This document shows, piece after piece, positions 1-45,722 of a stretch of DNA of 45,722 bases (position 1 is the first letter of the stretch; each line of letters begins with the position of its first letter). The stretch is from Leeuwenhoekiella sp. (lineage in GTDB: Bacteria > Bacteroidota > Bacteroidia > Flavobacteriales > Flavobacteriaceae). The position numbers and the translations under genes are program-made. The DNA lies in contig DRGP01000068.1 in assembly GCA_011050015.1 (NCBI GenBank), forward strand, positions 1-45,722, given 5' to 3'. Below the pieces are notes generated by a model, which saw only the letters and a program-made list of their open reading frames with translations, was not told the origin of the DNA and did not search any database.

Positions 1-422
1 GCATTTATTTTACTTCTTATCTGTTCCTGCATAAAATCAGGTTCACCCATCCAGATGAGACCGTTTATAGCTATACCCTTATCCCCTCGCGTAAAAGCGG
101 AAGGAAATAAAACAAACGAGTCTTCAGCTTGTAAGGATAAAAATGCCGTCTCCAGCCCAAACTGAATGCTGGGAAAATCCCTCAAATCATTATATAGAGT
201 ATCAAAATCCTTGTCAATATTCTTACAGGCCCAGGCCAACTTTTCCTCATAGTCTGAGCGATCATCTATGCTCAGCCCCCTTAAAAGACCGCACTCTCCG
301 TAGCCAGTTTTTCCGTCCTTTTCCAATTTAATGTACCAGGTTTCTTTTTTTGTCAAAATACCACGTGAAGTTCCGCTGGGACGCTTAAAATCTAGAATGT
401 GTTTTCTGTAAGATGCTTTCAC
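1..422 (-). CDS. menC: o-succinylbenzoate synthase MenC, N-terminal part (cut by left edge)
   Basis: This is the N-terminal ~140 residues of an enolase-superfamily protein that dehydrates SHCHC to o-succinylbenzoate in menaquinone synthesis. I translated it by eye. It begins MKASYRKHILDFKRPSGTSR and carries GYGECGLLRGLS, FPSIQFGLE and NGLIWMG, all typical of the Bacteroidota MenC N-terminal capping domain. The start is a GTG at 422-420; an in-frame TAA lies 15 bases upstream and no ATG intervenes. The catalytic lysines and metal ligands lie off the left edge. It follows menA and a UPF0173 hydrolase on the same strand, a familiar flavobacterial menaquinone arrangement, with about 210 bp before it. 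The family call is firm; the function is inferred from homology. Confidence 0.85.
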   Translation of the reverse strand, partial: MKASYRKHILDFKRPSGTSRGILTKKETWYIKLEKDGKTGYGECGLLRGLSIDDRSDYEEKLAWACKNIDKDFDTLYNDLRDFPSIQFGLETAFLSLQAEDSFVLFPSAFTRGDKGIAINGLIWMGEPDFMQEQIRSKIN

Positions 423-460
423 TAATTGGTGATATTAAGATTTTTTGCCTGCAATCAAGA

Positions 461-481
461 ACCTCGGGACAAGCCCGAGGT
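461..481. repeat. REP-like GC-rich hairpin
   Basis: Perfect 8-bp inverted repeat ACCTCGGG / CCCGAGGT with loop ACAAG in an otherwise AT-rich spacer. No T-run follows on either strand, so it is a poor intrinsic terminator. A second inverted repeat (TGAATCG at 483-489, CGATTCA at 509-515) begins two bases later. The hairpin resembles the one at 39397-39421 in layout, which suggests a dispersed palindromic repeat. Confidence 0.6.
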
Positions 482-636
482 GTGAATCGGAAATATTTGT
501 TTTCTATTCGATTCAATCATAGGGGATTAATTGAATGTACGAAAATCTATTTTTCAATACGATATAGTATCTTATATAATTTAAAATTATAAAAGGTAAA
601 TCGCATTGCTATAATACCCTAATATTTATAAACCTC

Positions 637-1317
637 TTATAATTCCATAGAACTTCCGATCTCCATAAGGTGCAGTTCTTTACCAGCATCTTTAAAAGCT
701 TTCTGAGCAGCATCGTGATCTATTTCTATGGCTGGGAAGGTATCGTAATGACAACCTATTATTTTATCACAATTTACAAAGTCACTCGCTTTTACCGCGT
801 CTTTATAGCCCATGGTATAATTATCGCCTATGGGAAGAATGGCCAGGTCCAGATCAAATTCTTCTGCGATGAGTTTCATATCCATCGTGAGTGCAGTGTC
901 ACCGGCAATATAAATGGTCTTGCCGTCTATCTGCAAAACAAAACCTCCGGGATTACCACCATAACTTCCGTCTGGGAAAGAGCTGGAATGCTGGGCAACA
1001 ACATATTTTGCGATACCAAAATCAAATTTTTTACTTCCGCCAAAGTTCAAACCATGAGCTTTCAGTCCTTTATCACCAAAATAATTAGCTATCTCATTAT
1101 TGGTCACGATCAGCGCTCCGGTATTTTTTGCAATAGCTTCCACATCAAGAATATGATCCTGATGGGCATGGGTTACAAGAATATAATCGGCTTTTAAAGT
1201 TTGAATATCTACTTTATCCTTGGCCAAATCATTGGCGGTGATAAAAGGATCGGTGATTAGGTTTGCATTATTTGATTCGATGCCAAAAGTACTCTGGCCA
1301 TAAAATGTAATTTTCAT
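637..1317 (-). CDS. UPF0173 metal-dependent hydrolase (metallo-beta-lactamase fold)
   Basis: A 226-residue cytoplasmic protein of the normal UPF0173 length. It begins MKITFYGQSTFGIE and has the zinc-binding signature THAHQDH around residues 49-55. Further metal-ligand histidines are seen in VVAQHSSS and GCHYDT, and the aspartate in IAGDTAL is typical of the fold. The true substrate of UPF0173 is not known. In Flavobacteriia the gene is repeatedly embedded among menaquinone genes, and here it sits between menA (138 bp upstream) and menC on the same strand. A link to quinone or CoA-thioester metabolism is therefore plausible but is only inference. No signal peptide is seen. Confidence 0.85.
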   Translation of the reverse strand: MKITFYGQSTFGIESNNANLITDPFITANDLAKDKVDIQTLKADYILVTHAHQDHILDVEAIAKNTGALIVTNNEIANYFGDKGLKAHGLNFGGSKKFDFGIAKYVVAQHSSSFPDGSYGGNPGGFVLQIDGKTIYIAGDTALTMDMKLIAEEFDLDLAILPIGDNYTMGYKDAVKASDFVNCDKIIGCHYDTFPAIEIDHDAAQKAFKDAGKELHLMEIGSSMEL

Positions 1318-1455
1318 AGTAATATTATCTTTATTTGAAAATTACGAAAGCGTAGATGCTTAAAGTCTTTGAATCTACTAACTTTTCGTTAAAATAAAAT
1401 GCAGCAAAAAGAAAATCTGTTTTCTAGAATTGTACAGAAGATTTTCAATTTCGCC

Positions 1456-2361
1456 TTAAGAAAATACATAACCTAACGCAAAAAGTAGTGCAAAAAAGAA
1501 GGTACTCAGCGCCACTTTTTTAAGTTCTGGATCTAGCAACGCCGGACTCTCATTACGCGTAACTTTTAATAGATGTTTACCCAGCGGAAGAATAATAATT
1601 AAAGCGACGCCCGCCCATTGCCAGTCATTAGTGATTAAAAAATAGACTAAAACAGCCAAAAAACCGACTACAATAAGCGCAAAATGGTAGGTTTTTGAAG
1701 CTTTTTCGCCCAGCAGAACTGCAAGTGTATTTTTCTGAGCCCGCGCATCGGGAATCCTATCGCGCATGTTGTTCAGGTTGAGCACAGCGGCACTCCATAA
1801 GCCTACGGTGATCGCTGGTAGAAAAACTGCGGCATTTAGCTGATGTGCGTACAGGAAAAAACTACCTGCGACCGCTAGAAGTCCAAAAAAAATAAAGACA
1901 AAAACATCACCTAAGCCTCGATAACCGTACGCACTACGCCCCACTGTATATTTTACCGCGGCCAGGATCGCACCGATTCCCAAAAGGAAAAAAACCAAGG
2001 AAATTACAAAATCATCACTACCAAAGGCGGTATAGATCAATGCCATGGCAATTAACATCGTGACCAGAATTGTAAAAGCCATTCCACGTTTAAGATCTGC
2101 TTCAGAAAGGAGTCCACTCTGCATGGCCCGCATGGGTCCTACCCGCTCGTGATTATCGGTCCCTTTTACACCATCGCCATAATCATTTGCAAAATTAGAA
2201 AGTACCTGAAAACCTAAGGTCGTGAGCAACGCCAGCGCAAACACGCTCCATCTAAAAACACCTGCATCATAAGCCATGGCGCTACCCGTTATGATTCCAG
2301 AAACAGAAAGTGGAAGTGTGCGCAACCGCGCGGCAGAAATCCAAGCTTTTACTTTAACCAT
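1456..2361 (-). CDS. menA: 1,4-dihydroxy-2-naphthoate polyprenyltransferase MenA
   Basis: A 301-residue UbiA-superfamily integral membrane prenyltransferase that attaches the polyprenyl chain to DHNA and releases CO2 to give demethylmenaquinone. The first aspartate-rich motif is NDYGDGVKGTDN (about residues 59-70). The second polar motif is NMRDRIPDARAQKNTLA. About eight hydrophobic helices can be counted, and R-L-R-T-L-P near the N terminus is typical of MenA. Length matches the family. The ATG at 2361 is the only reasonable start. It is the first gene of the minus-strand menaquinone group and is divergent from the amylase gene, with a 138-bp spacer that probably holds both promoters. Confidence 0.93.
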   Translation of the reverse strand: MVKVKAWISAARLRTLPLSVSGIITGSAMAYDAGVFRWSVFALALLTTLGFQVLSNFANDYGDGVKGTDNHERVGPMRAMQSGLLSEADLKRGMAFTILVTMLIAMALIYTAFGSDDFVISLVFFLLGIGAILAAVKYTVGRSAYGYRGLGDVFVFIFFGLLAVAGSFFLYAHQLNAAVFLPAITVGLWSAAVLNLNNMRDRIPDARAQKNTLAVLLGEKASKTYHFALIVVGFLAVLVYFLITNDWQWAGVALIIILPLGKHLLKVTRNESPALLDPELKKVALSTFFFALLFALGYVFS

Positions 2362-2499
2362 GCTTATGTATAAGTCGCAAAAATAGGATTAAAGGCAGGA
2401 ATAAAAAAGTCAGCAATTGCAGGTTGCGCAGGTAATTTCCAATTAAATGGTTATTTTCGGTGTATTGTAGTATTCCTTCAAAACACTAACACAAATTGC

Positions 2500-4179
2500 A
2501 TGCACCATGTTTTAAAAATCATCCTTATCGCCTCCATTTTTGCCTTTGGGGCATGTAAAAACGAAGGGCACAGAAAAAAAGAACAAATCACAAAAAGCAT
2601 CTCAAAACCTTTCGTTTGGGAAGGGGCGAACGTATATTTTCTCCTGACCGACAGGTTCAACAATGGCGATCCCTCAAACGACATCCATTTTGACCGTACT
2701 AAAACAACTGGCAAACTGCGCGGTTTTAAAGGCGGCGATATTAAGGGAATTACCGAAAAAATAGAAGAAGGCTATTTTGACGACCTGGGCATCAACGCCA
2801 TTTGGTTTACGCCCATTGTAGAGCAGATACACGGGGCGGTGAACGAGGGCACCGGCAATACCTATGGCTATCATGGCTATTGGGCAAAAGACTGGACAGC
2901 GCTTGATCCCAACTTTGGCACGTATACCGATCTAGAAAATATGGTGTCTACAGCGCATGAGCACGGTATTCGTCTCATTATGGATGTGGTACTCAACCAC
3001 ACCGGCCCAGTCACCGAAAAAGATCCCTTTTGGGGCGAAAACTGGGCGCGGCAGCAACCACAATGTACCTATGAAAATTATGATAGTACGGTGGAATGTA
3101 CGCTTGTAGCCAACTTGCCAGATATTAAAACCAATAGTGAAAAAGAAGTCGAAATACCGCCGTTTTTAGCTGAAAAATGGCAAAATGAGGGGCGATATGA
3201 GCAGGAAATAGAAGAACTTGATACATTTTTTACCACTACCGGCCTTTCAAAAACGCCCAGCAATTATCTGATCAAATGGGTAACCGATTATGTGCGCGAT
3301 CTGGGTATTGACGCATACCGCGTAGATACTGCAAAGCATGTAAATGAAGAGGTTTGGACTGTTCTTAAAAAACAGGCCACCACTGCTTTTACTGAATGGA
3401 AAAAGGCAAATCCCGATAAAATGCTTGATGATAACCGTTTTTTTATGCTTGGAGAAGTGTATAACTACTCTATAAATAACGGCCGAAATTATGATTTTAG
3501 TGATAAAACAGTAGATTATTATGCCCATGGTTTTGACAATCTCATCAATTTTCAATTTAAATATGATGCGACGGGCGATTATGAAACCATGTTTAATAAA
3601 TACGATTCTATTCTACATAATTCCCTGAAAGAAAAAAGTGTCCTTAACTATGCCACTTCACACGATGACGGTGATCCATTTGATAAAAATCGCGAAAAAC
3701 CCTATGAAACCGGCACAAAATTATTATTAACACCAGGACTTTCTCAAGTCTATTACGGCGATGAGACCGCACGAGACCTTACCATAGCCGGTACCGAAGG
3801 AGACGCCACACTGCGCTCGTTTATGAACTGGCAATCTATAGATTCTACGGCAACACAAAATATTCTGAAACATTGGCAAAAATTGGGCAGTTTTAGAAGA
3901 AACCATCCGTCCATCGGTGCTGGTGAGCATCAAATGATCACTCAGGAACCTTATGTATTTTACCGCTCATTTTCCCAGGGCAATTATAAGGATGAAGTGG
4001 TCGTGGGCCTAGATTTACCAAAAGGTAAAAAAACGCTTAAAACCTCTACTATTTTTCCAGAAGGAAGCCGCCTGCACGATGCTTATAGTGGTACAGAAAC
4101 CGTTGTAAAAGATCAAAAAGTAACCCTAAACACCTCAAAAACGATCGTTTTATTAGAGAAAATGAGCCCAATACCTTAA
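2500..4179 (+). CDS. alpha-amylase family glycoside hydrolase (GH13), lipoprotein
   Basis: A 559-residue secreted alpha-glucan hydrolase. The N terminus is an SPII signal with lipobox FGAC (Cys19). The GH13 regions appear in order: DVVLNH (Asp162, His167), GIDAYRVD with the presumed nucleophile Asp276, LGEVYNY with the acid/base Glu319, and SHDDG with His388/Asp389. The order and spacing resemble the periplasmic MalS-like GH13 group. It probably cleaves maltodextrins at the cell surface or in the periplasm. No SusC/SusD pair lies nearby, so this is not a classic polysaccharide utilisation locus. A decayed maltose acetyltransferase lies about 3 kb downstream. The exact linkage specificity cannot be read from the sequence. 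Confidence 0.9.
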   Translation: MHHVLKIILIASIFAFGACKNEGHRKKEQITKSISKPFVWEGANVYFLLTDRFNNGDPSNDIHFDRTKTTGKLRGFKGGDIKGITEKIEEGYFDDLGINAIWFTPIVEQIHGAVNEGTGNTYGYHGYWAKDWTALDPNFGTYTDLENMVSTAHEHGIRLIMDVVLNHTGPVTEKDPFWGENWARQQPQCTYENYDSTVECTLVANLPDIKTNSEKEVEIPPFLAEKWQNEGRYEQEIEELDTFFTTTGLSKTPSNYLIKWVTDYVRDLGIDAYRVDTAKHVNEEVWTVLKKQATTAFTEWKKANPDKMLDDNRFFMLGEVYNYSINNGRNYDFSDKTVDYYAHGFDNLINFQFKYDATGDYETMFNKYDSILHNSLKEKSVLNYATSHDDGDPFDKNREKPYETGTKLLLTPGLSQVYYGDETARDLTIAGTEGDATLRSFMNWQSIDSTATQNILKHWQKLGSFRRNHPSIGAGEHQMITQEPYVFYRSFSQGNYKDEVVVGLDLPKGKKTLKTSTIFPEGSRLHDAYSGTETVVKDQKVTLNTSKTIVLLEKMSPIP

Positions 4180-4521
4180 AATATAGAGCTCCTTAAAAAG
4201 CTAAAAAAAATGTAGAGGCACTTAGGTTTCTACTGAAAATGAAAAGTTTAGATTTTAAAATGTAACAGCTGCTCTATCAAAAAATTTAAAAGAACAGCCA
4301 TTCTGAAAAATATTAAAGAATACTGCTAAAGCTTTCTGTACGCAGTTTATGAATACCCGGAAAGACGCCCAGCACTTCCATAAAGTATGCTCATAATGAC
4401 TGCCTCTTAAAAAAGCAAATAACGTACAACCAGCTCCCAAATAACCCATACTATTTATTTACATTTGTTACAATTTTTTGTGTAAACCAAAACAACTACC
4501 TAACTGAAAACCATCTCTTAA
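4180..4521. other. gene-free spacer before hmuT
   Basis: 342 bp with no convincing gene. A 64-codon open frame on the minus strand (4255-4449) has no recognisable motif and I do not consider it coding. The last 60 bases are AT-rich and probably hold the hmuTUV promoter, but I could not assign a confident TTTG / TAnnTTTG Bacteroidota promoter pair or a Fur box. Confidence 0.5.
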
Positions 4522-5391
4522 ATGAAAAAACCTTTACTTTTCTTCTTACTATCTACAATGCTTATTTCCTGCGGAAGGTTCAACAATAAGGACAAAAAAG
4601 AAGACAACGAAGAGCGTATCGTCTGCATCTCAAAACAATATAGCGAAATCATCTATGCCCTGAATGCCGAAGAAAATATTGTCGCTGTAGACGTATCCAG
4701 TTCCTATCCGCCAGAAATTAAGGAGCTGCCTACCATAGGTTATCACCGCGCCCTGGCAGCGGAACCGATTCTTTCGATGAAACCTACACTTATTCTTGAA
4801 GACAACAACATAGGCCCCGAGCATGTGGTTGATCAATTAAAAGAGCTAAAAATCCCCATGAAACAATTTGGCCACTATGAAAGCACCATTGCCGGTACCG
4901 ATTCGCTAATTACGGAAATGGGTGGTTATTTTGATAGGGAAAAACGCGCCAAAGTTTTAACCGATTCGCTTGATAGCCAAATAAAACTTTCCCAAGAGAA
5001 AGCTTCTCAATATAACGAGAAACCCAAAGTCTTGATCATCCATTTTGGCCAGGCGAATAACATTTATCTGGTCATGACTAAAAATAGCACTGCCGGCAAA
5101 CTTATTGATTGGGCAGGTGGCGAGATGGCTGTGGATGGCAACCGAGGTATGGTTCAATTTTCACCCGAAGTGGTGGCCAAAAGTGATCCGGATGTCATTT
5201 TGCTCACCGATTTTGGCTACGACCGTCTAGGCTCTACTGAATCTGTGGGAACTTTGCCCGGTATTTCAAGTACACGCGCTTTTAAGGACGGCAACGTGTA
5301 CCGCGTTGAGGAACACGATATGGTCTATCTAGGCCCAAGAAGCGGTAAAAACATCATTGCACTTCAAAAGTTGATTCATAAAGATGAGTAG
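4522..5391 (+). CDS. hmuT: heme ABC transporter substrate-binding lipoprotein
   Basis: A 289-residue class III (BtuF/FhuD/HmuT-type) periplasmic binding protein. It has a lipobox ISCG (Cys17) and is predicted to be tethered in the periplasm. The segment IGYHRALAAEPILSMKP (about residues 72-88) closely matches the HmuT pattern G-Y-x-R-x-L-x-A-E-x-I-L-S-x-x-P. LPGISSTRAF and VYLGPRSG near the C terminus also fit HmuT. The stop overlaps the start of the FecCD permease by 8 bases, indicating a tightly coupled operon with the permease and ATPase. Heme rather than a siderophore or cobalamin is inferred from the subfamily features and the HmuV-like ATPase. Confidence 0.85.
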   Translation: MKKPLLFFLLSTMLISCGRFNNKDKKEDNEERIVCISKQYSEIIYALNAEENIVAVDVSSSYPPEIKELPTIGYHRALAAEPILSMKPTLILEDNNIGPEHVVDQLKELKIPMKQFGHYESTIAGTDSLITEMGGYFDREKRAKVLTDSLDSQIKLSQEKASQYNEKPKVLIIHFGQANNIYLVMTKNSTAGKLIDWAGGEMAVDGNRGMVQFSPEVVAKSDPDVILLTDFGYDRLGSTESVGTLPGISSTRAFKDGNVYRVEEHDMVYLGPRSGKNIIALQKLIHKDE

Positions 5392-6418
5392 CCAAAAAAA
5401 GCAACGTTTTGGAACGTTTCCCATTCTACTTTTGCTTTTGGTCATTATCAGCATTTTCGGAATTAGATATGGAGCTGTATCCATCAGATTTGATGAAATT
5501 CTTTCTTCCCTCCAAAAAACGCTTCTATCTTCTGAAAATCTCAACCTTACCGAACGCATTTTTATGCAGATACGGCTTCCGCGGGCCATTCTTTGTATTT
5601 TTGTGGGCGCCAGTCTCGCTGTAGGGGGAACCTTATTGCAGGCACTTTTCCGTAATCCCATAGTAGAGCCCGGCCTCATCGGTACTTCTTGCGGGGCAGC
5701 ATTTGGCGCGGCGCTGTATTTTGCACTGGGTGCCACATTTGATTTTAATGTAGGCAAATGGACACTTCCGCTTGCGGCATGTATCGGTGCGCTGATCTCC
5801 ACCGGACTCGTGTTTTTTCTTTCGCAGTCGCGAAATTCCGGTAAAAGTTCTATCGTGGCACTTTTGCTCACCGGTATCGCCATTAATGCACTATTTCTAA
5901 GCGGTGTGGGTTTTCTCAGTTACATTGCCCGCGATCCACAGGCACGTTCTATCGTTTTCTGGAATCTGGGAACGCTCAGCGGTGCAAATTGGACTTCGGT
6001 AGCGATTGTTGGTTTTTCAAGCGTGAGTACTATTTTGATTTCGTTGCGTTATGCGAAATCCCTAAACGCACTGATGATAGGCGAAGAGGAAGCGCAGTTT
6101 CTGGGTGTGAACATTAAAAGCCTCAAATGGAAGATTTTGCTCATCAACGTCATAATGGTCGCGGTGGCCACCGCTTTTGTAGGCGTAATCAGTTTTGTGG
6201 GGCTCATCGTACCCCATTTGCTGCGCATACTCAATGGTTCCGATAACCGTAATTTAATACGAAATAGTGCCATTCTAGGCGGAATTTTGCTTAGTGCAGC
6301 AGATCTTATTTCAAGAATGGTATTGCGCCCTGCCGAACTTCCCATTGGTATCGTGACTTCGGTGGTTGGGGTTCCTATTTTTATTTTTTTATTGCGGAGG
6401 AAAAATTACTTTTTCTAA
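5384..6418 (+). CDS. hmuU: FecCD-family heme ABC transporter permease
   Basis: A 344-residue inner-membrane permease with about ten hydrophobic segments. FecCD hallmarks are RLPRAI near residue 64, GGTLLQALFRNPIVEPGLIG (about residues 81-100), FWNLGTLSGANW, FVGLIVPHLLR and ADLISRM near the C terminus. It pairs with the upstream binding protein (8-base overlap) and the ATPase 119 bp downstream. Together they would form a BtuCD-type importer moving heme into the cytoplasm. Length is normal for the family. Confidence 0.92.
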   Translation: MSSQKKQRFGTFPILLLLLVIISIFGIRYGAVSIRFDEILSSLQKTLLSSENLNLTERIFMQIRLPRAILCIFVGASLAVGGTLLQALFRNPIVEPGLIGTSCGAAFGAALYFALGATFDFNVGKWTLPLAACIGALISTGLVFFLSQSRNSGKSSIVALLLTGIAINALFLSGVGFLSYIARDPQARSIVFWNLGTLSGANWTSVAIVGFSSVSTILISLRYAKSLNALMIGEEEAQFLGVNIKSLKWKILLINVIMVAVATAFVGVISFVGLIVPHLLRILNGSDNRNLIRNSAILGGILLSAADLISRMVLRPAELPIGIVTSVVGVPIFIFLLRRKNYFF

Positions 6419-6537
6419 AAATAAAGTAGGATGATAAGACTTGGGGCATAAAACCAAAAAATGAAAAACTTAACTTTAAAACTCGTGTTCAGAAAGTCGT
6501 ACATCTTGCGCCATTCCTTTTTGAGTCCATCTTTAAA

Positions 6538-7314
6538 ATGATCAAAGCTAATAACATAACTTACAAAATAGGCGATAAAACTATCCTGAATGATGTTTCG
6601 GTGTCCTTCGCAGCAGGCAAAATAAACCTGATCCTGGGTCCTAACGGTGCGGGAAAATCCTCGTTGGTTAAAGTGATCTGCAACCAACTGAAACCGCAGG
6701 AAGGCAGCGTTTATTATGAACAAAAAAATATAATAGGCAATGATGTGGCCCAACTTGCAAAAGTACGCGCCGTGCTTTCTCAAAATACGGAACTGGCCTT
6801 TCCGCTAAAAGTAAAAGAAGTGGTTATGATGGGACGATATCCACATTTTCAGGTTACTCCAGGCGAAAAGGATAAAAATGCCTGTAATGAAGCTATGCGC
6901 TTTTTTGATGTGGAAGCAATGGCAGACCGTGATTACCTCACCTTGAGTGGTGGCGAGCAACAGCGCGTACACTTTGCCCGTGTTGTCTCTCAGATCTGGT
7001 ACCCCACGGAAAATGCATGCCGTTACTTGATTCTTGACGAGCCGCTTACCTTTCTGGATGTGCATTATCAATTTCATTTTATGCACAAACTGCAAGAGCT
7101 TTTAAAGCAGGAAAATCTTGTTATCGTTGGTGTAGTTCACGATTTAAACCTCGCGGCCAAGTTTGCCGATCATCTCGTACTTCTTCATGAGGGTAAACTT
7201 CTAGCTTCGGGAACAAAAACCGAAGTACTTACCAAAGAGCACATGAAAACCGCGTACCGACTAGAGCCTGTAATTCATAATGATGCGCGTGGTATGTACC
7301 TGTTTTTTGAATAA
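6538..7314 (+). CDS. hmuV: heme ABC transporter ATP-binding protein
   Basis: A 258-residue cytoplasmic ATPase. Walker A is GPNGAGKS (residues 34-41), the signature is LSGGEQQRVHFAR (from residue 136), and Walker B is YLILDEP with Asp167/Glu168, followed by the D-loop FLD and the switch histidine in VVHDLN. LSGGEQQRVHFAR followed by a WYP insertion is characteristic of HmuV rather than FecE or BtuD. It completes hmuTUV. No TonB-dependent receptor is seen in this window, so the outer-membrane step is encoded elsewhere or shared. Confidence 0.9.
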   Translation: MIKANNITYKIGDKTILNDVSVSFAAGKINLILGPNGAGKSSLVKVICNQLKPQEGSVYYEQKNIIGNDVAQLAKVRAVLSQNTELAFPLKVKEVVMMGRYPHFQVTPGEKDKNACNEAMRFFDVEAMADRDYLTLSGGEQQRVHFARVVSQIWYPTENACRYLILDEPLTFLDVHYQFHFMHKLQELLKQENLVIVGVVHDLNLAAKFADHLVLLHEGKLLASGTKTEVLTKEHMKTAYRLEPVIHNDARGMYLFFE

Positions 7315-7349
7315 ATTACCGCAATTATATTGCTTATAAAACACTTGAA

Positions 7350-7548
7350 ATGCAGACAGAAAAAGAAAAAATACTTACTGGTATGGCCTATAGCGCTTTC
7401 GATTTCCAATTGCTTCGGTAAAGATAACGTGCCAAAAAATTATTATTAAATTTAGAGATCAGAATTATGAACATGCACTGCCCATAAACATTGGATATAA
7501 TGTTTGTATAGGAGGCCATACAGTAAATTCTCCATTTATATTCAAATA
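7350..7548 (+). pseudogene. decayed maltose O-acetyltransferase (Maa/LacA family)
   Basis: A broken reading frame starts at ATG 7350: MQTEKEKILTGMAYSAFD, which matches the conserved N terminus of maltose acetyltransferases (TEKEKM-L-G-Y-A-D). It then meets stops. RAKKLLL a few codons on matches the following family segment. After a large internal deletion, codons around 7470-7525 read YEHALPINIGYNVCIGGHTV, matching the left-handed beta-helix segment A-x-P-I-x-I-G-D-N-V-W-I-G-G near the active site. Stops, deletions and a W-to-C change show it is dead. It fills most of the 420-bp spacer between hmuV and mscS. Confidence 0.8.
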
Positions 7549-7626
7549 CTAAGGTCATATAATAGCAAATTAATTGGATTCAGAGAAATCGAATCAACAG
7601 ATCTAGCAATGTTCAAATCTCGATAA

Positions 7627-7684
7627 TAAACTTTACTAACGTTATAGTTGACTGATTATTAAAGTTTTAAACTTTATTAACGTT
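7627..7684. repeat. near-identical 17-nt direct repeats upstream of mscS
   Basis: TAAACTTTACTAACGTT (7627-7643) recurs as TAAACTTTATTAACGTT (7668-7684) with one mismatch, 41 bp apart. The octamer TAAAGTTT at 7660-7667 is the inverted form, so AAAGTTT-T-AAACTTT is a palindrome. The repeats lie 50-110 bp before the mscS start and look like a regulator or promoter region. No binding protein is known to me. Confidence 0.6.
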
Positions 7685-7734
7685 TCCTAAAAATTGTTTT
7701 GGCTAGTTTTAGAAGTATATTCTAAACGACCCCT

Positions 7735-8826
7735 ATGCAATTATTCATCAACCCCGAACTGCAGCGCTTTCTTATTTTCAGTATTCTTATTACAGCATTG
7801 GTCTTTACCATCCTGTATTTTGTCCTCAAACAACTGGGAAAACAAACCAATAACATTCTACCCCAAAATATCGCACAGCGAACGCGTATTCCGCTCGCGC
7901 TGCTTTTAGTAAGTCTTTTGCTGCGACTGGACAGGATTGCCAAGATTGTAGAAGAGCTCCTATCCAGTGCGGCGCTGCACCAGATCAGTACGGTTCTGCT
8001 AATCATCAGTTTTATTTGGCTTGCCATTATTGCGGTCAAAGTCTTCAAAGCACGTATTTTAAGAAACTACGATATAAGTGCTGAGAATAATATTAAAGCG
8101 CGTAAGATCTACACCCAATTTAATATTCTGGAGCGGGTCATCATTTTTGTCTTGGTTTTATTGGGAATAGGCATTGTACTCATGAGTTTTGACAGCATTC
8201 GAGCCATGGGCGTTACCATGCTTTCTACAGCGGGAATTGCAGGTATCATCATAGGTTTTGCCGCTCAAAAGGCCCTGGGCACCTTAATGGCAGGCATCCA
8301 GATCGCTTTTACCCAGCCCATTCGTATAGATGATGTTGTGATCGTGGAAGGAGAATGGGGACGTATTGAAGAAATCACGCTTACCTATGTGGTCGTAAAT
8401 ATATGGGACAAACGCCGCTTGGTCGTACCAACTACCTATTTTATAGAACAACCTTTTCAAAACTGGACACGTAATTCTTCAGATTTGCTGGGCACTGTCT
8501 TTATCTACACCGATTATAATGTTCCTTTTGACAAACTACGTAAAGAATTGACCCGTTTACTGAAAAAATCGCCTCTTTGGGACCAAAAAGTAAATGTGCT
8601 ACAAGTAACTGATTCCACCGCTAATTCGGTAGAAATACGGGCACTTATGAGCGCCAAAGATTCGCCCACCGCTTTTGATCTTCGTGTTTATGTCAGGGAA
8701 AAACTCATTACCTATATACAAAAAAACTACCCGGGAAGTTTTTCAAAAACACGGGTCGTTATGTCATCTGCAGCTCAAGAACAGGACCACCTAGAAGCTT
8801 TTCAAAAGCATAGGAATACAGACTAA
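7735..8826 (+). CDS. MscS-family small-conductance mechanosensitive channel
   Basis: A 363-residue inner-membrane channel with hydrophobic helices at about 11-31, 51-64, 84-103, 132-151 and the pore helix at about 158-178. The pore-lining helix AGIAGIIIGFAAQKALG and the MscS beta domain (RIDDVVIVEGEWGRIEEITLTYV, then WDKRRLVVP and NWTR) are clear. It opens on membrane tension to release solutes during osmotic downshock. It has more helices than E. coli MscS, like many Bacteroidota homologues. It lies next to the trehalose genes, and trehalose is a solute such a channel could release; that link is inference. Confidence 0.93.
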   Translation: MQLFINPELQRFLIFSILITALVFTILYFVLKQLGKQTNNILPQNIAQRTRIPLALLLVSLLLRLDRIAKIVEELLSSAALHQISTVLLIISFIWLAIIAVKVFKARILRNYDISAENNIKARKIYTQFNILERVIIFVLVLLGIGIVLMSFDSIRAMGVTMLSTAGIAGIIIGFAAQKALGTLMAGIQIAFTQPIRIDDVVIVEGEWGRIEEITLTYVVVNIWDKRRLVVPTTYFIEQPFQNWTRNSSDLLGTVFIYTDYNVPFDKLRKELTRLLKKSPLWDQKVNVLQVTDSTANSVEIRALMSAKDSPTAFDLRVYVREKLITYIQKNYPGSFSKTRVVMSSAAQEQDHLEAFQKHRNTD

Positions 8827-9065
8827 ATTTCTGTTTCATAAACTTCCGAAGCGAGTTTCAAAGCATTGTATTTGAAATCCCGTTGATGCCTGTAGCCATG
8901 GAAACAGGCTTCCTTCAATTATTTATTTTAATTCACTTTTTTCCGGTTAAAGCCCTAAGACCGCTGCGCTAAAATGACACACGACTTAAGACTAAATCAT
9001 AACTACGTGGAATTCAAAATTTTCAAATCCGATAAAATAAAGCAAATGTAAAAAACAGCGGTTCA

Positions 9066-10868
9066 TTAATAAAAAATGGGCTTAAAACGATCATCCTGAT
9101 TGGAATCTTTAGAAAAATTAATTGCTGTCTCAATCAATGCCAAATGGGAATAAGCTTGCGGGAAATTACCCAATAGCCTTTTTGTTTTAAAATCAATATC
9201 CTCACTGTAAAGCCCCAGGTGATTACTATAAGACAGCAATTGTTCAAAATATTTAATTGCTTTTTTCTCCTCGCCTATTTTATAGAGGCTGTCTATAAAC
9301 CAAAAAGAACAAATAGTGAATGAGGAAGAGGGTTTACCAAAATCGTCTTCATTTTTATACCGGTACATAAGTCCATCCTGGCACAACTCACGCTCTGTTG
9401 CCTGGACGGTAGAGATAAACCGGGGATCCTTTGGCTCAATAAATCCATATTGTTGCATGAGTAATGTAGAAGCATCCATTGCTTTGGAACCATAAGATTG
9501 TGTATAGGCGCCTATCTCATCATTCCAGGCATTCTCATAGATATCATTATATATTTTTTCGCGCAGCGTCTTCCATTCTTCAAGATCACGGGTACGGGTA
9601 AGAACCTGTGCAATCTTGATGGCCCGGTCAACCGCTACCCAGCATAACAATTTAGAAAAAGTGAAATGTTTGTCCTCAGTACGCAACTCCCAGATACCTT
9701 TATCAGGTTCCTTCCAGTGTTCTCCTACGATTTTAACAATACCCCGCACGATCGTCCAGAGTTCTTCACTGTTTTCCAGGGTGTTTTCAAATTTGATGAA
9801 CTGGTTATAAATGACCTCCATAAGTATTCCATAAATGTCATTTTGCCTTTGTATATAAGCAGCATTGCCTATGCGCACCGGTTTAGAATCCTGATAACCG
9901 CTCAGGTGATCCAGTGTTTCCTCGGTAAGTTCCTTCTCACCATTAATGCCATACATGATCTGCATTTTTTCATCCTTATCAGGGATCGTATTCATGATAA
10001 ACTGCAGGAATTTCTGCGCAGATTTGGTATGCCCCAGACTACTTATGACGCGTATCACCATAGAAGCGTCCCGCACCCAGCAAAACCGGTAATCCCAGTT
10101 ACGCATCTCACCAATTGTTTCGGGCAAAGAAGTTGTTGCCGCGGCAAGGACCGCTCCAGATTTTTCAAAAGTAAGCACTTTTAAGGTGAGTGCAGAGCGC
10201 ATAATTTCATGCTGATAATGCGGGTATTTTGTCGTGGCATCGCTCCAGTTCATCCAGTACACCTTAGTGCGCTGAAATTTTAGATATACGCGGTCTATAT
10301 CTTGTTTAATTAATTTTTCATGATAAGAAATGAGTACAAACGCATTTTTGGTTAGCGTGATTTCATTTCGGTTCAAAATATCCTGATTGTCAAAATCAGT
10401 ATAAAAATAGAGTGAATCATATTTACCCCCTTCGGTATAACTTTCAATATACTCCTCTTTGTCCTCGCTAAAGGTTTTCGGTTTAGCGTATTCTAATTGT
10501 GGATCGTAAATTATCTTAAATTTGGGTTCTCCCTTAATAAGTCTAATAAAACGTACAATATCTGGTGGCGCATAAAATTTTTTATCCCTTTTCTCATAGC
10601 GGGGCATAAAGTCGAGCACCTGAAAGGAATTGGTCCCGTCATCAAAAGTAGTACTCAAAATATTTGTTTCCCAGAGGTATTCTTGGGTGATTTTGTAATC
10701 TTCGCTAATTTCAAAGGAAGTGCATCCCCCTTTCTCAGTATCGAGAAGCTTTGCAAATACAGAGGCCGAATCAAAAATGGGCAGACAGCACCAATCTATT
10801 GATCCTGTCTTAGATACTAGTGCGGCACTCTTGCAATTTCCTATAATTCCGTAATCCAGATTATTCAT
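9066..10868 (-). CDS. glycoside hydrolase family 15 protein (trehalase/glucoamylase-like)
   Basis: A 600-residue cytoplasmic enzyme. The N-terminal beta-sandwich (TreH/DUF5911-like; YGIIGNCKSAALVSKTGSIDWCCLP) is followed by the (alpha/alpha)6 GH15 catalytic domain: NWDYRFCWVRDAS, then GIWELR with the presumed acid Glu394, SKLLCWVAVDRA, and YSEDID with the presumed base Glu556 before GNFPQAYSHL. Members of this subgroup include acid trehalases and isomaltose- or dextran-type glucosidases. Its divergent pairing with otsAB, with only 96 bp between the starts, favours trehalose as substrate. There is no signal peptide. Hydrolase class is certain; substrate is inferred. Confidence 0.88.
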   Translation of the reverse strand: MNNLDYGIIGNCKSAALVSKTGSIDWCCLPIFDSASVFAKLLDTEKGGCTSFEISEDYKITQEYLWETNILSTTFDDGTNSFQVLDFMPRYEKRDKKFYAPPDIVRFIRLIKGEPKFKIIYDPQLEYAKPKTFSEDKEEYIESYTEGGKYDSLYFYTDFDNQDILNRNEITLTKNAFVLISYHEKLIKQDIDRVYLKFQRTKVYWMNWSDATTKYPHYQHEIMRSALTLKVLTFEKSGAVLAAATTSLPETIGEMRNWDYRFCWVRDASMVIRVISSLGHTKSAQKFLQFIMNTIPDKDEKMQIMYGINGEKELTEETLDHLSGYQDSKPVRIGNAAYIQRQNDIYGILMEVIYNQFIKFENTLENSEELWTIVRGIVKIVGEHWKEPDKGIWELRTEDKHFTFSKLLCWVAVDRAIKIAQVLTRTRDLEEWKTLREKIYNDIYENAWNDEIGAYTQSYGSKAMDASTLLMQQYGFIEPKDPRFISTVQATERELCQDGLMYRYKNEDDFGKPSSSFTICSFWFIDSLYKIGEEKKAIKYFEQLLSYSNHLGLYSEDIDFKTKRLLGNFPQAYSHLALIETAINFSKDSNQDDRFKPIFY

Positions 10869-10880
10869 AATTTCCTAAAA

Positions 10881-10951
10881 GTTGTGTAAAAGCAGGCTGT
10901 AAAACCTAATAATTTCCGAAATTTAAGCAATAACAAAATTATCCACACAAC
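10881..10951. promoter_or_regulatory. divergent promoter region between GH15 and otsAB with mirrored ACACAAC boxes
   Basis: The 96-bp divergent spacer carries GTTGTGT (10881-10887) and its reverse complement ACACAAC (10945-10951). On each strand the ACACAAC box lies 12-13 bases before the respective start codon. The symmetry suggests a shared leader or operator element co-controlling synthesis and breakdown of trehalose. This is an observation from sequence only. Confidence 0.45.
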
Positions 10952-10964
10952 AATCAGTCATTTT

Positions 10965-13175
10965 ATGAGCAAGACTATCATTATTTCAAATAGACTGCCC
11001 TTACAATTAAAAATCAACGATAATTCGCTTGAGGCCATTCCTAGCGTAGGTGGGCTTGCGACAGGCATGAAATCTGTACACCGCGATGGCAACGGGGTAT
11101 GGATAGGCTGGACCGGGCTTACCGAGGAAGAAATCCCGGAATCTATGCAAGATGATGTCATTAAAGCCTGCCGCAAAGAGCAGTGCGTACCGGTAACTCT
11201 TGACCAGGAAGATATAGACGGTTTTTACTACGGTTTTAGCAACCGCACCATCTGGCCACTTTTTCATTATTTTATGGAATACGCCGAATTTGAACGGCAA
11301 AACTGGAAAACTTATAAACAAGTCAATGAAAAATTTGCCAAGGTTGTACTGGAGAACATTGAAGAAGGTGATACGGTCTGGGTGCACGATTACCAGCTTA
11401 TGCTCCTTCCCGAGCTTATTAAAAAAGAGAGGCCAGACGTGCGCGTAGGTTTCTTTTTGCATATCCCCTTTCCCTCCTACGAGGTTTTCAGAACCTTGCC
11501 CTGGCGGAAAGAAATTTTAAGAGGGTTACTGGGATCAGATCTTATTGGCTTTCATACCTATGATTATGAGCGTCATTTCTTAAGTTCCGTAAGCAGAATT
11601 TTACGCCTGGACGTAAATTTTAACGAGATTATGCTGGGCGATAGACTGGTCACGGTTAATTCGTATCCCATGGGCATTGACTATGATAAATTTGAAAAGG
11701 CCGCTTTAGCCAATAAAGAGCAAAATAGCAAAGAACAGTCAGAACTGCAGCGCAGGCTTGACCTGCATCTGGACGCTACGCCAGATGCAAAAATGATACT
11801 TTCTATAGACCGCCTGGATTATACTAAAGGGATTGCGAACCGTATACGTGCCTATGAGTATTTTCTTGAAAAGTACCCCAATTATAAAGAAAAAGTACGT
11901 CTTGTTATGCTTGCCGTGCCTTCCCGGTCTAATGTGCCACAGTATCAAAAGTTGAAAAAAGAAGTTGATGAACTAGTAGGTCGCATCAATGGAAAATTTG
12001 CTACTGTAAGCTGGACGCCTATCTGGTACTTTTTTAGGTCAATGCCCTTTGACAATCTTATAGACCTTTATACTTCTTGCGATATTGCGTTGTTGACCCC
12101 TATCCGAGATGGGATGAATCTTGTTGCCAAAGAATATATAGCCACCCGCACAGATAAAACCGGTGTGCTTATCTTAAGCGAGATGACAGGAGCCGCCTTA
12201 GAAATGAACGAAGCCCTATTGATCAATCCAAATAATTTTGAAGAAATAGCCGAAACTCTAAAAGAGGCCATAGAAATGCCTGAAGAGGAGCAAATAAAGC
12301 GCAATGTGCAGATGCAAAAACGTTTAAAACGTTATAATGTGGAAAAATGGGCTTCTGAATTTCTAGAGGCTCTTAAAAAGACCAAAGAAAAGACCGATCT
12401 GGTAAAAGCGATCAAAATTAAAAAAGAGCAGCAGCAAGAACTTATGCAGGCGTACCAAAATGCTGAAAAACGCATCCTGTTTTTAGATTATGACGGTACA
12501 TTGCGCAGCTTTGTAAGTGACCCTGCCAATGCGAAACCAGATCAAGAAATGCTAAATCTCGTAAATAGTATACAAGCTCAAAAAAATACAGACGTGGTGA
12601 TTATAAGTGGTCGCGACCGGGACACACTGGGCAAATGGTGGCAAGAAATACCAGTAACGCTTATCGCAGAACACGGGGTGTGGAAGCGGAAAACCGGCGA
12701 AGACTGGGAAATTACCGAAAAAATAAAAAATGACTGGATGCCTCAAATAAGGCCTATTCTTGAAACCTATGTAGATCGTACCCCAGGTACATTTATAGAA
12801 GAAAAAAACTACTCCCTCGCCTGGCATTATCGTAACGCCGATCCTGAACTTGGCGAAATACGTGCCAATGAACTTTCTAACGTAATAAAAGAACTGGCCA
12901 GTAATAAAGACCTTGGTGTTCTGGACGGTAACAAAGTGCTGGAGATAAAAAGTGGTGCGGTAAATAAAGGAAAGGCCGTAAGCAAAGAGATTTTCAATAA
13001 AAACTATAGTTTTATCTTTTCGATAGGCGATGACTGGACCGATGAATTTATGTTTGAAGATTTGCCAGAAACAGCATATACGGTAAAAGTGGGTATGCAA
13101 AAAACAGCCGCCCGCTTTTATGTAGAAGACACCGCGCACGTAAGGCAATTACTGCAAGAATTTGCTAAAAACTAA
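10965..13175 (+). CDS. otsAB: bifunctional trehalose-6-phosphate synthase / trehalose phosphatase
   Basis: A 736-residue fusion. Residues 1 to about 480 are a GT20 trehalose-6-phosphate synthase: SNRLPL, SVGGLATGM, WIGWTG, VWVHDYQLMLLP, HIPFPS, SIDRLDYTKGI, and DGMNLVAKEY near the nucleotide-sugar site. From about 500 to the end is a HAD-type phosphatase with the nucleophile motif DYDGT (Asp508, Asp510), SGRD, and a C-terminal GDDWTDEFMF. It therefore converts UDP-glucose plus glucose-6-phosphate to trehalose in one polypeptide. This domain order is common in Bacteroidota and eukaryotes. The neighbouring GH15 gene is divergent, giving a synthesis/degradation pair. Confidence 0.95.
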   Translation: MSKTIIISNRLPLQLKINDNSLEAIPSVGGLATGMKSVHRDGNGVWIGWTGLTEEEIPESMQDDVIKACRKEQCVPVTLDQEDIDGFYYGFSNRTIWPLFHYFMEYAEFERQNWKTYKQVNEKFAKVVLENIEEGDTVWVHDYQLMLLPELIKKERPDVRVGFFLHIPFPSYEVFRTLPWRKEILRGLLGSDLIGFHTYDYERHFLSSVSRILRLDVNFNEIMLGDRLVTVNSYPMGIDYDKFEKAALANKEQNSKEQSELQRRLDLHLDATPDAKMILSIDRLDYTKGIANRIRAYEYFLEKYPNYKEKVRLVMLAVPSRSNVPQYQKLKKEVDELVGRINGKFATVSWTPIWYFFRSMPFDNLIDLYTSCDIALLTPIRDGMNLVAKEYIATRTDKTGVLILSEMTGAALEMNEALLINPNNFEEIAETLKEAIEMPEEEQIKRNVQMQKRLKRYNVEKWASEFLEALKKTKEKTDLVKAIKIKKEQQQELMQAYQNAEKRILFLDYDGTLRSFVSDPANAKPDQEMLNLVNSIQAQKNTDVVIISGRDRDTLGKWWQEIPVTLIAEHGVWKRKTGEDWEITEKIKNDWMPQIRPILETYVDRTPGTFIEEKNYSLAWHYRNADPELGEIRANELSNVIKELASNKDLGVLDGNKVLEIKSGAVNKGKAVSKEIFNKNYSFIFSIGDDWTDEFMFEDLPETAYTVKVGMQKTAARFYVEDTAHVRQLLQEFAKN

Positions 13176-13198
13176 CTTCTATTTTTTTAATTTCCTTA

Positions 13199-13245
13199 AA
13201 AATGGGCATATTGAGGTCAATTTTAGGCTAAAATATGTCCATTTT
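13199..13245. repeat. imperfect hairpin downstream of otsAB
   Basis: A 13-bp stem (AAAATGGGCATAT 13199-13211 with ATATGTCCATTTT 13233-13245, one G-U pair as RNA) encloses a 21-base loop containing TTTTAGGCTAAAA. No T-run follows, so it is not a classic terminator. Its arms and loop resemble sequences at 17379-17436 and 26714-26758. Confidence 0.5.
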
Positions 13246-13343
13246 CATAGAATAGGTTAACTTCCCTTTTTACTTTTCTTCAAGAGCAATAAGGTAGAAT
13301 TTTCACAAACCGTTTACAGAATTTCTAATATCACAATTTTTAA

Positions 13344-14690
13344 ATGAAACAACTTAGCACCCTCACTTTTTTACTATTTACAGGTTTAATCTTTGCACAG
13401 GATCAGGTTCCCCCAGATACTGATTTACGCATCTACGATATTATTAATGCCGTCTCAGCAGATAGCATCAAGGCAGATGTGACCAAGTTAGTAGGTTTTG
13501 GTACACGCAATACCTTTAGCGATACGGTCAGTGATACCCGTGGCATAGGGGCCGCACGCCGCTGGATCAAATCAGATTTTGAAAAAACATCTTCCGCTTG
13601 CAGCAACTGTCTGGATGTTTTTTATCAAAAAGATCTCGTCACTACAGATATGGGTCAGCGCGTTCCTCATGATGCTTATGTGGTGAATGTAGTTGCCATG
13701 CAAAAAGGGACCAAGTATCCCAACCGGTATATTATTATGAGTGGTGATATAGATTCGCGTGCCAGCAACACCATGGATTTTGAGACCGATGCCCCCGGCG
13801 CAAATGATAATGCCAGTGGCATGGCCGGAACCCTGGAAGCTGCCCGCGTGCTCTCTAAATACAAATTTGAAAATAGCATTCTTTATGTAGGTCTTTCTGG
13901 TGAAGAACAGGGACTTTATGGCGGTGCCGGTCTTGCCGCTTACGCGAAAGAAAAAGGATGGGAAATCATTGGTATTTTTAATAATGATATGATAGGCAAT
14001 ATCAAAGGTGTAGATGGTTATGTGAGCAACAGGGATTTCAGGATATTTTCTGAACCTGTACCGCCTACAGAAACAGAAAAAGAACGTAAGGCGCGAAGGT
14101 TTTATGGCGGTGAAGTAGATGGCATCTCGCGTCAACTGGCAAGATATGTACATGGAAATGTTGAAAAATATATGCCCGAAATGAATCCCATGATGATTTA
14201 CAGGTTAGACCGTTTTGGCCGTGGGGGGCATCACAGGCCTTTTAATGACCTGGGTTATGCCGGAATCCGTATTATGGAGGCACATGAAAATTATACCCAG
14301 CAGCATCAGGATGTGCGCACTGAAAATGGTATTGCTTATGGCGATGTGCTGGAACATGTGAACTTTCCCTACGCAGCCAAATTAACCGCCGTAAATTCTA
14401 TTAATCTCGCAAGTATCGCTTGGGCACCTCCCGCTCCTGAAACTGTAGAAATAGGTGGAATTGTAGAAGCATCGGCCAAATTGAAATGGAGCATGGTAAA
14501 TGGTGCCGTAGGCTATAAGATTTATTGGCGCGATACTACTTCACCCACTTGGGATCACAGCCGTTATCTTACCGAGACTGAAATGACCCTTGAAGGTGTG
14601 GTTATCGATAATTTTTTCTTTGGAGTAGCTGCAGTGGGCGCTAACGGTCATGAAAGTGTGGTACGCTTTCCCAATGCCATTATGCGATAA
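13344..14690 (+). CDS. secreted M28-family metallopeptidase with C-terminal Fn3-like domain
   Basis: A 448-residue exported protein; the signal peptide ends near FAQ (residues 17-19). The M28 zinc-peptidase core shows Asp155 (ANDNASG), Glu187/Glu188 (SGEEQG), Asp215 (NNDMIGN) and a candidate histidine His321 (QQHQD). The first canonical zinc ligand, the His of G-H-x-D-S, is Asp here (SGDIDS, Asp135). I recall the same change in flavobacterial relatives, so it may define a subgroup. Residues about 355-448 (PPAPETVEIGG, KLKWSMV, GYKIYWRD) look like a fibronectin type III domain. It probably trims peptides outside the cytoplasm. Substrate unknown. Confidence 0.85.
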   Translation: MKQLSTLTFLLFTGLIFAQDQVPPDTDLRIYDIINAVSADSIKADVTKLVGFGTRNTFSDTVSDTRGIGAARRWIKSDFEKTSSACSNCLDVFYQKDLVTTDMGQRVPHDAYVVNVVAMQKGTKYPNRYIIMSGDIDSRASNTMDFETDAPGANDNASGMAGTLEAARVLSKYKFENSILYVGLSGEEQGLYGGAGLAAYAKEKGWEIIGIFNNDMIGNIKGVDGYVSNRDFRIFSEPVPPTETEKERKARRFYGGEVDGISRQLARYVHGNVEKYMPEMNPMMIYRLDRFGRGGHHRPFNDLGYAGIRIMEAHENYTQQHQDVRTENGIAYGDVLEHVNFPYAAKLTAVNSINLASIAWAPPAPETVEIGGIVEASAKLKWSMVNGAVGYKIYWRDTTSPTWDHSRYLTETEMTLEGVVIDNFFFGVAAVGANGHESVVRFPNAIMR

Positions 14691-14735
14691 AATGTGTCAT
14701 CTTATTACAAAATCGAGAAAAAAGACTTAAATTTA

Positions 14736-14749
14736 AAGACATTTGTCTT
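14736..14749. promoter_or_regulatory. putative autoregulatory operator of the ParS/RES module
   Basis: The palindrome AAGACA-TT-TGTCTT lies 12 bases before the antitoxin start. A further AAGAC half-site lies at 14722-14726, 14 bp before the first arm. Palindromes directly upstream are typical of autoregulated antitoxin operons. The assignment is inference. Confidence 0.5.
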
Positions 14750-14761
14750 AAACCATTTGCT

Positions 14762-15265
14762 ATGATTGAAGATGCACCGCAATATCCCAATCAACTTAAT
14801 GAAGCCGTAGCCACATATGTAAATCACATGGAAGCACAAAGAAATTTAAAAGTCGCCCACAAGAAAATCTCTTACGATGGCCTATTAAATGACAGAATGC
14901 TACTGGTTGAGGCCATTACAGCAGGATTGCCTTTAAGTATATTTAACCTTATCAGGAAAGAAGCGCCCTTTAGTGATGAAGATTGGGCAGGTTTTCTTGA
15001 TATTTCAAAACGTTCTCTGGATCGGTTTAAGGCACAAGGAGATCATATTTTTAAAGCCAGTCATTCTGAAAAAATTTTTGAAATCGCAGAGGTAACTCGA
15101 TTGGGCAAAGGTATTTTTGATACAGTACATGACTTTTATGACTGGCTCAATAGTACCAATTTTGCCCTCGGAAATTACAAACCCATAACGCTTTTAAGCA
15201 ATTCCTACGGTAAAGAGTTGGTCGTTCATGAGCTGCATGCCATAGATCAAGGTATTTTTGTATAA
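14762..15265 (+). CDS. ParS-type (Xre/MbcA/ParS, DUF2384) antitoxin
   Basis: A 167-residue protein. The N-terminal half is helical and resembles the Xre-like helix-turn-helix region of RES-associated antitoxins (SDEDWAGFLDISKRSLDRFK). The C terminus has the DUF2384 toxin-binding pattern: A-E-V-T-R-L-G-K-G-I-F, then FYDWLNSTNFALGNYKPITLL and a closing L-x-A-I-D-Q-G-I-F-V. Its stop codon shares one base with the ATG of the downstream RES toxin (TAATG), implying translational coupling. It should bind and neutralise the RES protein and repress its own promoter. The pairing makes the call strong. Confidence 0.88.
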   Translation: MIEDAPQYPNQLNEAVATYVNHMEAQRNLKVAHKKISYDGLLNDRMLLVEAITAGLPLSIFNLIRKEAPFSDEDWAGFLDISKRSLDRFKAQGDHIFKASHSEKIFEIAEVTRLGKGIFDTVHDFYDWLNSTNFALGNYKPITLLSNSYGKELVVHELHAIDQGIFV

Positions 15266-15726
15266 TGCAGGTCTTTAGACTTACACGAAAAAAATACAAA
15301 ATTGAGTTATCCGGTAAAGGCGCTGCCATTGCCGGGGCACGGTGGACCTCACCGGGCACCGAAGTTATTTATACTTCTGCCAGTCGCGCCCTTGCCCTGG
15401 CAGAGGTCTTTATACATTTAAGCCTTAATAAGCTGCCCAGAGACTTTGTGATGCTTGCCATTACCATTCCCACCTCTTTAAAAATAGGCACAGTTGGTGT
15501 AGAGAAACTTCCAGAGAATTGGAATGAATACCCGTATCGCTTGCAGACCCAGCGTTTTGGTGACGTCTTTATACATGAAAATAATTACGCTTTGTTGCAA
15601 GTGCCTTCGGTAGTTGTACCCAGGGATTTTAATTATCTTCTTAATCCGCACCATACTGATTTTTCCAAAATTAAAATAGATAGTTACGCCGATTTTCCGG
15701 TGGATCATCGGCTTTTCAACAGTTAA
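15265..15726 (+). CDS. RES-domain NAD+-degrading toxin
   Basis: A 153-residue RES-domain toxin. The RES core residues are visible: Arg26 in GARWTSPG, Tyr36, Glu47 in ALAEVFIHLS, and Ser115 in LLQVPSVVVP, ending with FNYLLNPHH. Characterised relatives (MbcT, P. putida RES) deplete NAD+ by glycohydrolysis or phosphorolysis to stop growth. All catalytic positions are kept, so the toxin appears intact. It overlaps the ParS antitoxin by one base. The next gene, a secreted M1 peptidase, begins 9 bp after its stop, so toxin-antitoxin and peptidase may share a transcript. Confidence 0.9.
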   Translation: MQVFRLTRKKYKIELSGKGAAIAGARWTSPGTEVIYTSASRALALAEVFIHLSLNKLPRDFVMLAITIPTSLKIGTVGVEKLPENWNEYPYRLQTQRFGDVFIHENNYALLQVPSVVVPRDFNYLLNPHHTDFSKIKIDSYADFPVDHRLFNS

Positions 15727-15735
15727 TAATAGATT

Positions 15736-17370
15736 ATGAAATCAATATGCGCTGCGGTTATCTTTTTATGTACAGCACAAACGCTTATTGCCCAGGATAA
15801 ACAATTTACCCATCAAGATACGCTTCGTGGAAGCATAACCCCAGAGCGTGCCTGGTGGGACTTGGTGCATTATGAACTTGATGTGCAGGTATTTCCTGAA
15901 GAACAATCACTTCAGGGAAGCAATATAGTTACTTACAAGGTACTGAAACCAAAACAAAAATTGCAGATTGATCTGCAGGCACCCATGCAATTGCTATCTG
16001 CAACGCAACACGGTAAAAAGTTACAAATAACATCAGCAGGTAGCGCGCATTTTATTTCGCTGCAAGCAAAACAACCCATTGGATCCCTTCAGAAGATTAA
16101 ATTAACCTTTAAAGGAAAACCGCGCATCGCTCAAAATCCACCCTGGGACGGCGGCTGGACGTGGCAAAATGATTCACTGGGAAAACCGTTTATTGCTAAT
16201 GCCAATCAAGGCATAGGCGCTTCTGTATGGTGGCCCAATAAAGATCATCCCTATGATGAAGTAGACAGCCTTGATGTGAAGGCCACTGTACCCAAGGGGC
16301 TTATGGCAGTTTCTAACGGGAGACTGGTAGATTCCACCGGGACAAGCGCCCATGAGATGACCTACCACTGGACCGTAAAAAATCCGATCAATAATTATGG
16401 GGTGAATATCAATATCGCCGATTACGCACATTTCGATGATTATTATAGTGGCGAAAAGGGCAAACTCGACCTTAATTTTTACGTGCTCAAAGAAAATTTG
16501 GCCAAAGCCGAAAAACAGTTTGAACAAGTGCCCGATATGTTAGAAGCATTTGAGTACTGGCTAGGCCCCTACCCTTTTTATGAAGATGGTTATAAACTCG
16601 TGGAAGTACCCTATCTGGGCATGGAACATCAAAGTTCTGTTACATACGGCAACAAGTATGGCAACGGATATCTGGGACGCGACCTGAGCGGTTCGGGTTG
16701 GGGCGATAAATTTGATTATATAATAATCCATGAGTCCGCGCATGAATGGTTTGCGAACAATATCACCAATAAAGATGTTGCAGACATGTGGATACAGGAG
16801 GGATTTACCACCTATGCCGAAAATCTTTTTGTGGATTACCATTTTGGCAAAAAAGCATCTTCGGAATACGTGCTGGGCATGCGCAAGCTCATCCGCAATG
16901 ATAGACCAATCATCGGTATCTATGGCGTGGATTATGAAGGAAGCGGTGATATGTATTTTAAAGGGGCAAATATTCTAAACAGCCTGCGTTACATTATCAA
17001 TAATGATGAAAAATGGCGCGAGATTTTGCGCGGTCTAGGCCATACTTTTTACCATCAGACCGTGAGTTCTGCAACGATTGAAAATTACATCAGCAAGCAA
17101 ACGGGAATGGATCTTAAGCCATTTTTTGACCAGTATTTGCGTACCATTATGGTTCCCAAACTTGAATATCAGATCGAAAACAACACGTTGAGTTACCGCT
17201 ATACGCAGATTGTGAATGGTTTTAGCGCTCCTGTAGATATAAAAGTCAATGATAAAATACAGCGGATATTTCCTACTGAAGAATGGACGGAACTCTCTTT
17301 TGAGAAAGGGATTACGGATTTTAACGTGAATCCGAATTTTTATATCGAAACACAGCAATGTACAGATTGA
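15736..17370 (+). CDS. secreted M1-family zinc aminopeptidase
   Basis: A 544-residue exported peptidase with a signal peptide ending near IAQ (residues 18-20). The N-terminal beta domain (about 40-230) precedes a thermolysin-like catalytic domain. The zinc motif is HESAH (332-336) with the third ligand Glu355 in WIQEGF, giving the exact HExxH-x18-E spacing. The exopeptidase motif is GMEHQS (from residue 295) rather than the usual GAMEN. It lacks the long C-terminal helical domain of PepN and matches the shorter secreted M1 proteins common in Bacteroidota. It starts 9 bp after the RES toxin gene. Confidence 0.9.
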   Translation: MKSICAAVIFLCTAQTLIAQDKQFTHQDTLRGSITPERAWWDLVHYELDVQVFPEEQSLQGSNIVTYKVLKPKQKLQIDLQAPMQLLSATQHGKKLQITSAGSAHFISLQAKQPIGSLQKIKLTFKGKPRIAQNPPWDGGWTWQNDSLGKPFIANANQGIGASVWWPNKDHPYDEVDSLDVKATVPKGLMAVSNGRLVDSTGTSAHEMTYHWTVKNPINNYGVNINIADYAHFDDYYSGEKGKLDLNFYVLKENLAKAEKQFEQVPDMLEAFEYWLGPYPFYEDGYKLVEVPYLGMEHQSSVTYGNKYGNGYLGRDLSGSGWGDKFDYIIIHESAHEWFANNITNKDVADMWIQEGFTTYAENLFVDYHFGKKASSEYVLGMRKLIRNDRPIIGIYGVDYEGSGDMYFKGANILNSLRYIINNDEKWREILRGLGHTFYHQTVSSATIENYISKQTGMDLKPFFDQYLRTIMVPKLEYQIENNTLSYRYTQIVNGFSAPVDIKVNDKIQRIFPTEEWTELSFEKGITDFNVNPNFYIETQQCTD

Positions 17371-17378
17371 TTTTATTC

Positions 17379-17436
17379 AAAAATGGCTGATTATCAACTA
17401 ATAATGGCTATTTTTAAGGTTAAAACAGTCATTTTT
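17379..17436. repeat. AT-rich interrupted inverted repeat before the DLH gene
   Basis: AAAAATGGCTG (17379-17389) can pair with CAGTCATTTTT (17426-17436), with one G-U pair. The 36-base interior contains ATGGCTATTTTTAAGG. Similar arms occur at 13199-13245, and a related sequence lies upstream of truA. Confidence 0.45.
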
Positions 17437-17479
17437 AGTCACATTCTATCTTTTCAGTGGCAATTCTAAAATCAATTTT

Positions 17480-18334
17480 ATGAAAATCTATTTTATTTTT
17501 CCGTTACTTCTGAGTCTCTTTTTTATACAGTGTAAAAACGTTCAAAAAACAGAAAAATCGGTACAAAATGATCAGAAATCAGCAGAAGTTGCACCCGCAC
17601 CCACAGACTTTAACGCTTTGCTGAATGACTCCCCACGTCATAATGAATGGAAAACCCTAACGAGTAATGATAGGGAATTGTACACTTTTGTAACCTACCC
17701 AGAAATTTCTGAAAAAGCCAAAGCGGTTATCGTAATTCATGAAAACCGTGGACTAAACGAATGGGCGCGTTATTTTGCAGATCAACTTGCCGCACAGGGA
17801 TATTTGGTTTTGGCTCCTGATTTACTCTCAAATTTTAAGGAAGGCATTGAAAAGACAACCGATTTTGAAAATTCTGATAAAGCGAGGGAGGCTATTTATG
17901 AATTGGATGATAAAAAGGTGACGGGAGATCTGGATGCGGTTTATAATTATGCAAAATCTATCGATGCTGCCACTGGTGAAGTCGCAGTTGTGGGCTTTTG
18001 CTGGGGCGGCTCCCAGACCTTTCGTTATGCAACCCAAAATCCAGATATATCTTCTGCACATGTTTTTTACGGTACAGCTCCAGATAATGACCAACTTTTA
18101 GAACAAATAGGTGCACCGGTCTATGGTTATTATGGCGGGGAAGACAACCGTGTAAATGCTACGATAGAACAGACCAAAGAACTCATGTCACAATATGGGA
18201 AAACCTACGAACCTGTAATTTATGACGGTGCAGGCCATGCTTTTATGCGGCGTGGCGCGGAAGCCACGAGTGACGCGGCCAATAAAAAAGCGCATGATGA
18301 AGCCTGGGAACGTTTGCTTCAAAAATTGGAATAA
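17480..18334 (+). CDS. dienelactone hydrolase family lipoprotein
   Basis: A 284-residue alpha/beta hydrolase with an SPII signal and lipobox FIQC (Cys19), so it is probably membrane-anchored outside the cytoplasm. The catalytic triad of the dienelactone hydrolase family is seen: nucleophile Cys174 in GFCWGG, Asp222 in GGEDNRV, and His253 in GAGHAFMR. ENRGLNEWAR matches the usual E-x-R-G oxyanion region. Characterised members hydrolyse dienelactones or other esters, but most Bacteroidota members have no known substrate. It converges on the FNT channel gene with only 8 bp between the stops. Confidence 0.9.
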   Translation: MKIYFIFPLLLSLFFIQCKNVQKTEKSVQNDQKSAEVAPAPTDFNALLNDSPRHNEWKTLTSNDRELYTFVTYPEISEKAKAVIVIHENRGLNEWARYFADQLAAQGYLVLAPDLLSNFKEGIEKTTDFENSDKAREAIYELDDKKVTGDLDAVYNYAKSIDAATGEVAVVGFCWGGSQTFRYATQNPDISSAHVFYGTAPDNDQLLEQIGAPVYGYYGGEDNRVNATIEQTKELMSQYGKTYEPVIYDGAGHAFMRRGAEATSDAANKKAHDEAWERLLQKLE

Positions 18335-18342
18335 AGTAACGT

Positions 18343-19200
18343 TTAAGAACCACCTACATCATACACAAAGGCTCTGTATTTTAAGAGCGCAACAAAAAAT
18401 ACACCCCCTACCGCATTACCCAATAATGCCAAGCCTTCAAAAGTGATATATTCCAGTGGTGTTATTAATGAGCTACTTATAAGACCTGCAAAAACTTCCA
18501 CGTTGCCTATAATACTATGGTGCAAACTGGTAAACGCCATAACGGCTGTGATTATGAAAATCAAAATAATTCGGCTTATGGTTTCTTTTGACGACGTGAG
18601 CAGCCAGGATAGTAGCCCCATCAACCAACCAGCAAGTATAGCACTTACAAAGATAACATGCGGAGCGACACCGGCAACATGATCTGCAATTTCCCCAACA
18701 GCTGTAGCATCAAAAATATGGAGTTTTGGCCCTAACCAAGTAAGCACAACGGCCATAATACAGCCACCTATGAGGTTACCTAAAATTACAATACTCCACA
18801 GTCTGAAGAGACTTCCCAGGCTTTTCTTATTGTTGAGCACCGGTAGACTGAGCAGTGAAGTTTGCTCTGTAAAAAGGATTGACTGACCCAGAATGACCAT
18901 AATAAAGCCAATGGGATATACAAAGGCAATCGCTTTATATATAGTGTCTTCTTCCACTTTTCCGCTAAGAAAGCTAAACAAGCTACAAATTAGCAAATAG
19001 CTAAAACCAATCTCGAGCCCGGCAGTGAGCGAACTCAACAAAATACTGCTGGGACTTCTGTCATAGGTTTCCTGACCTTCAATAATCTGCTGTTTCAGGA
19101 TTTCACCGTGGGTTTTGGGGTTTTCCTTTTCGCTGGATTTTGAATTTTCCAGTTCGCTATCTATTTCTTCCTGATGTTTCTTTTTATCTTCTTCACTCAT
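18343..19200 (-). CDS. formate/nitrite transporter (FNT) family membrane protein
   Basis: A 285-residue inner-membrane protein with a charged N-terminal tail of about 60 residues (rich in E, K, S) and six hydrophobic helices. FNT-type signatures include GLEIGFSYL near helix 1, GNLIGGCIMAVV, and FTSLHHSIIGNVEVF, which matches the conserved helix-breaking loop of YfdC-like FNT members. FNT proteins are pentameric channels for small monovalent anions such as formate, nitrite or hydrosulfide. The YfdC-type branch has no settled substrate. Family assignment is firm and substrate open. Confidence 0.87.
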   Translation of the reverse strand: MSEEDKKKHQEEIDSELENSKSSEKENPKTHGEILKQQIIEGQETYDRSPSSILLSSLTAGLEIGFSYLLICSLFSFLSGKVEEDTIYKAIAFVYPIGFIMVILGQSILFTEQTSLLSLPVLNNKKSLGSLFRLWSIVILGNLIGGCIMAVVLTWLGPKLHIFDATAVGEIADHVAGVAPHVIFVSAILAGWLMGLLSWLLTSSKETISRIILIFIITAVMAFTSLHHSIIGNVEVFAGLISSSLITPLEYITFEGLALLGNAVGGVFFVALLKYRAFVYDVGGS

Positions 19201-19204
19201 CTTT

Positions 19205-19570
19205 TTCAGATCAATAAGGCTTCTTCACGAAGTAGTTGTTGTAATTTAAATTCGACATGTTTTTCCCTGCATGGGAATTATAGAACATATCGGTGTAAAC
19301 GAAACCAAAATTTTGACATAATAAACCCAAGTGCTATAATAGACTTTTTCCTCAGTATTTTATAACAAATATGTAATCTATCTTTATATTGACTTTGTGG
19401 TATGCCTCTGTGATGATATTTTTATCCCTGATTACCATAGCACCAAAAAGACCACCTTTACTGGTGGCCCTTCTTTTTTCAGCGAGAGCTATCGCGCTCC
19501 GCATAAATTCCAGGTATTCCCTTCTATTCAGTTCAATATAGAAAATTAAGTGTAAAAAAACAGTTTTCAA
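19205..19570 (-). pseudogene. remnant of a guanine-deaminase-like nucleoside deaminase
   Basis: The frame from 19570 reads MKTVFLHLIFYIELNRREYL and then FMRSAIALAEKR, GGLFGAMVIRDKNIITEAYHKV. That is the N-terminal strand-helix of CDA-fold deaminases (F-M-x-x-A-I-x-L-A, G-G-P-F-G-A-V-I-V-x-D). The frame then runs into unrelated residues and stops, so the zinc motifs HAE and PCxxC are missing. Further down the same strand (about 19300-19205), pieces in different frames such as FGFVYTDMF and QLLREEAL look like the C terminus of the same family. The gene appears deleted in the middle and frameshifted. The N-terminal match is good; the C-terminal match is tentative. Confidence 0.7.
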
Positions 19571-19586
19571 TATTGAATCTATAGCA

Positions 19587-21557
19587 TTAAGCGGTCAATT
19601 TTTCTTTAAAATCATTGATTATTCCGCCAATAAGTAACACCCTGATCTGTCTGTCACTCATGGTATGTCTAGCCTTGATCGTTACATCAATAGCGTCTTT
19701 TTTCTTTATGACAACTTCAATATCTTCTCTATTTTGAACATTTTTACGCACATTTTTAAAATGTACCATATCCCCTTGCTCAATTTTATCCAAATCTTCA
19801 TTATTAATAAATTCAAGAGGAAGAATACCAAAGTTTACAAGGTTCTGCCATGCGATACGAGCGTAGCTTTTTGCAATCACCGCAACTTGACCAAGGTATT
19901 TTGGAGCCAGTGCTGCGTGCTCCCTACTACTACCCTGCGCATAGTTTTCTCCTGCTACCACAACGTGACCACCATACTGATCTTTAGTTTCCATGGCACG
20001 ATCGTAGAAGGTTTCATCAATAACCGTATAACTATACTTACTGATTTCTGGAAGGTTACTTCTAAAAGGAAGTACTTCTGCACCGGCCTTTAAAATTTCA
20101 TCTGTCGACACATTATCGCCCATTTTTAAGATTACAGGCACATCATACGTATCTTGAAGTACATCTATATGGGGAAGCGATTTGATATTCGGTCCTTTTT
20201 TGAGTTCTATCTTGCTTGTATCTTCCACAGGGGCGACAAACATATCCATTTTAATGATATGCATTTCTGGTGCTTGATATTTAGGATAGGTCATACCGTA
20301 AAGTTCTTCCAGATCACGAGGATCTGTAATCTCACCGGTCAATGCTGAAGCAGCAGCTGTTTCTGGGCTGCATAAGTACACCTGATCATCCTTAGTACCC
20401 GAGCGGTCTGGGAAATTACGAGGCATAGTCCGTAAACTTATAGTATTACTGGCGGGTGCCTGCCCCATACCGATGCAGCCCATGCAACCACTCTGGTGAA
20501 AACGTGCTCCAGCAGTAATCAGGTTTGCAAAGGTTTTATTCTCAATCATATTCTGAATGATCTGACGGCTGGTAGGGTTAACGTCAAAAGAGACATCTGG
20601 ATTTACGGCCTTATCTTTAACTATGGCGCCAGCGACCCAGAAATCACGCAAACCGGGGTTTGCAGATGAACCTAAGACTACTTGACCTATTTTTTTACCG
20701 GCGACTTCACTCACTGGAACTACATTACCTGGACTTGTGGGCATAGCGATAAGTGGCACCAAATCATCCAAGACGATCTCATCGTGTAAGTCATACTCAC
20801 AGCCTTCATCAGCTACCAGTTCTGACCAATCTGCTTCCCGATCCTGGGATTTTAAGAATCTTTTTGTTTCCTGATCACTAGGAAAAACGGTTGTGGTCGC
20901 ACCTAATTCGGCTCCCATGTTTGCAATAACATGACGATCCATCGCGCTTAGGTTTGCCAGGCCGTCACCATAATATTCTATAATTTTACCTACGCCCCCT
21001 TTTACATCATGACGGCGCAGCATTTCTAAAATAACGTCTTTTGCACTTACCCAATCTGGTAAGTTTCCGGTAAGTTTTACCCCCATTACCTGAGGCATTT
21101 TTACATAATACGGCTGGCCTGCAATGGCTGCCGCGACATCAAGGCCACCAGTTCCTATGGCAAGCATGCCCAGAGATCCCGCTGCGCAGCTGTGACTATC
21201 ACTCCCCACAAGGGTTTTGCCCGGTTTACCAAAGCGCTCCATATGCAAAGGATGACTTACCCCGTTACCTGGACGGCTATACCAAAGTCCAAATTTTTGA
21301 GCGGCACTGTGTAAAAAAGCATGATCATCTGCATTTTTAAAATCGGTTTGCAGTAAGTTATGATCAACGTATTGTACGGCAACTTCAGTCTTGGCACGGT
21401 CTAACTTCATCGCTTCAAGCTCTAACTGTACCAGTGTACCTGTGGCATCCTGCAATAAGGCTTGATCTATCTTAAGACCTATCTCTTTGCCAGGTTTAAG
21501 TTCACCGTCAATAAGATGGGCATTTATTAATTTTTGGGTAACATTATATCCACTCAT
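19587..21557 (-). CDS. aconitate hydratase, compact 'Aquifex-type' form
   Basis: A 656-residue protein of the compact aconitase family, shorter than AcnA or AcnB. It should interconvert citrate and isocitrate. DSHSCAAGSLGMLAIGTGGLD (from Asp120), QSGCMGCIGMG (Cys358, Cys361) and the C-terminal swivel motif NYAQGSSREHAALAP are clear. The position of the first cluster cysteine (GSCTN in canonical aconitases) reads LGSSANPG, with Ser298. I recall the same substitution in actinobacterial homologues. Cys124, Cys253 and Cys396 are other candidate ligands. Flavobacteria usually also carry a larger aconitase, so this may be a second isozyme; that is inference. Confidence 0.85.
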   Translation of the reverse strand: MSGYNVTQKLINAHLIDGELKPGKEIGLKIDQALLQDATGTLVQLELEAMKLDRAKTEVAVQYVDHNLLQTDFKNADDHAFLHSAAQKFGLWYSRPGNGVSHPLHMERFGKPGKTLVGSDSHSCAAGSLGMLAIGTGGLDVAAAIAGQPYYVKMPQVMGVKLTGNLPDWVSAKDVILEMLRRHDVKGGVGKIIEYYGDGLANLSAMDRHVIANMGAELGATTTVFPSDQETKRFLKSQDREADWSELVADEGCEYDLHDEIVLDDLVPLIAMPTSPGNVVPVSEVAGKKIGQVVLGSSANPGLRDFWVAGAIVKDKAVNPDVSFDVNPTSRQIIQNMIENKTFANLITAGARFHQSGCMGCIGMGQAPASNTISLRTMPRNFPDRSGTKDDQVYLCSPETAAASALTGEITDPRDLEELYGMTYPKYQAPEMHIIKMDMFVAPVEDTSKIELKKGPNIKSLPHIDVLQDTYDVPVILKMGDNVSTDEILKAGAEVLPFRSNLPEISKYSYTVIDETFYDRAMETKDQYGGHVVVAGENYAQGSSREHAALAPKYLGQVAVIAKSYARIAWQNLVNFGILPLEFINNEDLDKIEQGDMVHFKNVRKNVQNREDIEVVIKKKDAIDVTIKARHTMSDRQIRVLLIGGIINDFKEKLTA

Positions 21558-21696
21558 GGGTAATCTTTGTTATGGTTAATTAGTTGGAAGAAATTAATCA
21601 GAATGCAGTTTCCGGGCAATTATTTAACATCAATTTAGAATCTAGGGTGATTACGGACTTCACTAGTTATCTATTTTTACATCTTAAAATTAAAAT

Positions 21697-22668
21697 ATGT
21701 GGGTCTGGGGTCTTTTTATCGTTTTTATTTTATTATGTCTTGCCCTTGATCTGGGTATTTTTAATAGAAATGCGCATGTCATAAAAAGTAAAGAAGCCAG
21801 TATGTGGACGGCAGTCTGGGTATCTGTTGCCCTGGCTTTTAGCGGTGTTATTTATTGGCTTTTTTCGGCGGAAATGGTTGAAAATCCCACTAATTTGAGC
21901 CCTGATAATGCGGTTTTAAAATATATTACCGGCTATCTTATAGAGCTCTCGTTGAGTATAGATAACGTGTTTGTAATTGCGGTCATATTTTCCTCATTTG
22001 CCATTCCCCAAAAGTATCAGCACCGGGTTCTTTTCTGGGGTATTCTGGGAGCGATTATTTTTAGGGCGCTCATGATAGTCTTTGGCGTAGCATTAATTAA
22101 TAAATTTGACTGGATCATTTATGTTTTTGGCGCTTTTCTACTATATACCGCTTTTAAAATGTTTAAATCTGACGATTCAGATTTTAATCCTAAAGATTCT
22201 GCCGTTTTCAGGTATGTGAAAAAGCTGTTTCCTGTAACCACAGAAACAGATGGCGCTAATTTCTTTATGCATATTGACGGCAAACGCTTGGCCACTCCCC
22301 TATTTATCGCTCTTATTATCATAGAATTGACCGACATACTTTTTGCACTGGACAGCATACCGGCAATTCTTGCCATTACCGCAGATCCTTTTATTGTTTT
22401 TACGTCTAATATACTGGCCATTCTGGGGCTGCGCTCCATGTATTTTTTAATATCCAGAATGCTTTCAAAATTCAGGTATATTAATTATAGTCTGGTTATT
22501 ATACTTGCTTTTGTAGGTCTTAAAATGATTTTTTCCCATATAATCGAGATACCGGAATGGTTGTCACTCTGCGTGATCATCCTTTCGCTTGCTGGCGGAA
22601 TCATTGCCTCAAGAGTTATTCAAGATGATGAAACTGAAGAAAATAAAGATACGCCCGCAAAAGGCTAG
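21697..22668 (+). CDS. TerC/Alx family membrane protein
   Basis: A 323-residue inner-membrane protein with about nine hydrophobic helices. The TerC signatures are SLSIDNVFVIAVIFSSF (about residues 87-103) and ALDSIPAILAIT (about 221-232), both with the conserved acidic residues of the metal site. MWVWGLFIVFILLCLALDLG opens the protein. E. coli Alx is linked to alkaline pH and manganese export. A manganese or other metal-export role is likely here. The 139-bp spacer from the divergent aconitase gene shows no recognisable yybP-ykoY (manganese) riboswitch. Confidence 0.9.
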   Translation: MWVWGLFIVFILLCLALDLGIFNRNAHVIKSKEASMWTAVWVSVALAFSGVIYWLFSAEMVENPTNLSPDNAVLKYITGYLIELSLSIDNVFVIAVIFSSFAIPQKYQHRVLFWGILGAIIFRALMIVFGVALINKFDWIIYVFGAFLLYTAFKMFKSDDSDFNPKDSAVFRYVKKLFPVTTETDGANFFMHIDGKRLATPLFIALIIIELTDILFALDSIPAILAITADPFIVFTSNILAILGLRSMYFLISRMLSKFRYINYSLVIILAFVGLKMIFSHIIEIPEWLSLCVIILSLAGGIIASRVIQDDETEENKDTPAKG

Positions 22669-22783
22669 GTTTTAAAAAAATATTAATGCGTGAGCTATGC
22701 TTCACAAAGAAAGCCTAAAACCTCTTGACCTTGCTCTGGCATTGCTTAACTTTCATCGTACTAATCCAAAAAAATATAGAACA

Positions 22784-23089
22784 ATGAACTATAATTTTGA
22801 ATACCACGATGTTAGTAAAAGTGAAGCCCTTGAAAATTTCACAAAAGAGCAGTTGGATAAACTGGTAAACAAGTACGATTTCTTAGTGCGTGCAGATATA
22901 TTTTTTAAAACTGAAAACACATCAAGCGATGAGACTGGCATGAAATGCGGTATTCGTATGAGTGCCCCCGGTCCCCGTCTGTTTGCAGAAAGTAGCTCAA
23001 AGACCTTTCATGAGTCTGTAAAGAAAACCATTAAAGAGCTTAATGTACAGCTTAAAAAACGAAAGGATAAAATGAAATCACATCAATAA
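22784..23089 (+). CDS. hpf: ribosome hibernation promoting factor (HPF/RaiA family)
   Basis: A 101-residue protein from the ATG at 22784. An upstream in-frame ATG at 22697 would add 29 residues unlike the family, so I prefer the internal start, MNYNFEYHDVSKSEAL. The HPF beta-alpha-beta-beta-beta-alpha pattern is visible: E-Y-H-D-V-S, ENFTKEQLDKL, RADIFFKTE, GIRMSAPGPRLFAES, and the basic C-terminal helix ending in KKRKDKMKS. It would bind the 30S decoding region to inactivate ribosomes in stationary phase or stress. The next gene starts 8 bp after its stop, so the two are probably one transcript. Confidence 0.82.
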   Translation: MNYNFEYHDVSKSEALENFTKEQLDKLVNKYDFLVRADIFFKTENTSSDETGMKCGIRMSAPGPRLFAESSSKTFHESVKKTIKELNVQLKKRKDKMKSHQ

Positions 23090-23097
23090 ATACGACT

Positions 23098-23604
23098 ATG
23101 AACTCTATTGCAAGAAATGATAACCAGTTAACGCTGGTGTATAGTAGCAAGACACGATTGGGCAAACGTACCCGCGCGCATGTAGATGCCGTTCAATCTA
23201 CAGATCTGCAGACTATAGACATCGCAGAAACCAAATTAACAGGCACACAATGGGCAGAACTTGCCGAAGGCCTCAATAAAGAGATCAAAGACCTGGTCAA
23301 CTATGAGGAGGCAGATACCGAAGAAGAAGATAAGGTTCAGGGGGATTTTGATGAGAACGACTATATTAATATTCTCAATAACAGCCCAGAGCTTTTTACA
23401 CATCCTATTGCGATTCTAGGTAAGGAAATGTTACAAATCACAAACCCCACCGATATTCAACAGTTTATAGAAGTAGATTCTGCGGGTCTTGAAAAGAAAA
23501 TGATGTATGATGATCCTGTGATCAGCAAACAGACCAAAGGTGAAAAATTTATCGAGAAAAATGGGGAACAGAAACAGGAAGATTCTCAAAAGAAAAATAA
23601 GTAA
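23098..23604 (+). CDS. ArsC/Spx-fold protein lacking cysteine
   Basis: A 168-residue protein. Residues 11-70 read LTLVYSSKTRLGKRTRAHVDA, then IDIAETKLTGTQWAELAEGL, which is the thioredoxin-like ArsC/Spx topology. PELFTHPIAILGKEML and ITNPTDIQQFIEVD match the conserved ArsC region LxxxPxLIxRP and the closing segment. The catalytic Cys of CxxS/CxxC is absent, and the whole protein has no cysteine, so arsenate reduction is excluded. An acidic insert (EEADTEEEDKVQ) and a basic C-terminal tail flank the core. It follows the hibernation factor gene by 8 bp and is closed by a terminator, so its role is likely tied to ribosome hibernation or stress regulation. Function unknown. Confidence 0.72.
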   Translation: MNSIARNDNQLTLVYSSKTRLGKRTRAHVDAVQSTDLQTIDIAETKLTGTQWAELAEGLNKEIKDLVNYEEADTEEEDKVQGDFDENDYINILNNSPELFTHPIAILGKEMLQITNPTDIQQFIEVDSAGLEKKMMYDDPVISKQTKGEKFIEKNGEQKQEDSQKKNK

Positions 23605-23628
23605 ATTTCATTTTTTACTGAGAAAATA

Positions 23629-23663
23629 ACTAAAAAAGCGGCCTTTATGGTCGCTTTTTTAGT
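23629..23663 (+). terminator. intrinsic terminator of the hpf operon
   Basis: 15-bp stem ACTAAAAAAGCGGCC / GGTCGCTTTTTTAGT with a single G-T pair and loop TTTAT. The T-run is part of the stem, so it can act in both directions. It starts 25 bp after the ArsC-like stop. Confidence 0.9.
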
Positions 23664-23892
23664 TAGGTGTATATCCTTAAAATTACGCTATCTGTGAAAT
23701 TTTATTATAAAATGATCAGTTTTTAGTGATGAAATTCCTGCATGTTTTCATGCCGTTTAAAATACAGCTATAAAAACCTCTTTTGACCCCTGCTAGTTCT
23801 GTAAAATATGTAAATAATTTAAAGCATTCGAAATGAAAAGTATTATCATCTATTGAATGAAAATCTACAGTTTAAGGTAGGTTTTTAGTGTT

Positions 23893-25008
23893 TTACAACC
23901 ATTTTTTCCGTTTGAAATACCACAACAATACTAAAAACACGATAACCATGGCGCCCAAGAGATAATAATAACCATTATCGTAGTGCAGTTCTGGAATATT
24001 GTCAAAATTCATCCCATAAATCCCGGCCATAAATGTAAGCGGAATAAATATACTTGATACGATGGTAAGTACTTTCATAACCTCGTTCATTCTATTACTT
24101 ATGGTGGTCATATACATATCCATAAGTCCCCAGGTCATTTCGCGGTATATTTCAACACTCTCTGCCACTTGTGCCACATGATCATGTAAATCGCGCAAAT
24201 ACGTGTCTGTGCGCTCATCTATAAGCGTATTATCTAATTTTTCTATTCGGCTCACTACCTCCCTGAAAGGATAAACCGCCTTTCTTATGCGCAAAACCTC
24301 ACGTTTTAACTCCTGTATTTCTTGGGTAATATCATTTTCCGTATGGCTTAAAAATAATTGATCTTCCAGGGTTTCTATGCGGTCGCTCATCGCTTCGGTC
24401 ATGATAAAATAATGATCTACCACAGCGTCCATAATGGCAAACATTAAGTAATCTGAACCTGCATTTCGTATACGTCCTTTGGCATTAGCAATACGCTGCC
24501 TTAAGGAATCAAACACATCCCCATCAGATTCCTGAAAAGTAATCACATGACCCTTGCAAAGCACGAGACTAATGTGCTCAGTGGTAAATACACCTTGGCT
24601 GTCAAAATAAAGCATTTTAAAAACCACAAATAAGTACTCTGGATACTCGTCTATTTTAGGACGTTGATTAGTATCTACGATATCCTCCAGAATAAGTGGA
24701 TGCAGTTTGAAGTGTGCTCCTAATTTTTCAATTTGATCAATCTGACTAAGTCCGTTTACATTGATCCATGTAACGACTTCCCCCTCTTTACTTGTTTTTA
24801 AAGCTTCATTTATCGTTTTGCTTGCAGAAACCCGGTGCTGTTGCGGCCCATATTCAATAATTTCTATATTTATATCTTTCTGTTCCTTGTTCCCGGTGTA
24901 GGTAAGCGTTCCCGGCACGTCATTTTTTAGTCGTTTTTCGGCGCGTCTAATTCCCGGGATTTTTGGGATCCTGGGCTTCTTGAATTTAATTCTTTTCTTC
25001 TGTGCCAT
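23893..25008 (-). CDS. corA: CorA-family magnesium/cobalt transporter
   Basis: A 371-residue membrane channel. A large cytoplasmic N-terminal domain contains GEVVTWINVNGL and HPLILEDIVDTNQRPKIDEY, and two helices follow at about 308-328 and 345-365. The selectivity motif YGMN is at residues 331-334, and the C terminus is basic (FKRKKWL). This is the classic 2-TM-GxN pentameric Mg2+ channel architecture. The start is an ATG at 25008 followed by a lysine-rich segment. It lies downstream of the DJ-1 gene on the same strand, but a strong terminator between them makes separate transcription likely. Confidence 0.93.
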   Translation of the reverse strand: MAQKKRIKFKKPRIPKIPGIRRAEKRLKNDVPGTLTYTGNKEQKDINIEIIEYGPQQHRVSASKTINEALKTSKEGEVVTWINVNGLSQIDQIEKLGAHFKLHPLILEDIVDTNQRPKIDEYPEYLFVVFKMLYFDSQGVFTTEHISLVLCKGHVITFQESDGDVFDSLRQRIANAKGRIRNAGSDYLMFAIMDAVVDHYFIMTEAMSDRIETLEDQLFLSHTENDITQEIQELKREVLRIRKAVYPFREVVSRIEKLDNTLIDERTDTYLRDLHDHVAQVAESVEIYREMTWGLMDMYMTTISNRMNEVMKVLTIVSSIFIPLTFMAGIYGMNFDNIPELHYDNGYYYLLGAMVIVFLVLLWYFKRKKWL

Positions 25009-25128
25009 CTATTTTATTTTATTCAAATATACCATACAGGGAAATCAGTGTGAAATATAATGTTGCATGTGGGTGTATGAGATTTCAGAAAACCAATCTT
25101 TTAGGTGAAAAAATAGGGTTTATATCTA

Positions 25129-25156
25129 AAAAAACCTGCCAATTGGCAGGTTTTTT
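25129..25156 (-). terminator. intrinsic terminator of the DJ-1/PfpI gene
   Basis: Perfect 12-bp stem AAAAAACCTGCC / GGCAGGTTTTTT with loop AATT, 20 bp after the DJ-1 stop on the minus strand. It is symmetric, so it could also stop transcription on the plus strand. Confidence 0.92.
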
Positions 25157-25176
25157 ATTGAAATATATTTCAATTA

Positions 25177-25725
25177 TTAAGCATGTTGACGCTCATGTTT
25201 ACCTTCTTTGATCTCTTCAATCAATTTGGCATTAAAAGCAGGCAAATCATCAGGATTTCTACTGGTAACAAAACCTTGATCAACTACGACCTCGCTATCT
25301 TCCCACTTTGCTCCGGCATTTACCAGATCATCTTTAATAGAATTGAAAGAAGTTAATTTACGGCCTTCTACAACTCCTGCACTAATTAATAATTGTGGTG
25401 CATGACAAATTGCGGCTACTGGCTTTTTGGCTTTAAAAAAAGCTCTTATAAAATTAAGTGCATCTTCATTACGCCTCAATTTATCTGGATTGATAACTCC
25501 ACCGGGCAGCATCAATGCATTGTAATCATCAGCATGTACTTCGGTGATTGTTTTATCAACGTCATATTCTTTTGACCAATGGTCAGTGTCCCATGCTTTT
25601 ATTTTTCCTTTTTTCTCACTTATTACATGAACCTCAAAACCTTCTTTTTTCATGGCTTCTAGAGGTGAAGTAAGTTCTACTTCTTCAAATCCGTCTGTTG
25701 CTAAAATTGCTATCTTCTTATTCAT
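25177..25725 (-). CDS. DJ-1/PfpI family protein (YhbO/PfpI-like)
   Basis: A 182-residue cytoplasmic protein of the glutamine-amidotransferase-like fold. The nucleophile elbow is AAICHAPQ with Cys107 and His108. Glu14 in DGFEEVE is the conserved acidic residue that tunes the cysteine. PGGVINPDKLR matches the PfpI/YhbO pattern P-G-G-x-x-x-x-D-x-L-R. Members have been reported as intracellular proteases or as glyoxalase/deglycase stress proteins; the physiological activity is debated. It is monocistronic, bounded downstream by a strong hairpin. Three AGGGTTAA direct repeats lie upstream. Confidence 0.92.
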   Translation of the reverse strand: MNKKIAILATDGFEEVELTSPLEAMKKEGFEVHVISEKKGKIKAWDTDHWSKEYDVDKTITEVHADDYNALMLPGGVINPDKLRRNEDALNFIRAFFKAKKPVAAICHAPQLLISAGVVEGRKLTSFNSIKDDLVNAGAKWEDSEVVVDQGFVTSRNPDDLPAFNAKLIEEIKEGKHERQHA

Positions 25726-25788
25726 GATATTGCTATTTTTGGTTTCAATTAATTTATGATATAAAGATAGTGTGAAAGGTTTTATTGA

Positions 25789-25829
25789 AGGGTTAAATTA
25801 GGGTTAATCCTAGTCGTACCAAGGGTTAA
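25789..25829. promoter_or_regulatory. helically phased AGGGTTAA direct repeats upstream of the DJ-1 gene
   Basis: Three copies of AGGGTTAA start at 25789, 25800 and 25822, so the intervals are 11 and 22 bp, one and two DNA turns. They lie 64-104 bp upstream of the DJ-1/PfpI start codon. Such phasing suits an activator or response-regulator binding array. No factor is identified. Confidence 0.5.
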
Positions 25830-25923
25830 AGCTTGTTAATAAAAAGAGTTTTTTGTTAACTTAACACTGTTTTTAAGCCTAATTACCAGATTTTGCACTT
25901 CGCCTTAATTTACAGGATTTATA

Positions 25924-26709
25924 TCACTCTTCCAGATCCAAACTGTGCAATATTAATCCGGAAGCCGGTGCGATATGGGTAAGTTTTACAGCATCTTGGG
26001 CCATCAGGGTTTTTTCAAAATAAGGCCAGTCCATTACCCCTTCGCCCAGATCAAAAAGTGCTCCCATCATAAGGCGTATCTGATGCCGTTTAAAACCTCC
26101 GCCTTTTACGCGTAATAAAAAGCTTTCCTCTGGAAAAAAATTGGCCGTGTATAAATCATTCCGTACAATCTCACAGCATGTTATAGTAGCGATCGTTTGG
26201 GTTTCAGGTTTTGGTTTAAAAGTGAAATTGACAAAATCGTGGGTGCCTTCCATACATCTGGCTGCTTTTTGCATCAACTCAATGTCCAGTTTTTCCAAAC
26301 TATTGACCATAAATGGAGCACTGAAGGGGTGATTTTTTTCGCCATGTGAAAACAAATAAACGTACTCCTTTATTTTAGGATGCTGTATAATATTAAAGTC
26401 TTTAGTAGTCTCTTTTATATAAAGCGCCCTGATATCCTGTGGAAGGTTTTTATTTAAAAGCGGCAGAAAATCGGTAAGATCTATAGGTTTATGATCAACA
26501 AACAATTCCACGAAGGTTTCATTGACCGAAACTTTAGCATCCGTCCTGCCCGCTGCCAGGAGTTTAAAATCAGTATGCTGCAATACATATTGAAACGTGC
26601 GCTGCATCATGCGCTGTACAGTGAGCACACCAGGTTGTTTCTGCCAGCCGTGGTATCGGAAACCCAGGTACTGTATTTTTAAAAGATAATAGTAACGCTT
26701 TCTAAACAT
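25924..26709 (-). CDS. TruA-like tRNA pseudouridine synthase (divergent)
   Basis: A 261-residue TruA-family protein. The catalytic aspartate is in GRTDAKVSV (Asp57). The canonical TruA motif is GRTDAGVHA, so the glycine and histidine after the Asp are changed to K and S. LKIQYLGFRYHGWQKQP at the N terminus, KEYVYLFSHG, HDFVNFTFK and FKRHQIRLMMGAL match TruA. Classic TruA modifies U38-U40 in the tRNA anticodon arm. The altered motif suggests a paralogue with different targets; whether the genome has a second, canonical TruA cannot be seen here. The sequence TTTTTAAGCCTAA occurs on both sides of the gene. Confidence 0.82.
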   Translation of the reverse strand: MFRKRYYYLLKIQYLGFRYHGWQKQPGVLTVQRMMQRTFQYVLQHTDFKLLAAGRTDAKVSVNETFVELFVDHKPIDLTDFLPLLNKNLPQDIRALYIKETTKDFNIIQHPKIKEYVYLFSHGEKNHPFSAPFMVNSLEKLDIELMQKAARCMEGTHDFVNFTFKPKPETQTIATITCCEIVRNDLYTANFFPEESFLLRVKGGGFKRHQIRLMMGALFDLGEGVMDWPYFEKTLMAQDAVKLTHIAPASGLILHSLDLEE

Positions 26710-26713
26710 GTCA

Positions 26714-26758
26714 CGAAAATAGCCATTTTTAAGCCTAAATTGAGGTTTTTCAATATTT
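26714..26758. repeat. AT-rich intergenic repeat upstream of truA
   Basis: AAAATAGCCATTTTTAAGCCTAAATTGA followed by TTTTTCAATATTT (two adjoining segments) resembles, in order and spelling, the reverse complement of the 13199-13245 hairpin. It contains the smaller inverted repeat TTGA / TCAA. It lies directly upstream of the truA start. Confidence 0.35.
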
Positions 26759-26994
26759 AGAACCGGTTTTCACCCTCCCTTTTATATTCTATTTTCCGTG
26801 TCTATCTCTTTGCGCTGCAAACGATAAAACAATACTCACTTAGTTTGGCTACGAAGTATGATTCAGAAAACGTTTTAGAATTTATACCAGAAGGTTCGGG
26901 AAATAAAACCAGATGTTGCGGTTTAATTTTAAAAGGCTTTACAGCATATTGCAGCCATTTATACTTAAATTTGAAAACAGAAAAGCCATTCCTT

Positions 26995-27786
26995 TTGAAA
27001 AAAAACAACATCATTGAACAGATCAGGGAGCATAAAAAATTGTCACACCTTAATTATAAGCTGAAGGAGGATGCACAGCATTTTACAAATACGCTTTTTT
27101 ATACGCTTTTTGATTACGCAACAAATTTAGAAGAAAACCTCGATATTCTAGAGAAACTATTCACAGAACTTGTTGATTTAGCCTGCTGGGAAACCGATAA
27201 ACGCTGCTCAAAATTATGGGAGGATTATGTGGACAGCCTGCCTAAAATTTTGCGCAAGCTCAATCTGGATGCAAACGCTATCTTTAAAAATGACCCTGCC
27301 GCCCGGTCTATTGAAGAAATCTACCTCGCCTATCCAGGTTTTTTTGCAATTGCCATTTACAGGTTGAGCCATGGGTTGTACTCCAAAGGTTTTCCTATCG
27401 TACCGCGACTTATGACCGAATATGCCCACCAGATCACCGGTGTAGATATAAATCCCGGGGCGCAAATAGGTGAGCATTTTTTTATAGACCACGCCACTGG
27501 TATTGTAATCGGTGAGACTGCGGTGATCAAAGATCATGTAAAATTATATCAAGGGGTAACCCTTGGCGCCTTAAGTGTAGATAAGGATATGCGCGATATA
27601 AAACGCCATCCCACCATAGAAAACGGAGTCACTATTTATGCTAACGCCACCATACTGGGCGGTAAGACCATCATTGGCGAAAATAGTACCATAGGCGGTA
27701 ACGTCTGGCTTACCGCTTCCGTGCCGCCCTACTCGCTCGTTTCACACCGGCCTGAAATTCAAATTAGGGAACTGAAAAAAAGATAA
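26995..27786 (+). CDS. cysE: serine O-acetyltransferase
   Basis: It makes O-acetylserine from serine and acetyl-CoA, the first step of cysteine synthesis. The C-terminal left-handed beta-helix is clear: [21 protein letters not shown] with the catalytic His, [16 protein letters not shown], and [11 protein letters not shown]. The helical N-terminal domain includes [29 protein letters not shown]. No ATG start is present. I place the start at TTG 26995 ([14 protein letters not shown]), giving 263 residues, the usual Bacteroidota length. The open frame extends upstream to TTG 26845 (313 residues), but that extension looks non-coding. cysM follows 35 bp after the stop, forming a cysteine operon. 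Confidence 0.88.
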
Positions 27787-27821
27787 AAGAGTTTGATTGT
27801 CCATCCAAAAAGAATCAATTC

Positions 27822-28706
27822 ATGAACTATAACCTAGAACGTCTAATAGGCAATACCCCGCTTGTAGAATCAAAAGTGCTACAGCAAAACCCCAATGTAA
27901 AACTACTTTTTAAACTGGAAGGCGATAATCCCGGAGGTAGTGTTAAAGACCGTGCTGCTTATAATATGATTAAGAGTGCGCTAGAACGTGGCGAGATCAA
28001 TAAAGATTCAAAACTTATAGAAGCTACTAGCGGTAATACCGGCATTGCACTGGCAATGATCGCGAGCATTTATGGGCTGGATCTGGAAATAGTAATGCCT
28101 GAAAATGCTACTAAAGAACGTGTACAGACCATGCGTGCCTATGGAGCTAATGTGATACTCACAAGTAAAGATATTGGGATTGAAGGTGCACGTGATTTTG
28201 CCGAAGCGAAAGTGAAAAATGAAGGTTATTTTATGTTTAACCAGTTCGCTAACCCTGATAACTGGAAAGCGCATTATAAAACCACCGGACCCGAAATCTG
28301 GCGCGATACCGAACAGCAAGTAACCCATTTTGTATCTTCTATGGGCACGACTGGTACTATTATGGGCACTTCTACCTTTCTTAAAGAAAAAAACAAAAAC
28401 ATACAGATCGTGGGTGTACAACCTACTGATGAAAGTAGTATTCCCGGTATACGCAAATGGCCACAAGAATACTTACCAAAAATATTTGATGCCAGCCGTG
28501 TAGATCGCATTATTGAGGTAAGCGAAGAAGAAGCCCGTGTCATGGCTAAAAAATTGGCCCGTGAAGAAGGGATTTTTTCAGGGATGAGCAGTGGTGGCGC
28601 AACAGTTGCCGCTTTAAAACTATGTGAAGAATTAGACGCAGGTGTGGTTGTTTCCATTATTTGCGATCGGGGAGATCGCTATCTATCCTCAGATCTTTTT
28701 GACTAA
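27822..28706 (+). CDS. cysM: cysteine synthase CysM (O-acetylserine sulfhydrylase B)
   Basis: A 294-residue fold-type II PLP enzyme that replaces the acetyl group of O-acetylserine with sulfide. The PLP lysine is Lys42 in PGGSVKDRAA. The substrate loop EATSGNTGIALAM is at about 68-80 and the phosphate-binding loop is SSMGTTGTIMGT. CDRGDRYLS near the C terminus is typical of the CysM type. It follows cysE on the same strand and is followed 2 bp later by a DUF1853 gene. The pairing with CysE supports a biosynthetic rather than a cystathionine role. Confidence 0.95.
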   Translation: MNYNLERLIGNTPLVESKVLQQNPNVKLLFKLEGDNPGGSVKDRAAYNMIKSALERGEINKDSKLIEATSGNTGIALAMIASIYGLDLEIVMPENATKERVQTMRAYGANVILTSKDIGIEGARDFAEAKVKNEGYFMFNQFANPDNWKAHYKTTGPEIWRDTEQQVTHFVSSMGTTGTIMGTSTFLKEKNKNIQIVGVQPTDESSIPGIRKWPQEYLPKIFDASRVDRIIEVSEEEARVMAKKLAREEGIFSGMSSGGATVAALKLCEELDAGVVVSIICDRGDRYLSSDLFD

Positions 28707-28708
28707 AA

Positions 28709-29569
28709 GTGGCTTTTTCACCTCAAAATCAGGATAATTCTATAGAAAATAGGCTTCAAAAGCAATATAATGGCTTTTTAAATTCTGAAGTTCTTTTCAA
28801 AACCCACTTCGATACACTTGATTTTTTTGAGCTGAAAAAAATCCTACTCAAAAGCTCCGAGCTTTCTGATGATTTTTACATGCCTCAGAATATTCGTTTG
28901 GGACAGCGTATGGAATTTTTTATGGAAGCAGCGCTCAAGGCCACAAATCATCAAATTCAGGCAAAAAACCTTCAGATCATTCACCAAAAAAAGACGCTGG
29001 GCGAAATTGATTTTATTATTAAAGATCCCGTTCAGAACAGTAATTTTCAATTGGAAATGGTCTATAAATTTTATTTGTTTGACCCAGCAATACAAGGAAC
29101 CTGGTCCCAACAGTGGATTGGTGGAAACAGGCGCGATAGCCTGTATTTAAAATTGAAAAAGCTTCAAGAAAAACAGCTCCCCTTACTCTATGCGCCAGAA
29201 ACAGCGATATATCTTGATGAACTTCACCTAAAAACAGATGTGTTGAGTCAAAAAGTATGCTTCATGGGGCAATTATTTCTTCCTTATGAAGGCGATTATA
29301 CCTTCAATGAGCACCTTAATCCAACTGCACTTAAAGGGTTTTGGATCACTAAAAAACAGCTGAACGCACTTAAGCCCCATATTGAAAAAATTTTGATTCC
29401 GCCCAAAAATGACTGGGTGGTTTCTCCAGCCCTACATGACGAGCAATGGAAAACCTATAAAGAACAAGCACCCATTTTAAGTGCTTTACTTGACAAGAAA
29501 CAAAACGCACTCGCTTGGATGTTAGATAAAAGCAACGTACTGAAATGCTTTTTTCTGGTCTGGTGGTAA
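28709..29569 (+). CDS. DUF1853 family protein
   Basis: A 286-residue protein of unknown function. DUF1853 features are RLGQRMEFFMEAALKA (about residues 62-77), LQIIHQKKTLGEIDFIIKD (nuclease-like G-E-I-D-F strand), LEMVYKFYLFD, and WIGGNRRDSLYLKLKKL. The arrangement of Glu, G-E-x-D and E-x-x-x-K resembles the PD-(D/E)xK nuclease fold, which I note as a possibility and not a proven activity. The start is a GTG just 2 bases after the cysM stop, so it is translationally linked to the cysteine operon. Why it accompanies cysM is unknown. Confidence 0.8.
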   Translation: MAFSPQNQDNSIENRLQKQYNGFLNSEVLFKTHFDTLDFFELKKILLKSSELSDDFYMPQNIRLGQRMEFFMEAALKATNHQIQAKNLQIIHQKKTLGEIDFIIKDPVQNSNFQLEMVYKFYLFDPAIQGTWSQQWIGGNRRDSLYLKLKKLQEKQLPLLYAPETAIYLDELHLKTDVLSQKVCFMGQLFLPYEGDYTFNEHLNPTALKGFWITKKQLNALKPHIEKILIPPKNDWVVSPALHDEQWKTYKEQAPILSALLDKKQNALAWMLDKSNVLKCFFLVWW

Positions 29570-29689
29570 TCAAAAACCCTTATTTCAGAATTTTTATAGT
29601 CTAAAAAACACAGGCACTTAACAGCCTTTTGGCACATTGTTAAGAGGTTACCGGTTGAACGTTATCTATTTTTATAAAAAATTGAAATT

Positions 29690-30199
29690 ATGATAAAACC
29701 AACAGAAAAAGTACCTGCCCTTGAACTGAATCTCATTAACGACACCAAATGGCAGTTAAGCAAACAAAATGCTGAAAATTTCACACTTATCGTTTTTTAC
29801 CGTGGTTTGCACTGCCCTGTTTGTAAAAAATACCTCGAGGATCTAAAAACGAAACTGGAGGATTTTGATAAACGTGGTGTCAATGTAATCGCAGTGAGTA
29901 TGGATAATGAAGAACTTGCTAAAAAAACCGGAAAAAAGTGGGCTATTGAATCACTTCCTATAGGTTATGCTTTAAAGGAAGAAGAGGCGCGCGAATGGGG
30001 TTTATATATTTCTAACGCGATAAAAGATGGAGAGCCTGAGGTTTTTTCTGAACCTGGTTTATTCCTAATAAAACCAGATGGTTCCCTGTATTGTTCTTCA
30101 ATACAGACCATGCCTTTTGCACGTCCAGATTTTGCCGCATTATTAAAGGCAATAGATTTTATTAAAAAAGAGGATTATCCTGCACGTGGTAAAGCCTAG
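29690..30199 (+). CDS. AhpC/TSA-family peroxiredoxin-like protein
   Basis: A 169-residue thioredoxin-fold protein. The active-site segment is FYRGLHCPVCKKYLEDL, with Cys42 and Cys45 in a CPVC arrangement. Classic peroxiredoxins have PxxxTxxC; this belongs to the AhpC/TSA subgroup with the R-G-x-x-C-P-x-C pattern. There is no signal peptide. It probably reduces peroxides or handles disulfides in the cytoplasm. It stands alone, with 120 bp upstream and a strong bidirectional terminator downstream. Exact substrate unknown. Confidence 0.87.
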   Translation: MIKPTEKVPALELNLINDTKWQLSKQNAENFTLIVFYRGLHCPVCKKYLEDLKTKLEDFDKRGVNVIAVSMDNEELAKKTGKKWAIESLPIGYALKEEEAREWGLYISNAIKDGEPEVFSEPGLFLIKPDGSLYCSSIQTMPFARPDFAALLKAIDFIKKEDYPARGKA

Positions 30200-30225
30200 T
30201 CTTTTCAAGTTATTTCTCAGCAAGG

Positions 30226-30264
30226 CATAAAAAAACCTGGTCTAAATGACCAGGTTTTTTTATG
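30226..30264. terminator. bidirectional intrinsic terminator
   Basis: Perfect 17-bp stem CATAAAAAAACCTGGTC / GACCAGGTTTTTTTATG with loop TAAAT. It lies between the convergent peroxiredoxin-like gene (plus) and the TPR gene (minus, ending 30283) and offers a U-tract in both directions. Confidence 0.95.
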
Positions 30265-30282
30265 TTTAAGAGCAGTTAATTC

Positions 30283-31557
30283 TTAATTACCACTTGCCCC
30301 ATCTAGATTATCAAGTTTTGCTTTATAATCTGCAGCTTTATCGGTGTTACCCAATTGACTATGTATGTTGAATAAAGTGCGTATTACCTCTACATTATCA
30401 GGTTCACTGTCTGCAGCTTTTTCAAGATATGGAATAGCGTCTTTATATACATCCATACGTTGTTTTTTAAGACTTTCGTATTTCTTATTATCAGCAGCAG
30501 AAGTCCCTAAGCTGTTCATTTGACTAACGAGCTCTTTATCTTTAGCTAAAATAGCAACGGCTGTATTTAAATTAGCTACCGCATTACCAGGGTCTATAGC
30601 AAGTGCCTTTTTATAATATTCAATTGCTTTTTCACTTTCACCAGCATTATTAGCGCTAATACCAAGATTTACTAAAAGATCTGGATTATTAGGATCTTTA
30701 GCGATGATTTTATCCATAGCAGCCTCATATTCTTCATTCATATCAAGCTTGCGATATAGCTCAGCCTCATTTTTCATGAGATCTACGTTATCAGGATTTT
30801 GCTCGCGGGCATCGGCCATTGCATCAAGTGCTTTTTGATCTTCTCCTTTTTGCATATAGATCAAGGCGATTTTTTCAGTGATTTCTGGACTTTTTGGAGG
30901 AGTTTTCTCCATTTTAGGGTCAGAATGTGATCCTGCTTTTACCATGAGGTCACGCTGTGCTTCAGCACCAAAGTTTTCAGTTTCTCCGGTTTCTTTGTTT
31001 ACAGCGGTATATTTTGTTTCTACACCTTCATAGTTCATATCTTTAAGCTGCTCATAATATTTTAAAGCAGTATCAAAATCTTCACCGTTAACCGCATTAG
31101 ATGCTGCATAATACAGATAAATAGTATCCTTTGGGCTAAGGGTGTACAGTTTGTTGAGTTTAGAGGCTGCCGCATCATAACGTTCTGCATTTTGATCTTC
31201 TACAGCACTATTAATGGTTTTATTCATGGCCTGTTGCTTTAATTCTGCAACTTCATCGCCATAATCATCCCCTTCATTAGTTTTTGAGGCCATATCTAAG
31301 GACTCAAGTACGGTATCAAGACCGGAAAAATCATCTTCTTTACCCATAAAAGCTTTCGCCTTGTAGTAATAAAACTCTTCCTTGTCATCTTCATCCATTT
31401 CACCCATCATGCCTTCTAACGTTTTTATCTCGTTTTTGGCCTGCGCGTATTCTTCATCATCTACTGCGCTTCTTAGGTTTCTCAGTTCCTTGCGTTGCGC
31501 AGAAACTACCGCTGTTATAGAAAGAGCGGCACCCATTATAAATAATTTGGTTTTCAT
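30283..31557 (-). CDS. exported tetratricopeptide-repeat protein
   Basis: A 424-residue protein with a signal peptide ending near VSAQ (residues 18-21). TPR-like helical repeats run from about 30 to the end. The clearest are IALIYMQKGEDQKALDAMADA, LVNLGISANNAGESEKAIEYY and the adjoining KKALAIDPGNAVANLN, with the usual G-Y-A-P spacing. It is strongly acidic and contains no catalytic motif, so a scaffold role in the periplasm or at the membrane is likely. It begins 27 bp after the gyrA stop. I recall this gyrA-TPR neighbourhood from other Flavobacteriia. Confidence 0.85.
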   Translation of the reverse strand: MKTKLFIMGAALSITAVVSAQRKELRNLRSAVDDEEYAQAKNEIKTLEGMMGEMDEDDKEEFYYYKAKAFMGKEDDFSGLDTVLESLDMASKTNEGDDYGDEVAELKQQAMNKTINSAVEDQNAERYDAAASKLNKLYTLSPKDTIYLYYAASNAVNGEDFDTALKYYEQLKDMNYEGVETKYTAVNKETGETENFGAEAQRDLMVKAGSHSDPKMEKTPPKSPEITEKIALIYMQKGEDQKALDAMADAREQNPDNVDLMKNEAELYRKLDMNEEYEAAMDKIIAKDPNNPDLLVNLGISANNAGESEKAIEYYKKALAIDPGNAVANLNTAVAILAKDKELVSQMNSLGTSAADNKKYESLKKQRMDVYKDAIPYLEKAADSEPDNVEVIRTLFNIHSQLGNTDKAADYKAKLDNLDGASGN

Positions 31558-31584
31558 TTTAATTAGTGTTTAAATTCAACTTGG

Positions 31585-34125
31585 TTATTCCTCTTCATCA
31601 GAGGTATTATCATTGGTTTTACTAGCTTGTGGCGGCTGGTTTGGTCCATCTTCGGTCGTATCTTCAAGGTCATCAATATCTTCTTCATCGTGTTTTACCT
31701 TGGTCACTGCGGCTATTGAATCATTGTTTTTAAGATTGATCAACTTTACCCCTTGAGTGGCGCGGCCCATGATACGCAATTCTGATACAGCCATGCGAAT
31801 AGCGATACCCGATTTATTAATGATCATAAGATCATCGTCATCTGTTACATTATTTATAGCGACAAGACCTCCCGTTTTTTTGGTTACGGAAATGGTTTTG
31901 ACCCCTTTTCCACCACGATTGGTTATGCGATAATCTTCTACAAGACTGCGTTTACCGTAACCATTTTCTGAAACAACTAGAATGTTAGACTCCGCATCAT
32001 TTACGGCAACCATTCCTATTACTTCATCATCATCATCATTTGCAAGTTTTATGCCACGAACTCCAGAGGCACCTCGACCCATAGGCCTAGTCTTACTTTC
32101 TTCAAAGCGTATAGCCTTACCAGATCGTACCGCGAGCATCACCTGGCTCTCTCCATTAGTGAGCTTAGCAGCAAGCAGTTCATCCCCTTCCTTAATGGTT
32201 ATGGCATTGATGCCATTTGTACGTGGCCTACTATATTGTTCTAAGGAAGTTTTTTTAACCTGTCCTTTTTTGGTTGCCATGATCACGTAATGACTGTTGA
32301 TATATTCCTCATCTTTGAGATCATTAGTACAGATGAATGCCATGATTTTGTCTTCAGGCGCTATGCTGATCAGGTTTTGTATTGCCCGACCCTTCGAAGT
32401 TTTACTGCCTTCAGGGATTTCAAAAACGCGCATCCAGAAACACTTTCCATTCTGCGTGAAGAAAATCAAGTATTGGTGATTGGTCCCTATAAAGAGATGT
32501 TCCAAGAAATCTTCATTTCTGGTAGTAGATCCTTTTTGACCCACTCCACCCCTATTTTGGGTCTTATATTCGTCTAATGAAGTACGTTTAATGTACCCCG
32601 CATGCGAAATGGTAAGCACCACTTTTTCATCGGGAATTAAATCGGTAATGGTCACATCGCCTCCTGCATATTCAATATCTGTTCTGCGTTCATCCCCATA
32701 TTTTTCTTTGACCTCCACAAGTTCCTCGTGAATGATCTGCATCCTGCGTTCTTTTTTGGCCAGGATATCTTTAAGGTCTTCAATGGTATTTATTAAGTCA
32801 TCATATTCGGCTCTTAATTTATCCTGTTCCAGACCGGTAAGCTGGCGAAGGCGCATTTCAACAATTGCCTTGGCCTGTATCTCGGTGAGTTTAAAGCGTT
32901 CTATAAGTTTCTCCCGAGCTTCATCTGCATTAGAGCTAGAACGTATTAGGGCAATGACTTCATCAATATTATCAGAAGCGATAATAAGACCTTCCAGAAT
33001 GTGCGCGCGATCTTCAGCTTTCTTTAATTCGTATTTGGTACGGCGTACCACGACCTCGTGACGGTGCTCCACAAAATGATGGATCATATCCTTGAGGTTC
33101 AGCATTTGTGGCCTGCCATTGACGAGCGCAATATTATTTACACTAAAGGAAGACTGAAGCGCGGTAAACTTGTAGAGGGTATTTAAAACGATATTGGGTA
33201 TTGCATCTCTTTTAAGAATATACACAATACGCATCCCCGTCCTATCAGACTCGTCACGTATTGATGAGATTCCCTCTATTTTTTTATCATTGACAAGATC
33301 TGCCGTCTTCTTGATCATATCGGCCTTATTGACCTGATAGGGTATTTCGCTGACCACAATACATTCACGGCCTCTCACTTCTTCAATGGTTGCTTTGGCT
33401 CGCAGCACAATACGCCCCCTTCCGGTTTTAAAAGCTTCACGAACTCCCTCATACCCATAAATGGTACCTCCGGTAGGAAAATCTGGAGCGGTAACATGCT
33501 CCATAAGTTCATCTATTTCAATATCGTGATTATCTATATATGCGATAATTCCATTAACGACTTCGGTAAGATTATGAGGTGGCATATTTGTAGCCATACC
33601 TACTGCAATTCCTGAAGCCCCGTTTACGAGCAGCCCAGGAATTCTCGTAGGAAGAACAGTAGGTTCTTTTAACGTGTCGTCAAAGTTTAACCGATGATCT
33701 ACGGTATCCTTATCGATATCAGCGAGCATTTCTTCAGAAATCTTTCGCATACGTGCCTCGGTATAACGCATAGCCGCCGGGCTATCACCATCTACCGAAC
33801 CAAAGTTACCCTGACCATCTACAAGCATGTAGCGCAGGCTCCATTCTTGGGCCATACGCACCATAGCATCGTAAACCGAAGTATCACCATGTGGATGGTA
33901 CTTCCCTAAAACTTCCCCCACAATCCTAGCCGACTTTTTATGCGCACTGTTAGCCCGCACACCAAGTTCATGCATCCCAAACAAAACCCGCCTGTGAACT
34001 GGCTTGAGTCCATCCCGCACATCTGGCAGGGCACGTGACACAATGACTGACATTGAATAATCAATGTAAGCCGATTTCATTTCATCTTCAATATTTATGG
34101 GAATAAGCTTTTCACCTTCAGCCAT
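31585..34125 (-). CDS. gyrA: DNA gyrase subunit A
   Basis: An 846-residue type II topoisomerase subunit. The DNA-cleaving tyrosine is Tyr121 in [10 protein letters not shown]. The quinolone region is [13 protein letters not shown] with Thr82 and Asp86, equivalent to E. coli Ser83 and Asp87. Thr at this site is, as I recall, the wild type in some flavobacteria. The C-terminal beta-pinwheel begins after residue 500 with the GyrA box QNRGGVG, which distinguishes it from ParC. It ends in an acidic tail ([14 protein letters not shown], then SDEEE). It is divergent from clpC and co-directional with the TPR gene. Confidence 0.97.
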
Positions 34126-34189
34126 ATGTAAATATCTTAATTATTAAGTTCAAAAAAACACTAGCATGCAAGATAAGCATTTTGAACAT

Positions 34190-34210
34190 GCCTTGTAGTA
34201 AAGACAAGGC
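34190..34210. promoter_or_regulatory. hairpin in the gyrA leader
   Basis: Perfect 7-bp stem GCCTTGT / ACAAGGC with loop AGTAAAG, 65-85 bases before the gyrA start. On the plus strand it is followed by a T-rich stretch (TTTTAAGCGTTTTTTT). It could structure the gyrA 5' leader or stop antisense transcription. A second palindrome, TTCACT-TGCATG-AGTGAA, lies at 34269-34286 in the same divergent spacer. Confidence 0.4.
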
Positions 34211-34368
34211 TTTTAAGCGTTTTTTTATTAACAAAGATTAACAATGCAATTTAATAAGTATCTTTAACTTCACTTGCATGAGTGAAACTATTTTCGTCAT
34301 TTTACTGTAAGTACTAATGTACGGAATGGTTTTTGACTATTTTTATAGTAAATTGAGACAACGATTTT

Positions 34369-36915
34369 ATGGATGATAATTTTTCCCCAAGAGTTAAAGA
34401 TGTGATTGCCTACAGCAAGGAAGAGGCACTTCGTCTAGGACATGAATATATAGGAACAGAACATTTGTTACTGGGTCTATTGCGCGATGGGAGCGGAAAA
34501 GCAATTGAGATATTACATAAGCTAAGTATAGATTTAAGTCATTTAAGGCGAAAGGTCGAAATACTGAGCCCTGCATCTCCCAATTATTCTTTAGGTAATA
34601 ATGATAAAAAGAACTTGCATCTTACCAGGCAAGCAGAGCGAGCCCTGAAGACCACTTTTTTAGAAGCAAAACTTTTCCAGAGTACTTCTATCAATACGGC
34701 CCATTTGCTGTTGTGTGTACTGCGTAATGAAAATGATCCTACCACCAAGCTACTTAATAAGCTCAAGGTAGATTATGATAATGTGAAAGATCAATTCAAG
34801 CTTATGATGACTAATGATGACGACTATATAGAACCCATTACTGCAGAGTCTTTTAGCGAAGATGATTCTGATTCTTCTTCTTCTAAAGAAAATCCCTTTA
34901 ATGCACCGGGTAATAAAAGCAATAAGAAGTCTAAAACTCCTGTTTTAGATAACTTTGGCAGAGATCTTACGGTCATGGCGGAAGAAGATAAGCTTGACCC
35001 CGTGGTAGGACGTGCTAAGGAAATTGAGCGTGTTTCCCAGATTTTGAGCCGAAGAAAAAAGAATAACCCATTGCTTATAGGAGAACCTGGCGTTGGTAAA
35101 TCTGCCATTGCCGAAGGTCTCGCCCTGCGCATTGTACAAAGAAAGGTTTCCCGCATACTTTTTAACAAACGTGTGGTCACCCTTGATCTTGCAAGCCTGG
35201 TGGCGGGTACAAAATACCGTGGCCAGTTTGAAGAGCGCATGAAAGCAGTTATGAACGAACTCGAAAAGAACAGTGATATCATCTTATTTATTGATGAAAT
35301 CCATACCATAGTAGGCGCTGGTGGCGCAACTGGTTCTCTAGATGCGAGCAATATGTTTAAACCGGCTCTTGCCCGAGGTGAAATACAATGTATTGGTGCC
35401 ACAACACTTGATGAATACCGTCAATATATTGAGAAAGATGGTGCATTAGAACGTCGTTTTCAGAAAGTGATCGTAGAGCCTACCACTATTGAAGAAACTA
35501 TTGAGATCCTCGAAAATATTAAAGATAAATACGAAGATCATCACAATGTAGTATATACTCCAGAAGCAATTAAAGCGTGTGTAACACTTACAAGCCGCTA
35601 CATGACCGACCGTTTTCTGCCAGATAAGGCTATAGATGCACTGGATGAAGCGGGTTCCAGGGTACACATTACAAATATTGACGTTCCTAAAAAAATCCTC
35701 AATTTGGAACGTAAGCTTGAAGAAGTGCGCGAGAAAAAGAATTCTGTGGTCAAGAAGCAGAAATATGAAGAAGCTGCCAAACTTCGCGACGACGAGAAAA
35801 ACTTAGAAAAAGAGCTCACTATCGCTCAGGAAAACTGGGATGAGGAATCTAAGCAACACAAGGAAACTGTAAGTGAAGATAACGTGGCAGATGTGGTCTC
35901 TATGATGTCGGGGATTCCCGTAAATCGTATTGCGAAAACAGAGAGTAATAAACTAGCTGAACTGCCGGCTTCGATTAAAAATAAGGTAATAGGTCAAGAT
36001 GAAGCAGTGGCCAAAGTGGCTAAAGCTATACAGCGTAACCGAGCCGGACTTAAAGATCCTCAAAAACCCATTGGTTCATTTATATTCTTAGGTCAGACCG
36101 GTGTGGGTAAAACCCAGCTTGCCAAAGTTTTGGCTACCGAATTGTTTGACAATCAGGATGCCCTGATACGCATTGATATGAGCGAGTATATGGAGAAATT
36201 TGCCGTATCACGTTTAGTGGGTGCACCTCCGGGATACGTAGGTTATGAAGAAGGTGGTCAGTTGACTGAAAAAGTACGCCGCAAACCTTATTCTGTTCTT
36301 TTGCTTGACGAAATCGAGAAAGCGCATCCAGATGTTTTTAACATGCTGCTGCAAGTACTTGACGATGGTTATCTTACAGATTCGCTGGGTAGAAGGATTG
36401 ATTTTAGAAACGCTGTGATCATCATGACTTCAAACATTGGGGCGCGTAAACTGAAAGATTTTGGTCAGGGTGTAGGTTTTGGTACTTCCGCCAGAAAAAA
36501 TCAAGAAGTGGAAAATACGAAAAGTGTTATTCAGAATGCGTTGAAAAAGACCTTCGCCCCAGAATTTTTGAACCGGGTTGATGATGTGGTTATCTTTAAC
36601 GCTTTAGAGCGTAAGGAGATTCATAAGATCATCGATATCGAGTTGGAAAAATTATTTTTGCGCATAAAAGAACTGGGCTACGATCTAAAATTGACCGACA
36701 AAGCCAAAGATTTTATAAGCGATAAAGGTTTTGATAAGGAATATGGAGCTCGACCTTTAAAACGTGCCATCCAGAAATATATTGAAGATGCGCTCGCCGA
36801 AGAGATTATTACTTCAAAATTAGAAGAAGGTGATAAAATCACTATGGATATTGAAGACGATAAAGAAGAGCTGAGTATTTCTATAGAAAAACCAGAAAAT
36901 AGTACGCATTCTTAA
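34369..36915 (+). CDS. clpC: ATP-dependent Clp protease ATP-binding subunit ClpC
   Basis: An 848-residue double AAA+ unfoldase. A Clp_N repeat domain (HEYIGTEHLLLGLL at 25-38) is followed by NBD1 with Walker A GEPGVGKS (Lys244). A central UVR-type motif (KKQKYEEAAKLRDDEKNLE, about 464-482) marks ClpC rather than ClpB. NBD2 has Walker A GQTGVGKT (Lys581), GYVGYEEGGQLTEKVR, and a C-terminal D2-small domain. It feeds substrates to ClpP, which is not in this window. A clear terminator follows the stop. Confidence 0.95.
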   Translation: MDDNFSPRVKDVIAYSKEEALRLGHEYIGTEHLLLGLLRDGSGKAIEILHKLSIDLSHLRRKVEILSPASPNYSLGNNDKKNLHLTRQAERALKTTFLEAKLFQSTSINTAHLLLCVLRNENDPTTKLLNKLKVDYDNVKDQFKLMMTNDDDYIEPITAESFSEDDSDSSSSKENPFNAPGNKSNKKSKTPVLDNFGRDLTVMAEEDKLDPVVGRAKEIERVSQILSRRKKNNPLLIGEPGVGKSAIAEGLALRIVQRKVSRILFNKRVVTLDLASLVAGTKYRGQFEERMKAVMNELEKNSDIILFIDEIHTIVGAGGATGSLDASNMFKPALARGEIQCIGATTLDEYRQYIEKDGALERRFQKVIVEPTTIEETIEILENIKDKYEDHHNVVYTPEAIKACVTLTSRYMTDRFLPDKAIDALDEAGSRVHITNIDVPKKILNLERKLEEVREKKNSVVKKQKYEEAAKLRDDEKNLEKELTIAQENWDEESKQHKETVSEDNVADVVSMMSGIPVNRIAKTESNKLAELPASIKNKVIGQDEAVAKVAKAIQRNRAGLKDPQKPIGSFIFLGQTGVGKTQLAKVLATELFDNQDALIRIDMSEYMEKFAVSRLVGAPPGYVGYEEGGQLTEKVRRKPYSVLLLDEIEKAHPDVFNMLLQVLDDGYLTDSLGRRIDFRNAVIIMTSNIGARKLKDFGQGVGFGTSARKNQEVENTKSVIQNALKKTFAPEFLNRVDDVVIFNALERKEIHKIIDIELEKLFLRIKELGYDLKLTDKAKDFISDKGFDKEYGARPLKRAIQKYIEDALAEEIITSKLEEGDKITMDIEDDKEELSISIEKPENSTHS

Positions 36916-36937
36916 ATAAGACCATTAAACTGCAAAA

Positions 36938-36966
36938 AAAAAGCCATCCTTACAGGATGGCTTTTT
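36938..36966 (+). terminator. intrinsic terminator of clpC
   Basis: Perfect 13-bp stem AAAAAGCCATCCT / AGGATGGCTTTTT with loop TAC, 22 bp after the clpC stop. Confidence 0.93.
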
Positions 36967-37160
36967 CTTTTGCTATTAGTCGTATTATTTTCAACAATCT
37001 TTAAAATGCACTAGCCTGAGGCAGCGCCATGAGAGTATTGCATTTACTAGTGTTTTAGATAAAATTCATTAAAGCTACTTATCGCTCCCTAACCTGTTGT
37101 ATTAAATAGTTTAGCGACTAACCTACTGATTCTATTCCAAAGAATAATTTTAAAGATAAT
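36967..37160. other. gene-free stretch between clpC and the lipoprotein pair
   Basis: The whole gap from clpC to the next gene is 317 bp. Apart from the terminator and the inverted repeat listed separately, I see no gene, tRNA or repeat in it. Confidence 0.5.
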
Positions 37161-37185
37161 TTGAAAAGCACGTTAACCTTTTCAA
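37161..37185. promoter_or_regulatory. inverted repeat upstream of the lipoprotein pair
   Basis: TTGAAAAG (37161-37168) and CTTTTCAA (37178-37185) form a perfect 8-bp inverted repeat around a 9-base spacer that contains GTTAAC. It lies 48-72 bp upstream of the first lipoprotein start. GATATAAA is repeated at 37193 and 37203. This fits an operator plus promoter region, but no regulator is identified. Confidence 0.5.
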
Positions 37186-37232
37186 GGGTAAGGATATAAA
37201 CAGATATAAAGCAAAATCTAAAACCTTATATC

Positions 37233-37811
37233 ATGAAAACATCAACCTCTTTATTCTTGGCATTTTTATCGCTCACAATCGTTAGCTGTACTGTAGATGT
37301 GCCTGAAATCGATACCGTACCGCCAGCATTTTCTTTCCAGATTCAGGGAGATGGCTTCAGGCATACTTTTGAGAGCGATGATGACCTCACCTCCCTACGT
37401 TTAAATCTAAAGAAAGGAGCCGTATATCAATTTACCTATATAGGAAGTGATGCCGGTGGACTTCGTGACCTGCTCTGGAATTATCAGGATGACTTGGTGA
37501 GCGATGCTCAAATAGAAATTTCCGACGAACTCCCAATGGGTTGGTACCAGACCACACGCTATGAGCACGATTTCGAGTTCTATCCCTTTGTAGATGGAAT
37601 CAGGTTTCAAGGGGATATTGCAAATCCTCTTTCGGGCTCCGCGATATCCGGCACATTTTCATTCAACAGTTATTCTCAGGATAGTTACCCCAATACCTTC
37701 GATTTTATTGCACGGGACTTCGGTGGCTTGCGTGATGAGCCGAATATTGTCATCAGCCAACTATCCATTTTGCTCGGTGACCATCCTACAGAACTCGTTC
37801 CCATGGAATAA
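37233..37811 (+). CDS. lipoprotein of unknown family, paralogue 1
   Basis: A 192-residue predicted lipoprotein with lipobox IVSC (Cys19). I do not recognise the family. The mature part starts TVDVPEIDTVPPAFSFQIQGD and has a stretch of alternating hydrophobic residues typical of a beta-sandwich. It ends with FIARDFGGLRDEPN and GDHPTELVP. It shares four blocks with the next gene: the N-terminal VP-x-IDTVPP-x-FSFQIQGD-x-F-x-HTF, a central DAGGL-x-x-L-x-W, F-x-ARDFGG, and the closing DHPTE-x-VP. The block order is the same, so the two are tandem duplicates. No catalytic motif is evident. A surface-exposed beta-rich adhesion or binding role is only a guess. Confidence 0.8.
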   Translation: MKTSTSLFLAFLSLTIVSCTVDVPEIDTVPPAFSFQIQGDGFRHTFESDDDLTSLRLNLKKGAVYQFTYIGSDAGGLRDLLWNYQDDLVSDAQIEISDELPMGWYQTTRYEHDFEFYPFVDGIRFQGDIANPLSGSAISGTFSFNSYSQDSYPNTFDFIARDFGGLRDEPNIVISQLSILLGDHPTELVPME

Positions 37812-37865
37812 CAAAACGTGTTAGCTTTTTAAAAAAATAAGTATAAAACCCAAAAAAAAGACATC

Positions 37866-38411
37866 ATGAAATCCACAACGTTTATTTTATTTACGCTTGC
37901 TTTACTAGTGGCCACTGGTTGCTCGGTAGAGGTACCGAATATTGATACGGTTCCGCCAAAATTCTCCTTTCAGATACAGGGCGATCGCTTTAATCACACA
38001 TTTACCGAAGAAGATGATTTTGAAGCTATTGAATTACACCTGCGGGACGGCTATGAATATAATTTTACATTTTCCGGAGGCGATGCGGGCGGTTTAAAGC
38101 ATTTAAGCTGGCAATGGCTAAATGGCTATGGAGCTAGCGTAAGCCTAAATGTTCCCCTTGAAAATATAACCGATGGATGGGTGGCAAGAAATGGTGGATA
38201 TGTATGGTATACAGGTACTATAGATGATCCCCGTTCCGGCGGAATTATTACTGGTAAGTTCACCCCACACGAGGAATATCGTGGAAACACCATTGAATTC
38301 AGCTTTTTTGCAAGGGATTTTGGGGGACACAACGAAACCGAAAATGCTGTTGACAAATACCTACAGGTCGTTATCGCCGATCACCCTACCGAAATTGTAC
38401 CGGCCAACTGA
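37866..38411 (+). CDS. lipoprotein of unknown family, paralogue 2
   Basis: A 181-residue predicted lipoprotein with lipobox ATGC (Cys19), 54 bp after paralogue 1. The mature start, SVEVPNIDTVPPKFSFQIQG, is nearly the same as in paralogue 1, then HTFTEEDDFEAIEL, GGDAGGLKHLSWQW, FFARDFGGHNETEN and ADHPTEIVP. The middle (residues about 85-135) differs in length and sequence, so the duplication is old and the variable part may set binding specificity. The strongest constraint is on the block DAGGL and on ARDFGG. The function is unknown. Another secreted gene follows 33 bp later, so three exported proteins likely form one operon. Confidence 0.8.
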   Translation: MKSTTFILFTLALLVATGCSVEVPNIDTVPPKFSFQIQGDRFNHTFTEEDDFEAIELHLRDGYEYNFTFSGGDAGGLKHLSWQWLNGYGASVSLNVPLENITDGWVARNGGYVWYTGTIDDPRSGGIITGKFTPHEEYRGNTIEFSFFARDFGGHNETENAVDKYLQVVIADHPTEIVPAN

Positions 38412-38444
38412 TTCATCATAAATTTTCATAAATATAAGATCATC

Positions 38445-39146
38445 ATGAAAACAAATATCCTCAATACGGCTTTTTTTCTCTTTTCCCTATTGACTTTCAC
38501 CCCAACGATTTTTGCACAGAACAATTGTTCAAAATTCTATCCCACCAAAATAGGAAAAACCCTGATCATACACCAGTTTGATAAGCGCGACAAACTTGCT
38601 ACAATTACCTCTTATACCGTAAAAGATGTAGCTCAAGACGAAAATGGAACAATTCTCACCATTGCGATGCGCTTGATAGATGGGAAAGACGAAGAAGAGC
38701 TCACAAATGTAGAGTTTAAAGCCATCTGCACCGGTAATACCACTAAAATTGACCCAGAATCACTACTGGCACCCGGTATTTTTGATCAGTATAAAAACAT
38801 GGACTATTCCATAACCGGAAATGGATTGAGCATTCCCAATGAACTGCACGTGGGCGAAAACCTAGCCGATGGTGATGTAACTATGGCTATAGACACCGGC
38901 ATTATGAAAATCAATGCAACTATCCTCATGACCAACAGAAAAGTACAGGCCAAAGAAAAAATTACAGTTCCAGCCGGCATGTTTGATTGCTACAAGATCA
39001 CCAGCACAAATTCTTTTAAAATGGGTATGACCCAGACCAATCTCACTACCCAATGGATTGCAGAAGGCATTGGTATGGTGCAGGAAGAAACAAGAAAACC
39101 CAACGGCAGATTGGTAAGCCGCAGCATACTTCATCACATGGAGTAA
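38445..39146 (+). CDS. secreted TapB/DUF3108-like protein
   Basis: A 233-residue exported protein with a signal peptide ending near IFAQ (residues 22-25). The mature part starts NNCSKFYPTKIGKTL and contains a repetitive beta-strand pattern with E-K-I-T-V-P-A-G-M-F-D-C-Y-K-I, TTQWIAEGIGMVQEE and KPNGRLVSRSIL. The block V-P-A-G-x-F-x-x-Y-K-I followed by W-x-A-x-G-x-G-x-V is typical of the DUF3108/TapB-like beta-barrel proteins of Bacteroidota. No enzymatic motif is seen. Its position after the lipoprotein pair suggests co-expression. Family call moderate; function unknown. Confidence 0.65.
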   Translation: MKTNILNTAFFLFSLLTFTPTIFAQNNCSKFYPTKIGKTLIIHQFDKRDKLATITSYTVKDVAQDENGTILTIAMRLIDGKDEEELTNVEFKAICTGNTTKIDPESLLAPGIFDQYKNMDYSITGNGLSIPNELHVGENLADGDVTMAIDTGIMKINATILMTNRKVQAKEKITVPAGMFDCYKITSTNSFKMGMTQTNLTTQWIAEGIGMVQEETRKPNGRLVSRSILHHME

Positions 39147-39167
39147 GTAAAAAATGAATTCTAAAAA

Positions 39168-39331
39168 CCTGAGCTCGATGTAAGAAAAATGCGTCAGATC
39201 GATTTCTGAAAGAATTTTGTATCGAGATCAGCATTTTTCGGTTGAAAATAGTCTTCCTCGATACGTTTTTTTGCGAAAATCACTCGAAATGACCATCTTC
39301 AAAACTCTAAAATTTTACATCGAACTCAGGT
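39168..39331. repeat. MITE-like nested inverted-repeat element
   Basis: ACCTGAGCTCGATGTAA (39168-39184) and TTACATCGAACTCAGGT (39315-39331) are 17-base terminal inverted repeats with one mismatch. Inside, GAAAAATGC (39185-39193) pairs with GCATTTTTC (39232-39240), and GTATCGAG (39220-39227) pairs with CTCGATAC (39258-39265). The element is about 164 bp, has no coding frame, and sits between a plus-strand gene and the end of a minus-strand operon. Small non-autonomous transposable element or structured repeat are both possible. Confidence 0.65.
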
Positions 39332-39396
39332 TAAAAAGCCTTAACTACTAAATTAAAAGGTGCAAGGATTATTTTGAACTTCTAATTAACTATCGT

Positions 39397-39421
39397 ACTT
39401 CGGGGTGACTTGCCCCGAAGT
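39397..39421. repeat. REP-like GC-rich hairpin
   Basis: Perfect 9-bp inverted repeat ACTTCGGGG / CCCCGAAGT with loop TGACTTG, 7 bp after the stop of the minus-strand operon. No T-run follows. Its layout matches the 461-481 hairpin (Y-TCGGG arms, short A/C/G/T loop), suggesting a genome-wide palindromic repeat. Confidence 0.6.
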
Positions 39422-39427
39422 ATTTAA

Positions 39428-41179
39428 TTAATCACCGTCCAGTTTCGGCTCCAGCCATAAATAACCCATGCACAACACAAAAACAGCAAAAAACCACCAA
39501 AAACTGACTGGTTCAAGGCTTATTTTCCGCGAAGTGGAAGCTTCTTCTGAATTAAAAAAGCGCTTGTTCTCTTGTATTGTCCCGTAAGCCGAAACTGCTT
39601 TCCAGTGCGTGGCATCGGTGACAAAATAATTGAATACTTTCGTGGTATCTTGAGTCAACCTTAGTTGGTTCCAGCCTTTTTTTCGCGGGTACGTCCTTCC
39701 CTCCCACTTTTCCGGTAAGTCCACATATTGCTTTAGGGAAACATTATTCCCATTTGCGGTTGTTACCACGGGAGACACGTCGCTTGTAGAAAGGCTAAAA
39801 CGAAAGGGTTCATTGAGATAAGGCATCCCATTCTGGGTTTCCCATGATGTTCCAGTAGCTTTTCTTTTACCCAATGGCTCCAGTAATTCCGACCATAATT
39901 GGTTATACACAGCTTTCTTTCCATTTAAAAGTAGCTCATAGGTTTTCTCGAGTACCGTGCTGCCCACGCGCCCTTTTCCCATTCGTTTGTAAGCCGAAAT
40001 AATTTGGGAATCTGTTTCATGAACCGTTTCCAGCCCTACCGATTTTTCAAAAACAAACGGACTTTTGGGCAGCGCTACGCGCGGAAATGGATTCAGCCGA
40101 ATACTGGTATTTCGATCCGTGTTAAATTTCAGCGAAGCCAAATTTTCTGATCCCTGAAAAAAGGAAACATCCGCCTGAACAAAAACACCCAAACCATCAT
40201 CAATAATGGCCATTTTTAACCCATTTATGACCGAATTTGGCAGGTTTTTCAGACTTTGTGAATCGATGATAAGCAGGTCAAAAGAATCGAGAGCTGCCTG
40301 CGATAACCCGGAAAGTGGAACTTTTACTCGGTTAAAATATTCAAATTTAAAGCGCCCTTTGGTAAGCTTACTTCGTATAAGCACTTTATGCCCCATTTCC
40401 GCAAGGTAATCCTTGAGATATTTAGTTTCAAACGCAGGAAAATCATTAAGGATCAATACGTTGAACACTTGCCGCGCTTGCACTTCCACCGGTAACGGGT
40501 CAGTTGTAAGTACTTTCCCAAGCGAATCTTTTGCTACCAACTTATACACCAACTTTCCCGTTGCTTTTAATGGAGCACTAATGCGAAAATCTGACTCATT
40601 CTCGGCTAAAGCCACCGAATCTAGCCCAGCTCCGCCGGGATCTTGCAATACAACGCGCGTACCTGGTTTTGGGGAACTATAAAGTCCATCAACGATTAAG
40701 TCCTTCCCAACAACAGATTGATTATCATATTGCCGTTTAATAATACCATGGGGCAATTTTCCGTCCAGATAGTGTGTAGCAACCGATTTTAATTGCCAGA
40801 AATCATAAGTTTTTATTCCATTTCCAATGATAAAAATGTCACTTAGCGAGTCTAGGGCGGTACTTAAATCGGCTCCCGGCTTGTAGTTGACCATAACCAG
40901 TTTTTGCTTTGTATCTTCAAGACTATCCAAGGTGGTTTTAGCATAACCAGATGTGAGCAAAACACCTTTTACCGTATCTTGTTCCTGTCGCAAAGCAGGC
41001 TTGAGGGCGATAAGAACCAAAGCGGCAACCGCAAAAAATGCAGCTACAGCTTTCAGTAGAAAATGCCTCTTTTTACCTGAAAACCAGGCTAAAATTACAA
41101 AAATCAGCCATATTGCAAAACCAGCAATAAGTACCGGCCACAACCAATTCTGGTTTAAAAAAGTGAAATTTTCAATCAT
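39428..41179 (-). CDS. membrane protein with GATase-like domain, last gene of moxR operon
   Basis: A 583-residue protein with two N-terminal helices (about 12-34 and 42-62) and one C-terminal helix (about 559-578), so a large central domain is on one side of the membrane. The centre contains VLILNDFPAFETKYLKDYLAEMG followed by FDLLIIDSQSL and GVFVQADVSFF, a Rossmann-like pattern resembling the inactive glutamine-amidotransferase-like domains of BatA-associated membrane proteins; no catalytic cysteine is seen. Upstream gene overlap is 8 bases. It is part of the MoxR-linked envelope operon. Its function is not known. Confidence 0.78.
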   Translation of the reverse strand: MIENFTFLNQNWLWPVLIAGFAIWLIFVILAWFSGKKRHFLLKAVAAFFAVAALVLIALKPALRQEQDTVKGVLLTSGYAKTTLDSLEDTKQKLVMVNYKPGADLSTALDSLSDIFIIGNGIKTYDFWQLKSVATHYLDGKLPHGIIKRQYDNQSVVGKDLIVDGLYSSPKPGTRVVLQDPGGAGLDSVALAENESDFRISAPLKATGKLVYKLVAKDSLGKVLTTDPLPVEVQARQVFNVLILNDFPAFETKYLKDYLAEMGHKVLIRSKLTKGRFKFEYFNRVKVPLSGLSQAALDSFDLLIIDSQSLKNLPNSVINGLKMAIIDDGLGVFVQADVSFFQGSENLASLKFNTDRNTSIRLNPFPRVALPKSPFVFEKSVGLETVHETDSQIISAYKRMGKGRVGSTVLEKTYELLLNGKKAVYNQLWSELLEPLGKRKATGTSWETQNGMPYLNEPFRFSLSTSDVSPVVTTANGNNVSLKQYVDLPEKWEGRTYPRKKGWNQLRLTQDTTKVFNYFVTDATHWKAVSAYGTIQENKRFFNSEEASTSRKISLEPVSFWWFFAVFVLCMGYLWLEPKLDGD

Positions 41180-43334
41180 TGCGCTCCAGTTCTTGCAACA
41201 GCAACGTGTTGAGTTTAGTAAGCGATTCTTTTCGCTTGTTTGGGTTATCGTTGGGGTTTTCTAGGGCTCGTAAAAGTCCGCTTAGTGTGCTGCGTAATTG
41301 GTCATTTTTTGGTTTTCCGTGACTTTCGCTCAGCCATTTCAACTGCTGCAAGGTCCCTAAATATGCACCGGGTTCATCGATCGCTTTTTGCGCCAACTCG
41401 TTTCCTGCTTTGTCAAAAACCGATCGATTTGCATCAGAAATCGGCTTATTTTCCGTGAAAATCTGTTCAAGAACCGCTACCGCTTTACGCATATTGGGCT
41501 CTATTTCCGGTTTTTCAAGCGCTGCAGTTTTCCTGTAATTATCAACGTCTTTAATATCGCCGCTAAGCCGCGTATTTTCTTTAATGGGCGGCGGGTCAAA
41601 ACCGATGCGGTGCACATAAATTCGGGCACTGTTTTTAATTTCCTGTAACAAATCGAGCGCGCGGTGTTGATAAGGCAACGATTGTTGCGGCTCATTCACC
41701 CGTAAATGCCGTTCAGAATCCCACATTTCATTGAGCGCCTGGCGCATTTTACTGTGTAGGGATTGGGTGAATTGATCTGGTTTTTTTGTTTTGGTGGTAT
41801 CCTTTTTTGCCTGCTCGCTATCTTTTTCAACCAGATTATGCTCATTGTTACTGTCATGGTTGTGCATATAATCGGCTATGGGATTCTCCTCGCCTTGATG
41901 CTCATGATCTTCTGCGCCTGCGTTTTCATCGCCCATAAATTTCCCGTATTTCAACCGCAGTGCACTCTGTTCAATCCCCAGTTCATTGCTGGTTTTATCA
42001 AATTCTTTTACTGAAAGTTTCGGTTTGTTTTTGATTAATTTTTCGGTGTCGATGATAAGTTGACGCTGACTGCGGAAGTAATCGGGCATGCGATCTACGC
42101 CCAGTGTTCCTTCCACCGCATAATCGTAAGAGACGGTGTCTTTGATCACCGCAAAAAAGGTTTCGCTACGCGAAATATTAGGCGTTGGACTTTTTAAATC
42201 GGCAACTTCCACATAAAAATAAAGTTCGTCACCCGGTTCCATTTCCAGACTGTCCAGATTGATTTTTTTAGAAAGTTGCCATTTTTTTTCACCTGCTTTG
42301 CCAGAATTATCAAAATCGAGTCTTGCCTCCCGAAATTTCACCGATTCCCCCGTTCCCCTACTTACCGTAGCGGTAATGTGCGCTTCGCCGATACCAAAAT
42401 CATCGCTGAGCAGCGTACTAAAATGCAGCTGCTTTTTATCATCAAAATCGAAAGAAATAAACGGCTGCAGACCGTCAAGCGCAATCACCGGAGATTGATC
42501 GGTCAATAGTTCCACACTATATAAATCAGAAGCATAAGCCGCTCCCAGCGAATCGGTAAACCGAAAATTGTAAAAACCGGATACATCCAGCGTTTTGGAA
42601 TACGAATAACTTTTGTTTTTTAAATACATAAGTGAACGTGTTCCCGAAAATTCAAACGAAACACTGTCCACAGGTTGATCAAATTCTAGATTCCACCGCA
42701 ACCGCGAACCTTCAAGCACCTGCACGTCCATTTTTGAAGTAGAAAAAGGAGCAATATTGGTGTATGCAGGATAACGAATGGTGATTTTTTGACTTTCCAG
42801 CACCGGAGGTTCCATAGTTACCGCAGCCGAATCCAACACCTGAAAAATTACTTTTTCCTGTGGTGAAACCAATTTTTCATCGGAAAAAAAACCTTTTTCA
42901 TATCCAAATTGATATACCAAAAAGGAAATCAATAAAAAGAAAATCAGGCTGAAAATAGCCTTAAAAAAGTCAATTTTCGGCCGTATTGTGCCCATTTTTT
43001 CGGTTAAAATAACGGCAATACGCCGTTGCTGCAAGCGTGCCAATCCCGATAATTCTGCTGTGGAAAGTAAAACCAGCGAACTACTGAACGCGGCAGCGTC
43101 GAGCTTTCCGTCAATATAACTGCTCACGTGCCGTAAATGCAATTTCCAGGGTTTTTGCAGCGCAAGCGCAATCCCAAATACAACTAAAAAAAGGCCTAGC
43201 GCCACAAGCCATTGTTTACTTAAAACATAAGTCAATAGTGCGGGACCGGCGGCATAAAGCAAGGTTTCAACGACCAGCTCTAATTGCCAGCGCCGTTGAA
43301 ACCGAACCAATTTATTTTTTGCCGTTGCAATCAT
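41172..43334 (-). CDS. DUF4175-like membrane protein with His/Asp-rich insert
   Basis: A 720-residue protein. It has an N-terminal pair of helices (about 26-42 and 45-60), a third at about 127-145, a long periplasm-type region with Ig-like strands (EPPVLESQKITIRYP), and an alpha-helical C-terminal half. The pattern resembles the DUF4175-type partners of MoxR/DUF58 clusters. Residues about 469-500 form an insert rich in D, E, H and N (AEDHEHQGEE, then HNHDSNNEHN), which could bind metal. Its stop overlaps the next gene and its start overlaps the BatA-like stop (ATGA). Function unknown. Confidence 0.75.
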   Translation of the reverse strand: MIATAKNKLVRFQRRWQLELVVETLLYAAGPALLTYVLSKQWLVALGLFLVVFGIALALQKPWKLHLRHVSSYIDGKLDAAAFSSSLVLLSTAELSGLARLQQRRIAVILTEKMGTIRPKIDFFKAIFSLIFFLLISFLVYQFGYEKGFFSDEKLVSPQEKVIFQVLDSAAVTMEPPVLESQKITIRYPAYTNIAPFSTSKMDVQVLEGSRLRWNLEFDQPVDSVSFEFSGTRSLMYLKNKSYSYSKTLDVSGFYNFRFTDSLGAAYASDLYSVELLTDQSPVIALDGLQPFISFDFDDKKQLHFSTLLSDDFGIGEAHITATVSRGTGESVKFREARLDFDNSGKAGEKKWQLSKKINLDSLEMEPGDELYFYVEVADLKSPTPNISRSETFFAVIKDTVSYDYAVEGTLGVDRMPDYFRSQRQLIIDTEKLIKNKPKLSVKEFDKTSNELGIEQSALRLKYGKFMGDENAGAEDHEHQGEENPIADYMHNHDSNNEHNLVEKDSEQAKKDTTKTKKPDQFTQSLHSKMRQALNEMWDSERHLRVNEPQQSLPYQHRALDLLQEIKNSARIYVHRIGFDPPPIKENTRLSGDIKDVDNYRKTAALEKPEIEPNMRKAVAVLEQIFTENKPISDANRSVFDKAGNELAQKAIDEPGAYLGTLQQLKWLSESHGKPKNDQLRSTLSGLLRALENPNDNPNKRKESLTKLNTLLLQELERND

Positions 43335-44617
43335 TGTTTTCTATAAAAAGCGGTGATACGCTCTGTAATGAGCAGCAGCAGGAGTGCCAGCCAAAACCAG
43401 GGCGAAAGATCAATAGACCGTGCGTAATTCTTTATATTTTTCCCTTTAGCGGGAAGTGTTTGCAATTCATTTTTGGAAATGCTGCGTGCGTCATAAGCAA
43501 CTAGTTGCTGTTCCAGATCAGGATGCAGATTCAAAATCTCCAACAATTGCTCTGGTAGATTTTCCGAAACCGTATTTTCTGAATTTAATGACCGCGTCAG
43601 ATTAAAAACTTGCGGATTTATTGTCGGTTTAATCAGTTTTATGGCAAAAATATCCGATTTGTAGGTCAAAATTCGACCAGAAAAGCCGGAAATTGGTTTG
43701 TTTTTTAACCAAATCAAGAGATCGGTTTTGGTATTAAATGGAATCGTATCGGCAAATTCTGTTATTTTCAGAGGTTGCGCAATAAACGTGGACAGCGCAC
43801 GTAGGGATGCCTCAATATATCTTTGTTCTGAAAGCATCGTGTCATTGACTGCAATTTTTACACGAAGCGTATCTTGGATTTCTAAGGGAAATGTTTTGGT
43901 TTTTCCGTTTCGATCTAGCGAAATGGAATCTCTTTTTATATTGATCTTGCCTCTTTTTAAGCCTATTTTTTTCTTATTAAAACTGAGTTGCTCGCTATCG
44001 CTATTTACCGAAATCAGCTGTATACTATCGCCCTGTTGGTTGGCTAAAACAAGTTGATTTATAACAGTTTCAGGATTTAGAACTATCCAGTTTATTTTTT
44101 TATAAATCTCTGGTGGTTTTCCATTTACACCTTGTAGTAAACCGCGTGTAAAAACCACTATGCTATCGGCGGGCAGTTGTTCCATTTGCTCTGCCAGTTG
44201 CCAGTAATTCGGTATTGCTGCTTTGTTTTGAAGCGATTGATCGCGCTCCCGTACTGGGAAATCTGCTTGAAGTAAATGTGTACGTTCCTCCGGCAGCGAA
44301 TCCACCATTGATCTGATTCCGGTATTTTTGAGCAACGCGGGTTCGACCAAGTAAACAACAGATTGCTCTTCCGCTTGCCGGTTCCATTGAGGTGCGGCAA
44401 GAATAAAAACAAGCAATGTGATGAGCAGCAGCCTTAAAAAAAGCAATAACAATTCATTAATCTGAATGCTGCTTGCCTGTTTGGGATTAGATTCCGTGAG
44501 TAATTGAATACTGCCTATTTTAATGGTTTTCCCCTCTTTTTTACTCCATAAATGAATTGCTACCGGCACCACAAGTGCCAGTAAACCCCATAAATATGTA
44601 GGATTTAAAAAGGTCAT
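43331..44617 (-). CDS. BatA N-terminal domain membrane protein
   Basis: A 428-residue protein starting MTFLNPTYLWGLLALVVPVAIH, the BatA/aerotolerance-regulator N-terminal signature with two helices (about 8-22 and 55-77). It ends with a third helix (WFWLALLLLLITERITA, about 406-422). The middle has no vWA MIDAS motif (no DxSxS), so it is a BatA-like membrane scaffold rather than full BatA. It overlaps both neighbours by 4 bases (ATGA and similar), which indicates translational coupling in the MoxR-DUF58 operon. Confidence 0.82.
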   Translation of the reverse strand: MTFLNPTYLWGLLALVVPVAIHLWSKKEGKTIKIGSIQLLTESNPKQASSIQINELLLLFLRLLLITLLVFILAAPQWNRQAEEQSVVYLVEPALLKNTGIRSMVDSLPEERTHLLQADFPVRERDQSLQNKAAIPNYWQLAEQMEQLPADSIVVFTRGLLQGVNGKPPEIYKKINWIVLNPETVINQLVLANQQGDSIQLISVNSDSEQLSFNKKKIGLKRGKINIKRDSISLDRNGKTKTFPLEIQDTLRVKIAVNDTMLSEQRYIEASLRALSTFIAQPLKITEFADTIPFNTKTDLLIWLKNKPISGFSGRILTYKSDIFAIKLIKPTINPQVFNLTRSLNSENTVSENLPEQLLEILNLHPDLEQQLVAYDARSISKNELQTLPAKGKNIKNYARSIDLSPWFWLALLLLLITERITAFYRKQ

Positions 44618-45510
44618 GACAGGTTACCACGTTCTTTGAGAAAAGTTTGCAACGCCGCCCCTATCGGTTCTTGCAATTGGAAGCGTTCATAACTGATTCC
44701 GGCTGCTAGTAATTGATCCTTAACAGATTCTATATGATTGTTTAATAGGCTCAAATAGTGGTTTTTTGCCTCTTTAGCATTGATTTTTATGCGGTTTCCA
44801 TTTTCCAGATCTTCAAAAGTTACGGTACCCTTGTAATCAAATTCCAGTTCTTTTTTGCCCATTATATGTAGCAAAACGACCTCATTACGGGAAGTTTTCA
44901 GGCGTTTGACAAAATTGGTGAGTTCGTGGTTATTTTCGTATAAATCAGTGATAAAAAAGACCAGTTCTTTCCGGCTGCGGTCATGCATTTTTTCAAGCTC
45001 CAATGCTTGTTCAGGCCATTTACCGGTACTTTGTATATTGATCAGTTCAAGTAATAAGCGGTTAAAATGTTGCTTTTGCGCTTTGGGAAATACAGTTTGT
45101 AACCGCTGGTCATTTAGGGCAAAAAGCCCCACCGCGTCGCCCTGTTGCCGGCTTAAATACGCCAATGACGCAACCAGGATGCGTACGTATTCCATTTTTG
45201 AAAGTCCGTTCTCCGTGTGCTGCATAGATTTGCTCGCATCCACAATAAATTTTACTGAAACATGCGTATCTACTTCGGCTTGTTTGATATAATACCTCCC
45301 GGAGCGCGCCAGCATTTTCCAGTCCAGCAAACGCAGGTCATCACCCGGTTCATACCCGCGATACTGACTGAACTCCATCCCCTGCCCTACGCGCCTGCTA
45401 TTATGTAAACCGGAGAGATGCCCATCCACAATGACCCGTGCAATCAGGGAAAGTCCGCTTACACTATTGATGATTTCCGGTTTCAGCAAATCCTGATAAT
45501 CCTGCTTCAA
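44614..45510 (-). CDS. DUF58 domain-containing protein
   Basis: A 298-residue soluble protein of the DUF58 family, the regular partner of MoxR ATPases. The signature FSQYRGYEPGDDLRLLDWKMLARSGRYYIK (about residues 47-76) is the conserved DUF58 block. VDASKSM (from about residue 91) is a vWA/MIDAS-type metal-binding motif. The start is a TTG at 45510, five bases after the moxR stop; no ATG is available before the conserved block. It likely acts with MoxR as a chaperone-like pair for the membrane proteins encoded downstream. Confidence 0.9.
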   Translation of the reverse strand: MKQDYQDLLKPEIINSVSGLSLIARVIVDGHLSGLHNSRRVGQGMEFSQYRGYEPGDDLRLLDWKMLARSGRYYIKQAEVDTHVSVKFIVDASKSMQHTENGLSKMEYVRILVASLAYLSRQQGDAVGLFALNDQRLQTVFPKAQKQHFNRLLLELINIQSTGKWPEQALELEKMHDRSRKELVFFITDLYENNHELTNFVKRLKTSRNEVVLLHIMGKKELEFDYKGTVTFEDLENGNRIKINAKEAKNHYLSLLNNHIESVKDQLLAAGISYERFQLQEPIGAALQTFLKERGNLS

Positions 45511-45515
45511 AATGG

Positions 45516-45722
45516 CTATTTTTGGTTGGAAATTGGCGTGTTTTTTAATAATTCGCGAGTCACGTCATCAGATGTAATCCCTTCGGCTTCCGCCCGAAAA
45601 TTAACGATCACACGATGCCGTAGCACGGGAAAAGCCACTTCCTTAAGATCTTCCGGTGTGACCGAAAGTCGGCCCTTCGCCAGCGCCCTTGCCTTTGCGG
45701 TAAGTATCATCGCCTGTCCCGC
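45516..45722 (-). CDS. MoxR-family AAA+ ATPase, C-terminal end (cut by right edge)
   Basis: The last 68 codons of a MoxR ATPase. The frame reads AGQAMILTAKARALAKGR, then VTPEDLKEVAFPVLRHRV, the helical lid domain with the sensor region S-P-R-A-G-Q-A and the conserved H-R-V at the end. The Walker motifs lie beyond the window. MoxR followed directly by DUF58 and BatA-like genes is a recurrent Bacteroidota operon. The stop codon TAG is 5 bases before the DUF58 start. Confidence 0.9.
   Translation of the reverse strand, partial: AGQAMILTAKARALAKGRLSVTPEDLKEVAFPVLRHRVIVNFRAEAEGITSDDVTRELLKNTPISNQK

Follow-up and report, generated by a model that had tools for sequence, protein, structure and literature searches.

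A miniature element with IS982-type ends and a core of paired REP-type hairpins in Leeuwenhoekiella and other Flavobacteriaceae

The locus and its element

The window, namely the whole analysed stretch of 45,722 nucleotides from Leeuwenhoekiella sp., harbors a miniature transposable element (MITE) of 165 bp at positions 39167-39331, located within a 281-bp gap between two convergent open reading frames (ORFs), 38445-39146 on the plus strand and 39428-41179 on the minus strand. The initial annotation had described a non-coding element of about 164 bp between convergent transcription units, enclosed by a 17-base terminal inverted repeat with one mismatch. The position and the repeat were both borne out, the arms (39166-39183 and 39315-39332) being 18 nt long and 94% complementary, and no ORF of at least 80 codons was found inside the element, but its true left end lies one base further out. 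The features of the element and its borders are as follows.

39162-39166, no strand: left target-site duplication TAAAA, 5 bp, equal to the right copy at 5 of 5 bases
39167-39331, no strand: whole MITE, 165 bp, delimited by terminal repeats, copies and duplications
39167-39184, plus strand: left IS982-type end (ACCTGAGCTCGATGTAAG), recognized from the inverted repeat and by comparison with the IS end of contig C54
about 39192-39229, plus strand: REP-type hairpin unit 1, CGTC-tagged, its left box eroded in the window copy, recognized from the sequence and from comparison of copies
39254-39294, minus strand: REP-type hairpin unit 2, inverted, with the minus-strand reading GGTCA-T-TTCGAGTGA ... 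GTATCGAGG
39313-39331, minus strand: right IS982-type end (TTTTACATCGAACTCAGGT), matching over 19 bases the IS end at the transposase 5' side on contig C31
39332-39336, no strand: right target-site duplication TAAAA, 5 bp, matching the left copy

Two inner inverted repeats had been thought able to fold, and they correspond to the two hairpin units. Folded as single-stranded DNA, the window MITE reaches -26.7 kcal/mol, compared with -16.3 kcal/mol (sd 3.0) in 200 dinucleotide shuffles, none of which was equally stable (0/200; z -3.4). In the window copy, the left box of unit 1 can be read with no fewer than four mismatches. An Rfam search of positions 38900-39600 gave no match up to an E value of 1, a terminator scan found none within the MITE, and the only promoter-like match inside it (39284-39313) is at chance level.

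Two neighboring features were also noted. A possible terminator, outside the MITE and immediately beyond the 3' end of the minus-strand gene, is formed by a perfect inverted repeat of 10 bp with a 7-nt loop (TACTTCGGGG / CCCCGAAGTA) at 39396-39422, which is absent from the terminator-scan list. The adjacent ORFs 37233-37811 and 37866-38411 encode similar putative lipoproteins that both contain the stretch ...DTVPPxFSFQIQGD..., apparently a tandem duplication.

Copies and target-site duplications

A search of the own assembly (3.69 Mb, 261 contigs, 81.6% complete) with the window MITE returned 33 matches, 28 of them, including the query, at E <= 1.6e-18. The 27 longer matches other than the query are 73-91% identical to the window MITE and are spread over many contigs, some being cut by contig ends. 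Matches were also obtained in 23 of the 98 other genomes searched, nearly all of them short pieces, and the two longer ones both lie in the congener G008, so that the element is by no means a single copy devoid of homologues. A 23-mer of the MITE gave no hit in named genomes. One G008 copy (L031) shares its site and its 5-bp duplication with the own copy L019 at 95.9% identity, which indicates that this insertion predates the split of the two species. Two own copies at different sites (L007 and L015) are 98.8% identical over 168 nt, and such near-identity makes some of the moves look recent. At the window locus, G008 alone among 12 congeners matched beside the element; it has no MITE there, but its other flank differs, and no clean empty site was found among these 12 congeners. 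Three own copies near contig ends (L008, L014 and L017 on contigs C176, C91 and C90) have a common right flank, possibly an assembly overlap.

Target-site duplications, which had been suggested as a check, were found in abundance. Ends of the window type are designated T1 hereafter, and 15 of the 23 both-ended T1 copies (22 own copies and one in G008) are flanked by a perfect 5-bp direct repeat, against 0.77 expected, while 18 of the 23 are so flanked when up to one mismatch is allowed (2.95 expected), the expected counts being derived from pairing the flanks of different copies. Among lengths from 3 to 9 bp, none but 5 bp gave a comparable excess in the T1 copies. A good 5-bp duplication is lacking in five of the 23, two of which (L014 and L017) are situated close to the end of a contig. 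Copies truncated at contig borders (L008-L011, L013 and L020) and the fragments L029 and L030 were unpaired or omitted in the duplication and distance analyses.

IS982 ends and the candidate partner

A search of 60 genomes, among them the own one, for the 12-base MITE end showed that IS982 copies of about 1 kb in other genomes bear ACCTGAGTTCGA ends like those of the window MITE. In G013 and G070, elements 1000-1016 bp long with a T1 end on either side encode a protein of about 300 aa, one of the two G070 copies being broken. NCBIfam classes the G070 protein as an IS982 transposase (277.6 bits, cut-off 130), and the PF13612 domain is present in the transposases of both genomes. Three IS982 fragments adjoining a T1 end were additionally detected in the congener G006.

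The initial annotation had proposed that a partner transposase with similar ends be sought; such IS982 elements do exist in other genomes, but the own genome offers just two ends at contig breaks, the IS interior being missing from the assembly. Contig C54 breaks inside an IS and runs from the end ACCTGAGTTCGACCTAAG into the last transposase codons, matching the G070 transposase at 58% over 26 residues (E 2.4e-4), and contig C31 likewise breaks inside an IS, running from the end ACCTGAGTTCGATGTAAAA into a start that resembles the transposase N-terminus. No intact IS982 transposase gene was found in this 81.6%-complete assembly of 261 contigs, PF13612 giving no match. The inner side of the left end reads CTAAG in 14 of the 24 own copies with a readable left end, as in C54, and GTAAG in the window copy; the right end reads TTTTACAT in 13 of 26 own copies.

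G070 possesses MITEs of its own, which are 228-231 bp long with T1 ends; one of six (L139) passes a loose hairpin-box test, and L141 and L142 contain single box-like stretches. As a separate observation, G013 carries a 480-bp internally deleted IS982 (L134) 3 kb from a full copy (L135), and the outer flanks of the two look exchanged (CCATA to the left of one and to the right of its counterpart), as recombination between copies would leave them.

The REP-type hairpin core

The reading as a miniature transposable element is upheld by the terminal inverted repeats, the duplications, the many copies and the IS982 elements with identical ends, and the alternative first offered for it, a multi-hairpin repeat, is compatible with this reading, as the core consists of two REP-type hairpins in inverted arrangement. 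Both inner repeats are copies, in opposite orientation, of one unit composed of (C/T)GTCA-N-TTCGAGTGA, a variable paired stem and GTATCGAGAA-N'. The exact unit, TTCGAGTGA-N8-30-GTATCGAGA, occurs in 90 of 249 family genomes, the own genome included, and a reversed control pattern matched once over all 249. In these 90 genomes, the unit mostly stands without recognizable IS ends; in the own genome, all 15 exact units lie inside MITE copies.

Units elsewhere are mostly preceded by (T/C)GTCA and a base N whose partner, N', directly follows GTATCGAGAA. N and N' form a Watson-Crick pair in 148 of 171 distinct units, with about 60 expected as calculated from base counts. Among the 214 units that fall in the 15 commonest five-mers, counted without de-duplication, the tag is TGTCA in 122 and CGTCA in 63. 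The variable middle, which extends up to the pattern limit of 30 nt, pairs with itself, the mean unbroken stem being 5.0 bp versus 1.7 bp after shuffling (32 units from 30 genomes), with individual stems of 1-11 bp by simple count. Of 130 cases of neighboring units within 150 bp of each other, 104 are inverted (70 of one kind and 34 of the other) and 26 parallel. Among the matches listed (at least 118 stretches), the carriers include Tenacibaculum, Polaribacter, Lutibacter, Maribacter, Aquimarina, Winogradskyella and Chryseobacterium, and the exact unit was met in only two viral contigs.

Several unusual occurrences were recorded in passing. Lacinutrix himadriensis has an array of eight exact units in less than 800 bp (L224, 7068-7845), and several inverted hairpin pairs stand in a row in L048 (G025). 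Single exact units in records labelled Shewanella, Dojkabacteria, Desulfurococcales and Chlorobiota (L247, L259, L279 and L217, respectively) may reflect chance, transfer or contamination.

Forty-six unclustered hairpin pairs, mostly from loci not picked for their ends, were inspected for flanking ends. Seven have matching ends (at least 11 of 14 bases) at fixed distances, against 0.95 expected, one of them (L276) having A+T-rich ends unlike those of IS982; the remaining 39 have none and may be eroded or may not be MITEs. In a blind grid over the 46 pairs, the best peak was weak (z 3.3) and fell at 23/34 nt, the difference of 11 nt being that of 31/42.

The same core between other IS982 ends

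Two further end types enclose the same core. The T2 end, ACCCGTTGTGCATTTTG, was encountered in Polaribacter, Croceitalea, G018, G279 and others, and the T3 end, ACCCGTTGGGTGCAA, in Lutibacter. In 1.39 Mb of loci outside the own-genome copies, 25 T2 and 6 T3 end pairs were found (140-240 bp apart, with at most four mismatches per T2 end and three per T3 end), and hairpin boxes are present in 21 and 5 of them, respectively; reversed ends and 20 shuffles yielded zero T2 or T3 end pairs in the same 1.39 Mb. Among the loci fetched from genomes picked partly for their ends, those without a both-ended pair within these limits are L359, L361, L363-L365, L369-L372, L375, L378, L388 and L392-L397. Hairpin-bearing MITEs of type T1 are present in Aquimarina macrocephali (L213) as well as in two MAGs, one of Aquimarina (L197) and one of the Flavobacteriaceae (L290, with eroded ends), and these three have no 5-bp duplication. 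A perfect duplication of 7 bp flanks 6 of the 25 T2 MITEs and one of 8 bp flanks 2 of the 25; in the T3 MITEs, duplications of 8 bp (3 of 6) and 9 bp (1 of 6) were observed.

The association was further examined genome by genome in a non-random sample, as G059, G018, G279, G209, G031, G178 and G226 had been chosen partly for ends already seen in them. In Croceitalea dokdonensis DOKDO 023 (G226, identical to G301), 12 of 14 exact units are flanked by both T2 ends and one more by a single end; one MITE of G226 recurs without any difference in L194 of that strain. T2 ends accompany all three exact units of G279 and both fetched units of G018 (of 8), and at least one T3 end accompanies all eight fetched units of G059 (identical to G303; 12 exact units in the genome), several of which are cut by contig ends. 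The corresponding counts are one of four fetched units (of 7) in G209 and, with one end only, one of three fetched units (of 9) in G257.

Candidate partners were identified for both end types. G209 contains two IS982 elements of about 967 bp with T2-like ends (ACCCGTTGTGCATTTAG), and G059, which also holds T3 MITEs, contains one IS982 of about 1 kb with T3-like ends (ACCCGTTGGGTGTAA), the transposases of both being over the cut-off; the ends of the single T2-like MITE of G209 are eroded. Identity between the T2 and T3 transposases is 59%, and that of either with the T1 type is 27-32%. Over the 13 entries of the IS982 search, five passed the cut-off (G059 being counted twice, as G303), three gave IS982-like matches below it and without the ends of the MITE (G018, the Polaribacter G299 and the Lutibacter HS1-25 genome G300), and five gave no match (the Croceitalea entry G301, G031, G302, G304 and G305). 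Croceitalea dokdonensis has the most T2 MITEs, 12 of them both-ended, yet zero IS982 match, and it may have lost its IS982 partner. At L353 (G059) and L345 (G018), additional IS982-like elements were noticed whose ends are of the type AATGCGAATTAAGGGTTAAAAAT / ATGCGAATCAAGGGTT.

Spacing between ends and hairpins

The distances from the outer ends to the hairpin boxes recur in all three types. One side measures 31-32 nt and the opposite side 42-45 nt in 20 of 23 T1, 14 of 18 T2 and 5 of 5 T3 rows, counted where both boxes are readable at no more than two mismatches. Unreadable rows number 5 of 28 (T1), 7 of 25 (T2) and 1 of 6 (T3), and the window copy, with its eroded left box, is among them; alternative pairings of L197 and L290 are likewise unreadable and were excluded from the T1 count. 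The own T1 copies share their spacing by descent, and it is the agreement between end types that matters. The same end-to-box distances are kept in two MITEs with a longer core, L213 (223 bp) and L301 (220 bp), and no hairpin boxes were seen at those distances in the IS982 element ends compared. The two hairpins stand 26 nt apart in five T2/T3 pairs, 27-28 nt apart in the own T1 copies and 27 nt apart in L290. The longer stem is on the 31-nt side in the five T2/T3 pairs and on the 43-nt side in the T1-like L290. The agreement in spacing over three end types speaks for either shared descent or a shared structural demand, by one of which the three MITE types would be connected.

Interpretation and alternative explanations

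The window element is most probably a non-autonomous MITE of the Flavobacteriaceae, which would be moved in trans by an IS982-family DDE transposase recognizing the ACCTGAGTTCGA ends, with the hairpin pair constituting the body of the IS982 MITEs. What can be read from the sequences themselves comprises the ends, the duplications, the copy number, the IS982 elements with such ends, the covariation within the hairpins and the recurring spacing. In the proposed mechanism, the IS982 transposase most likely binds the MITE ends, and insertion into A+T-rich intergenic gaps with a 5-bp stagger would generate the 5-bp duplication; the core delivered in this way would be the inverted hairpin pair, which stretches of about 31 nt and about 43 nt separate from the two ends. 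The hairpins may benefit the element, either by providing a harmless structure that makes insertion in gaps between genes tolerable or by aiding excision and hence transposition. The idea of the hairpin pair as the travelling body of IS982 MITEs draws its support from the occurrence of the same core, at near-equal distances, between two other end types in other genera. It is weakened by the MITE-rich Croceitalea without an IS982 match and by the inconstant side of the longer stem.

How the core came to lie between three end types may be explained in two ways. Within the MITE reading, unrelated IS982 ends could each have captured a local hairpin pair, so that the spacing would reflect a demand of the IS982 ends rather than descent. 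This is a genuine possibility, albeit one regarded with some doubt; the T1 transposases are just 27-32% identical to those of T2 and T3, the stems differ between the types and the longer stem does not keep to one side, all of which suit separate capture, but an inter-hairpin space of 26-28 nt is more regular than end binding alone would demand.

Alternatively, IS982 might be the missing mover of the REP-type doublets of the Flavobacteriaceae, and the doublets might be the bodies, in part eroded, of a single ancient MITE lineage; its ends would have tracked diverging IS982 subgroups or been exchanged between them, with the core and its distances under selection. This proposal is speculative and, like the first, rather less likely than not, and the Croceitalea genome and the inconstant longer stem tell against it as they do against the main explanation. 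If true, it would reverse the usual MITE pattern, in which the ends are kept and the core drifts. A MITE lineage that conserved its core and changed its ends, with the distances recurring, could thereby outlast any single transposase, which would be unusual.

It is improbable that the element is instead a REPIN, in which the hairpin pair would be the mobile unit, a RAYT-type Y1 transposase would move the pair and the outer inverted repeats would be incidental. The core is indeed an inverted pair of tagged hairpins, the 39 unclustered pairs without matching ends show no IS982 ends, and the own genome has Y1 transposase genes (three matches, two over the cut-off), but duplications and copy boundaries track the IS982 ends, and all of the own exact units are confined to MITE copies. 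A Y1/RAYT partner was sought and rejected: a whole hairpin unit is present at none of the three own Y1 loci, and no association emerged over 40 genomes, a Y1 match being present in 9 of 20 unit-rich genomes versus 10 of 20 without the exact unit. The 11 unit-rich genomes devoid of Y1 even include those with 58, 48 and 47 units.

A conserved regulatory or terminator structure, whose copies would stem from coincident function and not from transposition, is the least credible explanation: it would suit the hairpins and the intergenic position (as judged from open frames rather than annotation, no open frame of at least 100 codons runs across any of the 19 own copies examined), but the scan gives no terminator inside the element, many copies have exact ends and 5-bp duplications and lie between open frames that are convergent in some cases and parallel or divergent in others, and the duplications refute it as the sole explanation. 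A secondary role in termination is possible.

Comparison with known systems

An IS982-derived MITE of the Bacteroidota is already known, namely MITECca01 of Cardinium, which derives from ISCca4 (PMC9769881). It is characterized there as an element of about 240 bp with IS982 ends and no transposase gene, present in 169 mostly intergenic copies, features that resemble those of the window MITE. The authors present it as having arisen from a single IS in one particular lineage, and the section on it mentions no REP-type hairpin pair, whereas the window MITE shares only its ends with the IS and has as its interior a hairpin unit found across a bacterial family.

The hairpins themselves resemble the CGTC/TGTC-tagged REPs, which, according to the portion of the source consulted, are distributed over five phyla, mostly as inverted dimers and apparently without a dedicated transposase, the Bacteroidetes and G. 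forsetii being named (PMC3733652). The (C/T)GTC tag at one hairpin end and the predominance of inverted dimers are common to both. Published stems are 8-9 bp with loops of 4-5 nt, whereas the hairpins described here vary widely and fall outside this definition, and the published G. forsetii REP family may correspond to them (PMC3733652). Likewise, the inverted REP doublet as a miniature repeat recalls the REPIN/RAYT systems (PMC3116915, PMC6006769), from which the present hairpin pair differs in lying between IS982 ends and in showing no Y1 association. The consulted passages of PMC12306157 contain nothing on IS982 or MITEs, and no report of REP hairpins inside IS982 MITEs was found among the titles and opening abstract lines of the open-access literature.

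Within that literature, each part is known separately, and it is the combination of a REP-type hairpin pair with an IS982 MITE that appears to be new. IS982 may accordingly be regarded as a candidate mover of the transposase-less CGTC-tagged REPs, one that is made testable by hairpin pairs forming the MITE body between three IS982 end types, each with a duplication length of its own.
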